From: Bdellovibrio sp. ZAP7
Lineage (GTDB): Bacteria; Bdellovibrionota_B; Oligoflexia; Oligoflexales; RGVZ01
NCBI GenBank assembly: GCA_945900755.1
Contig: CAMDKS010000015.1
Coordinates: 1 to 64,000 of the forward strand
Length of the DNA: 64,000 bases
Direction of reading: 5' to 3'
The notes under the pieces: generated by a model
Database searches by the model: none
Told to the model about the DNA's origin: nothing
What the model saw: the letters and a program-made list of their open reading frames with translations, nothing else
Part shown: positions 1-64,000 of the stretch, in pieces
Numbering within the stretch: the stretch's first letter is position 1
Layout: every line of letters begins with the position of its first letter
Translations under genes and position numbers: made by a program

Positions 1-62
<62 letters not shown>

Positions 63-245
63 AAATCTTGGCATATTGTTACTTTCGATAAATTCTCTGA
101 TTGCTCAAAAAACTACCTAGATAACAGATTGCATTTATTTATGTGACCAATGGTCACAGTCTCATCATAGCCCGAAGACTATAATTTGACGAAAATCAGT
201 TAACCTGTTGTATGGTTTTTTGTTTTTCTGTCGATTCACTATTCA

Positions 246-259
246 GTTTTCAAAGAGCG
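246..259 (-). promoter_or_regulatory. boxA-like antitermination site in rRNA leader
   Basis: The minus strand reads CGCTCTTTGAAAAC, matching the boxA pattern (GCTCTTT followed by an A-rich tract) of bacterial rRNA leaders. BoxA in RNA recruits NusB/S10 for rRNA antitermination. It lies between the rRNA promoter and the 16S 5' end, where it is expected. Confidence 0.7.
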
Positions 260-399
260 TCTCGATTTTGCGAGGGGGGTGTTTCTATCCGTTTGAAAGC
301 ATGTTGTCCATTGAAATTTAACGTTGTTACGTTTTTTCTTTGTTGAACAGAACAATTCAAAAATCAAAAATCACTTTAATTCGGAACCGAGGAAGGCCG

Positions 400-428
400 G
401 TTATAGGACAGAGATTGAGAAGGGTCAA
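400..428 (-). promoter_or_regulatory. rRNA operon promoter (sigma-70 type)
   Basis: The minus strand has TTGACC, a 17-base spacer and TATAAC, five of six consensus matches in each hexamer. It lies about 340 bases upstream of the 16S 5' end. It is among the best -35/-10 pairs in the window. Confidence 0.8.
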
Positions 429-462
429 TCATTTTTTGATGGAAAATAAATTAAAGTTTCCT

Positions 463-484
463 AAAAAAATAATTCTATTATTTT
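463..484 (-). terminator. weak AT-only hairpin with T-run after the lipoprotein gene
   Basis: The arms AAAATAAT and ATTATTTT flank TCT, and the minus-strand transcript then continues through a run of seven T. It is just downstream of the stop codon at 508 and upstream of the rRNA promoter. A stem made only of A-T pairs is a poor terminator, so this is tentative. Confidence 0.35.
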
Positions 485-507
485 AGATAGTTACATTGAC
501 GTGCGGG

Positions 508-1404
508 CTACAGCCTGACAGAACAATGGTTGGCTCGCTGGCCACTTTCTTCCAAAGTCGTACCATCGATCAGACAATGCAATGATCCTGCTAATTCCCC
601 AGGCCATTCCGTCGATGGAGGCAAAGACTGACTTTTTCTAATTTCTTTAATGGTTTCAATCATCTTTTCGGAGACTTCGACCGATTCCTTGCGACCGAGT
701 GCCCTAGCATCGTCAGAGATGCCTCCTTGGATAATGCGTCGCACCGTGCATTGGGCGTTAATATTTCTTTGTAGCACCCGACAAGAGATCACTCCTGATA
801 AGTCATTCCGTGCCGTTCCGAGAATTAAGTCGCTACGCAGTAACGACGCAATCTCAAAAGCGACATCGCCATCAAAAATATTCTCGTTTACTGCACGCAC
901 ACGTTCAAAGCGGCATTTAACATTTTTTGAAAGGTATGGAGGAGCCGTGTCTCCTGCACTCTCACAGATAATATCCGCCAATAGTCTTGGCTCGTTTACT
1001 GCGTCTTTTCGAACCTCGATCATTCGACTTCTTATTTTCTGCGACGTTGCATTTTCTAAAAGTGATTCAACCCCACTTGCACCTTGTAGAAAGCAAGTTA
1101 CGAATCCGTTCTCAAATTTACATCTTGCAATTCCACGTCCAGATTGAGCTCCTTCGGCGCCCTGTTCAATCATTTTTAAAAGTGTGACATCGGATTGGTC
1201 TACTGGAATCAATATTTTTTCACCGGCTCCATTTGCTTCAGCACCTTTTAAGTCCGGATCCTGCTCTTTCGTCAGGCTGGTCGGCTCGGCGGCGACGCCT
1301 TCAGCCGGCTCCTTAGGCTCTGCTTTTGGGGAAACACTTCGACACCCCGACAGAGTCGCGCAAATCATCACATAAATTGAGAAGAAACGAAGAAATACCA
1401 TCAT
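508..1404 (-). CDS. putative lipoprotein of unknown function
   Basis: The 298-aa product begins with a hydrophobic segment ending in a lipobox-like LSGC (Cys at about residue 21), so it is predicted to be an exported lipoprotein. The next ~40 residues are rich in Pro, Glu and Ala, a likely linker. The rest contains several Cys (GIARCKFENGFVTCF, ISCRVLQ, QCTVRR) that may form disulfides in the periplasm. GGAG lies 9 bases before the ATG. It is upstream of and co-directional with the rRNA operon. I recognise no family. Confidence 0.75.
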   Translation of the reverse strand: MMVFLRFFSIYVMICATLSGCRSVSPKAEPKEPAEGVAAEPTSLTKEQDPDLKGAEANGAGEKILIPVDQSDVTLLKMIEQGAEGAQSGRGIARCKFENGFVTCFLQGASGVESLLENATSQKIRSRMIEVRKDAVNEPRLLADIICESAGDTAPPYLSKNVKCRFERVRAVNENIFDGDVAFEIASLLRSDLILGTARNDLSGVISCRVLQRNINAQCTVRRIIQGGISDDARALGRKESVEVSEKMIETIKEIRKSQSLPPSTEWPGELAGSLHCLIDGTTLEESGQRANHCSVRL

Positions 1405-1583
1405 AAATTTAAACTCCGCTTAAAATAAAATCGCGTCCATTTACACTGTGACATCGCACTGCATGAACCCACAAAATCACCATGCTTTAGGCACATCCCT
1501 TGAGGCGCTTATTCGATCATTTGTTTGCCTGTCCTTACAAGTTTACGTCGAAGCGGACTTAGACGCAAAGACTGATTGCATCC

Positions 1584-1598
1584 AGCCCCTTTGGGGCT
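1584..1598 (+). other. 6-bp GC-rich hairpin in the gpmI 5' region
   Basis: AGCCCC and GGGGCT flank TTT, about 44 bases before the gpmI ATG. No T-run follows, so it is unlikely to be a terminator. It could fold in the gpmI leader or mark a transcript end. The rest of the 1405-1641 gap shows nothing else I can name. Confidence 0.4.
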
Positions 1599-1641
1599 TA
1601 GATTATTATTACTGAATCGCTATTTTTGTAAGGGGCCGCAA

Positions 1642-3285
1642 ATGAATAAATCTGCAGCAAAGCGCCGCGTCCTAACCGTCGTCATGGACGGCGTCGGGTT
1701 ATCGTCAAATGAATTTGGAAACGCCGTAGCAAATGCAGCTCGGCCAAATCTTGAATGGCTGAAAAACTTCGCCACATGGCGCACGCTAGCCGCCCACGGC
1801 AAAGCGGTAGGCTTACCGTCAGACAGCGACATTGGGAATAGTGAAGTTGGGCACAACGCACTCGGCGCTGGCCGCATATTTGATCAAGGGGCAAAACTAG
1901 TTCAAGAGGCCATCGCCAATGGCTCCATGTTTACTGGCGAAGCGTGGCAAAAAATCCGACATCAAGTGGCGTCTAATCAAAGCACCCTGCATTTTCTCGG
2001 CCTTCTTTCTGACGGAAATGTTCATGCTCACGAAGATCATCTCTACGCTATGCTCCGCCGCGCCAAACAAGACGGCTTAAAGCGAGTGCGTATACATATT
2101 TTGTTTGACGGTCGCGATGTTGGCGAAAAATCGGCGGAGACCTATGTCGCACGCCTTGAGACTGTTTTAGCAGAACTACGATCCGAACGTTTTGACGTTG
2201 CAGTGGCCTCGGGCGGAGGTCGAATGCAAATCACAATGGACCGATACGAAGCCGATTGGCCGATGGTTAAACGCGGCTGGAATTGTCACGTTCAAGGCGA
2301 AGCTCCCAATAGGTTTGCGACGCTCGCAGATGCCATGCACAAATTTAGGTCCGATTCAACCATTACTGACCAGTATATTCCCGAATTTATCCTAGAAAAA
2401 AATGGAAAACCGGTCGGCACCATAAACGATGGGGACGCCGTTATATTTTTCAACTTTCGCGGAGACCGCGCCATTGCCATCAGCCGAGCCTTTACCGAAT
2501 CAAATTTCAACAAGTTTGACCGGGGCCGATTTCCAAAGGTTCTCTATGCTGGAATGATGCGCTATGACGGTGATTTAAACATTCCAGAACACTTTCTTGT
2601 TCAGCCTCCAGCTATTTCTGACACATTCGGCGAGTATCTTGCGACCTCTGGTATTCGACAATTTGCTTGCAGTGAAACCCAAAAATTTGGGCACGTCACT
2701 TACTTTTGGAACGGCAATCGCAGCGGCTATTTCGACAAGTCAGTGGAAGAATATTTGGAGATACCTTCAGACAGCAACATCACCTTTGACCTAAAGCCTT
2801 GGATGAAGGCCTATGAGATCACTGAAGAGACGATAAAGCGCATGAAGTCTGGACGTTTCGATTTTGGACGCATTAACTTCGCCAATGCCGACATGGTAGG
2901 GCACACGGGAAATTATGAGGCGGCCGTCATTGCGGTCGAAACCGTTGATTTAATGCTAGGACGGCTGCTAACGGCAGCCAAAGCCACAAATACCATCTTA
3001 GTCGTGACGGCAGATCACGGCAACGCCGATGAGATGTTTGATGCGAAAGCAAAGGATTTTCCAGACTGGAAAAATCTGCCGCTGACCAAAAGACCCTCCC
3101 CAAAAACGGCGCACACACTAAATCCAGTGCCACTGGCTATATTTGATCCCGCACGCACCAGCCCATGGAAGCTTAACACCACGATTCAAAATGGCACCCT
3201 TGGCAACCTCGCCAATACAGCACTCACCCTAATGGGTATTCCTAATCGTGATATTTATCTCCCAAGCCTTATTTTAAAGGATTGA
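1642..3285 (+). CDS. gpmI: 2,3-bisphosphoglycerate-independent phosphoglycerate mutase
   Basis: This cytosolic glycolytic enzyme interconverts 3- and 2-phosphoglycerate using two metal ions and a phosphoserine intermediate. The catalytic Ser is in GNSEVGHNALGAGR. Metal ligands are visible in VVMDGVG near the N-terminus and in TADHGNADEM and KTAHTLNPVPL near the C-terminus. At 547 aa it is somewhat longer than the usual ~510. The track starts at TTG 1576, but ATG 1642 has AAGGGG just upstream and starts close to the conserved N-terminus. The gene leads gpmI-mazG-rnhA, whose neighbours overlap or nearly abut. The extra length and the NAL after GNSEVGH (usually LNI) suggest a divergent branch. 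Confidence 0.95.
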   Translation: MNKSAAKRRVLTVVMDGVGLSSNEFGNAVANAARPNLEWLKNFATWRTLAAHGKAVGLPSDSDIGNSEVGHNALGAGRIFDQGAKLVQEAIANGSMFTGEAWQKIRHQVASNQSTLHFLGLLSDGNVHAHEDHLYAMLRRAKQDGLKRVRIHILFDGRDVGEKSAETYVARLETVLAELRSERFDVAVASGGGRMQITMDRYEADWPMVKRGWNCHVQGEAPNRFATLADAMHKFRSDSTITDQYIPEFILEKNGKPVGTINDGDAVIFFNFRGDRAIAISRAFTESNFNKFDRGRFPKVLYAGMMRYDGDLNIPEHFLVQPPAISDTFGEYLATSGIRQFACSETQKFGHVTYFWNGNRSGYFDKSVEEYLEIPSDSNITFDLKPWMKAYEITEETIKRMKSGRFDFGRINFANADMVGHTGNYEAAVIAVETVDLMLGRLLTAAKATNTILVVTADHGNADEMFDAKAKDFPDWKNLPLTKRPSPKTAHTLNPVPLAIFDPARTSPWKLNTTIQNGTLGNLANTALTLMGIPNRDIYLPSLILKD

Positions 3286-3290
3286 AAAAA

Positions 3291-4151
3291 ATGAGCGGTA
3301 CCAAAAACAATTGGGACACCACAAAAAAGGCTTTTGGCGAGCTTTGTCAAACGATCGCAGCCTTGCGTCACCCCACAACAGGCTGTCCTTGGGACTTAGA
3401 GCAGACGCACGCAACCCTTCGCAGGTACATGCTTGAAGAGGCTTATGAGGCGGCAGAAGTCATGGACCCTGCCGATCCTGCCAAACTAAAAGACGAGCTT
3501 GGAGATGTTTTATTGCAAGTAGTACTGAACTCTCAGCTTGCGACGGATGCGTCCACATTCACCATTCAAGATGTGATCGAAGGTCTTGACGCAAAAATGT
3601 GTCGACGCCATCCACACGTATTTGGTATTGACGGTAATCCTAATGATCTGCATTCCCGCGACCGATCGAAAATTAAGGACATGTGGCAAGCGGTGAAGGC
3701 CAAAGAAAATCCTGCAAAAAACAAAGCTGCCGCAGGCGTCTTCTCACATCTCAAGGCTGGGTCTATAACTCCAGCCTTGCACCTCACTGTAGCCATAGGA
3801 AAGGTTGCGCAAAAAATTGCGTTTGATTGGAACACCCCCACCGAAGTGTTTGACCAGCTCCAAAGTGAGGTTAAAGAATTGCAGCACGAGCTCGTCACAA
3901 ATAAAAGCAAGGCGAAAATATACGAAGAACTAAGTGATGTGTTTTTTTCTCTCGGCCAACTCTGTCGACACCTCGACATTGATCCAGAGGTCTGTGCCCT
4001 AGACGGCAATAAGAAATTTCTGACTCGCTTCCAGTCACTTGAATCTCTCGCACAGTCTGAGGGCGTGGATGTTCCGACCGCAGGCAAAGCTATACTTGAA
4101 ACCCTTTGGAAAAAAGCAAAAGCCCTTGAAAAACGTGAGGCCTCCAAATGA
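3291..4151 (+). CDS. mazG: nucleoside triphosphate pyrophosphohydrolase MazG
   Basis: MazG hydrolyses NTPs and dNTPs to monophosphates and pyrophosphate, helping clear non-canonical nucleotides. The 286-aa product has the two-domain architecture. The N-terminal domain has [10 protein letters not shown] followed by [13 protein letters not shown] (metal-binding E-x-x-E/D motifs). The C-terminal domain has EVKELQHEL and [14 protein letters not shown]. The ATG lies 6 bases after the gpmI stop. A TTG at 3282 overlaps that stop and is less likely. The 3' end overlaps the rnhA start by four bases (ATGA), indicating translational coupling. Confidence 0.93.
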
Positions 4152-4600
4152 GTGTTGCGACCCTTGATAAAATAATAGTCACCACCGACGGAGCTTGCCT
4201 CGGAAATCCTGGCCCTGGTGGCTGGGCCGCTCTCCTTCGTTTTAATAAACGAGAAAAGATGATTTCAGGCGGTGAGGCCGACTCGACCAATAATAGAATG
4301 GAGTTAATGGCCGTCATCGAAGGCCTCGCCGCCCTAAAACGTCGTTGCAGCGTGACAATAGTCACAGACAGCCAATACGTTATAAATGGCTTCCAAGAGG
4401 GGTGGGTTAAAAAATGGGAGGCTAACGGTTGGAAGACGGCTGCCAAAAAACCTGTAAAAAATCAGGATCTTTGGGAGTCTTTGCTGGCCCACGTCGAACA
4501 ACACCACGTCAAATGGGAATGGGTTAAAGGCCATAGCGGACACCCCGACAATGAGCGGGTGGACGAGGAAGCACGCACTCAAGCTGAAAAATTCCGGTAA
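4148..4600 (+). CDS. rnhA: ribonuclease HI
   Basis: RNase HI cleaves the RNA strand of RNA-DNA hybrids such as R-loops and Okazaki primers. The 150-aa length is typical. The four catalytic acids can be placed: Asp in [14 protein letters not shown], Glu in [10 protein letters not shown], Asp in VTDSQYV and Asp in NERVDEEA. The [12 protein letters not shown] segment supplies the conserved His. The start overlaps the mazG stop as ATGA, so it is translationally coupled to mazG. Confidence 0.96.
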
Positions 4601-4694
4601 CACCGTGAAAATCAGGGAACTCCGAACAAGCATTATTTATGATGGGAAAGCCGAGACATCGGCCCTTTGCAGGTGACTCGAGTTCAATCTAGGG

Positions 4695-4723
4695 TTGACA
4701 GAACCTATAGGCATTGCTAGAAC
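4695..4723 (+). promoter_or_regulatory. rpsT promoter (sigma-70 type)
   Basis: A perfect TTGACA -35, a 17-base spacer and TAGAAC -10 lie about 90 bases before the S20 start. The strong -35 fits a ribosomal protein gene transcribed alone. Just upstream, GCCGA GACA TCGGC (about 4651-4665) may be a weak rnhA terminator without a T-run. Confidence 0.7.
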
Positions 4724-4810
4724 ACCCCTTCTCTATGGCACGTTTACGTTACTTGTGAGACATATTATTTCGGATTTTTGTATAAACACCGTATTTCATT
4801 GGGGTTTCCT

Positions 4811-5104
4811 GTGGCCAACCATAAGTCATCGACAAAAAGAGCTCGTGCAGACATTGTTAAGCGCGATCATAACAGCCAATATCTTTCAAGCGTTAGAACT
4901 GCTGTCAAGCATTTCAGAACCGCTCTTGAGGCGCTTAAAGCGGGAACTGAGAAAGACGTTAAGAAAATCGAAACGCTTCTTTCGTTCGCTCAAGAAATGT
5001 TAATGAAAGCATCTAGCAAAGGTGTCGTTCCTAAGAAAACGGCTAGCCGAAAAGTTAGCCGCCTAGCCCATGCTAAAAAAGCTGTTGTTGCCGCTAAGAA
5101 GTAA
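4811..5104 (+). CDS. rpsT: 30S ribosomal protein S20
   Basis: S20 is a primary-binding protein of the small subunit that contacts the 5' domain of 16S rRNA. The 97-aa product has the conserved N-terminus ANHKSSTKRARADIVKRDHN and a Lys/Ala-rich helical body. The track begins at 4778, but the family alignment demands the GTG at 4811. A non-ATG start is common for rpsT and is linked to autoregulation in E. coli. It is monocistronic with its own promoter. Confidence 0.96.
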   Translation: MANHKSSTKRARADIVKRDHNSQYLSSVRTAVKHFRTALEALKAGTEKDVKKIETLLSFAQEMLMKASSKGVVPKKTASRKVSRLAHAKKAVVAAKK

Positions 5105-5134
5105 TTCTTTGCGGATCTACGACTAGAGCCACAC

Positions 5135-5210
5135 TTCAAAGCCACCGCATTTTTCGATCTCGTTTTATCTAAGGATAAAGCAGCGAATTATTGGTGGCTT
5201 TGAATTTTTT
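5135..5210 (+). terminator. rpsT terminator, 12-bp perfect inverted repeat with long loop
   Basis: TTCAAAGCCACC (5135-5146) is repeated inverted as GGTGGCTTTGAA (5193-5204) and followed by six T. The 46-nt loop contains a second small hairpin (TTTATC/GATAAA). The right arm lies inside the last codons of the opposing glycosyltransferase gene, so the terminator is partly coding for the neighbour. Confidence 0.65.
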
Positions 5211-6906
5211 CAATAGCTGTGGTTAAATTGGGGTGCTCCCCAAACGAATCGCGAATCTGGATGAGAGTATCTAGGGCCTCTGGATCATTTTGGTTTTCAA
5301 GACAGGCTTGAACCACCAAATTTAGGGAAGGTGACTCCAGCCCACCTACGCCGATGGCTTTCTGAAGCCAAAACACAGATTCAGTAAACATCTTTAGTCG
5401 ACGATAAACTAAACCTACTCCCGCCAAACACTGATAGTCGTTAGGATTTACTGCAAGTCCTCGCTTAAAGAAACTCAAAGCATCTTCGTGGCTATGCCCT
5501 TGCCAAGCCAAATAACCCAGTCCGCGTAGGGCATGGTAATTCTCGCTGTTTGCCTTTAAGGATTCTTCGAAGGCTGATATGGCCTCATCGCCACGAGACA
5601 ACGCCACTAAGGCATCCCCGCGAATCCGTAAAACCTCAGAGTGCTGCCCCACTTCACAGGTGGATGAAAAATCACGAACTTCTTCACACTTCACCAATAC
5701 AGCACTAGCATCCTTAAACGTCATCACCACTTGGTGGCACTCGATAAACGTTTTAAGACCTAAACGGCGATTACTTCGTTCGTCTTTTCTACATAATTCT
5801 TCAAATACGCCCTCAATGATTCGGGCTGCGGTCTTCGGAGAAAGGAATTCTGCCGCCAGCTGACCTGCCTCTTGTCGCTGTTCACTGACATGATCAACAC
5901 TCTTAATCGATTTTGTTAGACTCAAAGCCACATCGAGAGCAGAAAAATCATCCAAACGGATCACCGGCAACCCTGACAACCAATCATCGGCAATCGTGCC
6001 ACTTGGTACAATAAGTTTGGCGCCACAAGTAGCCGCAGAAATTATATGCCACGGCAAAATCTCGGGCTCGACTGTTTTGTTTCGTCGGCCCTCGATCACA
6101 ATATCGCTGGCACAAAGTAAATCTTGAATAAATGGCTGGAGGTCCTGAGCTAAGAGCATCGTCTGCGCACCGAGCCCCAAATCAGAAATTAGATATTTAA
6201 GAGCAGTTGAAGCCTCGCCAGCACCACAGAGCAAAAATCTAACCCTACTTCGTAAATCTGCGGGGAGTTGATTTAAGGCCAGCCTTGCACCCTGCACAAT
6301 CGTTGACGCGGGCTCCAATTCTCCTAGATTTGTCATGAGCGTAACCAGAATACTTGACTTAGAAATTTGGAAATAATTTCTAAATCGCATTGAACTCGGT
6401 TCTGAATAGACAAATCGACGAGGATCTGTCGCTGCATTAATTTTAGAAATTTTCGTTAAGGGCACCTGCTCCATTTCCAATAACTGCGATGCTCGCCGTG
6501 ACGTCGGGAAAAACGCATCTGAGTTTTGGCAGATGTCTTGCTGAATAGCACGAATATTTGCAAATTTTTCATAGATAAAAGGATCATATTCATGAGTCAC
6601 GCAAGCAAACGGAATGCCGAGCTTTCGAGCCGCTCGCACGGCTTGAAAAGTATAGAGCTTACTTGTTTCAATACCCACGACAACATCGGCTCCCATTAAA
6701 TGGCGTTCTAGGTCTCTGCAGAAGCCTGGCATGTCTGGAATCTGTGGGAAAAGCACTAAAGGGAGGGACGTTGTACCGTTGTAGTTTCCAGAGTCTATGG
6801 CAAACACCTCGACAGAGTGCCTTAAGGACAAATCCTCCCACACCTTGAGCAAGGATGGGTCAAGCAGGGTTCCGGCTACAATTTTTATTTTCAATTTTCG
6901 AACCAT
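5188..6906 (-). CDS. glycosyltransferase (GT4-like fold) with C-terminal TPR repeats
   Basis: The 572-aa product has two parts. Residues ~1-370 resemble a two-Rossmann-domain GT-B glycosyltransferase: IKIVAGTLLDPS start, GADVVVGIETS, ACVTHEYDPF, VRFLLCGAGEAST and a sugar-nucleotide-site-like region near NKTVEPEILPWHI with the E-x7-E spacing only loosely kept. Residues ~430-545 contain about three TPR units (GDEAISAFEESLKANSENYH, HEDALSFFKRGLAVNPNDYQ). Donor and acceptor are unknown. The ATG at 6906 has GAGGG 4 bases upstream and is preferred to 6921. It follows the protease gene by 24 bases, so the two are probably co-transcribed. Confidence 0.7.
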   Translation of the reverse strand: MVRKLKIKIVAGTLLDPSLLKVWEDLSLRHSVEVFAIDSGNYNGTTSLPLVLFPQIPDMPGFCRDLERHLMGADVVVGIETSKLYTFQAVRAARKLGIPFACVTHEYDPFIYEKFANIRAIQQDICQNSDAFFPTSRRASQLLEMEQVPLTKISKINAATDPRRFVYSEPSSMRFRNYFQISKSSILVTLMTNLGELEPASTIVQGARLALNQLPADLRSRVRFLLCGAGEASTALKYLISDLGLGAQTMLLAQDLQPFIQDLLCASDIVIEGRRNKTVEPEILPWHIISAATCGAKLIVPSGTIADDWLSGLPVIRLDDFSALDVALSLTKSIKSVDHVSEQRQEAGQLAAEFLSPKTAARIIEGVFEELCRKDERSNRRLGLKTFIECHQVVMTFKDASAVLVKCEEVRDFSSTCEVGQHSEVLRIRGDALVALSRGDEAISAFEESLKANSENYHALRGLGYLAWQGHSHEDALSFFKRGLAVNPNDYQCLAGVGLVYRRLKMFTESVFWLQKAIGVGGLESPSLNLVVQACLENQNDPEALDTLIQIRDSFGEHPNLTTAIEKIQSHQ

Positions 6907-6930
6907 TTTTCCCTCTAACATGAATAACTC

Positions 6931-9456
6931 TTAATGCGAAAGATTCTCATTATCTCGAATAACTGCGACGGGTGCTGACGTACGAATTTCCGATGTGGCA
7001 AAAATTTCCTGACCGTTTGATCTCTGTTTCAAAGCAAAACCGATTAAAACTGTGGGCGATTCCATTTTTTCTTTCGCGACGATTGGCACCAAAATTTCCT
7101 TCTGGTCTCCTGCCAAAATTGAACCTAGTGAAAAACTACTTTTTGGCACCATAATCTGATCCCCTGCAAGACTCGATACGGACACCTGTGCGCCGTGAAT
7201 ATCGTCACCTGTTTTGTTAGCCACCGTGACCCGAATCATGGCCGCTTCATTGCCCTCAATCACCTTTGCAACGCTACTAGCGACGCCATCAACGAATTCT
7301 GCGGTCATGGTGATTGGTGCTAAATTGCGATCCACAACATCAATCAAAAATTCGCCTTGCCCCGTTTTCATCGCCTGAGCATCAATTGCAATACCTGAAT
7401 TTACATAGTGGCGACCCGACACCATCGCGTTTGGTATCATCACCTTAAAGACTCCTTCTCGTGATTCCCCACTTTCGATGGCACCAACGAGCGCTTCCTT
7501 TGTTTCAAGTCCTGACACCGCCGACTGAATAAACACGGATACATTTTCTGCGGCACGAGTACCAAAATTTGAAATCTTCCACGGGACCTCTAGCACACCG
7601 TTCCGAGTAGATTGGATGCCAGATGCTAGAGATGAGATTTTAAGAGTTAAACTTGGCGCGCTCACGCTTGGCGCGACGTTGGCCTTCCAGTGCACTTTAT
7701 GGGAGTTCTCCAACCACGTAATGACCGACTGTGAGATTTTTGATAGATCGCTCCTAATGGCAGGGGCTGCAAGCGCAAGCCAATGACTCGATCTTCTAGC
7801 GCCTATCGGCAAATGATTACCGTAGACGGCACCCACTTTTGAAAATATCGTCATTGCAATTCTCATTTCGGGATCAAGCTCCTCAGATTTGGTTGTCGCC
7901 GAGTAATCGCGAGCAAAATAGAAACCTTTAATCAATGGAGACCCTGATCCGCCCTTAGGATCAGCAGCAGCATTGAGTCGATTCGGAAGAAACTGTTCAT
8001 TGCGATAACGGTACAGTCCAAAAACATTTGCATTATCAGTGGTTCGGTATACCGGCTGGGTCCATACATCCGGAAGAATCCCAATATTTTGTATGCTCTT
8101 GTCGGCGGGTGTAAAATAGCGTGCAATTGTTAATTTTAGAGCTCTGAGTGCCGGCAACTCAAAAACTGTTTGCACAGACCCCTTGCCGAAGCTTGGTTGC
8201 CCAATCACCACCGCCCGGCCATTATCTTGAAGAGCTCCAGCGACAATTTCACTTGCTGAGGCACTGCCTTCGTCCATCAGTACAACCAACGGAAAATCCA
8301 CCTCATCATTCGTATGATTCGCACGCTCAATTTCTTGTTTGCGACCACGCGTGGTAACAACAATTCCTTTATCCAAGAAAATGTCACTCACGACGACGGC
8401 TTGGTCTAACAGTCCACCAGGATTTCCACGCAAATCCAACACGACGCCACCCAACGGGCGTTTCTGCCGAAATTTGTGAATAGAGGCGACGATCTCTTGA
8501 GACGTTCGAACTGCAAAACTTTCCACGAGTAACCGCAAAATGTAGTGATTTCCCTGTTTATATTCAAACTCCTCGACCGAATTAACTTCAATGATCTCGC
8601 GTTGAAGTGCCCGAGTTTTTGGATAGCCATCACCTTCACGTAAGGTCATAAGACTAGCTTTGCTTCCCGGCTCTCCGCGCATGTGAGAGACGAGAGTATC
8701 CAGAGACTTTCCAAACGTATTAAAGCCGTCAATCGACAATATTTTATCGTCCTTGCGAACTCCATTGCGCAATGCAGGGCTGTTCGGCAGAGTCTTTAAT
8801 ACGGTTAACACGTTATTGCGAACACCAACCAGCACGCCTAAACCACCGAACGCACCCTCAGTTCCCTGTCTGAGATCTTGATAACCCTCGGTAGAAAGCA
8901 GCGATGAATGAGCATCCAGAGAGCTTAATAGAGCATTAAGAACAATTGATGTGGAATTGCGCTCGTCGCCGAGCATGATGTTTTCGCCCTGATCCATCAA
9001 TTGATCGACGTTGATGCGGTCGCAAAATCCAATAAGGCTTTTGAGATGACCAAGGAGTACGTCGTAGTCCATTTCCCGATTACGGCTGAACTCGAGGGTT
9101 TCGGACTGCATCGTCAACGAGTAGACGGCGTCACTTTCATGAAAAGTCAGCTCGGGGATGGCAAAGGCTAAAGAGCGCATAGTTCCGGAGATCAGCTGAT
9201 CACTCTCCACGCGCTCCGGATCCACATAATAGTTCTGAACGAGACTAACAATCGAGTCCAACAAGATGGCGGACGTTGTCTCCTTGATGGACTTGTCTTC
9301 TGATACTTGAGTGACAGCCGTCCGGCGATGAGCTGATTTAGCTCTGAACCTCAATTCTCGCGGATGCAAAAAAATAATTACTGTAAGCAGTAGCGCCGCA
9401 ATGACGGTTGCTGGCAATCCATTAAATTTGGGAGCTTGCGAGCTCTTTCGAAACAT
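6931..9456 (-). CDS. C-terminal processing peptidase (S41, CtpA/Prc type) with extra C-terminal domains
   Basis: This is a membrane-anchored periplasmic serine protease of family S41. From ATG 9456 it has 841 aa. One N-terminal transmembrane helix (ATVIAALLLTVIIFL) is followed by a helical region and a PDZ domain (GGLGVLVGVRNNVLTVLKTL, RNGVRKDDKILSIDG). The catalytic domain has Ser in DEGSASASE and Lys in PSFGKGSVQ. The last ~300 residues look like two beta-sandwich domains of the CARDB kind (VPWKISNFGTRAAENVSVFI, MIRVTVANKTGDDIHGAQV), an unusual addition. GAGGTGG precedes the chosen ATG. An N-terminal extension to 9537 appears in the track, but see the overlapping small ORF. Confidence 0.88.
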   Translation of the reverse strand: MFRKSSQAPKFNGLPATVIAALLLTVIIFLHPRELRFRAKSAHRRTAVTQVSEDKSIKETTSAILLDSIVSLVQNYYVDPERVESDQLISGTMRSLAFAIPELTFHESDAVYSLTMQSETLEFSRNREMDYDVLLGHLKSLIGFCDRINVDQLMDQGENIMLGDERNSTSIVLNALLSSLDAHSSLLSTEGYQDLRQGTEGAFGGLGVLVGVRNNVLTVLKTLPNSPALRNGVRKDDKILSIDGFNTFGKSLDTLVSHMRGEPGSKASLMTLREGDGYPKTRALQREIIEVNSVEEFEYKQGNHYILRLLVESFAVRTSQEIVASIHKFRQKRPLGGVVLDLRGNPGGLLDQAVVVSDIFLDKGIVVTTRGRKQEIERANHTNDEVDFPLVVLMDEGSASASEIVAGALQDNGRAVVIGQPSFGKGSVQTVFELPALRALKLTIARYFTPADKSIQNIGILPDVWTQPVYRTTDNANVFGLYRYRNEQFLPNRLNAAADPKGGSGSPLIKGFYFARDYSATTKSEELDPEMRIAMTIFSKVGAVYGNHLPIGARRSSHWLALAAPAIRSDLSKISQSVITWLENSHKVHWKANVAPSVSAPSLTLKISSLASGIQSTRNGVLEVPWKISNFGTRAAENVSVFIQSAVSGLETKEALVGAIESGESREGVFKVMIPNAMVSGRHYVNSGIAIDAQAMKTGQGEFLIDVVDRNLAPITMTAEFVDGVASSVAKVIEGNEAAMIRVTVANKTGDDIHGAQVSVSSLAGDQIMVPKSSFSLGSILAGDQKEILVPIVAKEKMESPTVLIGFALKQRSNGQEIFATSEIRTSAPVAVIRDNENLSH

Positions 9457-9497
9457 ACCTGTACCACCTCTATTGTAGATGACACTGGTATCGGCAT
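9378..9497 (-). CDS. possible 39-codon upstream ORF overlapping the protease start
   Basis: AAGGAGGTGA (9503-9512 on the minus strand) is a full-length match to the 16S anti-Shine-Dalgarno. It sits 5 bases before an ATG in a different frame from the protease. The ORF encodes 39 aa beginning MPIPVSSTIEVVQ and ends inside the protease transmembrane segment, overlapping its start by 79 bases. No family is recognisable. It may be a leader peptide that couples or limits protease translation. The evidence is only the site strength and spacing. Confidence 0.35.
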   Translation of the reverse strand: MPIPVSSTIEVVQVCFERARKLPNLMDCQQPSLRRYCLQ

Positions 9498-9698
9498 AAG
9501 CCTCACCTCCTTGACTGTTTGGCCCCAATAGCACCAAATCGAAAATATTTTAGCGGCTATAACCCACCGTATTTTGTGAGATTTTGGGGACGCTTTGGCT
9601 TTTCATCTAAATCTGCCATTAATTTTCTTAAACCTCTTCCGATGACCCACCCGTAATGCTTTCAGGTCTCTGATCTGTTTAAGCAGAAAGGATGGAAA

Positions 9699-11258
9699 AT
9701 GGGAAAGTACCAAACTATGTATGGAAAATGGATCCTCGAGATTTCCGCACCGATGGCCGTCGTTTTTGCAGTCTATGCCGTTTCAATATATGCCTCGGCA
9801 ATTTCTGCCGCAGAGCGGTCAGGTCCTCACGCCGATGCCTCATTGTTTAGTTTTGAAATGATGTTAATTGAAGAGCATATTTCGATTGCTCAAGACGATG
9901 AACTAAATTTAATAGAGCTTAAAATCGCGAGAATCCTGCAGAATAATCCCAACGACCTATCGGCGAACTATTTGATGTCGACTCTGCTATTAAAAATGTT
10001 CACACTTGACCCAGGATCCTATTCACTGATTCGACAAAGCACAGAATTAGCTTCTCAAACCTACGATCTCGATCCAAAAAGCGAACTTGGAATCGCAGCA
10101 CTCGCTAGCATTCTTGAAGTAACTGGTGAGGCAGAGCGGGGTCTAGCACTAATTAAAGAGGCCGGAGCCACAGGTCTGCGCTTAGGATGGCATACAAATC
10201 TTGTCAAAGCGCGCCTACTAACTGAAGTCACTCATGCTGGCGGCCTCGACGAAGTGCTGTCGGTTCTAGGAGATGTATTAACCGATTCAAATGCGTCGAG
10301 GAAACTAGTTGCGCCGATACTTGCCGACGTCATCAGAATGAAATACGAAAAGCGCCATGGGCTTGACGAAATCGATGCTCTTGAGACTTGGAGTAAACTC
10401 TGCCCTTCAATCGAAATGACCTTAGAGTTGGCCAATGCAAATGCCCAAAATTTAAATTACAAAAAAGCTTATGCGGAATATGAAAAAATACTTTTAAAAG
10501 TACCCACACACACCGAATCCCTGATTAGCCAAGGCATCATTGCTCAAGCAAGTCTTCACAATCTAACTCTAGCCATACATAAATTTAAGGCCGCCATTGC
10601 CACCACAACCAATCCAGCGTTTGAAGGTCCTGCCAAAATTCATTTGGCCCTTGCCCTAATCGAGCAAAATACGAATCTCGAAGCTTCAAAATTGGCATCC
10701 CTTGACGCCATCAAGTCGAGCAGAGATCAAGAAAAAATACTCCTAGCCATCCTTGCAGCCTATCGCAGAACGTCCACAGCAACGGCCACCTTAGCCCTTC
10801 TAAAAGATCTCGAACAATCAGTTCCGGGATTGGCGTTAGGACATGCGTTGATGGCCGAAATGCTAGCCGAAGGACTCCACCTCTTTGATGAAGCGACCAC
10901 CTCGTTTACCAATGCTATTACTTTGGATCCTAGTCGCAGTGAATATTATAATGGACGCGGACTTGCTTGGATGGGCTTAGCAAACCTTGAAGCGGCATTA
11001 GATGATTTTGAAGCGGCGGCGGCCGTCAATCCAGACGATGCTTCGGCTCGCTATAATACCGCCTGCGCACAAGCTAGACTTGGGCGACAAGACGATGCAC
11101 TTGCGTCCCTTCGCCAATCTTTTGAATTGGATTTCCGACTGCAAACACTTGCCAAGTCCGACGAGGATTTGCTCTCCATGAGATCAGAGCCCCGCTTTGA
11201 GGCCCTAGTAAATTTGGACCTGCGGTCGGGAAAAGAACCTCTTAACGTGGGCCACTAA
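9699..11258 (+). CDS. exported or membrane-anchored TPR protein
   Basis: The 519-aa product starts with a hydrophobic segment (ISAPMAVVFAVYAVSIYASAI) that is a signal anchor or uncleaved signal peptide. The remainder is helical with many TPR-like units, clearest near the C-terminus: HLFDEATTSFTNAITLDPSR, LANLEAALDDFEAAAAVNPD and GRQDDALASLRQSFELD. TPRs mediate protein-protein contacts, so a scaffold role in the periplasm is likely. It is divergent from the protease gene. Its 3' end overlaps the opposing NamZ-like gene by 17 bases. Confidence 0.75.
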   Translation: MGKYQTMYGKWILEISAPMAVVFAVYAVSIYASAISAAERSGPHADASLFSFEMMLIEEHISIAQDDELNLIELKIARILQNNPNDLSANYLMSTLLLKMFTLDPGSYSLIRQSTELASQTYDLDPKSELGIAALASILEVTGEAERGLALIKEAGATGLRLGWHTNLVKARLLTEVTHAGGLDEVLSVLGDVLTDSNASRKLVAPILADVIRMKYEKRHGLDEIDALETWSKLCPSIEMTLELANANAQNLNYKKAYAEYEKILLKVPTHTESLISQGIIAQASLHNLTLAIHKFKAAIATTTNPAFEGPAKIHLALALIEQNTNLEASKLASLDAIKSSRDQEKILLAILAAYRRTSTATATLALLKDLEQSVPGLALGHALMAEMLAEGLHLFDEATTSFTNAITLDPSRSEYYNGRGLAWMGLANLEAALDDFEAAAAVNPDDASARYNTACAQARLGRQDDALASLRQSFELDFRLQTLAKSDEDLLSMRSEPRFEALVNLDLRSGKEPLNVGH

Positions 11259-12438
11259 GGCTTCTCGGATAAATTAAAATCTTGGCCGCTTTGTCAATAT
11301 AGGAACGAATGCCTTCGTGCCAAAATGGATCTTCAAGACTAAAGTCTTTCCCCATGAATTTTTGATCCGATTTTTGGGAGCCATAGATTAGCTTCATGGG
11401 AAGAGTTTTATAATCGTATTCGTAGGGCGGATCCTTCCACCCAAAACCACCGTTTCCGAGCTCAATGGCAGCGCGAATGAGGGCAATGGACAAGTCCAGA
11501 CTGCGAATGGCACGACAATCCGTTACGTGAATCTGCAGGCCTCTACAGGTCTTTCCCATCCATTTTTGGGACGTCGGCTCAAATTGCGCACTCCGCAAGA
11601 AAACACCCGGTGAAGTGCCGCCAAGAAGCTTGAGAACCATGTTTCGATAAGCGTCGCCTTCTGGCAAATATGGAGCGCCAATGAATTGAAACGGAAGTCC
11701 TGTGCCTCGCCCCTCCGACAGGTTGGTACCCTCGAAAATGACGGTGCCCGGATAGACATAGACAGAATCAATGGTTGGTAGGTTGGGCGATGTCAGTACC
11801 CAGGTGCGTTCGAGATCACACCAGTACGATTTTGGATCCCAATGTTGAAGTTCCACGACCTGCAGATCACAAGCAATACTTTGGTTAAAGAATTTTGCAG
11901 CTTCGCCCGCAGTTAAAGCGTGACGCATTGGAATCGGAAATTCGCCGACAAACGATGTGCTGTCACTATCTAGAACTCGACCCTCGCATATTTCGCCGCC
12001 GACAGGATTGGGGCGATCGAGAATGACCACTTTTTTTCTGTACTTTACGGATGCGCGCATGCAGGCAGCAATGGTCGCCTTCCAAGTATAAATGCGGCAC
12101 CCTGTTGTTTGAAGATCGATCACAATCGTGTCTACATTCTGTAACATTTCCGCGGTTGGCTCCCGAGTTTCCGAATACAAGCTATATAACGGAACGCCAA
12201 ACGACACGTGCTTCATGTGCTTCGTTTCAATCATGTTATCTTGACTGGTGCCATAAAATCCGTGTTGAGGCCCAAATAAGGCCGTCAAGCGCGACCCTAA
12301 AATCGTCGACAGCACCGTCCAAGCAGGCACCATCTCAGAGGTCACCGATGCTTGATTGCAGACGAGGGCACATCGCCCCCATTTATTTGCAAGGGAGGCA
12401 TCCGCAGCTAGACGCTCAAGACCGACGATACACTTCAT
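11242..12438 (-). CDS. NamZ-like exo-beta-N-acetylmuramidase (DUF1343 family)
   Basis: The 398-aa product shows the ordered DUF1343 motifs: LFGPQHGFYG, VIDLQTTGCRIYTW, VILDRPNPVGGEI, IPMRHALTAGE and TNLSEGRGTGLPFQFIGAP. Characterised NamZ proteins remove terminal MurNAc from peptidoglycan fragments during turnover and recycling. Members I know of usually have a signal peptide, but this one begins MKCIVGLERLAADA with no hydrophobic segment. It is therefore predicted cytosolic or exported by another route. It is convergent with the TPR gene and follows the small ORF ending at 12455. Confidence 0.85.
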   Translation of the reverse strand: MKCIVGLERLAADASLANKWGRCALVCNQASVTSEMVPAWTVLSTILGSRLTALFGPQHGFYGTSQDNMIETKHMKHVSFGVPLYSLYSETREPTAEMLQNVDTIVIDLQTTGCRIYTWKATIAACMRASVKYRKKVVILDRPNPVGGEICEGRVLDSDSTSFVGEFPIPMRHALTAGEAAKFFNQSIACDLQVVELQHWDPKSYWCDLERTWVLTSPNLPTIDSVYVYPGTVIFEGTNLSEGRGTGLPFQFIGAPYLPEGDAYRNMVLKLLGGTSPGVFLRSAQFEPTSQKWMGKTCRGLQIHVTDCRAIRSLDLSIALIRAAIELGNGGFGWKDPPYEYDYKTLPMKLIYGSQKSDQKFMGKDFSLEDPFWHEGIRSYIDKAAKILIYPRSLSGPR

Positions 12439-12454
12439 CCCGACACCCCGCTCA

Positions 12455-12694
12455 TTAACTTAAACGCTGTCCTATTTTTGCTACCAGCAATGTTAGGCAC
12501 TCATCAATAGACTTACCATTAACTGACTCGACGGTATTATTACGATCTGTTGCATGCTGGCCGTGGCCAGTAAAAGATGAATCCGCGAATTCATCCACTT
12601 CAAGTTGATAGGTGACGCCCTTAACCATGTAAGTGAACTGGTGCATTTTAAAAAGTTTTCCACCTGGCTGAACTACAATTTTTTTCCATGACAT
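12455..12694 (-). CDS. small conserved-looking protein of unknown function
   Basis: This 79-aa protein begins MSWKKIVVQPGGKLFKMHQF. The ATG at 12694 has GGAGG 8 bases upstream, so it is preferred to the track start at 12709. It has no signal peptide. The pattern VKGVTYQLEVDEFADSSFTGHGQ suggests a small beta-rich domain. It sits 16 bases before the NamZ-like gene and may share its transcript. Function is unknown. Confidence 0.65.
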   Translation of the reverse strand: MSWKKIVVQPGGKLFKMHQFTYMVKGVTYQLEVDEFADSSFTGHGQHATDRNNTVESVNGKSIDECLTLLVAKIGQRLS

Positions 12695-12941
12695 GAGGCG
12701 ATCCTCCATTTAATCGGGCCTGAACAAATTGTTCAAAACCTATGTTTCAAGATTTGAGATGCGTAGTATATTTTACGGCGAATTGCTAACCACAGTCAAA
12801 TATTCGAGAAATCATCCTGTTAGGTTTGCATCCATTGGCATTTTTTTGCAGGAATTGGAGAATTCCTAATATTTTTGATACAATTATTATTGAGATCAAA
12901 ACGATCTCATAGGCTATATGTCTAGGAAAGGAGGTGGTGTT

Positions 12942-12992
12942 GTGGGTTGTTTTCAACAAATCCCTTGTCGCATGGAGGTATGTGTCTCTTAG
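12942..12992 (+). CDS. 16-codon Cys-containing ORF inside the structured RNA
   Basis: The GTG at 12942 lies 7 bases after AGGAGG, an ideal spacing. The reading frame gives MGCFQQIPCRMEVCVS and then TAG, with three Cys in 16 residues. It is too short for the ORF track. It is the only frame placed to use the strong ribosome-binding site. It may be a leader peptide whose translation sets the fold of the downstream switch, or a microprotein. No family can be assigned from 16 residues. Confidence 0.45.
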   Translation: MGCFQQIPCRMEVCVS

Positions 12993-13016
12993 TTGAGGCG
13001 GATACCTGACAGCGAA

Positions 13017-13077
13017 CAGCCGGCTCCCCTCCTTTCACAGCTAGTATCATGTTGGGGACGTCGGTTGCTTTTTTTTT
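13017..13077 (+). terminator. intrinsic terminator of the structured RNA
   Basis: A 13-bp stem with two G-U pairs and one bulged C (13017-13029 with 13054-13067) closes a 24-nt loop and is followed by C and nine T. This is the best terminator in the region. It ends transcription well before the sigma-54 promoter at 13260. Confidence 0.7.
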
Positions 13078-13259
13078 AGTCAATCAAGCATTGTGCCCAT
13101 TTTCAACATAATCTAGCGAAAGTCCCCTGAAAATACACCCTGTCCAAAGCCTAGACACCGTCACATTCTTGCCTTAAGAGCAAGCCCTCAAAAATCATAT
13201 AACTTACCGTCATTGCAGACATTTAATGTCAAGATTCAGGCCCTCGCAGGCCCAAATCG

Positions 13260-13278
13260 TTGGCACTATCCTTGCATT
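13260..13278 (+). promoter_or_regulatory. sigma-54 (RpoN) promoter for the M14 peptidase
   Basis: TTGGCACTATCCTTGCATT matches the -24/-12 consensus TGGCAC-N5-TTGCW with correct GG to GC spacing. It lies 87 bases before the peptidase ATG. Transcription would begin near 13288, after the track's longest start at 13260, so that start can be excluded. Sigma-54 promoters need an NtrC-type activator, and one is encoded at 33543. Confidence 0.8.
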
Positions 13279-13364
13279 ATAGTAGGCAGCAGGCCCACCA
13301 GCTCTCGCCGAGACCAGCCCCTCTCGGAAGAATGAGGCCCAAACCTAGACCAGCCAAGGATACC

Positions 13365-14381
13365 ATGACCCTCTTCCGCACCAGTCCAATAGCCCTATTC
13401 CTGCTCCTAAGCAGTATCAGCTCGATTGCGGGCCAGGCATCGGCTAAGGACGCCTTCGGTTTAGATCGATACAAGACACCCGTGGAAGTGATTACGAAGC
13501 CAGACATGCCATACCGGACGCGATTTGGTCGCCCCATTAACGTCTACAGCATCACGGCACCCACTCTAAATAGTGACGACAAAAATCCACCTCATAGATT
13601 CCTCGTTCAAGGAGGCCTGCACGGCAACGAACTTCTTGGCAGTGAATTCGTAAGTTGGCTGGCTCAACGTTTTGCCAAAGGCGAGAGTCTCCTTAACACA
13701 TTGAACAGCGGCAATATCGCCATAGATTTTGTTCCCTATGCTAATCCAGATGGAACGATTCAGTTTACGCGCGGCAACGGAAATAAAATTAATCTTAATC
13801 GCAATTTTAGTGTGCTCTGGGGATTGACAAAAGAAAATCCAGGCCCCGCTGCATTTAGCGAGCCTGAAACTCGTGCGATTAGAGACCTCTTTGCAAAACA
13901 AAACTACACGGGTGCTATTGATGTCCATGGCTATATAAATTGGGTGGTCATCCCCACCGCTCCTGAAGATGGGCTCTCAGGACTTCCAAAAATTGATGCG
14001 AAAAAAATTGCAGACTACCGCAGATGGGCACTTGCCATCAAAAATGAAGCGGCAGCGAAATTACCGGGCTACGAAGTGAAGTCGGCAGGTAGCTTAGGTG
14101 ACGGCGGATCCTTTGAAGATTTCGCTTGGTGGGGCGCAGGAGTTCCTGCCGCATGCTTAGAGATATTCTCGAGTGACCGTTTTGTGGCTAAGTCAATGGC
14201 TGCCAAATTGGTAGACATCCTAACCCCTCGTGCCTTTGGTCGTGTGGCTGCAAACTTTGATTCTACAGATATGTTTTTGGTCTACGAAAATTATATTCAT
14301 AGCCTATTCATTGAATCTATCCGTATTAAATCGGGCGACGATACCGTTCGTCAAATGGCAGCCACAGCGCCTCCATTTTGA
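13365..14381 (+). CDS. exported M14-family zinc carboxypeptidase
   Basis: The 338-aa product begins with a signal peptide (SPIALFLLLSSISSIAGQASA, cleavage after ASA likely). Zinc ligands fit the M14 pattern: His and Glu in GGLHGNELLGSEF and His in AIDVHGYINW. The catalytic Glu is probably in PAACLEIFSSD. M14 enzymes remove C-terminal residues from peptides or cleave murein peptides (the MpaA branch). Periplasmic peptide or cell-wall hydrolysis is likely, and the exact substrate is unknown. ATG 13365 has AAGGA upstream, with ATG 13332 as the alternative. Control by sigma-54 is predicted. Confidence 0.85.
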   Translation: MTLFRTSPIALFLLLSSISSIAGQASAKDAFGLDRYKTPVEVITKPDMPYRTRFGRPINVYSITAPTLNSDDKNPPHRFLVQGGLHGNELLGSEFVSWLAQRFAKGESLLNTLNSGNIAIDFVPYANPDGTIQFTRGNGNKINLNRNFSVLWGLTKENPGPAAFSEPETRAIRDLFAKQNYTGAIDVHGYINWVVIPTAPEDGLSGLPKIDAKKIADYRRWALAIKNEAAAKLPGYEVKSAGSLGDGGSFEDFAWWGAGVPAACLEIFSSDRFVAKSMAAKLVDILTPRAFGRVAANFDSTDMFLVYENYIHSLFIESIRIKSGDDTVRQMAATAPPF

Positions 14382-14420
14382 GCAGAATCTTACCTTATTC
14401 ATCAGAATCTAGCTAACGAT

Positions 14421-15842
14421 TCAAAAAAGATCCTCTATCGATATCAAGGCATCAAAATAGTCTTGAAAATAATCTTCATCTTCAAGCTGCCCATGATAAA
14501 TCAAAACAGGTCGAACTGAGAAATTTCGAGGCTTTCTAAGAAATTCAATCTTCTTCTTCACTTCATCAACTATGGATTTGCCAATTTTTTCCCGAAATTT
14601 TACTTCACAAGCATATGCAAGCCCATTTTTCAGCTCTATCAACAGATCAATTTGGCATGCACCTTTTGTTTTAGCGGATTTCGTCTGAAAATAGGGACCC
14701 GCCGCGACGATCATATTTGGGTCTAGTTTCAGAGCCGATACAATATCAACCAAATTCGCGAGTATCAGGTTCTCTACCTGTAATCCCATAATTGTATTCC
14801 ATTGGGTTAGGGATCCTAGATGTGTGTTCTGATATAATTTACCAGCTATTTTGCTTTTTTCGGGTTCAATGTAACGCAAATAAAAGCGCAAATAATTATC
14901 AGAGATCCGGTACCGACTAAGTTTTGCTGGGGTTTTACTACCTAGTATATGTGAGTAGTCTCGCGCAATGAATCCCGAATGTTCGATGTCCGTAAGATAT
15001 CTTGATATTGAACCGTTCTGCTCAACTTTAAGTTTTACACAAATCTCCTGAGTGGAAAGATGCCCCTTCAAAAGCAATCGAATGATTGACCGATATTTTT
15101 TTGACCGTCGATCAAATATGTCATTAAAAATCCTATCAAACTCATGAAGCAAAAAACCCTGTGGTTCAAAACAGAGCGTTTTGATGTTTTGTTCCGCAGT
15201 AAGTTTGCTATTCACCTCTTCGAGATACCGCGGCACACCTCCAGTGACTGAGAGTATTTTGATTTTGTCAGTTGCCCTCATTCGAGACTGAGGGTCCATC
15301 AATTGACTGCTTTCTCTGAGGTTTAGCTCCCTTAAGTCAATTGTTGCCGATAGTCGGCCAACAAAATCCGCAGAATTCAAAATATTTTCCTCAATCCACG
15401 AAGAAACCGACCCACAGACCAACACAATTAGTTTGGAAAACCTGGAAAGCTTAACGTCCCAGGAAATTTTGAGACGGCCCGCAAAATCAGGGTCATGAGC
15501 CCCCATCCACGAGATTTCATCTAAGAGGACCAATGATCGCTCGCTCTTAAGAGTTATTGCGAGGGCGTCGAAGGCGTCTGTCCACGTTTTAACGTTCATT
15601 CTGGGAATATTTGTTTGCCTAACAAGCTCCTCGACAAAATGATCCAACTGGTCTTGATTTGTCTGTCCTGGCCGAGGACTTAATCCTTGAAAACTTAAGA
15701 ATTTTTTCTGGGTTTTGCCAAATTCTGCAGCCAATGCACTTTTGCCAATGCGCCGCCTTCCCTTGCAAACCACAAGACTGGCAGTCTTTTTTTGTGTAAG
15801 GGCTGTGATTGCGGCTAGTTCTGGTTTTCGACCGATAAACAA
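14421..15842 (-). CDS. AAA ATPase with C-terminal DUF234-like (PD-(D/E)XK-type) domain
   Basis: The 473-aa product opens FIGRKPELAAI and has a Walker A in KGRRRIGKSALA (~res 25-36) and a Walker B in SLVLLDEISWMG (~105-116). A winged-helix region follows (ICVKLKVEQNGSISRYLTDI). The C-terminal ~100 residues contain QIDLLIELKNG then ACEVKFREKIGKS, the D...E-x-K layout of restriction-endonuclease-fold nucleases. This architecture is common in mobile or laterally acquired genes of archaea and bacteria, usually with unknown function. The start is TTG with AGGAAGGGG upstream. Two palindromes lie directly upstream. The gene looks more AT-rich than its neighbours, suggesting transfer. Confidence 0.8.
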   Translation of the reverse strand: MFIGRKPELAAITALTQKKTASLVVCKGRRRIGKSALAAEFGKTQKKFLSFQGLSPRPGQTNQDQLDHFVEELVRQTNIPRMNVKTWTDAFDALAITLKSERSLVLLDEISWMGAHDPDFAGRLKISWDVKLSRFSKLIVLVCGSVSSWIEENILNSADFVGRLSATIDLRELNLRESSQLMDPQSRMRATDKIKILSVTGGVPRYLEEVNSKLTAEQNIKTLCFEPQGFLLHEFDRIFNDIFDRRSKKYRSIIRLLLKGHLSTQEICVKLKVEQNGSISRYLTDIEHSGFIARDYSHILGSKTPAKLSRYRISDNYLRFYLRYIEPEKSKIAGKLYQNTHLGSLTQWNTIMGLQVENLILANLVDIVSALKLDPNMIVAAGPYFQTKSAKTKGACQIDLLIELKNGLAYACEVKFREKIGKSIVDEVKKKIEFLRKPRNFSVRPVLIYHGQLEDEDYFQDYFDALISIEDLF

Positions 15843-15860
15843 ACGATTTTACCCCTTCCT

Positions 15861-15899
15861 AGCATTACTAGATTGAGATTATCTCATTTATCTACAAAC
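15861..15899 (-). promoter_or_regulatory. possible promoter of the AAA/DUF234 gene
   Basis: On the minus strand TTGACG lies in the first palindrome. Downstream are GATAAT (15-base spacer) and TAATCT (17-base spacer). Neither is an ideal -10, but the overlap of the -35 with the palindrome suggests repression by whatever binds it. Coordinates are approximate. Confidence 0.4.
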
Positions 15900-15924
15900 G
15901 TCAAATACGACGTTTGTAGATAAA
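15887..15924. promoter_or_regulatory. palindromic operator-like site 1
   Basis: TTTATCTACAAACGTC and GACGTTTGTAGATAAA form a perfect 16-bp inverted repeat around a 6-base spacer (AAATAC). It lies 45 bases upstream of the ATPase start codon. It has no T-run on either strand to suggest a terminator. Confidence 0.8.
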
Positions 15925-15939
15925 ATTTTCTACACATAT

Positions 15940-15979
15940 ATTTGTCTACAAACGTCACATATGACGTTTGTAGACAAAT
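15940..15979. promoter_or_regulatory. palindromic operator-like site 2
   Basis: ATTTGTCTACAAACGTC and GACGTTTGTAGACAAAT form a perfect 17-bp inverted repeat around ACATAT. The core TCTACAAACGTC-N6-GACGTTTGTAGA variant is shared with site 1, and the centres are 54 bp apart, about five helical turns. Two such sites imply cooperative binding of a dimeric protein or recognition of a DNA structure. Confidence 0.8.
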
Positions 15980-16003
15980 CAAAGATCGATTCTCTGATAC
16001 ATA

Positions 16004-16861
16004 TTACAACTGAATTTTGTCTGCATAAAATTTCGGGATTGCAAAAGCGCCCGTCATCAAATCAGAACTCAAATATTGAAGGCCCTTCGAAATGCGATCA
16101 AAACGTCCATGATCATATTTTTGAGGGTCAATTGGATTTTGTGAAGCGACTGTCCATGACCAGCTACCGCGAGGATAAGTTGGAATCGGGGCCACATAGC
16201 TACGCTGATGTTTAAACCCACCATTGATATTTCGATGAATACGACTCAGGGCTTCCTTGGTAAACCAAGGCGACTCACTCTGGGCCGCCATAACTCCATC
16301 CTTACGTAACGCTCCTGCCACATCTCGGTAGAATTCGCGGCTAAAAAGTCCTTCGCCCGGTCCAATCGGGTCCGTGGAATCGACAAGAATCAAGTCCACT
16401 TCGTTTTTGAGCTCCTTCATAAACGCAACACCATCACCTACCCGCACCTTAACGCGCGAGTCAAAGCCTGGGTTTAAGCAATCGGCAACTTTAGGAAAGA
16501 ATTTTTTGCTGACATCAATCACCATGCCATCGATTTCGCAAAGAATGACCTCTTCTACGTCTTTGTGCTTTAGAATCTCTCGCACGGTTCCACCATCACC
16601 GCCACCAATGACGACAACGCGTCGCGGATTCGGATGCAGGCATAAAGGAACATGGGATATCATCTCGTGATAAATAAATTCATCCGAATCGGTCAGCATC
16701 ACAAGGCCGTCCAGCAATAGCATTGTTCCGTATGCCTTCGTTTCGACAACATCAACCGTTTGAAATTCGCTTTTGCCGTGGAACAAAACTTCCGTAACAG
16801 CCCAACCCGTGCGAACGTCGTCGCCTTCTTGCTCGGTGACCCAAAGATTCATAGATGACAT
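16004..16861 (-). CDS. speE: polyamine aminopropyltransferase (spermidine synthase)
   Basis: SpeE transfers an aminopropyl group from decarboxylated SAM to putrescine. The 285-aa product has the standard motifs: YHEMISHVPL, VVVIGGGDGGTVREIL (nucleotide-binding loop), VILCEIDGMVID, LILVDSTDPIGPGEGLFS and AQSESPWF. GAGG lies 7 bases before the ATG. It is a single gene between the RHH protein and the palindromes. No speD or speA/speC is seen in this window. Confidence 0.95.
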   Translation of the reverse strand: MSSMNLWVTEQEGDDVRTGWAVTEVLFHGKSEFQTVDVVETKAYGTMLLLDGLVMLTDSDEFIYHEMISHVPLCLHPNPRRVVVIGGGDGGTVREILKHKDVEEVILCEIDGMVIDVSKKFFPKVADCLNPGFDSRVKVRVGDGVAFMKELKNEVDLILVDSTDPIGPGEGLFSREFYRDVAGALRKDGVMAAQSESPWFTKEALSRIHRNINGGFKHQRSYVAPIPTYPRGSWSWTVASQNPIDPQKYDHGRFDRISKGLQYLSSDLMTGAFAIPKFYADKIQL

Positions 16862-16912
16862 AAAAAAACCTCACGTTGGAATATTTTGACGATTCCTCTG
16901 TCTAACAGACAA

Positions 16913-17440
16913 CTATCGTCGTTTCTTTTCTTGATTACGAACATATTCAAGGAACGCAGCTTTATCTTGAAGAAGATCCATGGAATTGGCGTGCTGACGA
17001 GCCTGACGCTGCAGCTTTTTTTGTGCTTGCGGGTTTCCGCCTTGCTGAAACTGAATGCGACTTTGTTGGTTGCCTTGAACCGTATTGCCGTGCGCAACAT
17101 TTCCATTGGCGTTACTGTTTGGCTGATTGCGTTGCCCAGGACCTTGGCCACCACGCATTGTTTGCTTTCGCTCCACGATCTCCCAAGCTCGGACGACAAC
17201 GCCCTCAGCCAAAAGCTCTGAAACTAGTTCATCGATAGAAACACTCTCTTCTCGAGCATTCTCCCGAAGTTTGCGGTGAAGCGATTTGGAGATTTTTATC
17301 GTCAGCGTCTCGGGGAGTGCCTCTGGGGCGCCCTCGAGTTGTGCGGCTTCGTCTTCTTCTTGAGACTGCGCTTCTGTTTGATGTTGAGATCCTGGCGCAT
17401 AATTACCGCGATTATCGCCGTCCTGAGGAGGTCTTGCCAT
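16913..17440 (-). CDS. ribbon-helix-helix-like protein with Gln/Asn-rich tail
   Basis: The 175-aa product has an acidic N-terminal stretch, a central segment ETLTIKISKSLHRKLRENA followed by SVSIDELVSELLAEGV that fits a ribbon-helix-helix DNA-binding fold (beta strand then two helices, ~res 45-85), and a low-complexity tail rich in Gln, Asn and Gly. RHH proteins are dimeric regulators or antitoxins. No toxin gene is adjacent, so a regulator or nucleoid-associated role is more likely. AAGGAA precedes the ATG. It sits 51 bases before speE and may be co-transcribed. Confidence 0.65.
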   Translation of the reverse strand: MARPPQDGDNRGNYAPGSQHQTEAQSQEEDEAAQLEGAPEALPETLTIKISKSLHRKLRENAREESVSIDELVSELLAEGVVVRAWEIVERKQTMRGGQGPGQRNQPNSNANGNVAHGNTVQGNQQSRIQFQQGGNPQAQKKLQRQARQHANSMDLLQDKAAFLEYVRNQEKKRR

Positions 17441-17557
17441 TTTAATTCCTTAAAAATTTGTGAGTCATTTCACACTTAAAATACTTGAACAAATTGTGAG
17501 GTCCAATGTTTAGAGGCAAACCTCCAAATACCTGATGAGGGTGACATTGATAAATTC

Positions 17558-18931
17558 TTAATTTGCTTCAGGGTCCGGCCAAAGGGCCGATACGGTTTGA
17601 AAATCCGTAAAGGTATCATGTGCCTGATTTGACAGTGCCACGTCAAGTCCAAAATCATATATACCACGGTGAACGCTAGAAATCTCAATAAAAACGCCTA
17701 AATTACCCGAGGTTTTTTTTAGCCAAGGCCAAGCAGAAAGCATACTTTTTTGCTGAAAGCTCTCTTTAGGAGCTAGGTAGGGAGGAGGAGCCTGCTTTAG
17801 AGCCGCCTCGTCCACACGAATATTGACTGCAAAACTTCCAATAGCACTTTCGCCTTTAACCGTAAACCGCCCATCCTTGGCCACGTCAAAGGCTGATTGC
17901 TTCAAGGGGCCGGCCTCAGGACCGCCAACCGGCAACGACGCGAGATTTGAGGAGAGTGTCCAATCGAGGTTTTCTGGGTAGGTTAAAACATAGGCCAGGC
18001 CAGTACCGCGAGCCATGTAGTTTACAGGATCAAAAATAAATTCGATTTTAGTGGGTATTTGAAAATATCGATCATAGAAAACCAATTCACTAAACAAATG
18101 AAGGTCAATCAGGGAGAAAAACTTACGTAATTTTGCGCCCACTGCAACAATACTCCGCACAGGACCAGACTTCCAACATTCGATCTCCGACGTAAAATCC
18201 TTTTCCCCAAAGTAAAATGACGGCAAGAAAAACAGTTTCGGAATAAGCGGCATCACAAATGAACTTCCCGCAAAAACAGGCTTATCACCTGTCGGAGTCT
18301 TTAGGCTTACCTCACCCATGAGCATGGGGTGTCCATCCCTAAATTTGTAATGGTAACTAGACGTATTAATCTCAGCTGTTGGACGCGAGAAAATGGGCTT
18401 AAAGGCAAGTAAATTTGCTTGCCCCACTGATTCACCAATTAAGAGAGAGCCTAAATATCCAGTGTTTGACCCACAAAAATCCACACGCAATGGTTTAGAA
18501 CTTGGATTAAATCTTGCCGTCAGTGTTTTTGGGATATTCCTAAGTGTGAAGGCCCCACCTAAAGAATCCCCATTCACGCTTAATTCATCTCTTGCACCGA
18601 GTATATTATCACCGGTAAATTTGGTGTACGGCATCCCCTCCGAGAGAACATAATTTCCATCCCTGTTTACCTCGTCAATTTGAAGAGGTACTTGTACCCA
18701 ATTTTTAGCCTCAAAACGCCATGCTTCAATTCTATCTAGACTGCGTCCAAAAAGACTTGCTGGGGGATGAAAAACCATTGGAAATCTAGCCGTCGGCAAT
18801 CGCTGCGGCAAAGGCTTACACTCAGCGGCTAAAATTCTAGCGGGAAAAATCACACACAATTGCAATCCAAAACCGACAAGGACAGGAGACCAGCGAATGA
18901 ATCGTTGATTTATATTGCTATACAAATTCAT
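17558..18931 (-). CDS. exported protein of unknown function
   Basis: The 457-aa product has an N-terminal hydrophobic segment (WSPVLVGFGLQLCVIFPARILA) followed by AECKP, consistent with a signal peptide. The body is beta-rich with many aromatic residues and no motif I recognise. Its start overlaps the pepP stop by four bases (ATGA), so it is translationally coupled to pepP. I cannot infer a link to the aminopeptidase beyond shared expression. Confidence 0.65.
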   Translation of the reverse strand: MNLYSNINQRFIRWSPVLVGFGLQLCVIFPARILAAECKPLPQRLPTARFPMVFHPPASLFGRSLDRIEAWRFEAKNWVQVPLQIDEVNRDGNYVLSEGMPYTKFTGDNILGARDELSVNGDSLGGAFTLRNIPKTLTARFNPSSKPLRVDFCGSNTGYLGSLLIGESVGQANLLAFKPIFSRPTAEINTSSYHYKFRDGHPMLMGEVSLKTPTGDKPVFAGSSFVMPLIPKLFFLPSFYFGEKDFTSEIECWKSGPVRSIVAVGAKLRKFFSLIDLHLFSELVFYDRYFQIPTKIEFIFDPVNYMARGTGLAYVLTYPENLDWTLSSNLASLPVGGPEAGPLKQSAFDVAKDGRFTVKGESAIGSFAVNIRVDEAALKQAPPPYLAPKESFQQKSMLSAWPWLKKTSGNLGVFIEISSVHRGIYDFGLDVALSNQAHDTFTDFQTVSALWPDPEAN

Positions 18932-20235
18932 CGCTCAATTTCTGAAATCTCCTTGGGGATTTTTCCGGTCAAAACGATATTTCCACTGTCAGTAATCAAT
19001 ACATCGTCTTCGATACGAATGCCAATGCCGCGATACTCTGCAGGGACCGTCGTGTCGTCAGAATTGATGTAAATTCCTGGCTCCACACTAAAATACATTC
19101 CCGGCTCCAGTAATACCGGCTTGCCATTGACCGAGTAAAGTCCCGCATCATGAACATCAAGGCCGATCCAATGACTGATACTGTGAGGACAAAAATGTTT
19201 ATAAACAGCTTTCTCCATGGCTTCAGCCAAAGGTACTTTGATAAGTCCAATTTCAATGAGTCCTTCCGCAATTGTCTTGAAGGCAATGTCTTGAATGTCC
19301 ACCAAAGTGGCCCCAGGTTTTGCTACTGCGATTGCAGCCTTCTGTGCTCGAAGACAAATTTCGTAAAGGGCTTTTTGTGCAGGCTTAAATTTGCCGTTAA
19401 TTGGAAACGTACGCGTCACGTCGGAGGCATAATTATCGACCTGACTGCCTGCGTCAATGAGTAGTAACTCACCGTCTATGAGGGGCATGTTGTTATCAGT
19501 GTAATGCAATACACAAGCGTGATCACCGCCTGCGACAATGGATCCATAAGCCTCCATTTCAGCGCCGCCCTTGAGAAATTGATGCATAATTGTTGCATAA
19601 ACGTCACGCTCTGTGAGGGCAGGCTTTAATTCTGCAAGAATAACCGCAAATGTTTTTCGAGTAATTTCCGCAGCGGCCTTCATGCGAGCAATCTCTTCGG
19701 GAGATTTTAAAAGCCTATGGGCACCAACAATCAGGGCAGAGTCACTGATCGGAAGTAAACCCGCGCCATTGCGCGCAAGACTAGCCTTATGTTTGCGAAG
19801 TGACTCCACAACTTTCTGATCGATCTCAGGTCTGCCACCTAAAGAGTATTGCAATCCCGTAGATCCAGACAAGAGTACAGGAAGTTTTGACCATAGCTCA
19901 TCAATCCCAAAAGCATCATCAATCGCTAGCTTTTGTTTGGCTGCGTCAATTCCCATTCTTAAACCATTCCAAAGCTCAGCCACCGGATCTTTGGTACGGA
20001 GAAATAATATGACTTTCTGCTCCTTCGCCTCTTTATGGGAGAGAATTAACAACGCAGCATCGGTCTCGCTTAAGCCTGTAAGATAATAGAACATCGAGTC
20101 TTGCCGCCAGATCCCACCAACCGTACTATTGCGGTTGGCTAGTGGCTGAGCAAATAGCAGCATCGACTGACCCTTGAGCGCCTCGACAACTCGATCAAGT
20201 CGAGCCCGATAATTTACTGGTGGAAGATTCAGCAT
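18928..20235 (-). CDS. pepP: Xaa-Pro aminopeptidase (aminopeptidase P)
   Basis: PepP removes N-terminal residues that precede proline, using two Mn2+ in a pita-bread fold. The 435-aa product has an N-terminal AMP_N domain (MLNLPPVNYRARLDRV) and the metal ligands Asp/Asp in DAGSQVDNYASDVTRTFP, His in HSISHWIGLDVHD, Glu in EPGIYI and Glu in GIRIEDDVLIT. The track start at 20355 adds an unrelated 40 residues. ATG 20235 with GGGGG upstream fits the family. Confidence 0.95.
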   Translation of the reverse strand: MLNLPPVNYRARLDRVVEALKGQSMLLFAQPLANRNSTVGGIWRQDSMFYYLTGLSETDAALLILSHKEAKEQKVILFLRTKDPVAELWNGLRMGIDAAKQKLAIDDAFGIDELWSKLPVLLSGSTGLQYSLGGRPEIDQKVVESLRKHKASLARNGAGLLPISDSALIVGAHRLLKSPEEIARMKAAAEITRKTFAVILAELKPALTERDVYATIMHQFLKGGAEMEAYGSIVAGGDHACVLHYTDNNMPLIDGELLLIDAGSQVDNYASDVTRTFPINGKFKPAQKALYEICLRAQKAAIAVAKPGATLVDIQDIAFKTIAEGLIEIGLIKVPLAEAMEKAVYKHFCPHSISHWIGLDVHDAGLYSVNGKPVLLEPGMYFSVEPGIYINSDDTTVPAEYRGIGIRIEDDVLITDSGNIVLTGKIPKEISEIER

Positions 20236-20344
20236 TTTACCCCCGTTCGCTCTGAAGTGATTTGTGAGCGAATTTCTTTCATGACTGCACTCTATGTTCA
20301 GAACTTGAAAATGGAAAGTGCATCCTAGGTTATAATAAAAAAAA

Positions 20345-20366
20345 GGACACACCATGACGTGTGTCC
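20345..20366 (-). terminator. intrinsic terminator of the HU transcript
   Basis: GGACACAC and GTGTGTCC form an 8-bp stem with a 6-base loop. On the minus strand it is followed by eight T. It lies ~80 bases after the HU stop codon and before pepP. Confidence 0.85.
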
Positions 20367-20410
20367 TCTTTCAATAAACTGCTTCCCGTTAAAAGGTTAC
20401 AGCCGGAAGG

Positions 20411-20434
20411 TAATAATGGCGAAAGCCATCATTA
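20411..20434 (-). other. hairpin in the HU 3' untranslated region
   Basis: TAATAATGGC and GCCATCATTA pair with one mismatch around a four-base loop, immediately downstream of the HU stop. Together with the terminator it makes a structured 3' UTR of about 100 nt. Its role is unknown; stability or a 3'-derived small RNA are possible. Confidence 0.5.
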
Positions 20435-20442
20435 CCGATGGA

Positions 20443-20853
20443 TTAAACCATTTCCTTAAGAGCTTTAAGTGCGCGAACTTTTACAACGTTACGAGCAGGT
20501 TTAGCTTTGAACATTTGTTCTTGGCCAGTGAATGGGTTGATGCCTTTGCGAGCTTTGGTCGCTGGCTTCTGAATGCGGGTGATTTTCATTAGGCCTGGGA
20601 CGGTAAACATTCCTGGGCCTTTTTTGCCGACATCAAGACCGATTACTTCGCCAAGTGCACTGAAGATTGCGCCAATTTCTTTGCGGCTCATTCCTGTGTT
20701 GTCAGCAATTGCTGTCATGATTTCGCTTTTGGTGCGAGCTTTGTTCACAGTCTTAAGAGCTACAGATGTAGCGGTAGAAGTCGTAGTTTTTGCCTTGGTT
20801 GCGGTTTTTGCTTTTACTGTTGTTTTCTTAGCGGTCGCTTTTTTCTTAGCCAT
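20443..20853 (-). CDS. HU-family DNA-binding protein with Lys/Ala/Thr-rich N-terminal tail
   Basis: HU proteins bend and compact DNA as dimers. The 136-aa product begins with ~40 residues of low complexity (AKKKATAKKTTVKAKTATKA), resembling histone H1-type tails. The HU fold follows: KARTKSEIMTAIADNTGMSR, GLDVGKKGPGMFTVPGL and the DNA-clamp strand NPFTGQEQMFKAKPARNVVK. Typical HU has ~90 residues, so the tail is the addition. It has its own strong promoter and terminator. AGGAG precedes the ATG. Confidence 0.93.
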   Translation of the reverse strand: MAKKKATAKKTTVKAKTATKAKTTTSTATSVALKTVNKARTKSEIMTAIADNTGMSRKEIGAIFSALGEVIGLDVGKKGPGMFTVPGLMKITRIQKPATKARKGINPFTGQEQMFKAKPARNVVKVRALKALKEMV

Positions 20854-20906
20854 TTCGTGAGTCTCCTTGAAAATTTAAATTAGAAACAAATTTGTTTTGC
20901 CTAAAA

Positions 20907-20935
20907 ATCATAAAAGGAGAGCAACGAAAAATCAA
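20907..20935 (-). promoter_or_regulatory. HU gene promoter (sigma-70 type)
   Basis: TTGATT, a 17-base spacer and TATGAT lie about 55 bases upstream of the HU ATG. Between promoter and start is a perfect palindrome AAACAAATTTGTTT (about 20884-20897) that could be an operator, perhaps for autoregulation. Confidence 0.75.
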
Positions 20936-20980
20936 GCTTCTTCCGCATGAAAAGTTATATTTTTCGAAAAAAACGTCTTT

Positions 20981-22780
20981 TTAAACAAAATAACCCGAAG
21001 AAGCTGACTTCCAAGTGGCAGGATGGTCGATCATATATTGAATCAACCGCGGTTTTACCTGGCGGTCAAAAGCCTTAGAATCCAGTCTGCGTTGGACGTC
21101 TAGGAGCATCGACTTTGTCTCACCCTCAAGTGTTGCGATGTATTTTGTCTTTAGCTCGCTATAGGAATCAGGAGCCACTCGAATCATTTTTTCAAGCTCC
21201 TCATGGGCAATTCGGCGAAGCTTATGCTGAGCTAGGTCTGGTTTTAGGCCTAAATCATGTTCTTGCTTGACAGAAATTCTATTTAGCGGCATTGCGGGAA
21301 TTAATTTATTTGACCCTTGGTGCGGAAAATTTTCTGAATTTTCGGAAGACCTCATTGCTCCGCCGGTATTTAAAATCGAGTTTTCGGCTAGCCTGACGGC
21401 CATTCTACACAATTCAATGACTGACTCTTTATTACGTCCAAATGAAATTGAGAATGGAGCTCCACCCTCTTGCTCCATTTCTACAATATTCGCGAGATCT
21501 TCCGACCGAGTAATGGCAGCAACAAAATCTCTAAATTTTCTGCTCGCATTGATTGCATCACTTGACTTGCAAATTTCAAACACTGAATGGTCCCGAAGCC
21601 GTTTTGGCATGGGCACAATGGACGATACTTTTGCACGAGCCGTCCACTCCAGAAAAAGCAGATGAGCCTGCAGCATAACTCCAGGCGCAACCCTTAACCC
21701 ACAGCCGGGAATGCTTGCAATGGAATTCCAAATTCCTTCTAATACTTTTGCAAATCCACTCTCTCCGCCGGAGATAACACCCAAGGTGGCGCAAATCTGC
21801 TTAATATTCGCTGTCACTGGACCGCACAAAATTTTCGACGACGCCAAACCAAAATACTCGAACTCCGCATGGGATCGTAAGCGCTCGGCAGAGGCCTGCC
21901 ACAAAAGTGTGGGCGAATACATTTGGGCTCCACCATCTAAAGCCATGTAACCTTGATTCGGATCTTTTTGAATGACCCCATGAGCGACAAGGCGCCGCCC
22001 AAGCTTTCCAACCAACCGCAAACGATCCATCATAAATGAACCTGAATCCCCTGCCTTTTTGGGAAGCTTAACACCCGCGGTAAGACTCTCTAATGAAAGT
22101 CCTACCAATCCGTCTAATCGAAGCCATGCACCATTGGTTTGCATCGCTGCCTCCATCCTCGCGTAGACTACTTGCTCAGGTGGCGATAGTTCTAGCCATA
22201 CAGGGGTCCAAAGCACAAGTGGAGACCTTCCTCTATTAATAGAGGACAATCGACCAAACTCGGTGACCTCACGCAAAAAATCAAGATGGCCATCCACATA
22301 CCCAGTCATGAGCTCAATAGCAAATCGACTGGGTTTCAAGCACAGTTTTTGAAAAGGCGAAGGCGCCTCTGAACAAGTCCAAGTCTCGCCAACAAATAGA
22401 GGGGTGCTTACAAGTTTGCCTTGGCCTTGATCCACTAAAAATCGGATCTGAGGAAGGACATCGAAAACGCGCCCTAGTCTCTCTTTTGATAAAGAGTCGA
22501 CTCCTGAAAGATGCTTCAAAGCTAACGTCCACTCCAACTCAACGTCAGAATCTTGCTTCTCTGATGTCATAATCTGACGTTGTATATCACCAAGCAACAG
22601 GGCCAATAATCCCAGCTCATTACAATCTAGACCGGGTAATACTGTGCCTACTGAGACTCCAAATTTATTGGCCTCACGAGTTGATGTCACGGTCGACTCA
22701 AATGCGTGAAGCCACCAGCCAGGAACAAATGTTCGTGCAGCTTCAAGGGCAACTAATGATGACGATCCTGAAAGCACCAC
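20981..22780 (-). CDS. 599-aa protein of unknown function
   Basis: I recognise no family. There is no signal peptide or transmembrane helix. Segments RLRLVGKLGRRLVAHGVIQ and DGGAQMYSPTLLWQ could form a winged helix, but this is only a pattern impression. The C-terminal ~100 residues are charged and helical (HKLRRIAHEELEKMIRVAP). The start is GTG with AGGAG about 12 bases upstream, a long spacing that leaves the exact start uncertain. It stands alone between HU and the divergent K+ channel gene. Confidence 0.6.
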   Translation of the reverse strand: MVLSGSSSLVALEAARTFVPGWWLHAFESTVTSTREANKFGVSVGTVLPGLDCNELGLLALLLGDIQRQIMTSEKQDSDVELEWTLALKHLSGVDSLSKERLGRVFDVLPQIRFLVDQGQGKLVSTPLFVGETWTCSEAPSPFQKLCLKPSRFAIELMTGYVDGHLDFLREVTEFGRLSSINRGRSPLVLWTPVWLELSPPEQVVYARMEAAMQTNGAWLRLDGLVGLSLESLTAGVKLPKKAGDSGSFMMDRLRLVGKLGRRLVAHGVIQKDPNQGYMALDGGAQMYSPTLLWQASAERLRSHAEFEYFGLASSKILCGPVTANIKQICATLGVISGGESGFAKVLEGIWNSIASIPGCGLRVAPGVMLQAHLLFLEWTARAKVSSIVPMPKRLRDHSVFEICKSSDAINASRKFRDFVAAITRSEDLANIVEMEQEGGAPFSISFGRNKESVIELCRMAVRLAENSILNTGGAMRSSENSENFPHQGSNKLIPAMPLNRISVKQEHDLGLKPDLAQHKLRRIAHEELEKMIRVAPDSYSELKTKYIATLEGETKSMLLDVQRRLDSKAFDRQVKPRLIQYMIDHPATWKSASSGYFV

Positions 22781-22994
22781 AGTAAGCGTAAACTCCTAAA
22801 GCACGTTTAAAGACTACACAGCAGAAAGGTGTGACGTCAGACTCTAATCCAAAGACAGGCCTTTTTGGTACCTTAATTCTGAACAAATTGCTGGAACCTG
22901 GTAAAAAAAAGGTGCTTTTAACGGGCTGATTTTATTGGGTTCTATTTTTATTTTGGTAAAAACGCTCAATTACTTCGACGGCCCGCCGAAGAAT

Positions 22995-23030
22995 GCTCGT
23001 TCAAACAACAGGATTGCCTGTTAGTTGAGC
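22995..23030 (+). promoter_or_regulatory. hairpin upstream of the K+ channel gene
   Basis: AACAGG and CCTGTT pair around ATTG, and outer segments GCTC...CAA and TTGAGC can extend the stem with bulges. It lies 32 bases before the channel ATG and has no T-run, so it is more likely an operator or leader hairpin. The rest of the 281-base gap shows no clear signal. Confidence 0.4.
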
Positions 23031-23061
23031 AAATAATGACCCCCGATCATGGAGTGCAGAA

Positions 23062-24372
23062 ATGGAATCACTTAAAAAAATGAAAGAGATCGTCACGGCC
23101 TGGGAGTCACTTCTGGTCGTCACAATTGCTCTTATTTTATTTGATTTGCCGCTAGGCGCTGCATTTAAACATACCCCAACAAAAATAGAGAGTGTTTTAG
23201 ATTTGCTCATTAGTGCAATTTTTCTTTGGGACTTCTACTCACAACAGGAAGCAAAGGACGCCACGCCTAAGTCAATGAAGGAAAAGGCCTTCAAATTTGT
23301 TGCCTGCCTACCACTAATGTCTATTGCCATAGGACTCGGTGCCAATGGCGAACACTGGCCTCTCTACCTACAAGCCACAAAGGTATTTCGCCTTCCTTCC
23401 ATTATCAAACTTATGGTCGAGCGAAGTAATATTAATCTAGTCCCAAACCTATTTAAATTTTTTGCTGCGGGCATGATTGCCGTTGTAGCTATCAATGCCT
23501 TTTCTTGCATTTGGCTGGCTATATATCCTCCTGGAGAGGATAAATTGACTGATTACGTAAAAGCCGCATACTGGTTGATTACCACAATCTCCACGGTAGG
23601 CTATGGTGACATCACCCCTCAAACGAGCGGTGGCCGCATCTTCGCTATGTGCATGATGATCATGGGAGCCACTATTTGGAGTATTCTAATTGCCAGTGCG
23701 TCCCGAATGATGCTTGCAAATGACCGGAGAAAGGAACGAGCCAAAGAAAAAATGGAAGCACTGCATTCCTTTTTCAACCAATATGACGTCCCAAAAAATC
23801 TGCAAACTCAAGCCGTCAGCTTCTTTAATCATTTGTCATCACGCAATATTAGCGAAGACGAACAAGCGGCTCTTGCAGAACTGCCCGCAGCACTACAAAG
23901 CGAACTTCAGACATATATGAACCTGAAGCCAATCAGTCGCGTAAGTCTATTTAAGGGAGTTTCGTTTGAATGCTTATCTGCCGTCGCAAAAAAGCTTGAA
24001 CAAGTGTACTTCGCACCCGGTGAAAAAATTATTACAAAGGGCGACGTAGGTGAGGAGATGTACCTGATCGGCCATGGCACGGTCGTTGTTCATGTCGGGG
24101 ATCATTTTATTACTAATCTTGGTGCTGGGACTTGTGTTGGCGAAATGGCCTTAATCGGCGATGGCCATAGGAGTACCGATGTCACGTCTCAATCCTATTG
24201 CGATGTATTTAAACTCTCGAAGCAGAAATTTGAGGAACTCTTCGCTGCCCATGCAGACTTGAGGATGAATATTGAAAAACTTGTGTTTGAAAGAAAAAAT
24301 GCCCAAGAAAGAAAAAATAGTGCTACCGCACCGGAGCGAATCGTCGTCCCGCCATTCAACAAGGCTGGTTAA
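23062..24372 (+). CDS. cyclic-nucleotide-gated potassium channel
   Basis: This inner-membrane channel has 436 aa. Several N-terminal transmembrane helices (LLVVTIALILFDLPLG, LDLLISAIFLWDFY, FVACLPLMSIAIGLG) precede a pore with the K+ selectivity filter TISTVGYGD (~res 175-183) and a last helix (FAMCMMIMGATIWSILI). A linker of ~75 residues leads to a CRP-type cyclic-nucleotide-binding domain (~res 295-415) with the phosphate-binding cassette GEMALIGDGHRSTDV, which keeps the Glu and Arg that contact cNMP. The S4-like helix (QATKVFRLPSIIKLMVER) has few basic residues, so gating is probably ligand- rather than voltage-led. Confidence 0.92.
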   Translation: MESLKKMKEIVTAWESLLVVTIALILFDLPLGAAFKHTPTKIESVLDLLISAIFLWDFYSQQEAKDATPKSMKEKAFKFVACLPLMSIAIGLGANGEHWPLYLQATKVFRLPSIIKLMVERSNINLVPNLFKFFAAGMIAVVAINAFSCIWLAIYPPGEDKLTDYVKAAYWLITTISTVGYGDITPQTSGGRIFAMCMMIMGATIWSILIASASRMMLANDRRKERAKEKMEALHSFFNQYDVPKNLQTQAVSFFNHLSSRNISEDEQAALAELPAALQSELQTYMNLKPISRVSLFKGVSFECLSAVAKKLEQVYFAPGEKIITKGDVGEEMYLIGHGTVVVHVGDHFITNLGAGTCVGEMALIGDGHRSTDVTSQSYCDVFKLSKQKFEELFAAHADLRMNIEKLVFERKNAQERKNSATAPERIVVPPFNKAG

Positions 24373-24408
24373 TTCGGACTCGCAGACAACCTGGCTGTCC
24401 CTCCAATA

Positions 24409-25011
24409 TTAATGATGCCCGTGCCGCACATAGGAATGTATTTCGGCTTCTTTTGCGTGAACCTTATCCGTAATTGGATGCTTCTCATTTTCATCCTTTA
24501 CGCTCGGGATGCCGCCATTTAGCTGGGGACGCTGCGCAAGATAGTCTTTTGTATAAACCCACTTCTGTTCGGCTAAACCAGTCATGACATACTCAGGCCC
24601 AAGGCGAATGGCGTCCACAGGGCAAGCCTCCTCGCAAAAACCGCAAAATACACATCGTAAAATATCAATTTCAAAACGCACGGGATATTTCTCAATCTCG
24701 TTTTCAGGATGCTGTCCGGCCTCAATATGAATACATTGCGCTGGACAATTCGTTGCACAAAGAAAGCAAGCCGTGCACCGCACGTTTCCATCATCTCTCA
24801 ACGTCAAAAAATGCTTACCTTTAAACCGTGGGCTATAGGTAGCGTGCGCTTCTGGCCACTCAACGGAATTAGTTTTTTCGAGGCCGGTGATTTGGACCAT
24901 AAATGTTTTGGCCGTAAATTTCATACCAGCCATAATGGTCGTAAAATAACCCCACGCGGCTTCAAAGGCATTGGCATCCACAGGGGGAGGAGCTACTTTT
25001 TTAACTGCCAT
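24409..25011 (-). CDS. nuoI: NADH-quinone oxidoreductase subunit I
   Basis: NuoI carries two [4Fe-4S] clusters that pass electrons toward quinone in complex I. The 200-aa product has the two Cys motifs CTACFLCATNCP and CVFCGFCEEACPVDAI. The N-terminal part has the membrane-peripheral helix region (AWGYFTTIMAGMKFTAKTF). It is the last gene of the minus-strand nuoCD-E-F-G-I cluster, 15 bases after nuoG, and faces the K+ channel gene. Confidence 0.96.
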   Translation of the reverse strand: MAVKKVAPPPVDANAFEAAWGYFTTIMAGMKFTAKTFMVQITGLEKTNSVEWPEAHATYSPRFKGKHFLTLRDDGNVRCTACFLCATNCPAQCIHIEAGQHPENEIEKYPVRFEIDILRCVFCGFCEEACPVDAIRLGPEYVMTGLAEQKWVYTKDYLAQRPQLNGGIPSVKDENEKHPITDKVHAKEAEIHSYVRHGHH

Positions 25012-25026
25012 AATTCAATCTCCTAT

Positions 25027-26532
25027 TTAGTGAGCCTTAGTATAGGCTTCTGCAAGTGCTTTCACGGTATCGCTAACGCAATGCGCGCCAGCAACGGGAC
25101 AATTGAACGGTGTGGTCAAATGACCATTTTTACCTTCTTGATTGATGAAGGTTCCGCGTTTTTCAGCAAAGCCTTTCAGGGGAATGACATGCTTGGATCC
25201 GTTGCTACCATCCATCGCTCCATCAAAAATGCCGCTTACGGTCCAAAAAGAAACAAACTCCATAGCTGAAAGACCCACTAACTGGGTTTTAAGACTTGGA
25301 AAACTTCCTAAAATTTCTGGTACGAGAGCAATAACGACCTTGGCCCCGGACTTTTCAGCATCCACAATTTGGTTCATTGCCTTATCACCGCCGACCCCGT
25401 GGCGCTTCATCGCTGCTAACAATCCAGCGGTATTTGAATTGCGGTCGCCTCGAAGAAGTAGGCCATCAAAATCGGCTATTTTTTCAGTGGGCTCGCGCCA
25501 CTGATAGACTTTTTTAATTCCGAGCTTACCAACGAAGAAATCAAAAAATGCCGCATATTCCTCGTTCGTATATTGAGCCGAAACAAGCAATACGGCTTCT
25601 TCAGGCTTCGCATGCTTAAGTTTTGCTGCGAGAAGCTTCATGGCCTCGCTAAAATCAACATCGCGACGCTTTCCATGTCCTGAAACAAAGGCAAATCGTT
25701 GGCGGTTTTCTTGATTCAAGTGACGATAGGTACTGCGACCATAATCGCACATCCAATGGCCGTTTGCCTCGCCCTGACGCGGCTTAATGCGGTAGTAGGT
25801 GCCAGTATCTTCTTTTGCAAAAACATCAACCTGGCAACCTGTCGCACAGCCTGCGCAAGTAGAGGGTTTATCTTTTAGGAACCATACACGCTGCTTAAAG
25901 CGGAAGTCCTTAGAGGTAAAAGCACCTACTGGACAAATATCCACTAAGTTTGCAGTGTAATTATGACTAATCTTCTTTCCAGGAAACGTTCCGATAATCG
26001 AATGGTCACCACGATCAAAAATTCCAAGCGCACCCGATTTGGTTACTTCATTTTCAAAACGTACACAGCGACTGCACAGAATACAACGCTCCGTATCAAG
26101 CACCAAATCTCCGCCAATTTGAAGTGCCTTTGGCTTTAACACTTTTGGGCGTTCCATTTGACTTTGATATTTTCCGACCGACATATAGTAATTTTGCAGC
26201 CCACATTCCCCTGCTTGATCGCAAATTGGACAATCAAGTGGGTGGTTGATCAAATGAAATTCTAGAGCCCATTTATGGGCATCCTTCACTTCATCGGTAT
26301 CAGTGCGAACCTCCATACCTTCGGTCGCCTGTAGGTTACAGGCGATTTCGAGTTTTGGACGTCCCTCAATTTTGACCAAACAAAAGCGGCACACACCAGC
26401 AATTGACAAACCAGGATGCCAGCAAAAATGAGGAATCACGATTTTCATTTGTTGGGCAGCCTGCATCACAGTCGTTCCTTTAGGAACAGTGACCGACTGA
26501 CTATTTATTTTAAAGGAGACTGTCTCGCTCAC
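25027..26532 (-). CDS. nuoG: NADH-quinone oxidoreductase subunit G (short form)
   Basis: NuoG is the largest peripheral iron-sulfur subunit of complex I. The N-terminal half is intact: [2Fe-2S] site (HFCWHPGLSIAGVCRFC), His-Cys3 [4Fe-4S] site (HPLDCPICDQAGECGLQ), a further cluster (CILCSRCVRF with DICPVGAFT) and an extra cluster at CAGCATGC. The molybdopterin-oxidoreductase-like C-terminal part is short, giving 501 aa against ~680-900 in many bacteria. It starts with GTG overlapping the nuoF stop (GTGA). Confidence 0.94.
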   Translation of the reverse strand: MSETVSFKINSQSVTVPKGTTVMQAAQQMKIVIPHFCWHPGLSIAGVCRFCLVKIEGRPKLEIACNLQATEGMEVRTDTDEVKDAHKWALEFHLINHPLDCPICDQAGECGLQNYYMSVGKYQSQMERPKVLKPKALQIGGDLVLDTERCILCSRCVRFENEVTKSGALGIFDRGDHSIIGTFPGKKISHNYTANLVDICPVGAFTSKDFRFKQRVWFLKDKPSTCAGCATGCQVDVFAKEDTGTYYRIKPRQGEANGHWMCDYGRSTYRHLNQENRQRFAFVSGHGKRRDVDFSEAMKLLAAKLKHAKPEEAVLLVSAQYTNEEYAAFFDFFVGKLGIKKVYQWREPTEKIADFDGLLLRGDRNSNTAGLLAAMKRHGVGGDKAMNQIVDAEKSGAKVVIALVPEILGSFPSLKTQLVGLSAMEFVSFWTVSGIFDGAMDGSNGSKHVIPLKGFAEKRGTFINQEGKNGHLTTPFNCPVAGAHCVSDTVKALAEAYTKAH

Positions 26533-27803
26533 GCTGAAGTACCTCGCTTAATGTAGGCTCGGATTTCGTCTCCGAACTTCTTAGTTATCGCCATAGTTGG
26601 CATTGCTGCGGCATCCGACAAAGCGCAAATGGTTCTTCCCCCCATTTGTTTCGCCACCAACCACAATTTTTCAACGTCCGTTTCCTTGCCCTCGTGATCC
26701 ACAATTCCATCCATAATGTTTGCTAACCAACCCGTGCCTTCACGACAAGGAGTGCATTGGCCGCAGCTCTCATGATGGAAAAAATCGGTAATCGTTTTCA
26801 TAAGATCAACCATACTTTGACGGTCGTCAACAATCATCACCGCACCAGAACCTAGCATAGAACCCTTGCCAGCAATGGATTCGTAGTCCATGGTCAGACC
26901 TTTCAATTCCTCAGGAAGCAGAATTGGTGCGGAAGCTCCACCAGGAATGCAGGCCTTAAGTGTACGACCTGGCAGCATGCCACCAGCATCTTCATTTAAA
27001 AATTTTTCAAAACTATAGCCAAGGGGCAACTCATAAACACCAGGGCGTTTGACGGCTCCAGAAATACAAAATAATTTTGTGCCGGCGGCCTTTTCAGTGC
27101 CGATAGCCTTATAAGCCGCCGCACCATTGGTGATGATCCAAGGAACTGCCGCAAACGTTTCAGTATTGTTGACGATGGTTGGCTTACCCAAGTAGCCAGA
27201 CACCGCAGGAAATGGCGGTTTAAGTTTTGGTTGACCTTTTTTGCCTTCAAGAGACGATAGCAATCCCGTTTCTTCTCCACAGATATAGGCCCCAGCCCCC
27301 GTATAGTGATCAAGATCGAAGTCAAAGCCCGAACCGAGAATATTTTTTCCTAGATAGCCTGCTTCGTACGCCTCTTTGATCGCTTTTTCTAGCCATTTGA
27401 TTTCATCAAAAAATTCATAGCGGGTGTAAATATAGCCTTTTGTTGCATTGATCGCCTTACCAGCGATAATCATGCCCTCGACAATCATGTGCGGACTCAG
27501 CTCCATGATGTACCGATCCTTGAACGTGCCCGGCTCCCCTTCATCGTTATTGCAGATTAGGTACCGTGGGCCAGGAATATTTTGCGGAACAAAACTCCAC
27601 TTGAGACCTGTAGGAAATCCTGCGCCCCCGCGGCCACGCAAACCAGACTGTTTCACTTCGTCGATGATTTGAGTCGATTGCATTGCCATCGCTTTTTTAA
27701 GAGCTGCATAACCGCCTTTTGAAGTGTACGTAGCCAAATCGCGTGCATTTGGTACACCTTCAAAGGCCGTTAGAATTTTAACTTTATCAACTGTATTACC
27801 CAT
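26529..27803 (-). CDS. nuoF: NADH-quinone oxidoreductase subunit F
   Basis: NuoF binds FMN and NADH and holds cluster N3. The 424-aa product has the NADH-binding glycine loop GLRGRGGAGFPTGLKW, the FMN region YLICNNDEGEPGTFKDR, ICGEETGLLSSLEG, and the [4Fe-4S] motif ESCGQCTPCREGTGW with the distal Cys in GRTICAL. It lies between nuoE (11 bases) and nuoG (4-base overlap). Confidence 0.97.
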   Translation of the reverse strand: MGNTVDKVKILTAFEGVPNARDLATYTSKGGYAALKKAMAMQSTQIIDEVKQSGLRGRGGAGFPTGLKWSFVPQNIPGPRYLICNNDEGEPGTFKDRYIMELSPHMIVEGMIIAGKAINATKGYIYTRYEFFDEIKWLEKAIKEAYEAGYLGKNILGSGFDFDLDHYTGAGAYICGEETGLLSSLEGKKGQPKLKPPFPAVSGYLGKPTIVNNTETFAAVPWIITNGAAAYKAIGTEKAAGTKLFCISGAVKRPGVYELPLGYSFEKFLNEDAGGMLPGRTLKACIPGGASAPILLPEELKGLTMDYESIAGKGSMLGSGAVMIVDDRQSMVDLMKTITDFFHHESCGQCTPCREGTGWLANIMDGIVDHEGKETDVEKLWLVAKQMGGRTICALSDAAAMPTMAITKKFGDEIRAYIKRGTSA

Positions 27804-27814
27804 GGACTCTCACC

Positions 27815-28303
27815 TCACTTTAGTGATGCGTATTTTTCTAGAATTTGATCCACATTGTCGACTGTGACTTTGTGATGTCGATCCTTATTTACTAGCATTG
27901 CTGGAGCCTGATCGCAAACTCCGAGGCACGGCACGCCAATCATTTCAAAAGGGGCATTCTCCCCATGTTTTGCTTCAAGCTTCTTGATGTGACCCTCTAT
28001 TTTCTTCATCACATCTTTTGCACCCATCATGCAACACACGATGTTGTCGCAGAATTGAATAGGATGCTTTCGAGGCTTCTCCTGGCGGTAAGCTTTGTAA
28101 AACGTGAGCACTTCTTTCACATGTACTCGGCTTAAGCCATACACTGATTCCAACGTATCAACATGTGAGTCTTGAACCCAATCAAGTTCATCTTGAATGG
28201 CATGTAGAATTGGCAGAATGGATGAACGCTTTGTTTCATAGCGCGCAAGCTCACTCTTAATCTTAGTCTGAAGTGCACTGGAAAATATATTGTCTACACT
28301 CAT
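27815..28303 (-). CDS. nuoE: NADH-quinone oxidoreductase subunit E
   Basis: NuoE is the thioredoxin-fold subunit with the [2Fe-2S] cluster N1a. The 162-aa product has an N-terminal helical bundle (YETKRSSILPILHAIQDELDW), VKEVLTFYKAYRQEKP and Cys ligands in CDNIVCCMMGA and GVPCLGVCDQAPAML. It is 46 bases after nuoCD in the same direction. Confidence 0.95.
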   Translation of the reverse strand: MSVDNIFSSALQTKIKSELARYETKRSSILPILHAIQDELDWVQDSHVDTLESVYGLSRVHVKEVLTFYKAYRQEKPRKHPIQFCDNIVCCMMGAKDVMKKIEGHIKKLEAKHGENAPFEMIGVPCLGVCDQAPAMLVNKDRHHKVTVDNVDQILEKYASLK

Positions 28304-28349
28304 AATGACTTTATCCTATCCATAATACGTTCACAGTTAGCCGTCACAG

Positions 28350-30065
28350 TTAGCGGTCAAGTTCGCCCGCAATAATATTAATTGTTCCAAGTGTCGCGAC
28401 AATATCTGCAATCATGTCACCTTCGCACATTTCAGTAATCGCCTGGAAAACCGCAAAACATGGGGGACGGCATTTAACTCGGTATGGGACTCCACTGCCG
28501 TCGGAAACGACATAAAAACCAAGCTCACCATTTGCGGCTTCGTACCCCTGATAAAACTCACCTGCAGGAACTTTCACACCGTTGATCACATGCATAAATT
28601 GATTCATAAGGCCTTCAATATTTCCATACACGTCCTGCTTATGAGGCAACACAATGCTTGGGTCATCGATGCTGATGGCGCCACTTGGAATGTTATTGAG
28701 ACATTGATCCAAAATTCTGCAGCTTTCTAAAATTTCTGCCATCCGCACTTGATAGCGATCGTAACTATCTCCCCGCTCGCCAACCGGAACATCAAATTCG
28801 AGTTGATCGTACCCGTAGTACGGAGCAAAAACTCTCATGTCCATTGGCACACCAGTAGCTCGAAGGCAGGGCCCAGAAAAACCCCAATTGATAGCATTCG
28901 CCGCCGACATTTTTCCTGTGCCAACCATACGGTTAACAAAAATCCTATTTTTGGTGCAAAGTAGGTCAACTTCACGGTGTGCCTGTCGAATCGCTTTTAC
29001 AGTTTCGCGAGCCTCAGCAACCCAACCATCAGGAAAGTCAAAACCCATACCGCCAACGCGAGCCAACGAAACGGTTAAGCGAGCTCCGCACAATTTCTCG
29101 AAAAGGTCATAGACTTTCTCGCGTGCCGCAAATCCTAACCAAAAATTTGTCAATCCGCCCAAGTCCACTGCGTTCGTCGTAATACATACTAGGTGATCAA
29201 TACACCTGCTGAATTCGTCGAGGATCACTCGCATCATTTGAGCCTTGGCAGGTATAGTGACGCCAAGCTGCTTTTCGATGGCCCTACACCAGGCGTTATT
29301 GTTCATGGGAGCAGAGCAGTAGTTCAAGCGGTCGGTGTAAGGAATAATTTGGTTGTAGTTGTGATTCTCACACATCTTTTCAAAGCAGCGGTGAAGGTAA
29401 CCAATCTCAACGTCTAGCTTTTCAATTTTCTCGCCTGAGAGCACCGCCATGAACCGGAGTGTCCCGTGGGTCGCTGGGTGAGCAGGGCCGATGTTGATCC
29501 AAACTTTGTCTTCAAGATGATCCTCTTGATTACGAAGCATTCGCTCACGATCTTTTTCAAACGTGTGTGCAATAGGCGTTTTTAATTCCTGATTCCGATC
29601 TGCGGGATAATCTTTACGCAAGGGATGGCCCACGAAATCCTCGTGGCACAGCAGCCGCCTCAGATCTGGATGACCTTTGAATTTAATTCCATAAAGGTCA
29701 TAGGCCTCACGCTCAAACCAATTCGCCGACTTATAGACCGGAGTCAAGGAAGCAATGTCGTCACTTTCATTTACTTTTGACTTCATGCGAATACGTTGAT
29801 TGGTATCCGGATTCAGCAAATGGTAAACCACTTCAAAACGTTTGTCTCGATCAGGATAATCAACGCCACAAACATCTAGTAGATATGGAAATTTCTTGTG
29901 GAGCTCACGAGCTACGTCAAGCACGTTGCCGTGATTAACATAAATAGTGTCTTCGTCTGTGTAACGCTCATTTTTAACGTACTCTACACCTGCCTGAGGG
30001 AGCTTCGCTTTAAGCTCTTGGCTGATAGTGTCAACGTAACGAGTTTGACCTTGTGTATCGGACAT
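28350..30065 (-). CDS. nuoCD: fused NADH-quinone oxidoreductase subunits C and D
   Basis: The 571-aa product joins NuoC (~res 1-170; YLLDVCGVDYPDR, SANWFEREAYDLYGIKFKGHPDLRRLLCHEDF) to NuoD (~res 180-571; NIGPAHPATHGTLRF, ENHNYNQIIPYTDRLNY). NuoD forms much of the quinone site; the fusion is known in E. coli and others. ATG 30065 has AAGGAG upstream, and the track extension to 30161 has no family match. It is the first gene of the cluster, and nuoA and nuoB are not next to it. Confidence 0.96.
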   Translation of the reverse strand: MSDTQGQTRYVDTISQELKAKLPQAGVEYVKNERYTDEDTIYVNHGNVLDVARELHKKFPYLLDVCGVDYPDRDKRFEVVYHLLNPDTNQRIRMKSKVNESDDIASLTPVYKSANWFEREAYDLYGIKFKGHPDLRRLLCHEDFVGHPLRKDYPADRNQELKTPIAHTFEKDRERMLRNQEDHLEDKVWINIGPAHPATHGTLRFMAVLSGEKIEKLDVEIGYLHRCFEKMCENHNYNQIIPYTDRLNYCSAPMNNNAWCRAIEKQLGVTIPAKAQMMRVILDEFSRCIDHLVCITTNAVDLGGLTNFWLGFAAREKVYDLFEKLCGARLTVSLARVGGMGFDFPDGWVAEARETVKAIRQAHREVDLLCTKNRIFVNRMVGTGKMSAANAINWGFSGPCLRATGVPMDMRVFAPYYGYDQLEFDVPVGERGDSYDRYQVRMAEILESCRILDQCLNNIPSGAISIDDPSIVLPHKQDVYGNIEGLMNQFMHVINGVKVPAGEFYQGYEAANGELGFYVVSDGSGVPYRVKCRPPCFAVFQAITEMCEGDMIADIVATLGTINIIAGELDR

Positions 30066-30498
30066 GCTCGACTTGCTCCTTAACAATTCTAAATTATCGC
30101 AATCAAAAACGCTTGACCAAAAAAACGATCGCACGTCTAACACGCAACAGTAAGAATTCAATAGTGATTTTTCAGCAGAAACTAGAGAATATACTACCTA
30201 AAAATCAAAGACGTGACAATTAATACTGCGACCACGAACTTCCGGCATTGTGCCAACTCAGAAATTCTTCTGACCCGAATATTAATCACTACAAATCCTG
30301 TGATTCATTTATAACCTACTGATGTTATCATCGCCTTCCTGCCGCAGCAAGTTTAGGGGATCACAGATATTATGCTCCTTTTTTATTCATCCTCCTCCTT
30401 TGGTCTTTCGAAAGTCACGTCACTAATATAAAAGATACCGTAGAATTTGTCGAAAAGGCATTGTACGCCTTAACAGCAAGCAATTTCAGGAGCAGACA
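30066..30498. other. divergent intergenic region between nuoCD and aspS
   Basis: These 433 bases hold promoters for two divergent genes. A probable nuoCD promoter is at 30093-30120. On the aspS side I see an AT-rich stretch with TATAAA near 30428 but no convincing -35. An inverted repeat ATAAC ctactgat GTTAT lies near 30311-30328. There is no coding potential, no tRNA and no riboswitch that I recognise. Confidence 0.6.
30093..30120 (-). promoter_or_regulatory. probable nuoCD promoter
   Basis: On the minus strand TTGGTC, a 16-base spacer and GATAAT lie ~30 bases before the nuoCD ribosome-binding site. Both hexamers are near consensus. Confidence 0.5.
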
Positions 30499-32325
30499 AT
30501 GACTCAAGTTTCAGCAATGTGGCACCGCACTCACACACTCGGCGAACTGAACAAATCCCACGCGGGACAGGACGTGATCCTTACAGGCTGGGTTAATCGA
30601 CATCGCGATCATGGCCAATTTATTTTTTTAGACTTGCGTGATCGTTATGGAATCACTCAGGCCGTTGTCGACCCTGAACGCACTCCTGCCGTCTACGATA
30701 TGGCAAAGGGCCTCCGCGCTGAATTTGTCGTGGCGATTAAGGGTAAGGTCGTGGCGCGTCCTGACGGTATGATTAACAAAAATATGGCCACAGGTGATGT
30801 CGACGTTCACATTACAGACCTTCGGATTCTAAATAAGTGTGACGTTTTGCCCTTCAACATTCAAGACGATGGCGACGTCTCCGAAGCACTGCGCCTGAAA
30901 CATCGTTATTTAGATCTGCGCCGACCAGTCATGAAAAATAACATCGTAAACCGCACCAAATTCGTTGGCGAAATGCGTAGAGCCCTTGATGCTCGAAACT
31001 TTCTGGACATTGAAACTCCCATTCTCTATAAATCCACTCCCGAGGGTGCTCGCGAATATCTTGTCCCGTCTAGAATCCACCCAGGTCACTTTTACGCTCT
31101 CCCCCAAAGCCCCCAGCTATTCAAACAAACGCTTATGATAAGCGGCTTTGATCGCTACTACCAAGTTGTAAAATGTTTTCGCGACGAGGACCTTCGTGCG
31201 GATCGCCAGCCAGAATTTACACAAATTGATGTTGAAATGAGCTTTGTCGATGAGGCGCTAATCACAAATACACTGGAGGAGGTCGTTCGTAAGGCGGTGA
31301 CCAACTTCTATGATGGTCAAGTCAATTTGGCGAAACCTTTTCCTAGGCACACCTTTGCACAAGTTATGGACGACTACGGTGTCGATAAACCAGACCTGCG
31401 CTTTGACCTTAAATTAAAAAATATTACCGACTTAGTTAGTAAGTCTGAGTTTAAAGTATTCAGTGATGCGGTCTCGTCTCAGGGCATTGTCAATTGTCTC
31501 GTGGTTCCTAGTGCGGCCGAAAAATTTAGTCGCAAAGACATCGACGAACTCGGTGATGTCGCCAAAAATCATGGGGGCAAGGGACTTGCCTGGATTAAAA
31601 AATCGTCGGGCACAGGCCTCGCCAGCTGGAGCGGCCCAATTGCTAAATTCTTCACCGAAGCCGATTGTACGGCCATTGAAGCAAGAGCTGATATCAAATC
31701 TGGAGATCTAATCCTATTTGGCGCCGGCACTTACGACTCGACGAAATCTATGCTCGGGGCAGTACGAAATTTCCTAGGTGCAAAACTAAAATTATTTGAC
31801 CCTAAAGATCTCTACTTTTTGTGGGTCACCGAATTTCCATTGCTAGAACGAGACGAAGAGAATAATCGGTGGCTAGCCCGCCATCACCCTTTCACCTCGC
31901 CCCGTCCTGAAGACCTGCACATGATGAAAACGGACCCTGGCAAGGTGCGAGCCTCTGCCTACGACCTCGTGTTAAACGGGTACGAGGTTGCGGGCGGATC
32001 CGTGCGTATCCATGACCCCGATATTCAAAAGCAGCTTTTTAGCATTATTGGCCTCTCAGAAGAGGAGGCTCACGCCAAATTTGGATTTTTGCTGGATGCC
32101 TTGCGTTTTGGAGCACCTCCCCACGCAGGCATCGCCTTTGGCTTGGACCGCATGGTCATGTGTTTGACCGGCGCAACAGCCATTCGCGATGTTATTGCGT
32201 TTCCCAAAACGCTCAAGGGGACTTGCCTGCTGACGGGAGCACCCACTATTGCGACTCTTCCCCAACTAAAAGATCTACATATAAAGGTGGAGGTACCACC
32301 TCCCACGCCTCCGTCACCCGTTTAG
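30499..32325 (+). CDS. aspS: aspartyl-tRNA synthetase
   Basis: This class II synthetase charges tRNA-Asp (and possibly tRNA-Asn in species lacking AsnRS). The 608-aa length fits the bacterial type with the GAD insertion domain (~res 285-430). The OB-fold anticodon domain is N-terminal (VILTGWVNRHRDHGQFIFLDLRD). Class II motifs: RHRYLDLRRP, RCFRDEDLRADRQPEFTQ-type motif 2 (here VVKCFRDEDLRADRQPEFTQ) and motif 3 in GIAFGLDRMVMCLT. AGGAG precedes the ATG. Confidence 0.97.
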   Translation: MTQVSAMWHRTHTLGELNKSHAGQDVILTGWVNRHRDHGQFIFLDLRDRYGITQAVVDPERTPAVYDMAKGLRAEFVVAIKGKVVARPDGMINKNMATGDVDVHITDLRILNKCDVLPFNIQDDGDVSEALRLKHRYLDLRRPVMKNNIVNRTKFVGEMRRALDARNFLDIETPILYKSTPEGAREYLVPSRIHPGHFYALPQSPQLFKQTLMISGFDRYYQVVKCFRDEDLRADRQPEFTQIDVEMSFVDEALITNTLEEVVRKAVTNFYDGQVNLAKPFPRHTFAQVMDDYGVDKPDLRFDLKLKNITDLVSKSEFKVFSDAVSSQGIVNCLVVPSAAEKFSRKDIDELGDVAKNHGGKGLAWIKKSSGTGLASWSGPIAKFFTEADCTAIEARADIKSGDLILFGAGTYDSTKSMLGAVRNFLGAKLKLFDPKDLYFLWVTEFPLLERDEENNRWLARHHPFTSPRPEDLHMMKTDPGKVRASAYDLVLNGYEVAGGSVRIHDPDIQKQLFSIIGLSEEEAHAKFGFLLDALRFGAPPHAGIAFGLDRMVMCLTGATAIRDVIAFPKTLKGTCLLTGAPTIATLPQLKDLHIKVEVPPPTPPSPV

Positions 32326-32401
32326 TCGCCCGTTTAGTAAAAGAATAGAAATGAGAGATTTTTGCAGCTTGGCTACCACTCACTACCTCAGGAAATAAAC
32401 C

Positions 32402-33373
32402 ATGATGATGTCAGAAAATCCCCAAAGCGCCGTCGCAAATTTCCCTATGGGACCAAATGTTCGTGGTTGGCTTAACGTCTCTCCCGAGGCCTACAAAGGT
32501 AACGAAAACACGTCTCCCTCAGCGGAGGCTGTGGCAAATTTTACGGACGTTGTACTTGAGCAACTAGAAAATTCGTCTCCCCAAAACAAAGGCCACTTAG
32601 TCGATTTGCTTGAAGAGCTTGTGGGCATGAACATGCCACTTTTAGCGATCAAGCTAGCCGATGCCTATCCACTTATGTTCCCAAAGAATGATTTTCGCGC
32701 ACAACTAAACCTAGGCAATGCTGCGATGATGATTAGTGATTTTGCTCGGGCAGAAGATGCGTTTGTGGTTGCCCAGCAACTAGTGCCTGAGGAACCGGCT
32801 CCCTATATCAATCTAGCTCAGATCTATAGTCACGATGGCTTTGCGGATAAGGCTCGCGAATGGTGTTTGGCTGGCCTTGATACGGATCAAGACAACACCC
32901 GCCTTTGGGAGCTCCTCGCGTATATGGAGCAGCAATCTTGCGGCGATCCCACAGAAGGTGCAAAACGATTGGCAACCATAGCCAACGAACGAAACTCGTG
33001 GGCAGGCCTTTCCCTGTCATGCGATTTAATCAATCCAGAAGACGTCTTGACGAAACTAAAAGCCTTGGAGCCCTTTTGGAATGAGGGCTATAGAGGGCTT
33101 GAATACCTTATTGAGTTTACGGCTGTACTCGGGATGGCTGGCCGTTATGACCGGATTCCGTCTATTATTTGGACCGTCGAGAAAGAGGCGACCAACGGCC
33201 TGCCTTGGCAGTTGACCCTTCACCTGGCTCAGGCCTATTTGGGGCTAGGACGCGATGACGATGCGGTGCTCGCACTTGATAAACTTAAGAATGTTCAAGA
33301 CTTACCTAACGTCGCCAAGGAGGCGGCACAGGTCATCCTGTCCGAGGCCAAGGGACAAGCGACTGTACATTAA
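32402..33373 (+). CDS. TPR-containing cytosolic protein
   Basis: The 323-aa product lacks a signal peptide. Helical repeats of TPR type are visible in the middle (FRAQLNLGNAAMMISDFARAEDAFVVAQQLVPEEPAPYINLAQIYSHDGF, quoted only to show the unit, spans two repeats) and near the end (LTLHLAQAYLGLGRDDDAVLALDKL). No catalytic motif is visible. It lies 76 bases after aspS. An assembly or adaptor role is the usual inference for TPR proteins. Confidence 0.65.
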   Translation: MMMSENPQSAVANFPMGPNVRGWLNVSPEAYKGNENTSPSAEAVANFTDVVLEQLENSSPQNKGHLVDLLEELVGMNMPLLAIKLADAYPLMFPKNDFRAQLNLGNAAMMISDFARAEDAFVVAQQLVPEEPAPYINLAQIYSHDGFADKAREWCLAGLDTDQDNTRLWELLAYMEQQSCGDPTEGAKRLATIANERNSWAGLSLSCDLINPEDVLTKLKALEPFWNEGYRGLEYLIEFTAVLGMAGRYDRIPSIIWTVEKEATNGLPWQLTLHLAQAYLGLGRDDDAVLALDKLKNVQDLPNVAKEAAQVILSEAKGQATVH

Positions 33374-33456
33374 CCCATTTTTAAAACCCTGAGGCGGGCT
33401 CACGGATAAAAATACTGCAAATGCCCATTTTATTTAATAGTTTTAATACAATTATG

Positions 33457-33483
33457 TTGACTTGGGATGAGAACTCCTATAAC
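33457..33483 (+). promoter_or_regulatory. possible promoter of the NtrC-type regulator
   Basis: TATAAC at 33478 has TTGACT 15 bases upstream (or TGTTGA at 17 bases). It is about 60 bases before the regulator start. Confidence 0.4.
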
Positions 33484-33542
33484 ACTCGTGTCGATAGTTA
33501 CATTTTTTAAAAAACCGCAGTTTTTGAAGCTATGGAGCGTTT

Positions 33543-35027
33543 ATGAAGGCACTCATCGTTGATGATGATAGTACACTACGTTTAGTGATTCGCGCTGTCC
33601 TCGAAAAACGCGGTTTTATCGTGCTTGAAGCAGAAGACGGCCTGATGGGCGTCGAAATGGCGCAACGCCATCCTGACATTGGCGTTGCCATCCTCGATGT
33701 AAATATGCCGCGAATGGGTGGACTAGAAGCCCTAGAAAAAATCAAAGCCATCAATCCTTCGATTTTTTGCATTGTTGCGACAGCCTACTCAAATACCAAA
33801 GATGCCATCAACGCTATCAAACATGGCGCTTACGACTATGTTCAAAAGCCAGTGGATCCAGATCGCCTATCGCGACTTCTTGATAAAGCCACTGCAGCAA
33901 ATAACATGATCCTTGAGGCCAGTTATTCTGCGCCAAAACTGGAATTTGACGAGGGCCGCAGCATCGTTGGTGGAAGCTCTCAATTAAAGCATGTCTTTGA
34001 CGTCATTTATAAACTGGCCAAAGTTGATACCTCAGTTCTCATACGCGGAGAAAGCGGAACAGGCAAAGAACTCGTTGCGAGAGCCCTACACTTTAATAGC
34101 CACCGCAAAAATTCTCCATTTGTTGCTCTCAACTGTGCGGCAATACCCGAATCCTTGATTGAAAGTGAATTGTTTGGCCACGAAAAAGGTGCCTTCACGG
34201 GCGCCGATAAACGCAAGCTCGGCCGCTTTGCGCAGGCGGAAGGTGGCACTCTGTTTCTGGACGAGATTGGTGACATCAGCGCCGCAACTCAAGTCAAACT
34301 TCTTCGCGTCCTACAAGAGCGCTGCTATACGCTTGTCGGCGGTAGCCAAGAAATAAAATCTGACGTTAGAATCGTCGCCGCAACGCATAAACCGTTAGAG
34401 CGAATGATTGAAACAAACGAATTCCGTGCCGATTTATATTTCCGTCTAAACGTATTGCCAATTAACCTTCCCCCACTTCGCGAACGTAAAGAAGATATTT
34501 ATGACCTTTGCCAATACTTATTGAGAAAATTCAATAAGACACACAAGCGTAAAATCACATCCATAAGCGAACAAGCGATGAAGCTCCTGATGGCACACCC
34601 ATGGCCAGGGAATATTAGAGAACTTGAAAATTCGATGGAACGTGCTTTTATTATGGAATCAACAGACATCCTTCAAGCACCATCCTTTGACCTTCAGTCA
34701 TCATCTGCGGCAGGAATTTCTCCGTCGATGGCGTCAAGTATCCCTACTGTGGCCACAGCTATTCGTAGCGGCGCATCAATGGTTGACTCTCCATCAGGGG
34801 GCAGCAGCAAAGCCTCAAACGGAGAATTTTTGTTTGTTCGCGAGGGCGATGAACTAAATTATCCAGCACTTCGGGACCGCTTTGAGCGCGAATTCATCGT
34901 TAAGGCCTTAACGGCCTATAAGGGACGAATAAATCAAACTGCAGAAGCAACTCAAATGACTAAAGTCACTCTATTGAGGAAACTAGAAAAGCACGGCATC
35001 GATGCCAAAAGCTACTTTAAGCTCTGA
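33543..35027 (+). CDS. NtrC-family sigma-54-dependent response regulator
   Basis: The 494-aa product has three domains. The receiver (res 1-118) has acidic Asp7/Asp8, phospho-acceptor Asp52 (AILDVNMP), Thr80 and Lys102. The AAA+ domain (~140-375) has Walker A GESGTGKE (169-176), the sigma-54-contacting GAFTGA (216-221) and Walker B GGTLFLDEIGD (~234-244). A Ser-rich linker leads to a Fis-type helix-turn-helix (INQTAEATQMTKVTLLRKLE). On phosphorylation it would activate sigma-54 promoters. No partner histidine kinase is adjacent, so it is an orphan here. Confidence 0.95.
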   Translation: MKALIVDDDSTLRLVIRAVLEKRGFIVLEAEDGLMGVEMAQRHPDIGVAILDVNMPRMGGLEALEKIKAINPSIFCIVATAYSNTKDAINAIKHGAYDYVQKPVDPDRLSRLLDKATAANNMILEASYSAPKLEFDEGRSIVGGSSQLKHVFDVIYKLAKVDTSVLIRGESGTGKELVARALHFNSHRKNSPFVALNCAAIPESLIESELFGHEKGAFTGADKRKLGRFAQAEGGTLFLDEIGDISAATQVKLLRVLQERCYTLVGGSQEIKSDVRIVAATHKPLERMIETNEFRADLYFRLNVLPINLPPLRERKEDIYDLCQYLLRKFNKTHKRKITSISEQAMKLLMAHPWPGNIRELENSMERAFIMESTDILQAPSFDLQSSSAAGISPSMASSIPTVATAIRSGASMVDSPSGGSSKASNGEFLFVREGDELNYPALRDRFEREFIVKALTAYKGRINQTAEATQMTKVTLLRKLEKHGIDAKSYFKL

Positions 35028-35128
35028 TAATAATAGAGATAATTCCAAATTTTTAGATAATGCGCCCCCATGATATAATGAATTGGTACAAAATCAATTT
35101 ATTGCCATCTTGGGGTCGTAGAACAATC

Positions 35129-36934
35129 ATGAGCTCTTCAGACTCAAAAACTCCGGACGCTGGAGGCCAAAGTGATTCACTCTCCTTAACACGCATGAGT
35201 CGGTGGGTTCACCTGGCTCCAGACTCCCTATCGCTAATTCGAGAAGAACTGGCTACCGCATTAGGCTTTAACGCTCCTAAAACCAACGCCGGACTTCGAG
35301 ACGTCACCCCACCAATTTTTTCTGAGTCACAATTAGAAAATCTCACAGAGGACCATTTTGAGGCTCAAATAGGCCTTAAAATCCGCCGTTTAGTCAATGC
35401 TGGTGCACCTTGGCATGTTGTTTCGGAGCTGCTCTGGCAAAGATTCAACAACGGACGTACGCCACAAAAGGCAGCCCAACTTCTAGAGACCGCTTTTGTG
35501 CAAGCCACCCCAAGTGAAACACTCGAAATATTCTCGCATATAATGTCTAGCGGCCTAAAGGAATTTTATTGGCATTTGCACCCTAAACTCCGAGACTTCC
35601 TTGTAGAACACTCTCCGGAATCCAATCTTGATCAGCTATACTGGATTATCGCCCATGAGCCTGATGACTCGAAACTCAGTGGCATCGAACATGCCTACGT
35701 ATTTCTTCGTGTCATCACAATCTCAGACAAGACCGCCGCCTGGACATACTTCCGAAAAAACAAATTTAAAATTTTTGACTCCTTCGGAACTACGACTCAC
35801 TTTGGAATGACCAAACAGCAACTCATCTATCGTGTGGGCGAACTCGCTTTGAGCTTAGGTTATATAGAAGACCATCGAGAATTATTTCAACTTCTTCCTC
35901 TGGGGAGTCCTAATCGGGAAAATAGGCTTTCCCGTCCAGAGGTCCAATCGAATTCTCAGTCCATAAGCCAATCCAATTTATCTGCGGAACAGTTAATTCA
36001 AATGGGGGCCACGCAGGCATTCACAAATGATGACCTGCTACATCTTTGGCGCCTGACTTCAAAGAATTCAACGCCAGATCTTGCATGGCGCACGGCCACC
36101 ATTTTAGCTTCCCGCGAGGCTCTACCGTCTGAAATTAGGCCCGCCTGGGAAGTTTCAGGGGAGCGTCGCGCCGCTTATGCACCAATCACTTTGTCGATCA
36201 AAGAAATCGAGTGTGCGCTTTCCAATTTATCGACCTCGGCCCAATTGCTGGGACCTGCCTTATGTACTCTCGGTAGTAAAATTAATGAATATGCGCTTAT
36301 TAATGGCGATGTTTCACGTTCTTCTCCAAGCCTCATAGGCACATCCTCCATCGAGCAAATCATTGCGACTGCGGTTAAAAACTCTCTAGGAATTCCAAAA
36401 CTTACCAAGAATGTCTCCGAAGCTGTTGGCATTCACATGATTCCATCAGTGGCGGCCCCGCTGGCTCAGGCCGTTATAAACGGTCCTTGGATCTTTGCAG
36501 CACGCATTATCGCAGAGCGTTTGTCGATTCCTGCGTGGGGATGGAATGTTAGTGAACTTCAAGCTCACGCAAAAGACATTTTGCCGCTTATCGGCAAAAG
36601 CCCGTCCTGGAGAACTCCAGTAAAGAAGGCTAAGTGGCTTACTTCCATGAATTCAATTGAACGAACCGCTTGGAGCAGCTTAGTTAATTGCACCAACGAC
36701 GACACCTTAGAAGTCTTGTCTACTGATCTCATCAAATTTATTTGTCGACTTGCAGTCATCTTGTATCCAAGTCATTTAAGTGCCTTGAAAGCCCTGCACC
36801 AAATCCGCATGCCCCTAGCGATCATTCAAGATTTGGAGTGGTTTATTTTAAGCGACGCCTGGACTAGATTGCGCAACCACCAAAAAGTCGCAGCAAAAGT
36901 TACGATACCTCAGTCACTTCGTGAAAATATTTAG
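35129..36934 (+). CDS. 601-aa protein of unknown function
   Basis: From ATG 35129 the product has 601 aa; the track start at 35060 adds 23 residues with poor support. There is no signal peptide or transmembrane helix. It is helical, with patterns such as LIRRLV-type leucine repeats and a His/Trp-rich region (KEFYWHLHPKLRDFLVEHSP). I recognise no domain. It follows the NtrC-type regulator by ~100 bases in the same direction. Its 3' end overlaps the opposing hydrolase gene by 21 bases. Confidence 0.6.
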   Translation: MSSSDSKTPDAGGQSDSLSLTRMSRWVHLAPDSLSLIREELATALGFNAPKTNAGLRDVTPPIFSESQLENLTEDHFEAQIGLKIRRLVNAGAPWHVVSELLWQRFNNGRTPQKAAQLLETAFVQATPSETLEIFSHIMSSGLKEFYWHLHPKLRDFLVEHSPESNLDQLYWIIAHEPDDSKLSGIEHAYVFLRVITISDKTAAWTYFRKNKFKIFDSFGTTTHFGMTKQQLIYRVGELALSLGYIEDHRELFQLLPLGSPNRENRLSRPEVQSNSQSISQSNLSAEQLIQMGATQAFTNDDLLHLWRLTSKNSTPDLAWRTATILASREALPSEIRPAWEVSGERRAAYAPITLSIKEIECALSNLSTSAQLLGPALCTLGSKINEYALINGDVSRSSPSLIGTSSIEQIIATAVKNSLGIPKLTKNVSEAVGIHMIPSVAAPLAQAVINGPWIFAARIIAERLSIPAWGWNVSELQAHAKDILPLIGKSPSWRTPVKKAKWLTSMNSIERTAWSSLVNCTNDDTLEVLSTDLIKFICRLAVILYPSHLSALKALHQIRMPLAIIQDLEWFILSDAWTRLRNHQKVAAKVTIPQSLRENI

Positions 36935-37882
36935 TCGTGATTTCTGCGCGCCGCGGTATTGCGCATCTTTAAGCACACCCAGTTTGGACTCTCTAAAGAA
37001 AATCTGACGTGGAAAATCTAAGGTACCACTCGTCGTCATTCCTAATACTGCGACCGTCAGCAATGATCTGAATACTTTTTGACGATCACTTGATGTATAG
37101 GGGTCAAAACCTAAGACAGACCTTGAATACATACTTGGACCTTGTGCATCATCGTGGGTCGCTCGGGGCACGGAAATTTCAAGAATTTCGCCACTCAAAT
37201 TTTCAGAAAATTTCTTGCGCCCTCTAGCCACAAATCTCTTAGGATCAGAACCTAAAAGAACCAGCGGTAAATCAATTTTTTTCATCGCCGTCACAACGCT
37301 ATCATGAACCACTGCAGGGTCTAGCAAAATGGCCCCCATGACAGGTGCACCACTGCCCATGGCTAACATGGCTGCGCTCCCTCCGAACGAATGACCGACC
37401 ACCACAATTCTGTCACGATCGACATTTTTGCCTAAAAGCAGCGGCACATTGTGCAGCATTTCTGTAAATCTCCTCAACACCTCACCATTCTCAAGCCACT
37501 GATCGCGATTAGGCAACTCAATAGCCACGACGTGAAATCCCCAACTAGCTAGCCGGCGAGCCTGATCTCGGTGGGCACTTTTTCCTGAAAAATTTCCGTG
37601 ACTAATGATTACTATCGGCAATAGGTCTTGTGTTTTTGCAGCAAAATGATCGACAACAATTGTTCTATCAAGATCCATGGTCACTTCTCGTGCAAGTTGC
37701 TCTGAAACTTCAAACGGACCCAACTCCTGAAATCTGCGAATCTCTGGTGCGAGCAACAGAATCTTTGCCACGGTCGGTTCTGCGCTCGGCAGGGGTTTGC
37801 GCTCCACCGAAAGGGATGCACATCCTGACATGATCAGGACCACGAAATAAATTTTAAGTAATCGCGACACAATGCACTCCAA
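36914..37882 (-). CDS. alpha/beta-hydrolase lipoprotein
   Basis: The 322-aa product has a lipoprotein signal (IYFVVLIMSGCAS, Cys at ~res 21). The hydrolase fold is shown by PIVIISHGNFSGKSAHRDQ (oxyanion region) and the nucleophile elbow VVVGHSFGGSAAM. Acid and His are probably in AILLDPAV or LLGSDPK and in ATHDDAQGP. The layout resembles the chlorophyllase/PET-hydrolase-like branch of esterases. Substrate unknown; predicted location is the periplasmic face of a membrane. Confidence 0.8.
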   Translation of the reverse strand: MECIVSRLLKIYFVVLIMSGCASLSVERKPLPSAEPTVAKILLLAPEIRRFQELGPFEVSEQLAREVTMDLDRTIVVDHFAAKTQDLLPIVIISHGNFSGKSAHRDQARRLASWGFHVVAIELPNRDQWLENGEVLRRFTEMLHNVPLLLGKNVDRDRIVVVGHSFGGSAAMLAMGSGAPVMGAILLDPAVVHDSVVTAMKKIDLPLVLLGSDPKRFVARGRKKFSENLSGEILEISVPRATHDDAQGPSMYSRSVLGFDPYTSSDRQKVFRSLLTVAVLGMTTSGTLDFPRQIFFRESKLGVLKDAQYRGAQKSRLNIFTK

Positions 37883-37972
37883 ACAATGTTTAATTTGATA
37901 TACTTATCGGGTGTTGTGCGAAAAAATTGACCCCCGAGTATTAAAATTCTGCTACAATGGGCGTAAAATCGA

Positions 37973-38560
37973 ATGCTGTTTTTCTCCAAATTTTCAACTT
38001 TATCTGTAATAATATGGAGACTTACACTTATATTAGCCCTTACAAGTACCCAGGCCTGTAAAAGCTTGTACGATCAAACCACCTATTCCAAATCCAAGGC
38101 CGTAGGGCTCATTTCAAATGCCGACTGGTCCTACGGATATGCGTATACTGATCCGGATGCCAAACTACCTGAAGGGCAACAGATCATGATCGTTTTGACG
38201 GTTGAAAAACCCAAACACGCCTGCCCTGATGCAGCTGATTTAGTTGGGGACGGGCGCAATATCTCGATCTCATTTGATGGCAATATTGGTGAAATGAAAA
38301 TTGGCGCTCCCTCCGATGCTCTAGAAAATGAGGACACGATGTTTCGCGCCGCAAAGTCTATACGTAATGCTACAGTGGCATTTCAAGATCCTAACCTTCC
38401 TGTAGGCAAGCAATTTATATTTGCAACTAGAGGCAAAGTCAAAATCACCAAGATTTCACCTCAGCTCATTCAGGGTGCTTTCGTAGCAAAATTCAACGAA
38501 AAGAACTTTGGGAACGGTCAATTCAAGGCTAAAGTTTGCAAACACGGTCAACTCAACTAG
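37973..38560 (+). CDS. putative lipoprotein of unknown function
   Basis: The 195-aa product has a hydrophobic N-terminus (LSVIIWRLTLILALTSTQAC) ending in a lipobox-like TQAC. Two further Cys occur in HACPDAADL and AKVCKHG. The body is beta-rich. The ribosome-binding site is weak. It is divergent from the hydrolase gene across 90 bases. No family recognised. Confidence 0.6.
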   Translation: MLFFSKFSTLSVIIWRLTLILALTSTQACKSLYDQTTYSKSKAVGLISNADWSYGYAYTDPDAKLPEGQQIMIVLTVEKPKHACPDAADLVGDGRNISISFDGNIGEMKIGAPSDALENEDTMFRAAKSIRNATVAFQDPNLPVGKQFIFATRGKVKITKISPQLIQGAFVAKFNEKNFGNGQFKAKVCKHGQLN

Positions 38561-38575
38561 ACTGCAACCTTTAGC

Positions 38576-38863
38576 TTATTCGTAAATATTTCTCTCATTC
38601 TTTTGACTTGAATCTTGCCAAGGCCCATAGCTCCATTCCTCATCGGGCGGCAAAAAATTGGTCAGTAATCCCAAGAAAATCATCGGCAATGAGAGAACAA
38701 ACCAGTGGACATCAGTTTTTTGCTGAAGATTGGCCCAAAGCCACGACGAAAAAAGAATCGTCAAGATACTGCAAACCGTAAGAGTGAACATTCTGCGCTT
38801 TGGATAATAGAGCAGCTTCACATACCTTGCCTCATTACCAAGACTCACTTGTTTTTTCGCCAT
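38576..38863 (-). CDS. small membrane protein, two TM helices
   Basis: The 95-aa product has two predicted transmembrane helices (MFTLTVCSILTILFSSWLWANL and VHWFVLSLPMIFLGLLTNFL) and a charged C-terminal tail. AGGGGG precedes the ATG. It starts 11 bases after the next membrane protein gene ends, so they form a pair. Function unknown. Confidence 0.6.
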   Translation of the reverse strand: MAKKQVSLGNEARYVKLLYYPKRRMFTLTVCSILTILFSSWLWANLQQKTDVHWFVLSLPMIFLGLLTNFLPPDEEWSYGPWQDSSQKNERNIYE

Positions 38864-38874
38864 TTCAAATCCCC

Positions 38875-39240
38875 CTATTTTTTAGAATTAGTCGCGCCTG
38901 CTGTGCCACTCTGTATTCCCAATTTTAGTGATGCTGGTTTCCTTATATACATCCACCGCACACTAGCTAATAATAACAACACCATGAACACTACAACTTT
39001 GCCAACGGCCCCATAAACAGATTGAATGCCAATGGGAAGCGAGAGAATGAGCACCGCTCCTAGTGCTAGTAAACAACCCATATAAGTTACTTGTGCAACT
39101 TCATCCCGACGATCCACTCCCTTGAGACTTGAAAAGAGGCCCATGCTCCATAGGGCCCAAAAAACAAGAGGACCTACGTCCTGCGGACGGAAATCCGTGA
39201 ATAAGCTTTTTAAATCTAATAATAGAATTTCCCATTTCAT
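38875..39240 (-). CDS. small membrane protein, three TM helices
   Basis: From ATG 39240 (GAGG 8 bases upstream) the product has 121 aa with three predicted transmembrane helices (VGPLVFWALWSMGLFSS, YMGCLLALGAVLILSLPIG, VVVFMVLLLLASVRWMYI). The track start at 39384 adds soluble residues without support. It is in a two-gene unit with the 95-aa membrane protein. Function unknown. Confidence 0.6.
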   Translation of the reverse strand: MKWEILLLDLKSLFTDFRPQDVGPLVFWALWSMGLFSSLKGVDRRDEVAQVTYMGCLLALGAVLILSLPIGIQSVYGAVGKVVVFMVLLLLASVRWMYIRKPASLKLGIQSGTAGATNSKK

Positions 39241-39372
39241 GACCTGATCCTCGCTTCTTGAGATCCCTATCGGCAGGCCCTCAAAAAACTTAACAGGCAA
39301 TGCTTGCCCATAGGTCGGTGGTGGGTTACGATGACAGTCAAATACACTTTCGCCACGAAGGAGATTCATGCC

Positions 39373-40461
39373 ATGACCCTGCACCCATGTGCTACAAGGC
39401 TTCGTCTATGTATCCAAACCATTTTGGTCCTGATTTCGGTTGAATCGCTCGTTTCAACGGCCTTTGCCGCAAAAACACGTGGAGAAATCGACAGTAATAA
39501 AAACAATAAGCTGACCAATGAACCCTCCGGAGTCCTATCCTTTGAAAAGCCTACGATTGATTTTGGGACTGTTAATCGTGGACAAAAAATGTCGGCGGTT
39601 TTCACGTTCACAAACATTGGAAAAGGCCCGTTAATCATTCAGGGCGTCCAGTCTTCCTGCGATTGCACAACAGTGACTCCGCAGAAGGGAAAGGTCTTTG
39701 GCCCTAACGAAACAGGAACTATTGAAGTTGTCTTTGACTCCAAAGATTATAGCGGCAAGGTTACTAAGGCCTTGACCGTCATCAGCAACGAGCGATCAAT
39801 GTCGGACAGGACCCTTTCCATCACCGCAACCGTCAACAGTGAGCTCGATGCCTCCCCACCTCTAGCAGATTTCGGTAAGGTCATTCCCAACCAATTGTCA
39901 CAGCAGACAATTCACCTCAAAAACAAAATGAAATCAGAATTGAAAATTGAGAAATTACGCTATAACTCAGAATTTCTAGACGTCGGATATACCAAGGAAG
40001 GATCTGATTACGCCATTTACGTCAAACTAAAACCCTCTGCTCCGATCGGTTTTTTCAAGGAAACAATTTGGATCGAAAACAATTCGACCGCACTTCCTGA
40101 AATGCCGATTCCCGTTAGGGCAACAATAGAAGCGCAAATTGCCGCAACGCCTGCCTATATTGAATTCGGTTCAATTGCCGTAACCGAAAAATCCGCACGG
40201 CAAGTTGCACTTTTATCGCTCGAAGGATTTGACGTCACAAGCAATCTCATTGAATTAAATTTAAACGGTCTAAAGTCAGATGATGGACAGGCTTTAATGG
40301 CGGTTCGGGTTGCACCTGCAAATAAAAATTCAAAAAATATTTCCTTGGAATTAATGAATCCGGGCGGAAAATCTGGGAATGTTCACGGTAAGATTACGCT
40401 ACTTACGACAAATCCCCAGCAGAAGAATGTCACGCTTGATTTCTACGCCTTCTTTCGTTAA
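39373..40461 (+). CDS. exported DUF1573-type beta-sandwich protein
   Basis: The 362-aa product has a signal peptide (LCIQTILVLISVESLVSTAFAA). Residues ~55-155 fit DUF1573, an immunoglobulin-like domain: FEKPTIDFGTVNRGQKMSAV, FTNIGKGPLIIQGVQSSCDC, FGPNETGTIEVVFD. Two more domains of the same kind follow (PLADFGKVIPNQLSQQ; AYIEFGSIAVTEKSARQ). Such proteins are periplasmic or surface scaffolds of unclear role. Its stop codon overlaps that of the opposing miaB gene (TTAA). Confidence 0.82.
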   Translation: MTLHPCATRLRLCIQTILVLISVESLVSTAFAAKTRGEIDSNKNNKLTNEPSGVLSFEKPTIDFGTVNRGQKMSAVFTFTNIGKGPLIIQGVQSSCDCTTVTPQKGKVFGPNETGTIEVVFDSKDYSGKVTKALTVISNERSMSDRTLSITATVNSELDASPPLADFGKVIPNQLSQQTIHLKNKMKSELKIEKLRYNSEFLDVGYTKEGSDYAIYVKLKPSAPIGFFKETIWIENNSTALPEMPIPVRATIEAQIAATPAYIEFGSIAVTEKSARQVALLSLEGFDVTSNLIELNLNGLKSDDGQALMAVRVAPANKNSKNISLELMNPGGKSGNVHGKITLLTTNPQQKNVTLDFYAFFR

Positions 40462-41900
40462 TGAACCAGCAGGTTTCCTAGAAGTGCAATCTTATTGCCA
40501 GCGGTAATCTTTACCGGCAGGGTTTTACCAAGTAAATTCCCTGCGGCTTGAACTCGAACGGTTCTAAATTCTGTAGTTTTTCCAACCCAAAGTCCTGGGT
40601 ATTTTCTGCTTTCGTAAATAAAAAGCACGTCTTGATTTGTGCCAATATCAGCGTTCACCCATTCCATCGTAATTTTATCTTGAGCTGCGTTCAAGCGTGC
40701 GAGACGCTGGACTTTTATTTCTTCTGGAACCTGCTCTAGAAATCTGGCTGCGGCCGTACCTTTGCGAGGCGAGTAAACAAAGGCATAAACAAAACTATAG
40801 CGAACTCTCTCGATGAGGCGAAGCGTATCCTCAAACTCTGCTTCCGTTTCCCCAGGAAAACCAACAATCAAATCGGTACTAATCGCCATCCCAGGCACAG
40901 CTTCCCGCAGCCACCGAACCCGCTCCAAATAGGTGTCCACAGTTACTTTACGCTTCATTCGATCAAGAGTTCGGTCACTTCCTGCTTGAACAGGTAGATG
41001 AATGTGGCGACCAAGTTTAGGTTGCTCTGCAAATAATTGCGCAAGCGGCTGGGTGAAATCATGGGGATTTGACGTCGTAAACCGGACTCGCTCAACACCC
41101 TCAATACTGGCCACCGATTTTAGAAGGTCCACAAATGGGCCCCCATCATCAGGCACTTCATCAATTCCCAAAAGGTCAAGACCATAGCTATTAACATTTT
41201 GGCCTAGAAGCGTTATTTCTCGGGCTCCCGTGCTAACCATGTACTCGACCTCCCGCAGAACATCGGCCTTCGTTCGGCTAATCTCGCGGCCGCGTGTAAA
41301 TGGCACGACGCAGAAAGTACAAAAATTATTGCAACCCTGAATGATATTTACAAATCGCGTCACCTCTGGTCTCCCAGAAATGGAGGGAATATGTAAAGGG
41401 GGAAAATTTGATCGCAGGCTCTCAGGCGAGTGCTGGACTGGACTTTCCTCAATCTCCGTATGACGATCAAAGCCAATGGCAACGGTGGACTCGCCGGAGG
41501 TGCGATTTTCTAAGAGTAGCCGAGGCAATTCATCCAATTTACCTGGACCGATTAAAACATCAATTTGCGGTGCAAGTGCAATCAGTTTCTTACCATCAGC
41601 TTGTGCGACACAGCCGGTAACAGCAATTTTAAGATTAGGATTTGATTCTTTAAGTTGATTAAGAACTCCCAGCCGACTTAAAACTTTGTGACGAGCATTT
41701 TCGCGAATATGGCAGGTATTCAGCAGCACTAAATCCGCAGCTTCTGCTCCCGCAACCGTCAGTTCATAATTGTTTGCCTCAAGGATTGCTAGCATTCGTT
41801 CACTATCGGCCACGTTCATTTGACAGCCCCAGGTTTCGATATGTACCTTGCGCTTGGAGCCTATGACTGGACTAGAAATTTCAGTTTGAGATGAGATCAT
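40458..41900 (-). CDS. miaB: tRNA-2-methylthio-N6-dimethylallyladenosine synthase
   Basis: MiaB is a radical-SAM methylthiotransferase that modifies A37 of tRNAs reading UNN codons. The 480-aa product has the N-terminal UPF0004 cluster Cys (ETWGCQMN, LNTCHIRENA, VTGCVAQADG), the radical-SAM motif CNNFCTFCVVPFTRGREISR and a C-terminal TRAM domain (VGKTTEFRTVRVQAAG). ATG 41900 is preferred to the TTG at 41915. It lies ~20 bases downstream of ffh on the same strand, so ffh-miaB is probably one transcript. Confidence 0.96.
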   Translation of the reverse strand: MISSQTEISSPVIGSKRKVHIETWGCQMNVADSERMLAILEANNYELTVAGAEAADLVLLNTCHIRENARHKVLSRLGVLNQLKESNPNLKIAVTGCVAQADGKKLIALAPQIDVLIGPGKLDELPRLLLENRTSGESTVAIGFDRHTEIEESPVQHSPESLRSNFPPLHIPSISGRPEVTRFVNIIQGCNNFCTFCVVPFTRGREISRTKADVLREVEYMVSTGAREITLLGQNVNSYGLDLLGIDEVPDDGGPFVDLLKSVASIEGVERVRFTTSNPHDFTQPLAQLFAEQPKLGRHIHLPVQAGSDRTLDRMKRKVTVDTYLERVRWLREAVPGMAISTDLIVGFPGETEAEFEDTLRLIERVRYSFVYAFVYSPRKGTAAARFLEQVPEEIKVQRLARLNAAQDKITMEWVNADIGTNQDVLFIYESRKYPGLWVGKTTEFRTVRVQAAGNLLGKTLPVKITAGNKIALLGNLLVH

Positions 41901-41921
41901 ATACAAAACACCCAATATAAA

Positions 41922-43451
41922 TTATCGACGATTCTTTTTTCGTGCGTCTTTAACGGCTTTGCGTAGTTTTTTTTGTTTGTCGCGGTCTATGACCTTCGGT
42001 AGCGCAATGGCTCCACCAAACATATCACCCATGCCTGCAGGCATGCCGCCGCCGCCCATCATGCCTTGAGCCGCTTTACGCAGCTGATTGAGCTGCCCCA
42101 TGCCACCCATGCCTGGAATTTTGCCGAGTAACCCACCGAGACCTTTACCCATCATGCCCATCATTTGCCGCATGGACTTAAACTTCTTGAGAAGATCATG
42201 GATGTCTTTTGTTTTGGTACCGCTACCTTTTGCGATTCGTCGAACGCGGCCTTCATTGAAAACGCTCGGATTTATCCGTTCTTGCTCAGTCATGGAATCA
42301 ATGATGGCTTTGATTTTTACCAGCTCGCCGTCATCAAATTTGGCATCTTTCGGAATTAATCCCTGAATTGGAAGCTTTGCCATAACATCTTTTAGGGAGC
42401 CCATTTGCTGAATCATCGAAAGCTGTTGATAGAAGTCTTTAAAGGTAAACTGACCATCTAACATTTTCATCATCTCAGCTTCTTTATCGCCGGTATGAAC
42501 TCTGTCAAAGTCTTCCATCAATCCAACTACGTCACCCATCCCGAGAATTCGGCTGGCAAGACCCTCTGGACGAAACTCTTCAAGACGAGCCAAATCTTCG
42601 CCCATTCCAAGAAACTTTAGCGGCTTTCCCGTAACGCGGCGAATACTTAGCGCTGCACCGCCTCTAGTATCGCCATCAAGTTTTGTCATAATGACGCCAG
42701 AAATATCTAGGCGATCATTAAAGGATTTTGCGGTGGTAACGGCATCCTGCCCCATCATCGCATCACAAACAAAGAAAATATTATCTGGTTTTGCCCGAGC
42801 CTTGATCTCATCAAGCTCCGCCATCAACTCACTGTCAATCGTCAAACGACCTGCAGTATCCAGAATGACCACATCACAATCTAACTCAAAGGCCTTAAGC
42901 TGAGCCTTCTCACATATCTCTTGGGGTTTTGCCCCCTCGATGTGGAAAACTGGAATATTCAATTTTTTGCCCAGAACTTTTAACTGTTCAACAGCGGCGG
43001 GTCGATAAATATCCGCGGCCACGAGCAAGGGCTTGCGCTTATGTTTTGTTATCAAATAATGAGCGAGTTTACCGGTTGTCGTTGTTTTACCGCTTCCCTG
43101 CAAACCCACCATCATTATGGTGGTTGGACGATTGACAGCAAATTGAATGGTTGCATCGTGAGCCCCCATTAGGGATTCCAACTCGGTCTTACAAATTTGA
43201 ACAAAGTGATCCGCAGGCGTCACACGCACGCGCTGAGCGCCAGAACCCGCACGGAGATTGACCGCAGTACCGAGTGCTTCCGCCTTCACCTTGGCCAGAA
43301 AATCCTTAGCCACACCGTACTCAACATCGGCTTCAAGTAGACTTTTACGAATTTCGCCAATCGCTTCATCAATATTTGCTTCTGACAGATTGGCCTTGCC
43401 GGTCAATTTTTGACGGGCAACGCGAAAACCGCCACTTAAAATATCTAGCAT
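41922..43451 (-). CDS. ffh: signal recognition particle protein
   Basis: Ffh binds 4.5S RNA and signal sequences to target ribosomes to FtsY and the Sec translocon. The 509-aa product has the N domain, the GTPase G domain (GLQGSGKTTTTGKLA, VILDTAGRL, TKLDGDTRGGAAL) and a Met-rich M domain (MRQMMGMMGKGLGGLLGKIP) that holds the signal peptide and RNA. It has its own promoter and a good ribosome-binding site (AAGGAG). Confidence 0.97.
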   Translation of the reverse strand: MLDILSGGFRVARQKLTGKANLSEANIDEAIGEIRKSLLEADVEYGVAKDFLAKVKAEALGTAVNLRAGSGAQRVRVTPADHFVQICKTELESLMGAHDATIQFAVNRPTTIMMVGLQGSGKTTTTGKLAHYLITKHKRKPLLVAADIYRPAAVEQLKVLGKKLNIPVFHIEGAKPQEICEKAQLKAFELDCDVVILDTAGRLTIDSELMAELDEIKARAKPDNIFFVCDAMMGQDAVTTAKSFNDRLDISGVIMTKLDGDTRGGAALSIRRVTGKPLKFLGMGEDLARLEEFRPEGLASRILGMGDVVGLMEDFDRVHTGDKEAEMMKMLDGQFTFKDFYQQLSMIQQMGSLKDVMAKLPIQGLIPKDAKFDDGELVKIKAIIDSMTEQERINPSVFNEGRVRRIAKGSGTKTKDIHDLLKKFKSMRQMMGMMGKGLGGLLGKIPGMGGMGQLNQLRKAAQGMMGGGGMPAGMGDMFGGAIALPKVIDRDKQKKLRKAVKDARKKNRR

Positions 43452-43502
43452 TTTATAGCTCCTTAATTAGCGAAAATTGCAATAATCTCCACGGGTAAAG
43501 AG

Positions 43503-43531
43503 CGTATAGTTGGATTCCCAAAAATCGTCAA
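43503..43531 (-). promoter_or_regulatory. ffh promoter (sigma-70 type)
   Basis: On the minus strand TTGACG, a 17-base spacer and TATACG lie about 50 bases upstream of the ffh start. Both hexamers are close to consensus. Confidence 0.7.
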
Positions 43532-43611
43532 GACAAAGGGATCCCGCCCGACGGAGGAAATCTATTGGATCACTGTAATTACAGATAGATACATGATTTT
43601 TTAAATTCACT

Positions 43612-45165
43612 CTACCACGATTTGATAGTGTGCCGTTGATTGGTGCCCCACCCAAGTTCGCCGGTGGATTTTGGGCCGGCCTTTTCGTCTTGTTCTTCGG
43701 CATCGAGGGGATTTGCAGGCAAGGCGTGAACAGTATATTTGTATTGTCCTTCGGGAAGCCGCAGTAATTTCGTCTGTCCATTATCGATAACGAATTCGGT
43801 TTCGGAGCTCAATGACTGAATCAGGTATTTAGATAGGGCTGCGGACTCTGTCCCAGCTATCGCATCATGATCGTAAACAAAGCCGCACTCCAAATGGAAG
43901 CCTTTTCCTGTCAATTTCATTCCATCAGCAATTTGCAGGAGACTTCTCGAAGCACTAAATAAGGGATGCCAACATATTTCCGTCTGAACAAGAGTGTCAA
44001 CTATGTTTTGGGTTTGAGCTTCGGCGAGTTCTTGAACTCGTCTAGCCGCAGAATTTTTTCTATGGCGAACGAGTCTTTTCGGAGCCTCGTCTTGTTCTGA
44101 ACGACCGAGAAATTTTTTAGCCGTGTCCATAAGTTTTTGGGAGACAGCTACATCTGGCGCGATGGTGATGCGTAAGGGCTGTCGAGGCACATCAAGAGCC
44201 CTGCCAGGAATAGATTCTAGAGGAATCTTAATGCTAATTGTACCGGCCAAACTTGTTTCTTCGTACAATTCACGAAGTAGAGCTAGTTCTTGTATTCCTT
44301 TGGCAAGTCCATACAATGCGGCTTCCTGTCGAAGGGACGCTTGACCAGAGCAAACGGCCTGTTGCCAACGAAGTGACGTCATAACTACCGGCAGCTCTTC
44401 AGGAATACTGAATTTAAGGACCCGACAAAACTTCAAATAGGCTTCCTCAGGTGACGACTCTGCCGCAATTCTAGCAAGCGTCGTGACAACTCCCGATCGT
44501 CGAGCTAGGATGTATGGCTGACGACTCCACTTTTGAATCATTACTTTTTGAAACTGCTCAGTTGCGGTCATGGCCTCTTCCGGCTGCATCGACGCAAGTC
44601 GACACTTTGCCTCTTTTGCCCCAAACTCTAGCGACGTGCAATCTGGAACCAGTTGTTTCATGGCCGCCAAAATTGTATTCTGGAGGAGAACGACTTGTGC
44701 CTCATCCACGAGTATTGTATTTTCGGTCAAGAGTTGATCGTCACCACTAATTTGCGCTACGCATAGAGCATCTTTTAGCGCTTTGTTAATTTCTAGACCT
44801 GAAAGTTTTGTCTCAGAATCTTCTACGGAAGCGAGCACTAACTGGTCGCCTTCTTCTTCGAAGGCTAGATCATAACTTTGTCCGAGGACGCCTAGAGTTG
44901 CGCCGAAAACAAATCTTTGGTCTGCGCATGATTTTGCGCCAAATCGCAAATTTGACAGCGTAGCCTTCTGAGAGGTTATATTGATCCAAACATGATTGGC
45001 TTGGCTTCGGTGCACGACTATAGGTTTGGGTCCAACGACAGTAATGCTTGGATTAGGTTTTAGGCTCTTGCAGGCGTTTACCACCAAACATAAGCTAAAT
45101 AAAATTGGAACTATTGGAAATTTATAGACGCTCAATTTTCTGAACGGAAAATTCGACTTTTTCAT
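43612..45165 (-). CDS. large lipoprotein of unknown function coupled to a tube-fold protein
   Basis: The 517-aa product has a lipoprotein signal (FPIVPILFSLCLVVNAC, Cys at ~res 32). The rest is mixed helix and strand without a family I recognise. GGAGG precedes the ATG by 5 bases. Its first 44 bases overlap the upstream gp19-like gene, so the two are co-translated. An outer-membrane or periplasmic partner for the tube-fold protein is the natural inference. The 104-aa ORF across its 3' end in another frame looks like a shadow. Confidence 0.65.
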   Translation of the reverse strand: MKKSNFPFRKLSVYKFPIVPILFSLCLVVNACKSLKPNPSITVVGPKPIVVHRSQANHVWINITSQKATLSNLRFGAKSCADQRFVFGATLGVLGQSYDLAFEEEGDQLVLASVEDSETKLSGLEINKALKDALCVAQISGDDQLLTENTILVDEAQVVLLQNTILAAMKQLVPDCTSLEFGAKEAKCRLASMQPEEAMTATEQFQKVMIQKWSRQPYILARRSGVVTTLARIAAESSPEEAYLKFCRVLKFSIPEELPVVMTSLRWQQAVCSGQASLRQEAALYGLAKGIQELALLRELYEETSLAGTISIKIPLESIPGRALDVPRQPLRITIAPDVAVSQKLMDTAKKFLGRSEQDEAPKRLVRHRKNSAARRVQELAEAQTQNIVDTLVQTEICWHPLFSASRSLLQIADGMKLTGKGFHLECGFVYDHDAIAGTESAALSKYLIQSLSSETEFVIDNGQTKLLRLPEGQYKYTVHALPANPLDAEEQDEKAGPKSTGELGWGTNQRHTIKSW

Positions 45166-45628
45166 GTAGTCCTCCGACCTCAGGATTGCTGGCCTCTACG
45201 GTCCAAGCAGCTGGCTGCGACATTCGCAACACATGACGAGATATCTCAACGCCATCAGCATTCTCAGAAATCAGAGTTACGTCTTTAAGACCAGCACTAG
45301 TCTTCATTAGAGTATTCGCCCAAAGGTATAGGGACGGATCTGTAACAAAATCGCGACTTAATTCAATTCGGCCAGATTCTGCTGTCAGAACTGATCCCGC
45401 CAAGCGGTCAAGATCTTTTACCGGACTAAAGGCTCCGAAGGTGACACCATCAATCTCAACGACCATTGACGTAATTTTATTTGAAAAACTAGCAGGCAAC
45501 CGCTCTGTTGCAACCATAGGAACTAATAATAGACCCAGCAAACATAGATTTGCGACTCTAACTACTTTGCTAGACTTATACTCTGTAATGAAGTTCCGCA
45601 TATTGCGCACGACATTTCCCCATCCCAT
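45122..45628 (-). CDS. exported or membrane-anchored phage T4 gp19-like (tail-tube fold) protein
   Basis: The 168-aa product has an N-terminal hydrophobic segment (VVRVANLCLLGLLLVPMVA) and then ~125 residues matching the T4 gp19/Hcp-like tube pattern: VVEIDGVTFGAFSPV, a strand with IELSRDFVTDPSLYLW, DVTLISENADGVEISR, AAWTVEASNPEVGG and the terminal VEFSVQKIERL. In phage tails and contractile injection systems these subunits stack as hexameric tubes and are cytosolic, so a signal or anchor is unexpected. The start is uncertain (45628, GTG 45610 or 45601). It overlaps the lipoprotein gene downstream. No sheath, baseplate or spike gene is nearby. Confidence 0.6.
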   Translation of the reverse strand: MGWGNVVRNMRNFITEYKSSKVVRVANLCLLGLLLVPMVATERLPASFSNKITSMVVEIDGVTFGAFSPVKDLDRLAGSVLTAESGRIELSRDFVTDPSLYLWANTLMKTSAGLKDVTLISENADGVEISRHVLRMSQPAAWTVEASNPEVGGLHEKVEFSVQKIERL

Positions 45629-45766
45629 TTAAATTCTTCTATTACTATTAAATATAACACTGACTGAAACGAATTACTAGACTCCAAAACAAAAACTTAA
45701 GCGCCCTTTATTTAATCGACCTCTGACTCTCTTCAAATCAGAGACTGAGGAGGTATCGGATGCTGT

Positions 45767-46150
45767 TTAGGAAAGTTTAGCGATGGCTTCAATTTCAACA
45801 TTCACATCACGGGGTAAACGGGCGACTTCGACGGTCGCGCGAGCAGGATAAGGCTGTGGAAAGTAGGTCCCATAGATCTCGTTAACGACCGAAAATGAGT
45901 TCATATCTTTCAAGAAAATTGTTGTTTTCACAACATCGGCCAGAGTTCCGCCTGCGGCTTCGATAATGGCCTTAAGATTTTCCAAAACTTTTTTTGTTTC
46001 GTCCGCGACTCCGGTCCGAATTAGCTCCCCTGACTTTGGGTCGAGGGGGATTTGACCCGATACAAAAAGTAGGTCCCCAGCTCGAACAGCTTGGGAATAG
46101 GGGCCTATAGCGGCTGGAGCATTGGCGGTTTGAATGATTTGTTTTTTCAT
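45767..46150 (-). CDS. ridA: RidA-family reactive intermediate deaminase
   Basis: RidA hydrolyses 2-iminobutanoate/2-iminopropanoate made by PLP enzymes such as threonine dehydratase, protecting the cell from 2-aminoacrylate. The 127-aa length and the motifs APAAIGPYSQAVRAGDLLFVSGQIPLD (start), ARATVEVARLP (substrate Arg) and VEIEAIAKL (Glu) are typical. It is a trimeric cytosolic protein. It stands alone on the minus strand. Confidence 0.94.
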   Translation of the reverse strand: MKKQIIQTANAPAAIGPYSQAVRAGDLLFVSGQIPLDPKSGELIRTGVADETKKVLENLKAIIEAAGGTLADVVKTTIFLKDMNSFSVVNEIYGTYFPQPYPARATVEVARLPRDVNVEIEAIAKLS

Positions 46151-46357
46151 TTAAAATCCTCAGACGATAGTATTCTTGAAAAAGTGAATTCGATAGTTAC
46201 TTTGCGGGTGAAAGATTACTTGGTACAAATGAAATAACAATACTTTTCTTAAGTTATAAATGGCAGTTGTAATTGGTGCGTGTTGTTTCTATACTATTCA
46301 GTCTGTACACTTTATAATCAATAGTTGCCGTTGCACAATTCTCACCGAGGTTCACCA

Positions 46358-47155
46358 GTGTTACAATTCCCGCAGATAGATCCCGTCATTATCGGCCTAG
46401 GCCCCATCCAGCTGCGTTGGTACAGCTTAATGTACGTGATTGGCTTGACGGCCTGCTATTATTTTCTTCGCGACGCATCTCGCAAAGGTCGGCTTATGCT
46501 TGATGAACAGCAGGTTGAGTCAGTTATGTTGTATGGATTAATCGGGATGATTCTTGGCGCGCGTTTGGCTTATGTTTTTGTCTATAACTTTGATCACTAC
46601 TCGACGCATCCGGAAGAGATTTTAGCGACCTGGAAAGGCGGTTTATCCTTTCATGGTGCGATTACGGGCATTGGCCTATCCCTTTTATTGTTTGCTCGTA
46701 AAAACAAAAAGAGTTTTTTGAATATTACGGATCATATTTCAACCATCGCTCCTATTGGACTTGCCTTTGGGCGAATTGGGAATTTTATCAATGGCGAGCT
46801 ATGGGGACGCATTACAGATTCACCGGTTGGGATGATTTTTCCTGATGGTGGTCCCTTCCCACGGCACCCATCACAACTCTACGAATCCTTTTTTGAGGGA
46901 TGGGTTCTCTTGGGCATTATGTGGCTCATTTATCGTTCGAAGCCTCGCACGGGCGTCCTGTCGGCATTCTTTTTAATTCTATACGCCACGTTTCGATTCT
47001 TCATTGAATTTTTCCGTGAACCAGATTCGCAATTGGGTACAATTTTTGGACCCTTCAGTATGGGGCAAATCCTTTGTGCTCTCATGTGGCTGATCGGAGG
47101 AATTATTCTTACGGTATCCCTAAATTCAGATCAGGATAAGGTGTCTCAGGCTTAA
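46358..47155 (+). CDS. lgt: prolipoprotein diacylglyceryl transferase
   Basis: Lgt adds diacylglycerol to the lipobox Cys of prelipoproteins at the inner membrane. The window encodes several substrates. The 265-aa product has seven hydrophobic segments and the family signatures LRWYSLMYVIG, GGLSFHGAITG and GRIGNFINGELWGR (essential Arg/Asn), plus HPSQLYES. A GTG start at 46358 with GAGG upstream fits the family N-terminus; the track start (TTG 46325) is too early. Its last 47 bases overlap the opposing ruvC gene. Confidence 0.95.
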   Translation: MLQFPQIDPVIIGLGPIQLRWYSLMYVIGLTACYYFLRDASRKGRLMLDEQQVESVMLYGLIGMILGARLAYVFVYNFDHYSTHPEEILATWKGGLSFHGAITGIGLSLLLFARKNKKSFLNITDHISTIAPIGLAFGRIGNFINGELWGRITDSPVGMIFPDGGPFPRHPSQLYESFFEGWVLLGIMWLIYRSKPRTGVLSAFFLILYATFRFFIEFFREPDSQLGTIFGPFSMGQILCALMWLIGGIILTVSLNSDQDKVSQA

Positions 47156-47648
47156 ACCCTAGGGAACAAGCAAAAGCAATGCCCATGGCATCACTAGCAT
47201 CGAATGGCAAACGGCCTTTATTAAACCCCATGATTGCTTGAAGTGCTTGGTACACCTGCTCTTTGGTGGCGGCACCATTTCCTGCAACGATTCGTTTAAC
47301 CTCAGCGGGAGTGATTTCACGCACGGGAACTTTATGTCGTCCGACTGCAGAGATCAGGGCACCTCGGGCTTCACTGAGTTTAATCGTAGAGGAGGGGTTG
47401 ACGCCTTGAAAAACCTTTTCGATTCCAACGAGATTTGGCTGTAATTCGCTGATGAGGCCATAGAATGCGTCATGGATTTCAAAGATTCGTTCGTGCATCG
47501 CAAGATTCGTGGAAGCTCGGACGACACCTGCATCGGCAACGATCCAGTCTTTCGGTGAGCGTGGCACTAGTTTTTTGGCATCCATAACCGCAAAGCCTAT
47601 GACACGGCTGCCTGGATCAATACCTAAAATTCTCGGAAAGCGGCTCAT
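47109..47648 (-). CDS. ruvC: crossover junction endodeoxyribonuclease RuvC
   Basis: RuvC resolves Holliday junctions with RuvAB. From ATG 47648 (MSRFPRILGID) the product has 179 aa. Catalytic acids are in ILGIDPGSRVIGF, LVGIEKVFQG and FDASDAMGIAFA. ruvA and ruvB are not adjacent. The 3' end overlaps lgt by 47 bases, an unusually long convergent coding overlap. Confidence 0.95.
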   Translation of the reverse strand: MSRFPRILGIDPGSRVIGFAVMDAKKLVPRSPKDWIVADAGVVRASTNLAMHERIFEIHDAFYGLISELQPNLVGIEKVFQGVNPSSTIKLSEARGALISAVGRHKVPVREITPAEVKRIVAGNGAATKEQVYQALQAIMGFNKGRLPFDASDAMGIAFACSLGFKPETPYPDLNLGIP

Positions 47649-47686
47649 CGTCATTTTTATTTCCAATTTTATTCACTATTGAATAA

Positions 47687-49515
<1,829 letters not shown>

Positions 49516-49518
49516 AGT

Positions 49519-49950
49519 ATGTTAGGCCATCTAACATTTTTCAATATTTTCGTAGCCGCACTTGGTGGGGCTTGCTTCGGAATACTGTTCAGGATTCCTG
49601 CACGCTATTTTGTACATTCGACTATTTTGGCCATGATTGCAAAATTGGGTACTGGAGCCTTGGCTGAAGGATCACATATTGGCTTCGCCACGTTTATCAG
49701 TGCATTTGTCGTGTGTTCGATCAGTCACATATTTGCTCGAACGACGGGCAAACCCGCGCAAATCTTTCTAATTCCTGGAATCATGTTTTTAGTGCCCGGA
49801 ACCAGCATTTACAAAGCCTTTTCGGGCGCGATGACAGGAGATTTCGACACTGCCATGACGCTCTCGGCGCAAGCGATTGTTGTGACAGTATCCATCTCGT
49901 TTGCGTTGCTGCTTGCCAATTGGATCGTCCCAAGTCGCAAAAGTTTATAG
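49519..49950 (+). CDS. ThrE-family exporter, second subunit (YjjB-like)
   Basis: The 143-aa product has four or five hydrophobic helices and the ThrE_2-type pattern FLIPGIMFLVPGTSIYKAFSGA. It pairs with the preceding gene to make the two-component (YjjP/YjjB-like) form of the exporter, which is a single chain in Corynebacterium. The genes are 3 bases apart, so co-translation is likely. Confidence 0.88.
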   Translation: MLGHLTFFNIFVAALGGACFGILFRIPARYFVHSTILAMIAKLGTGALAEGSHIGFATFISAFVVCSISHIFARTTGKPAQIFLIPGIMFLVPGTSIYKAFSGAMTGDFDTAMTLSAQAIVVTVSISFALLLANWIVPSRKSL

Positions 49951-49951
49951 G

Positions 49952-50629
49952 TTACAAACTAACGCCGAACGACACTGTGACTTCACGTTCGAACGGTGCT
50001 TTTTTAGGAAATTTGTAAAGAAAGAGGCTATATTCGGCCATAAAGAACGTCGACGAGCTTAGTTTAATACCTGCTCCGCCTCCGAGTGTTGGCTTATAGG
50101 TGATTGGGCTAACAAATTTTACGGCAGGCTCCCCCACCACTTCTTTGGTCATTTCTCGTTGCGTTGCGACAACGCCGGCTTTGGCCCGAAGAATAAAAAT
50201 CCAAAATCCTGGGTCAATCACTAACACGGCGGTACCTTTTCTCTGAGTCTCGGTAAGTTTCACCTCTTTATCGGGCGTAGATGTGTCCATATCGAGGTCT
50301 TTTTGGTAATCGATTTCTCCGTAGTCATCCACAGCCTGACTAGTTTTAGACGTTGTAATTAGTTCATTTGTACCGATTCCGGCTTGAAGTTTCATAAGAC
50401 TAAAAAACCCAAGAGACCCACGAACACCGTAGGTGGTGCGTTGCTTTACCACTTCTGTTTCTGAAGCTGCGCCACCGCTTGCTGTTTTTTTGCCTGCTTT
50501 ATTTGGTTTTATTTCTTTTTTCGAGCTTACGGTTGCAAAGGGCTCTATGCTTATTCGAGCTTGTGCAAGGGTAGACATCCCAAACAAAAGGGTGAATGCG
50601 CAGGCTCGAATTAGTTTACAATTTAACAT
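49952..50629 (-). CDS. probable outer-membrane beta-barrel protein
   Basis: From ATG 50629 (GGAG upstream) the 225-aa product has a signal peptide (LIRACAFTLLFGMSTLAQA) followed by alternating hydrophobic strands separated by charged loops (GVRGSLGFFSLMKLQAGIG, PTLGGGAGIKLSSSTFFMAEYSLFLY) and a C-terminal strand ending VTVSFGVSL. This is the pattern of small outer-membrane barrels. Function unknown. Confidence 0.68.
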   Translation of the reverse strand: MLNCKLIRACAFTLLFGMSTLAQARISIEPFATVSSKKEIKPNKAGKKTASGGAASETEVVKQRTTYGVRGSLGFFSLMKLQAGIGTNELITTSKTSQAVDDYGEIDYQKDLDMDTSTPDKEVKLTETQRKGTAVLVIDPGFWIFILRAKAGVVATQREMTKEVVGEPAVKFVSPITYKPTLGGGAGIKLSSSTFFMAEYSLFLYKFPKKAPFEREVTVSFGVSL

Positions 50630-50760
50630 TTGCCGATCTCCTCTATAAGTTAGAGTCATGATCGGCAAAAATTCCTTTAACTTTAGGCCATTACTAGATT
50701 TGCGTGTGGTTAGCTACTCACATCCCGTGATGGTACGTTCACAAAAAATTGGTTTTTCCT

Positions 50761-51303
50761 TTAAAACATCATGACATCTTCGACTACAGCTTCATCCGGC
50801 AGCCCACCGATATATTTCCGAATAATAGCTCGTTCGCTCTGCATGGTTGTCAATTTAAGCATGGTTTCACCCACTTTGGTTAGTTGTTCTGCGGTTGGAT
50901 TTGATCCTAGCTCAATTTTAGCGACCAACCAGGCACCCATTACTTTTCCAATATTTTCCATTTGCTGTCGAATAGCATCTTGAAACTGCAACGCTCCAAT
51001 AATTGGCATGAGTACATCATTGACGCTTCGATGTTCTTTAATGAGACTTGACAGAGCTGTAATTAATTTATTTAGGGTAACACCTGAGCCCTTTGGGCCT
51101 AGCTCGGATAAAGCGCTGTCAACTTTCTTCAACGCCGCCTGCGTGTCGGTGGACATTTTTGAGATCCTACTTGAGTCCTTCAGGAGAATATCAATGATGC
51201 TTGAGATCGTTCTTACAGCCTCATCACTATCTTCGATGCATTTATTCATAATATTTTTTGAGAAAGTTACCATAGTTTCGAAATATGCAGCTTGAATTGT
51301 CAT
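50761..51303 (-). CDS. CheZ-like protein 1
   Basis: The 180-aa helical product has a long hairpin-like region with IIGALQFQDAIRQQMENIG, matching the CheZ active-site pattern (QDLTGQ, where Asp and the Gln four residues later act on CheY-P). It ends DEAVVEDVMMF, resembling the C-terminal CheY-binding peptide of CheZ. CheZ removes phosphate from CheY and controls motility signalling. No che or fla genes are in the window. Exact assignment needs structure comparison. Confidence 0.62.
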   Translation of the reverse strand: MTIQAAYFETMVTFSKNIMNKCIEDSDEAVRTISSIIDILLKDSSRISKMSTDTQAALKKVDSALSELGPKGSGVTLNKLITALSSLIKEHRSVNDVLMPIIGALQFQDAIRQQMENIGKVMGAWLVAKIELGSNPTAEQLTKVGETMLKLTTMQSERAIIRKYIGGLPDEAVVEDVMMF

Positions 51304-51354
51304 GGACGGCCTCTTTTTTGCTGGCTCAATATTTTTGCGGTAGATTAGTCTCGT

Positions 51355-51993
51355 TCAAGAAAATGCTTCGAACATGGTCATGTCATCAACAATGTCTTTA
51401 GGAGCTGGACGCTTGAGTACAGTGGGATAGAACGCTTCTCTTTCGACCGCCGATCCAAGACTTTTTCCAATTTTTTCGGCCACGGCGGCAACGGCATCAG
51501 CAGAGGTAGGCATTGCGTCGATTGAGGACTTCCATCCGTCAACCATCCTAGTTAGGCGCTGTTTAATGCCATCTTCAAATTGCATACTAGTGAGGACAGG
51601 AACCAGTTTTTCTTTGAGGCCGGTTTCAAATTGAATAATCGTTTCTAGTTGTTTTTGAACGCCAGAAATTGACAGGCGAGCTTGCTTAGCATCGTCATTT
51701 TCCGCTATATTGCTTAGACTTGCCTCTGCACCGCCACCCGCCATTTCGGCTTGAATGGCATCCATAAGATCATCGACCTCACGGTTTACGGCTTCTTTGC
51801 TTTCGGCTACACCCTCTGCACCAAAATAAAGGTCATGAAAATCTGTAACAGCTTTCTGCTGTTCTGAACTAAGATAGTCCCCACTGCTATTCATAATTAA
51901 CTCAACAGCGTTTGATGCACCTTCGGTGACCAACAGTGTCCAGTCGTGAATAATTTTTAAAAATGCCTCGTCTAATATATTCCCTGCTGCCAT
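51355..51993 (-). CDS. CheZ-like protein 2
   Basis: From ATG 51993 the 212-aa product resembles its downstream neighbour: LTSMQFEDGIKQRLTRMVDG keeps the D-x3-Q pattern of the CheZ catalytic helix, and PKDIVDDMTMFEAFS is a CheY-binding-like tail. The N-terminal half is different and partly acidic. The two genes are 51 bases apart and probably co-transcribed, arguing for a heteromeric pair or duplicated phosphatases with different response-regulator targets. Confidence 0.6.
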   Translation of the reverse strand: MAAGNILDEAFLKIIHDWTLLVTEGASNAVELIMNSSGDYLSSEQQKAVTDFHDLYFGAEGVAESKEAVNREVDDLMDAIQAEMAGGGAEASLSNIAENDDAKQARLSISGVQKQLETIIQFETGLKEKLVPVLTSMQFEDGIKQRLTRMVDGWKSSIDAMPTSADAVAAVAEKIGKSLGSAVEREAFYPTVLKRPAPKDIVDDMTMFEAFS

Positions 51994-52203
51994 GACTACT
52001 CCAAATTTTTGGCTCACCAATGAAAGAAAAGCAGACGGTATCCAGCAAAATACTGTCCCTCTATATTATATCACTCAACAGGTAAAACTAAACCTGACAC
52101 CAATAAATTTCAGGCGGCATCGACAAAAGTGGGCCAAATTTTTGGTATTTTGGCAAATAAGTCCAAGTGGCGAAATTCACATCCGTGATTTGCAGTCCAA
52201 ACC

Positions 52204-53742
52204 CTAAATGTCAAACTTAATGCCCTGCGCCAACGGAAGGTGCCCAGAGTAGTTGATGGTGTTCGTTTGGCGTCGCATATAGGCTTTCCAGGAATCGGAG
52301 CCGGACTCACGTCCACCTCCTGTTTCTTTTTCGCCACCGAATGCGCCGCCGATTTCAGCTCCGGAGGTTCCGATATTTACGTTAGCGATACCGCAATCGG
52401 AGCCCCAAGCAGCGAGGAAGGCTTCGGCCTGTTGGAGATTTTCGGTAAAGACGGAGGAACTGAGACCTTGTTTTACATCATTTTGAAGGGCTACAGCATT
52501 TTCAACTTGGCCTTCATATTTCATTAAATACAAAATCGGAGCGAATGTTTCTTCTTGGACGACTGCCATTGAATTTTTCGCTTCGACGATAGCGGGACGA
52601 ACGTAGCAACCGGATGGGAAGCCATCAATAATTTCGCCACCAAAAATAATTTTAGCGCCTTGTTCTTTGGCACTAGCCAGCGCTTTTTGCATCATGTGAA
52701 CGGCATCTTTATCTATGAGTGGCCCGACATGATTTTTTTCATCGAGTGGGGATCCGATTCGAAGTCCTGAAAAGGCTTTAACAAGCATGTCTTTTACTTT
52801 GTCGTACATAGATGCGTGCACAAACAGACGGCGAGTGGTGGTGCAACGTTGGCCGCAGGTTCCGACGGCACCGAAGACTATGCCTGGTGCCGCGATTTGG
52901 AGGTTGGCGTGTTCGGTAAGGATAATGGCATTATTACCACCGAGCTCTAGAAGGGATCGACCAAGACGTTTCCCAACAACTTCTGCGACTCGTTTTCCAA
53001 GTCGGCAGGAGCCCGTTGCGGAGACGAGAGGAATACGATCATCGGCCAGCATTGGCTCTCCAACTTCCGAGACGTCACCTACGATCATGGCTAGGGTGCC
53101 TTCAGGAACTTTATTGGCGGCAAGTACGTCTTTAATAATATGAAAGCAGGCGATCGCGGAGAGTGGTGTTTTTTCGCTAGGCTTCCAGATCGACACATCG
53201 CCGCAGACCATTGCAATTAGACTATTCCAGGCCCAAACGGCGACAGGAAAATTAAAAGCAGAGATGATGCCAATAATTCCAAGCGGGTGCCATTGTTCGT
53301 ACATTCTATGGCCGGGACGTTCTGAATGCATGGTTAGACCGTACATTTGCCGAGAGAGCCCGACGGCAAAGTCTGCAATGTCGATCATTTCTTGAACTTC
53401 TCCGAGTCCTTCTTGAAGGGACTTTCCCATTTCATAGCTAACAAGTTTACCAAGAGGTTGTTTAAATTCGCGAAGCTTGTTGCCAATTTGCCGAACGACT
53501 TCTCCTCGTTGCGGTGCGGGAACTTTTCGCCACTCAATAAATGCAGCCTGTGACGCAGTGACCACGGCATTGTAATCTGATTTAGATGCCTTATAGACTC
53601 GTCCGATTACGTTTCCGTCGACGGGGCTAATGCTTTCAAAAGAACCATGTTTACGGGCGCCTGCGGTTTTAGTTCCTGTATGAACGCCGTCAACGTCACC
53701 GTGAATACCTAGGACGTCTAAAAAATCCATCGAAATCGTCAT
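52204..53742 (-). CDS. aldehyde dehydrogenase, ALDH7 (alpha-aminoadipic semialdehyde) type
   Basis: The 512-aa product is an NAD(P)+-dependent aldehyde dehydrogenase. The catalytic Cys is in GTCGQRCTTTRRLFVH, which is typical of the ALDH7/antiquitin branch, and the general-base Glu is in LLELGGNNAI. PWNFP-like substrate region is SAFNFPVAVWAWN. This branch oxidises aminoadipate semialdehyde/piperideine-6-carboxylate in lysine catabolism (AmaB/Pcd). The substrate is inferred from the motif. GAGGGG precedes the ATG. Confidence 0.88.
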   Translation of the reverse strand: MTISMDFLDVLGIHGDVDGVHTGTKTAGARKHGSFESISPVDGNVIGRVYKASKSDYNAVVTASQAAFIEWRKVPAPQRGEVVRQIGNKLREFKQPLGKLVSYEMGKSLQEGLGEVQEMIDIADFAVGLSRQMYGLTMHSERPGHRMYEQWHPLGIIGIISAFNFPVAVWAWNSLIAMVCGDVSIWKPSEKTPLSAIACFHIIKDVLAANKVPEGTLAMIVGDVSEVGEPMLADDRIPLVSATGSCRLGKRVAEVVGKRLGRSLLELGGNNAIILTEHANLQIAAPGIVFGAVGTCGQRCTTTRRLFVHASMYDKVKDMLVKAFSGLRIGSPLDEKNHVGPLIDKDAVHMMQKALASAKEQGAKIIFGGEIIDGFPSGCYVRPAIVEAKNSMAVVQEETFAPILYLMKYEGQVENAVALQNDVKQGLSSSVFTENLQQAEAFLAAWGSDCGIANVNIGTSGAEIGGAFGGEKETGGGRESGSDSWKAYMRRQTNTINYSGHLPLAQGIKFDI

Positions 53743-53881
53743 AATAAAACCCCTCTTAATGGTGCATATTTTCCAGATTTGGAGTGTAACCTTAAAATCG
53801 CTTCAATTTCTAGCAAGTTCCCTATAGTATCGGTTCTCCTAATCATTTTCTCTCGTAGGACCCACTAATTCTAGGAAATCA

Positions 53882-55111
53882 ATGTCAGCCCCCTTCCTTA
53901 TTGCCGCACGTTATTTATTGGCCACACGATCTAGCAGGTTTTTGACTTGGATGACGGTGCTTTCGATTTCAGGGATCAGTATTGGCATTGCGGCGATGAT
54001 TGTTGTTTTATCCGTTATTGATGGATTTGAAATTGAGCTTCGAAACCGTTTTCTAGCAGCAAATGCGCATATTCTAGCCTTTCAATTCCCCTCAGGGATT
54101 GACTCGGGGGATGACTGGTCAAAAGTGATTGAAAAGGACTTCGGACCTGAACTTACGGGCATCAGCCCCTTCGTTCACTCGGAGACAATGGCAACTAAAG
54201 ACGGCTTGATGCATAGTATCCTAATTCGCGGGATTCATCCGATTTTGCGAAAAAAAGCTCAGGATTTAACGCCTTGGGTCGAGCCCAAAAGTGCCCTAGA
54301 TGAGCTAACCAAAAGTTTTGAACATCCCGACCAGTACCCCTCCCCAAAGCCAATTATTATTGGAGTTGGTCTTTTATCACTACTTCAAAGCAAAGTGGGC
54401 GAGTCGATTAAACTGGTCACTCCTGATTCAAAGAGTCTTGGGGAGATGCGTGAGTTTCGTGTTGTTGGGGTATATGATTCGGGGAACCGGCATTACGATG
54501 ATAAACTTGGAATTATGGCCCTCAATGATTCGCAGGATTTTTTTGGCATGGAAAACAGAGTGCACGGATTAGAGATCGGGCTTAAACGGCCGGCGGACTC
54601 ACAAATTATCGCAGACAAAATGAAGGGTAAGTATTCGTTGACGATTAAGGAGTGGCAGTCTTTCAATCGGCAAATGTTTGAGGCTATGGAAATGGAACGA
54701 GCGGTTATCGGGTTGATTGTAGCGCTTGTTGGATTTGTGGCTAGCTTCAATATTTTGACGACACTCTTTGTTTCAGTAACTCAAAAGCAGCGGTCGATTT
54801 CGATTCTCAAGGCGTTAGGCGGCACAAATTGGGACATTCAAAAAGTATTTCTGTATCAGGGTTTGTTTATCGGCATCTTCGGTGGAACCCTGGGGGCGCT
54901 CTTGGCCTTTATCATTAGTAAATTTCTTGAGAGATACGAATTTATTGCACTTCCCGACCTTTACTTGCTTGCGAGGTTGCCGATTACCTATCACGCAACT
55001 GTTTATGGTTACGTCGCACTTGCTGGCTGCGCCATTTGCGTCCTTGCAGGTGTTTATCCTGCCTGGGTTGCCAGTCGTAGCAACATCATCGACGGTTTTA
55101 CAGGGCGGTAA
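53882..55111 (+). CDS. LolC/LolE-type lipoprotein-releasing ABC permease
   Basis: The 409-aa product has one N-terminal helix (LTWMTVLSISGISIGIAAMIVVL), a ~220-residue periplasmic domain and three C-terminal helices, the FtsX/MacB topology. The N-terminus FLIAARYLLATRSSRFLTWM and VLSVIDGFEIELRNR match LolC/E, which extract outer-membrane lipoproteins from the inner membrane with the ATPase LolD. lolD is not next to it; single LolF-type permeases exist in some lineages. Confidence 0.9.
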   Translation: MSAPFLIAARYLLATRSSRFLTWMTVLSISGISIGIAAMIVVLSVIDGFEIELRNRFLAANAHILAFQFPSGIDSGDDWSKVIEKDFGPELTGISPFVHSETMATKDGLMHSILIRGIHPILRKKAQDLTPWVEPKSALDELTKSFEHPDQYPSPKPIIIGVGLLSLLQSKVGESIKLVTPDSKSLGEMREFRVVGVYDSGNRHYDDKLGIMALNDSQDFFGMENRVHGLEIGLKRPADSQIIADKMKGKYSLTIKEWQSFNRQMFEAMEMERAVIGLIVALVGFVASFNILTTLFVSVTQKQRSISILKALGGTNWDIQKVFLYQGLFIGIFGGTLGALLAFIISKFLERYEFIALPDLYLLARLPITYHATVYGYVALAGCAICVLAGVYPAWVASRSNIIDGFTGR

Positions 55112-55295
55112 GCTGGGCTTTGGGAAACATTCTGGGAATTCTCCTCCTAGATGAAAATTACGCCACTTAAAATATTACTGAATAATTTTCAAATATCTGC
55201 AATAATATTAATGCATTGTGTGTGATGCGCCGTCGCAACGGTTTATTGGACTAATTGGACTGCTTATAAATTCATTGACGAATTGAGTAGGAATC

Positions 55296-56162
55296 GTGAG
55301 CAAGTATAAAAAGAAAAAACCATTATCAAAGTCAGCGGCTCTCGAATTGGGAGAGGCGCTTTCGACACCTAGCCCTTCTGCAATTTTGCCTCAAAAATCC
55401 GCTCAACTTGCAGAAAATAAAAAACCCAAGCGACTCGCAACTGGATCATTAAAACTCCAGTTTGCGGGAGATGTCATTCTAGTCAAGAACCCTGAAAAGG
55501 CGTTAAGTGGTTTTTTTAAGCGGTATGCTGCACTTTTTGAGGCACTCGCAAATATGCCCAAAGAGCAACGAGGGCTAGTCTATAAAATCATGACTGGTCT
55601 GATGCTTACGAGCCACGCTAAAAAATCGAACGACGTAGAGGCAAAACGAAAGTTATTTGAACTCAAAAACCTGCTCTACCTAAGAATTGCAAATGACCGA
55701 GCCCTTCGCCGGCAAGTTGAATTTAAGTATCTATCGAGCAAAAACTTCCGCGTGCTTAATTATTGCCCGTCCTGTGCAGTGGCCAATACAGCACTAGGCG
55801 TCGACCGCCACAAATGGAAGTACTGTAAAAAATGTGAGGTGGATCATAATTTTTACAACTTATTATCGATGGAGTTTCGATTCGAAAAAGGCTTTGCGCG
55901 AATGTTTATTTCCAACGATCAAATCAATCGGATTGAGCAGTTTAAGCTTCCACCGAGAATAAAATCCGACATTTTAACAGAAGAAGCCATCGTCGACCAA
56001 TTTCACTATAATACACGAAATCTCGACGCTATTGATATTGATTCAATACTAAAATTACACGGAAAATTACTGATCGTTGCCCCGCCAGCAAAAGCCTCAA
56101 AGACGTCGCCGGCTAACCCATCAGTCTTGATTAAAAATCCTGTGAAAAAATCCACCCGCTGA
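55296..56162 (+). CDS. zinc-ribbon protein of unknown function
   Basis: The 288-aa product has a basic, flexible N-terminus (SKYKKKKPLSKSA), a helical middle and a probable zinc ribbon with two pairs of Cys (NYCPSCAVAN and YCKKCEVDH, ~res 158-183). The acidic, Asp/Glu-containing region after it and the Lys-rich tail suggest nucleic-acid or protein binding. GTG start with AGGA upstream. Its 3' end overlaps dnaJ by 42 bases. Family not recognised. Confidence 0.65.
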   Translation: MSKYKKKKPLSKSAALELGEALSTPSPSAILPQKSAQLAENKKPKRLATGSLKLQFAGDVILVKNPEKALSGFFKRYAALFEALANMPKEQRGLVYKIMTGLMLTSHAKKSNDVEAKRKLFELKNLLYLRIANDRALRRQVEFKYLSSKNFRVLNYCPSCAVANTALGVDRHKWKYCKKCEVDHNFYNLLSMEFRFEKGFARMFISNDQINRIEQFKLPPRIKSDILTEEAIVDQFHYNTRNLDAIDIDSILKLHGKLLIVAPPAKASKTSPANPSVLIKNPVKKSTR

Positions 56163-57215
56163 CGAGAGTGTTTCTTCTTTAGAAATCTCTGCGTATTTTA
56201 GGAGAATTTCCCGTTGTTCTTTGGTTAGTTTTTTTGGCACGACTACCCGCATTTCGACATGCATGTCTCCACGTCCTACGCCTTTTAGGTGAGGTACGCC
56301 AGAGCCGGGAAGAGTTAAGCGCTCTCCTGACTGAGTGCCCGAGGGGACATCGACTTCGATGTCTCCGTCCAAAGTTTTTACAGTTAACTTACAGCCCAAC
56401 GCCGCTTGAGCAATACCTATGGGCTGCTCCACAATTAGATCTAGACCATCACGAACAAAGCGATCACTTTCCTTAACATGCAGCACAACATACAGATCGC
56501 CACTTGGTCCACCTGCGGGTCCGGGTTCACCCTCGCCAGACAGCCTAAGTCTAACCCCTGAATCGACACCTGCCGGAACTTTCACAGCCAATTTTTTCTT
56601 TTTGTTCATGCGGCCTTGCCCGCGGCAACTTTCGCAAGGCTTCTCAATCGTAGATCCTTGACCTGCACAAGTAGGGCACACCATTCGCACTGCGAAGAAC
56701 CCTTGAGTCCGATTTACTTGCCCGTGACCTGCGCAGGTGCGACATGTATTTCTGTTACTTCCGGCTTTAGCTCCAGTTCCAGTACAGGTATCACAGCGAA
56801 CGGGCCGTTCAATCTCAACCTCCCGTTCAACTCCAAAAACCGCTTCTTCAAATTCAATGGCCATATCGTATCGAAGATCCGAGCCGCGTTTGACGCCACC
56901 TCTTTGACCGCCTCCGGCCATTCCAAAAAAGTCTTCAAAAATCGAGCCGAAGCTTGAAAATATATCGTTAACGTCCGAAAAACCTTGATTGCCAACACCC
57001 TGGTGGCCAAATCGGTCGTAGCGAGCACGTTTTTCGGAGTCTGAAAGAACTTCGTAGGCCTCACTCGCCTCTTTAAATTTCTCTTCTGCTGATTTGTCGT
57101 CGGGATTGCGATCTGGATGAAATTTCATCGCAAGCTTCCGGTAAGCAGCCTTCACTTCGGGTCCTGCTGATTCTTTTGCAACGCCTAGTATTTCGTAATA
57201 ATCTCGTTTTGCCAC
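56121..57215 (-). CDS. dnaJ: chaperone protein DnaJ
   Basis: DnaJ stimulates DnaK ATPase and delivers unfolded proteins. The 364-aa product has the J domain with MKFHPDRNPDD (HPD motif), a Gly/Phe-rich linker, the four zinc-binding CxxCxGxG repeats (CDTCTGTGAK, CRTCAGHGQV, CPTCAGQGST, CESCRGQGRM) and the two C-terminal beta domains. The start is GTG. dnaK and grpE are not beside it. It follows panB on the same strand by ~116 bases and converges with the zinc-ribbon gene. Confidence 0.97.
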   Translation of the reverse strand: MAKRDYYEILGVAKESAGPEVKAAYRKLAMKFHPDRNPDDKSAEEKFKEASEAYEVLSDSEKRARYDRFGHQGVGNQGFSDVNDIFSSFGSIFEDFFGMAGGGQRGGVKRGSDLRYDMAIEFEEAVFGVEREVEIERPVRCDTCTGTGAKAGSNRNTCRTCAGHGQVNRTQGFFAVRMVCPTCAGQGSTIEKPCESCRGQGRMNKKKKLAVKVPAGVDSGVRLRLSGEGEPGPAGGPSGDLYVVLHVKESDRFVRDGLDLIVEQPIGIAQAALGCKLTVKTLDGDIEVDVPSGTQSGERLTLPGSGVPHLKGVGRGDMHVEMRVVVPKKLTKEQREILLKYAEISKEETLSSAGGFFHRIFNQD

Positions 57216-57331
57216 GAATTCATGACCTCTATCAGTCTAAAATATGAAAAAATATGAAACAAATATCGATCAATCGTCGATTAACTTTACCGCTTAAATC
57301 GTCTAAAGATTGGCTAGAATCCTAACTCATT

Positions 57332-58153
57332 TTAGCCGCCAAAGCTATGCTCGGGACTTGGAAATTTTCGTAATTTAACATCCTTGTCAAAGCTGGATAG
57401 CGAATCTCCAATTATTTTATTCAAGTCTGCATATTTTTTAAGAAATTTGGGATTAAATGACGCATCAAACCCAAGGAGGTCATGCATAACAAGTACTTGG
57501 CCATCGCAACCTACGCCTGCACCAATGCCAATGGTTGGAACCACTAAATCCTTAGACACAAGCGCGGCGACTTGTGACGGAATCATCTCCAAAACCACGC
57601 AGAAAGCACCGGCATCCTGGAGTGCCTTAGCATCTGCAAGAAGTCTTTTTTGCTCTGATTTTTCCTTGGCTTGAACCCTGTATCCACTGAGAGCATGTAC
57701 ACTTTGCGGCGTCAATCCGAGATGTCCAATGACCGGAATTCCCGCGGCTACAAGTGCCGCCACCTGAGGACAGATGGCTTCGCCGCCCTCTAATTTCACA
57801 CCATGAGCTCCACCTAACTGCATTAATTTAGCTGCATTTCTAAGTGCGTCGTCTCGATTAGCATAAGTCATGAATGGCATATCGGCGGCTACAAAGGGTC
57901 GTTTTACAACTCTAGTGACGGCGGCCGTGTGGTGAATCATATCTTCGAGTGTCACGGGAATTGTCGAGTCGTACCCAAGTAAAACATTTCCAAGACTATC
58001 CCCGACGAGGACCATGTCGATTGTGGAGGCCTCAACAATTCTTCCAAAGGCAGAATCATAACAGGTCACCATACTAATGGCTTCACCGGCTACCTTCTTA
58101 TTTAAAAGTGTGGCGACGGTAATCGGCTGCGATTTAGTTAAGACGTGACTCAT
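57332..58153 (-). CDS. panB: 3-methyl-2-oxobutanoate hydroxymethyltransferase
   Basis: PanB makes ketopantoate from alpha-ketoisovalerate and methylene-THF in pantothenate synthesis. The 273-aa product has MVTCYDSAFGRIVEASTIDM, DMVLVGDSLGNVLLGYDST (metal and substrate residues), AHGVKLEGG and GIGAGVGCDGQVLVMHD. The track ORF starts at 58354, but that extension is unrelated; ATG 58153 with AGGGAGGG upstream is the family start. panC is not adjacent. Confidence 0.96.
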   Translation of the reverse strand: MSHVLTKSQPITVATLLNKKVAGEAISMVTCYDSAFGRIVEASTIDMVLVGDSLGNVLLGYDSTIPVTLEDMIHHTAAVTRVVKRPFVAADMPFMTYANRDDALRNAAKLMQLGGAHGVKLEGGEAICPQVAALVAAGIPVIGHLGLTPQSVHALSGYRVQAKEKSEQKRLLADAKALQDAGAFCVVLEMIPSQVAALVSKDLVVPTIGIGAGVGCDGQVLVMHDLLGFDASFNPKFLKKYADLNKIIGDSLSSFDKDVKLRKFPSPEHSFGG

Positions 58154-58283
58154 AGTGGCACCCTCCCTGAAACTCACATATACTAGGAAAACAAATAGAA
58201 AGACAAGAGCAATCGCTACCGCTATAGGCTTAACGAGAGACCTGATTTTTTCGGTTTCGTTTCGAAATAAGGAATACAAGATT

Positions 58284-58943
58284 ATGGATTTTTTTGCCCC
58301 ATTAGACCAATATTGCGAGCGAACAGGCATCGGCTTGTGGAACGAACCCGTCAATTTATTATCAAATGCAGGCTTTGTTATTAGTGGGTTGCTTATTTTT
58401 AAGCTTTTAAAGTCGAACCACTATAAACAACAACCCGTTGGCTCAAAGTTTCTAGCCTCGATGATGATCGTGATCGGCATTGGCAGCGCCTTATTTCATA
58501 GCTTTGCAAATGTTTGGTCCATGTGGGCCGACGTGATTCCGATTACTATTTTTGTGCTCTCTTATCTTTTTCTATTTCTCCGCTATACTGCCGGAGCGTC
58601 GATTCAAAAGGCCGTCGTTCTATTGGTCAGTTTTGGCGTTTTGTCGGCACTTCTCACAATGATCTCAGATCATCAAATCGCCAATGGAGGCGAGGCTTAC
58701 TTCGGTGTATGGACTGCGCTTTTTGGAATTTCCTGTTTTTACGCCGGCCGTAGGCAGCCACTGAATCAATGGCGAGTGGCCCTTGCAGCCGCAGCGTTTA
58801 CTGGTTCACTATTTTTGCGTACCATTGATTTGAAGTACTGTGACTCTTGGCCTATTGGTACCCATGTTTTCTGGCACTTATTGAACAGTTTCGTCGTTTT
58901 TTTGCTTACCAGCGCTTACATTTCAGAGCGTCCCAGAAGTTGA
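58284..58943 (+). CDS. ceramidase-like (CREST superfamily) membrane protein
   Basis: From ATG 58284 the 219-aa product has about seven hydrophobic helices. Conserved residues match the ceramidase domain: DQYCERTG, WNEPVNLLSNAGF, GSALFHSFANVWSMWADVIP and YCDSWPIGTHVFWHLLN (His/Asp/His/His that bind Zn in CREST hydrolases). The family includes alkaline ceramidases and PAQR receptors; the substrate here is unknown, possibly a sphingolipid or other amide lipid. It is divergent from panB over 130 bases. Confidence 0.85.
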   Translation: MDFFAPLDQYCERTGIGLWNEPVNLLSNAGFVISGLLIFKLLKSNHYKQQPVGSKFLASMMIVIGIGSALFHSFANVWSMWADVIPITIFVLSYLFLFLRYTAGASIQKAVVLLVSFGVLSALLTMISDHQIANGGEAYFGVWTALFGISCFYAGRRQPLNQWRVALAAAAFTGSLFLRTIDLKYCDSWPIGTHVFWHLLNSFVVFLLTSAYISERPRS

Positions 58944-59533
58944 ACGCACGAATCCCTTAGGGTGAGAACCTTAGGTCTGGTTTGTTGTGATATGAATGTG
59001 GAAGATTTGGGGTGGGAACTTGATATGGACGCTGGTGAAGGGAGCTTCTCGTGCGTTGCGTCATTCTCTATAGAGCAATAGCCGTGCCAATAGTTCCAAA
59101 ATTGTGGCACATAATTAAACAGAATAGTTTTATTCAATATTTACAGGGATATATAGACCATTCCTGAGACGTTTTAGCAGTAACTCGGCCATGTTGCGCC
59201 CATTATTCGGGCAATCCAGAACTGCACTGGTACAGATTTAATACCAGGTAAACGCTTGTTTAGAATCCATTTGCGTCATTTCAACAAAATTGACCGTCTC
59301 CATCTGCCAAGCACCGGTCCTTCACGCTCGTATGTCACCTTCGGAAAAAAAATACGCCCTCTCTACAAAGGCGATTGTGGGTTTTACCTTAAAAGGTAAC
59401 CAACTTGAATACGTCCAACATTTTGGTCATTTTTAATTTGTTACCAATTTTCTAATGGCCCTGTTTCCCTATTTTCCAATTTGAGTCGCCGGCATTCCCT
59501 TAAGTTGCCCGCAAATGGACCGATACCTTTCCC
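58944..59533 (+). other. 590-base intergenic region upstream of the SpoIIE phosphatase
   Basis: No convincing gene lies here. The 73-aa minus ORF (58916-59137) lacks a ribosome-binding site and family features. Small inverted repeats include TGCCA...TGGCA (near 59081-59105) and GTTTTACC TTAAAAGGTAAC (near 59382-59402). I cannot assign a promoter with confidence. The gap is long for this gene-dense window and may carry the regulatory region of the phosphatase gene. Confidence 0.5.
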
Positions 59534-61603
59534 ATGAAACACAAAGCATTAATTCCAACAGATAAATCCCCGTCTCGTTTGCGTACAATGTACGAGGCAA
59601 GGCGTCGCAACCTTCCGCCGATGGGTACGCGCTCTCGACCTGCGATGTTGATCACGGCCGTTTTTGCAATGAGCCTCATTTCAATTCTGACATCTCTCAC
59701 GTGGGTGCAACGAAGCGACTTAGATTACCTAAGAGACGCCTCCTCAGTAAAAATAATGGACAACTTAAAATGGGACGTTAACCTCCCTGGGCGACCAACC
59801 CAAAAAGTAGATTTCTTGGAACTCGCTGCGATTTCCGTCAGCGACCTGAAGGGTAAGCCTTACACGCTAACTGCGATAATTCCAACGGCAGTTATTGCGT
59901 CGATCAAGCCAAGTGTTCCCGAAGAATCCATCGTTTTAGTACTACCCGCCTTCGCGCATCAAGAGGCCATTCTCCAAACAACCTGGACAGACCGACGGCA
60001 CTTTGCATCTAGCGAAGGTCTAAACATCGCATTTCCGCCCCTTGTATCAAATAGTGAATTTCAAACTGTAACTCTCACACTTACGCCAACTAATATTCAA
60101 AAAACTATTATAAATTCCTCGACAAACCAGATTCCAATGTTTTTTTCTGGGTCCATTCGATATCAAAGGTATAATGATTTTCTCCTTGCAAAACGGGTAG
60201 GATCTGGCAAACAGCTGGCCGATATAGGGCGTATTGTTCTTGCGCTATTCAGTGTCCTGCTTTTTTTGTTTATCGACAGCTCACCAGAATGTCTCGGACT
60301 TGGTATGTTCATGAGTCTTAAAGCACTGGGCGTTGTTGCCAGTCAACGCTGGTTCCCCGATGCGATGTTCTCCCCATGGGTTGTCGCCCACCTTCAAACA
60401 TACTTTTTAGGTTTTGCAGATTTCATGCAGCTGTATTTTTTCACGCAACTCGCCCGTTTGAATAAACCTCGGCCGATGGCATGGCTGGCTGCTGGCGCAA
60501 TGTTTGGCGCTATATATTCACTCGGCATGGGAATTCAGACCTTGCCCGGCGAATTTAATTGGAGTCACGAGATTTGGCGATATCGCAATATTCTAATCGG
60601 CCTTGGGTGTCTCGCCTGCGCTCTACCTGTTTCGGCACTCTGCCTCAAGGACAAGCACTATCACCGTGCAGCGGCCCTTTTGCTTGCTTCCACCGGAGTA
60701 CTTGTGCAGGTCATCACGCCGCTCATTATAGACATTCCTGGGGTATCAGATCAGCTTTGGTATAAGACTTGGTATGCTAGCTTCGAAACCCTTACGCCCT
60801 ATGTATTTGCTCTAAGCACATTTATCAACGTATCCACCCTTGAAAAACGAGTTAAAACTCTAACCGATAACGCCATTAACGCAAAGGTTATGGAACAACA
60901 ATTGGAGCTTGCGAAAGCAGTACAAGAAACCTTTTTCAAAATCCCCATCATGCCACCAGGCGTAAGTCTGGCCATTAGCCACCGAGCGGAGATGTACGTT
61001 TCCGGTGATATGATCTATAGTTATCACGATAAAAATAGTAATGCGGCCATAGCACTAATTTGTGACGTGACAGGCCACGGATTACACGCAGCGCTCAAAG
61101 CAAGTATATGTAGTGTGATCTGTGATTCAATTTGGGATGTCGAAAGACTGCGCCAGAGTGACACCAATTATAGTCGCCTTGAAATTCTTCATGACCGTGC
61201 ATCAGGATTCTTTGCCAAAACAGCGGTCATGCCAGATCTCTTAGCCGTCGTAGGCTGCGAGGTCTCTCTCAAGGAAAAGCAGGCCATCTTTTACAGAGCA
61301 AATGCCGTGTACCCACTCCTTATTTCCAAATCAAGCGATGGCGCTTGGGACATGAGACTAATTATCGGTGACAATGTAAGCGTTCATAAGGTGCAATTGA
61401 CTGGTCACTCTTTCATAGTTTTATTCACTGACGGCCTCATTGATTCTAGCCGCACTTATAAACATTTTACGGACTGGCTAAGGTCTCGACTCCCTCAGGA
61501 ACAAAACCTGACAGCGGAGCGCCTTAAAGAACTCATGCTGTCCTTCGAACGCTGGGTAGAGACCCACGACGACCGCACAATGTGCGTTCTTGAGGTCGCC
61601 TGA
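59534..61603 (+). CDS. 7TM (7TMR-DISM-like) membrane protein with SpoIIE-type PP2C phosphatase domain
   Basis: The 689-aa product has an N-terminal helix (MLITAVFAMSLISILTSL), an extracytoplasmic domain (~res 60-225), about seven helices (~230-430; IGRIVLALFSVLLFLFID, LTPYVFALSTFINV), a short coiled coil (LELAKAVQETFFKIP) and a C-terminal PP2C domain (~480-689) with metal motifs ISGDMI-like VSGDMIYSYHD, LICDVTGHGLHAAL and VLFTDGLIDSS. Such proteins dephosphorylate anti-sigma or STAS partners in response to an external signal. No partner-switch gene is nearby. The ribosome-binding site is weak, so the start is tentative. Confidence 0.85.
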   Translation: MKHKALIPTDKSPSRLRTMYEARRRNLPPMGTRSRPAMLITAVFAMSLISILTSLTWVQRSDLDYLRDASSVKIMDNLKWDVNLPGRPTQKVDFLELAAISVSDLKGKPYTLTAIIPTAVIASIKPSVPEESIVLVLPAFAHQEAILQTTWTDRRHFASSEGLNIAFPPLVSNSEFQTVTLTLTPTNIQKTIINSSTNQIPMFFSGSIRYQRYNDFLLAKRVGSGKQLADIGRIVLALFSVLLFLFIDSSPECLGLGMFMSLKALGVVASQRWFPDAMFSPWVVAHLQTYFLGFADFMQLYFFTQLARLNKPRPMAWLAAGAMFGAIYSLGMGIQTLPGEFNWSHEIWRYRNILIGLGCLACALPVSALCLKDKHYHRAAALLLASTGVLVQVITPLIIDIPGVSDQLWYKTWYASFETLTPYVFALSTFINVSTLEKRVKTLTDNAINAKVMEQQLELAKAVQETFFKIPIMPPGVSLAISHRAEMYVSGDMIYSYHDKNSNAAIALICDVTGHGLHAALKASICSVICDSIWDVERLRQSDTNYSRLEILHDRASGFFAKTAVMPDLLAVVGCEVSLKEKQAIFYRANAVYPLLISKSSDGAWDMRLIIGDNVSVHKVQLTGHSFIVLFTDGLIDSSRTYKHFTDWLRSRLPQEQNLTAERLKELMLSFERWVETHDDRTMCVLEVA

Positions 61604-61631
61604 TTCAGCTCGACCTAATGGATATCAATTA

Positions 61632-62243
61632 TTATTCCGATTTAAGTCCGGCCACCCGAATTTGCAACTTAATGATCTTGTCATTACGCCGCACCGTGAA
61701 TATGAGACGATTGGCCGCAGGAAGATCATGCTTCATTTTAGAGGATTTCTTTTCTATGTCGGCAACGGCAATCCCATTAATCTGTTCAATAATATCTCCA
61801 TCTTTAAAGCCGGCCTTGGCATAAATGGAGCCCGTTCTTATTTTGGCTAGTATCACCCCTTTCGTTTCTCCCTCGTGGCGAAAGCGGTGTAAATCTGCGT
61901 CTTGGAGTAGGTCTAGAAAATCTATTGTGATCATCCGATCGCGCATGGCTTTTGTAATTTCCATGTCGTGATCTGGGACGTCAGCGGCATGAGAATCTTG
62001 CGCGACAGTCTGCGCGTCTTGATGCGCCTCAGCGTCAACAGGAGGTTCCGCCTGCGCTGGCTCACGTATAGCCTGTTCGGAAACCGTTGGAGCCCCTTTT
62101 TTGGACATGGACGACCATTTTTCAATGCCAATAAGCGCCAATAAAAAGCCAACGAAAAAACCAAGAAGAAATGTTAGCCACCCGCTCATTGGAGATTTTC
62201 CGCCCTCGTTAAACTGAGACGTATTGCTTGGATTCTTGCTCAT
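61632..62243 (-). CDS. membrane-anchored PDZ-domain protein
   Basis: The 203-aa product has a short cytosolic N-terminus, one helix (WLTFLLGFFVGFLLALIGI), a Pro/Ala/Gln-rich linker (~res 55-95) and a C-terminal PDZ domain (ILAKIRTGSIYAKAGFKDGDIIEQING). This is the layout of GspC-like or protease-adaptor proteins, though it lacks the GspC HR domain. Its linker suggests the PDZ domain reaches into the periplasm to bind C-termini. GGAGA precedes the ATG. Confidence 0.78.
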   Translation of the reverse strand: MSKNPSNTSQFNEGGKSPMSGWLTFLLGFFVGFLLALIGIEKWSSMSKKGAPTVSEQAIREPAQAEPPVDAEAHQDAQTVAQDSHAADVPDHDMEITKAMRDRMITIDFLDLLQDADLHRFRHEGETKGVILAKIRTGSIYAKAGFKDGDIIEQINGIAVADIEKKSSKMKHDLPAANRLIFTVRRNDKIIKLQIRVAGLKSE

Positions 62244-62452
62244 TTTATTCTCCCTAGACTGCTATTTTGATAATTAAAATAGTCGCATATGGAATTTTAC
62301 AATCTTCGCCTTGCGAAAGCAAACTTTGCAAAGGTTGAACCTTTGGCTGGAATTTTTCTTATCCCTATCCAGAAGTTTCCTAGAATTGTAGACTTAGATT
62401 CTAATATGGTAAATTGGGTCGTTTTACCCAAAAATATTTAGGACCACGCTCC

Positions 62453-63514
62453 ATGATTTCACTGCAGGAAAATATATCCTTAAGCAACTATACGACAATT
62501 CGCACGGGCGGGCCCGCACGCTGGTTTATAACCTGCAAAACCGAAGCGTCCATTCTTGAGGCGTTGGCCTATGCCTCGTCCAATAAATTAAAGGTCCTGA
62601 CACTTGGTGCTGGTAGTAATTTACTGGTGTCAGATCAGGGTTTCGACGGGCTAGTCATTCAGGTGGCGTTAGATCATATTTCTTTCAAGGATTCTGGGTT
62701 GGTCGTCGCTGGAGGAGGCGTCAACTGGGATCATTTTGTAAAGGCGACTTGCCTACACGGCCTGACAGGCATCGAGTCGATGTCTGGGATTCCAGGAAAC
62801 GTCGGTGCTACTCCAGTGCAAAACGTCGGAGCCTACGGGCAAGAGGTTTGCGAGACGATTGTACAAGTAAACGCCATCAACATCAAAGATTTTTCGAAAC
62901 GAATATTTTCGGCCAAAGAATGCGCATTTGCCTACCGAAATAGTCGATTCAAAACTTCGGACAAAGACCTGTGGCTCATCACAGAAGTAACCTTTCAATT
63001 GAACGAATCATCACTACCGAACCCACAGTATGATGAGCTTCTAAAATCACTGGCCTCTGACCCACTTTGGTCTACGGGCGATAGATTTCAAAAAATCATG
63101 ACTCTTCGCGAGCACGTCCTTAAAATTCGCTCCTCAAAAGGCATGGTCTTGAATCATTCAGATTCTGACACCTATAGCCTTGGCAGTTTTTTTATGAATC
63201 CAATCGTTAGCACCTCAGAAAAGGTGCGAATTTTTCAACTCGCCGCTGACAAGGGGCTGCCTCGTCAGCCAACAGCTCACAGTGCTGGGGACAACTTGTG
63301 GAAACTCTCTGCGGCTTGGCTCATTGAAAATTCGGGCATTAAAAAAGGTGACATGATCCAGTCGGCCCGAGTCTCCACAAAACATGTTCTAGCCCTCACC
63401 AACCCGTCGAATGCATGCACCTCTGACATTCTTGCCTTGGCCGCACACATTAAAAAATCCGTTCACAATATGTTTGCGGTAGAACTCATTCAAGAGCCAG
63501 TATTTGTCGACTAA
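62453..63514 (+). CDS. murB: UDP-N-acetylenolpyruvoylglucosamine reductase
   Basis: MurB reduces UDP-GlcNAc-enolpyruvate to UDP-MurNAc with NADPH and FAD. The 353-aa product has RTGGPARWFITC, LGAGSNLLVSDQGFDG, GIPGNVGATPVQNVGAYGQEV (FAD-binding) and SLGSFFMNPIVS with the catalytic Ser; a Glu near the C-terminus (ELIQEPVF) completes the site. Length fits the E. coli-type (type I) enzyme. ATG 62453 fits the family; the track start is 13 residues earlier. No mur cluster surrounds it. Confidence 0.95.
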   Translation: MISLQENISLSNYTTIRTGGPARWFITCKTEASILEALAYASSNKLKVLTLGAGSNLLVSDQGFDGLVIQVALDHISFKDSGLVVAGGGVNWDHFVKATCLHGLTGIESMSGIPGNVGATPVQNVGAYGQEVCETIVQVNAINIKDFSKRIFSAKECAFAYRNSRFKTSDKDLWLITEVTFQLNESSLPNPQYDELLKSLASDPLWSTGDRFQKIMTLREHVLKIRSSKGMVLNHSDSDTYSLGSFFMNPIVSTSEKVRIFQLAADKGLPRQPTAHSAGDNLWKLSAAWLIENSGIKKGDMIQSARVSTKHVLALTNPSNACTSDILALAAHIKKSVHNMFAVELIQEPVFVD

Positions 63515-63696
63515 AGACCATCACTAGGTACACCTTTTGAGACTATACCTCTAATTTCAGCTTTTTGCACAGTTAATAGACATTTTTGCAATAGTTGATA
63601 TTTTAGCTCAGCATTTATTGATTCTTTCCGCTAGTATCAACCTCGGTTTTTGTTTGATCGACTATCACGTGCTTAATTTTTTGAGGGAGCGACTAC

Positions 63697-64000
63697 ATGG
63701 AATTTCAAGGCAATTTTTATTTCTTCATGCGTTGGATGCATTACTTTTTTGGAATTATTTGGATCGGCCATCTTTATTATTTCAACTTTACACAAGCGCC
63801 ATTCTTTGCTGAAACTGACGCGACCACGAAGTCGAACGCCATTCAAAAACTCCTACCCCGTGCCCTGTGGTGGTTTCGTTGGGGCGCAATGTTGACATTC
63901 ATTACTGGTTTCATCATGCTTTCCATTTGGGGTAGCAGTGTTGGACCAGACGCTTTGAAATCCTCATTCGGACTATTCATCTCTGTAGGCGCTCTTCTTG
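63697..64000 (+). CDS. PuuD-like membrane protein, urate oxidase N-terminal domain (partial)
   Basis: The ORF runs off the right edge (101 codons visible) and is missing from the track. GAGGGAG lies 8 bases before the ATG. The visible part has MEFQGNFYFFMRWMHYFFGI, IGHLYYFNFTQAPFFAETDA, LPRALWWFRWGAMLTFITGF and further helices, matching the heme/urate hydroxylase PuuD-type N-terminal domain (DUF989). Purine catabolism cannot be inferred from this fragment, since domain relatives lack the cytochrome c part needed for activity. Confidence 0.75.
   Translation, partial: MEFQGNFYFFMRWMHYFFGIIWIGHLYYFNFTQAPFFAETDATTKSNAIQKLLPRALWWFRWGAMLTFITGFIMLSIWGSSVGPDALKSSFGLFISVGALL

Follow-up and report, generated by a model that had tools for sequence, protein, structure and literature searches.

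Proteins of the gp19/Hcp superfamily are known as the tube subunits of phage tails and contractile machines, where they work in the cytosol. How, then, does a gene with this fold come to encode a hydrophobic N-terminal segment and to overlap a gene for a lipoprotein? The question is raised by two genes in the window, the 64,000-nucleotide stretch of DNA analysed here. Gene A is an open reading frame of 168 codons (45122-45628, with a mechanical start at ATG 45628), and gene B (43612..45165) encodes a 517-aa lipoprotein of no known family. Both genes, and the features mapped within them, lie on the minus strand. A first-pass annotation proposed that A is a repurposed tube fold acting in the periplasm or at the outer membrane, possibly as a pore or scaffold. 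We examined the fold, the N-terminus, the genomic setting and the loop by which tube subunits stack.

The fold of the A protein

Taken by itself, the window's A protein gave only a marginal match to the gp19 family in the Pfam search (PF06841, E=0.091; bit score 13, cut-off 28.2), so relatives were needed to assess the fold. Single-protein searches of Pfam, PHROGs, NCBIfam and the PDB returned nothing beyond this match. Matches from a PDB profile search were weak; those to PemK/EndoA covered a short N-terminal stretch only and were taken as chance.

In a first search of 96 genomes, A was found in 38, all of one order. PF06841 was matched by 36 of the 38 homologues, with a best E-value of 3.5e-8, and ten genomes with the A locus pass the curated cut-off that the window's own protein does not. 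Aligned by hhalign to 13 gp19-type tube proteins of distant genomes, the A family scored a probability of 97.6% (E=4.6e-12) over 118 columns. In another lineage, the A-family profile also picks out, at E=2e-8, a tube gene that has a sheath-like gene close by (genome G173, locus L116; tube gene at 695-1126, sheath-like gene at 1442-2638).

The AlphaFold model of A has a mean pLDDT of 82.7, with most of the tube domain above 90. When this model was compared to the PDB with Foldseek, all 19 matches at E<=1e-3 were tube, Hcp or contractile-system proteins, and the top target-normalised TM-scores (0.60-0.65) belonged to Hcp proteins. BFVD matches were for the most part phage proteins, either unnamed or annotated as tail tube or tail completion. 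Together, Pfam, hhalign and AlphaFold/Foldseek place the tube-fold (gp19/Hcp) domain at residues 54-167 (45128..45469). Profile homology and the predicted model together assign A to the gp19/tail-tube fold superfamily. The gp19/Hcp-like pattern first read from a single sequence is therefore firm once relatives are considered.

The N-terminus of A and its setting beside B

In the closest relatives, a GTG codon aligns with that at 45610, and a short purine-rich motif, GGGGA or AGGAGA, precedes it; in the window this Shine-Dalgarno-like sequence is GGGGA at 45617..45621. Codons 19-46 of A vary mostly at third positions in close relatives, while codons 1-18 have no third-position excess. This codon pattern, combined with the in-register GTG and its upstream purines, indicates that translation probably begins at GTG 45610, which still leaves the hydrophobic segment inside the protein; this gives a probable gene of 45122..45610 and an exported gp19-like tube-fold protein of 162 aa. 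Translation beginning only after the hydrophobic segment, which would have undone the case for export, is very unlikely, since the segment is coding-constrained and the in-register GTG lies ahead of it. That objection, raised in the first-pass annotation itself, was not borne out.

The hydrophobic segment, a candidate signal-peptide h-region, spans residues 21-43 in ATG numbering (45500..45568) and is a helix over the same residues in the model. A hydrophobic N-terminal stretch is present in 38/38 A relatives and absent from the 13 canonical tubes; Kyte-Doolittle maxima at the N-terminus range from 1.6 to 2.95 in the former versus 0.3 to 1.3 in the latter. It is followed by Ala46 (45491..45493). 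Signal peptidase I would probably cut after this residue (LPA↓SFS), placing it at -1. Ala is found here in 37/38 relatives, and at -3 an equal number have L, S, I, V, A, T or F. The A sequence thus has the Sec/signal peptidase I pattern of basic n-region, h-region and small -3/-1 residues.

An alternative is that A keeps its hydrophobic segment as an inner-membrane anchor, from which a periplasmic tube domain reaches out to an outer-membrane lipoprotein B. A long hydrophobic helix is indeed predicted, and the residues ahead of it are basic in most relatives. However, a near-invariant Ala with a mostly small or aliphatic residue at -3 is what signal peptidase I sites look like, and the sequence beyond the segment is short and variable; we consider the anchored form unlikely. 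Because of the near-invariant Ala and the -3 residues, we infer that A is cleaved, which favours a cleavable signal peptide, and with it a soluble protein in the periplasm, over an anchored form. Of the "export or anchor segment" in the original description, the conserved, coding-constrained segment stands, and the anchor is the less likely half.

Gene B begins inside A. The two genes overlap by 44 nt (45122..45165), with the ATG of B falling within A codons His155-Glu156 (CAT GAA). The same 44-nt register is common to 35/36 pairs; the B start is ATG in 31, TTG in one and ACG in three, and the ATG falls in His/Asn/Tyr-Glu codons of A. This conserved register, with the start of one gene inside the codons of the other, points to coupled translation of A and B. 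It should also be noted that the same-strand overlap is unusually long, is kept at 44 nt across the order, and that the B start constrains the His-Glu codons of A.

The proposed lipoprotein character of B is upheld by its lipobox Cys32 (VNA↓C; 45070..45072), which is invariant in 35/35 homologues. B has eight further conserved cysteines, which fits an oxidising compartment. In E. coli, the residue at +2 after the lipobox Cys governs the outer-membrane destination of a lipoprotein. B has Lys at this position, where Asp is rare in its homologues; if the E. coli rule applies, B would go to the outer membrane. The AlphaFold model of B is confident over most of its length (pLDDT 81.6), and it had no PDB fold match by Foldseek; B likewise had no family match in Pfam, PHROGs or NCBIfam. 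In one genome (G011, L118:3019-4167) the B partner is a shorter homologue of 382 aa with an ordinary signal-peptide-like start and no lipobox.

A profile search detected A in 41/43 genomes of the order and in 0/15 other genomes of the same class. In a named collection, the A-bearing relatives were Oligoflexales or Pseudobacteriovorax-type MAGs. The search for other genomes with the same two-gene pair was productive: B occurs in 37 Oligoflexales genomes, with A present in each, and no B was detected in 4/41 A-bearing genomes, in one of which the locus falls at the end of a contig. As a separate observation, one family (f7; L119:4005-4739 and L120:2013-2762) has A with large insertions (244-249 aa) and no detected adjoining B homologue. 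In a mirror-tree comparison, the partial correlation between A and B was 0.71 given RidA but 0.09 given Ffh, which does not separate co-evolution of the pair from shared phylogeny.

The usual Oligoflexales gene order, seen in many families, is aspS - TPR - ridA - A - B - ffh - miaB. This conserved setting marks A and B as an old core locus of the chromosome rather than part of a mobile element. The window departs from the usual order: aspS and the TPR-like gene lie at 30499-33373, about 12 kb from ridA; the ancestral aspS-TPR-ridA cluster is split in this genus. Promoter and terminator scans at the locus found no obvious promoter for A and no terminators above chance.

Could the start of A simply have been misread, and its product be an ordinary cytosolic tube protein from a prophage or contractile injection system? 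The gp19 homology would be explained, and the first-pass annotation had seen no sheath gene nearby. We find neither the PF04984 sheath nor the PF05943 T6SS sheath in the window's whole assembly (~90% complete), and among 41 genomes of the order PF04984 occurs in only two and PF05943 in none. Set beside a coding-constrained, conserved hydrophobic segment and a locus fixed next to ridA and ffh across the order, these absences leave the cytosolic tube scarcely credible. A differs from a functional contractile tube protein in that its genome yielded no sheath gene, its loop is not long and its N-terminus is signal-like.

The shortened loop and the assembly of A

In the window's protein the loop between strands 2 and 3 covers residues 68-91 (45356..45427), or 24 residues versus 38-40 in canonical tubes. 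We measured loop length from the conserved Phe of strand 2 to the Arg before the helix in 38 A family members and 13 canonical tubes. It is 18-30 residues in 37/38 members, most having 24-28, compared to 38-40 in the tubes (n=13), making the A family loop ~13 residues shorter than in true tubes. The remaining member carries a 54-residue insert in the loop. In the hhalign alignment with tube proteins this region is a gap, and in the A model it contains a short helix, with no strand until residue 86. By analogy of position, it is the predicted equivalent of the beta2-beta3 loop of phage tubes and of the extended loop of Hcp.

Removal of the beta2-beta3 loop left T5 without tubes and blocked ring-to-ring growth in SPP1, and a YSD1 tube protein without the loop formed mostly hexameric rings (PMC8718954). 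Similarly, two changes in the extended loop of one Hcp1 gave hexamers with no dodecamers or stacking (PMC4650826). As most of this loop has been lost from A, comparison with the T5, SPP1, YSD1 and Hcp1 mutants predicts that A forms a ring or stays a monomer and does not form a tube. The suggested pore is accordingly not supported, the ring-joining loop being ~13 residues shorter.

The same measurements bear on whether A still polymerises into periplasmic or extracellular tubes as an unusual appendage. Its tube-subunit fold would allow this, and in a granular-biofilm secretome study a Phage_T4_gp19-domain protein was abundant within a protein cluster predicted to form aggregates (PMC12019908). 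With the stacking loop shortened in 37/38 members and its loss known to block tubes elsewhere (PMC8718954), such an appendage is highly improbable. Loss of the ring-joining loop would also be expected if A formed no rings at all and was instead a monomeric exported tube-fold domain that serves B as a small chaperone or partner protein. There is no contractile-system partner, and the overlap suggests synthesis coupled to that of B. However, the tube-subunit core motifs are strongly conserved in the A family, possibly for folding only, and we regard a monomeric A in this role as doubtful.

Our best explanation, held with moderate confidence, is that A is a domesticated, exported tube subunit that joins lipoprotein B in a complex of the cell envelope, either ring-like or monomeric. 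A would be made with a Sec signal peptide, cut after Ala46 and folded in the periplasm, where, with most of its stacking loop lost, it would probably build no tube and exist as a single ring or monomer. B, with its translation starting within the last codons of A, would be a disulphide-bonded lipoprotein, probably held at the outer membrane on its periplasmic side. A and B would then bind one another in one envelope complex, for which we infer a structural or scaffolding role. The fold, homology, export signal, order-wide linkage and lack of a sheath support a repurposed exported tube fold. Thus, of the original proposal, the repurposed, exported and lipoprotein-coupled fold is retained and the pore is not, while a scaffold would be compatible with these results.

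Exported tube folds elsewhere and comparison with known systems

Exported gp19-like proteins were also found in families f157, f112 and f161 (L117, L122-L126, L132, L133, L142). Family f157, which lies outside the order, has such a protein in six genomes, and at the four loci examined (L117, L122, L124 and L126) the gp19-like gene is followed by a signal-bearing gene of ~400-425 codons. At L117 these are 6310-6843 (PF06841, E=1.6e-11) and 6889-8112, respectively. In f112, gp19-like genes with signal-like N-termini occur in tandem (L132:1453-2049 and 2068-3423; L133:662-1306 and 1201-1971), and f161 has a single gp19-like protein with a signal-like N-terminus (L142:1100-1618). We found no description of an exported tube-fold protein like A in the searched literature, which covered few subscription papers. 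A seamount study tied Myxococcota gp19 genes to ordinary injection systems (PMC11937823).

We tentatively put forward a broader reading, which we think possible and no better than that: in the Oligoflexales a tube subunit of a phage or injection system may have become a permanent ring in the periplasm, devoid of the stacking loop and mounted on an outer-membrane lipoprotein dedicated to it. Tube-fold exports with their own exported partners may have arisen separately in other bacterial lineages, together making up a general, unrecognised class of envelope component. Exported, conserved and vertically kept, and with its stacking loop naturally deleted, A would illustrate how a phage-type part became a component of the cell envelope, and the A family is a natural test of stacking-loop function.

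The f157, f112 and f161 proteins resemble A in having a gp19 domain behind a hydrophobic, signal-like N-terminus. However, they are not close to A in sequence, their partners differ, and in f112 the loop is of full length. The type VI secretion protein Hcp (TssD), which is not known to carry a signal peptide, has the same fold as A and retains the extended loop, whereas A does not; the T6SS sheath is absent from the window's genome and 40 relatives. The T4 gp19/PF06841 tubes of phages and eCIS (Pvc1, Afp1, AlgoCIS) share with A the fold and profile homology. A is set apart from them by its signal peptide, the loop shortened by ~13 residues, the lack of a sheath gene and its lipoprotein partner, while the core common to both consists of a G, the LxxW helix, a G in the hairpin, a P and an E.
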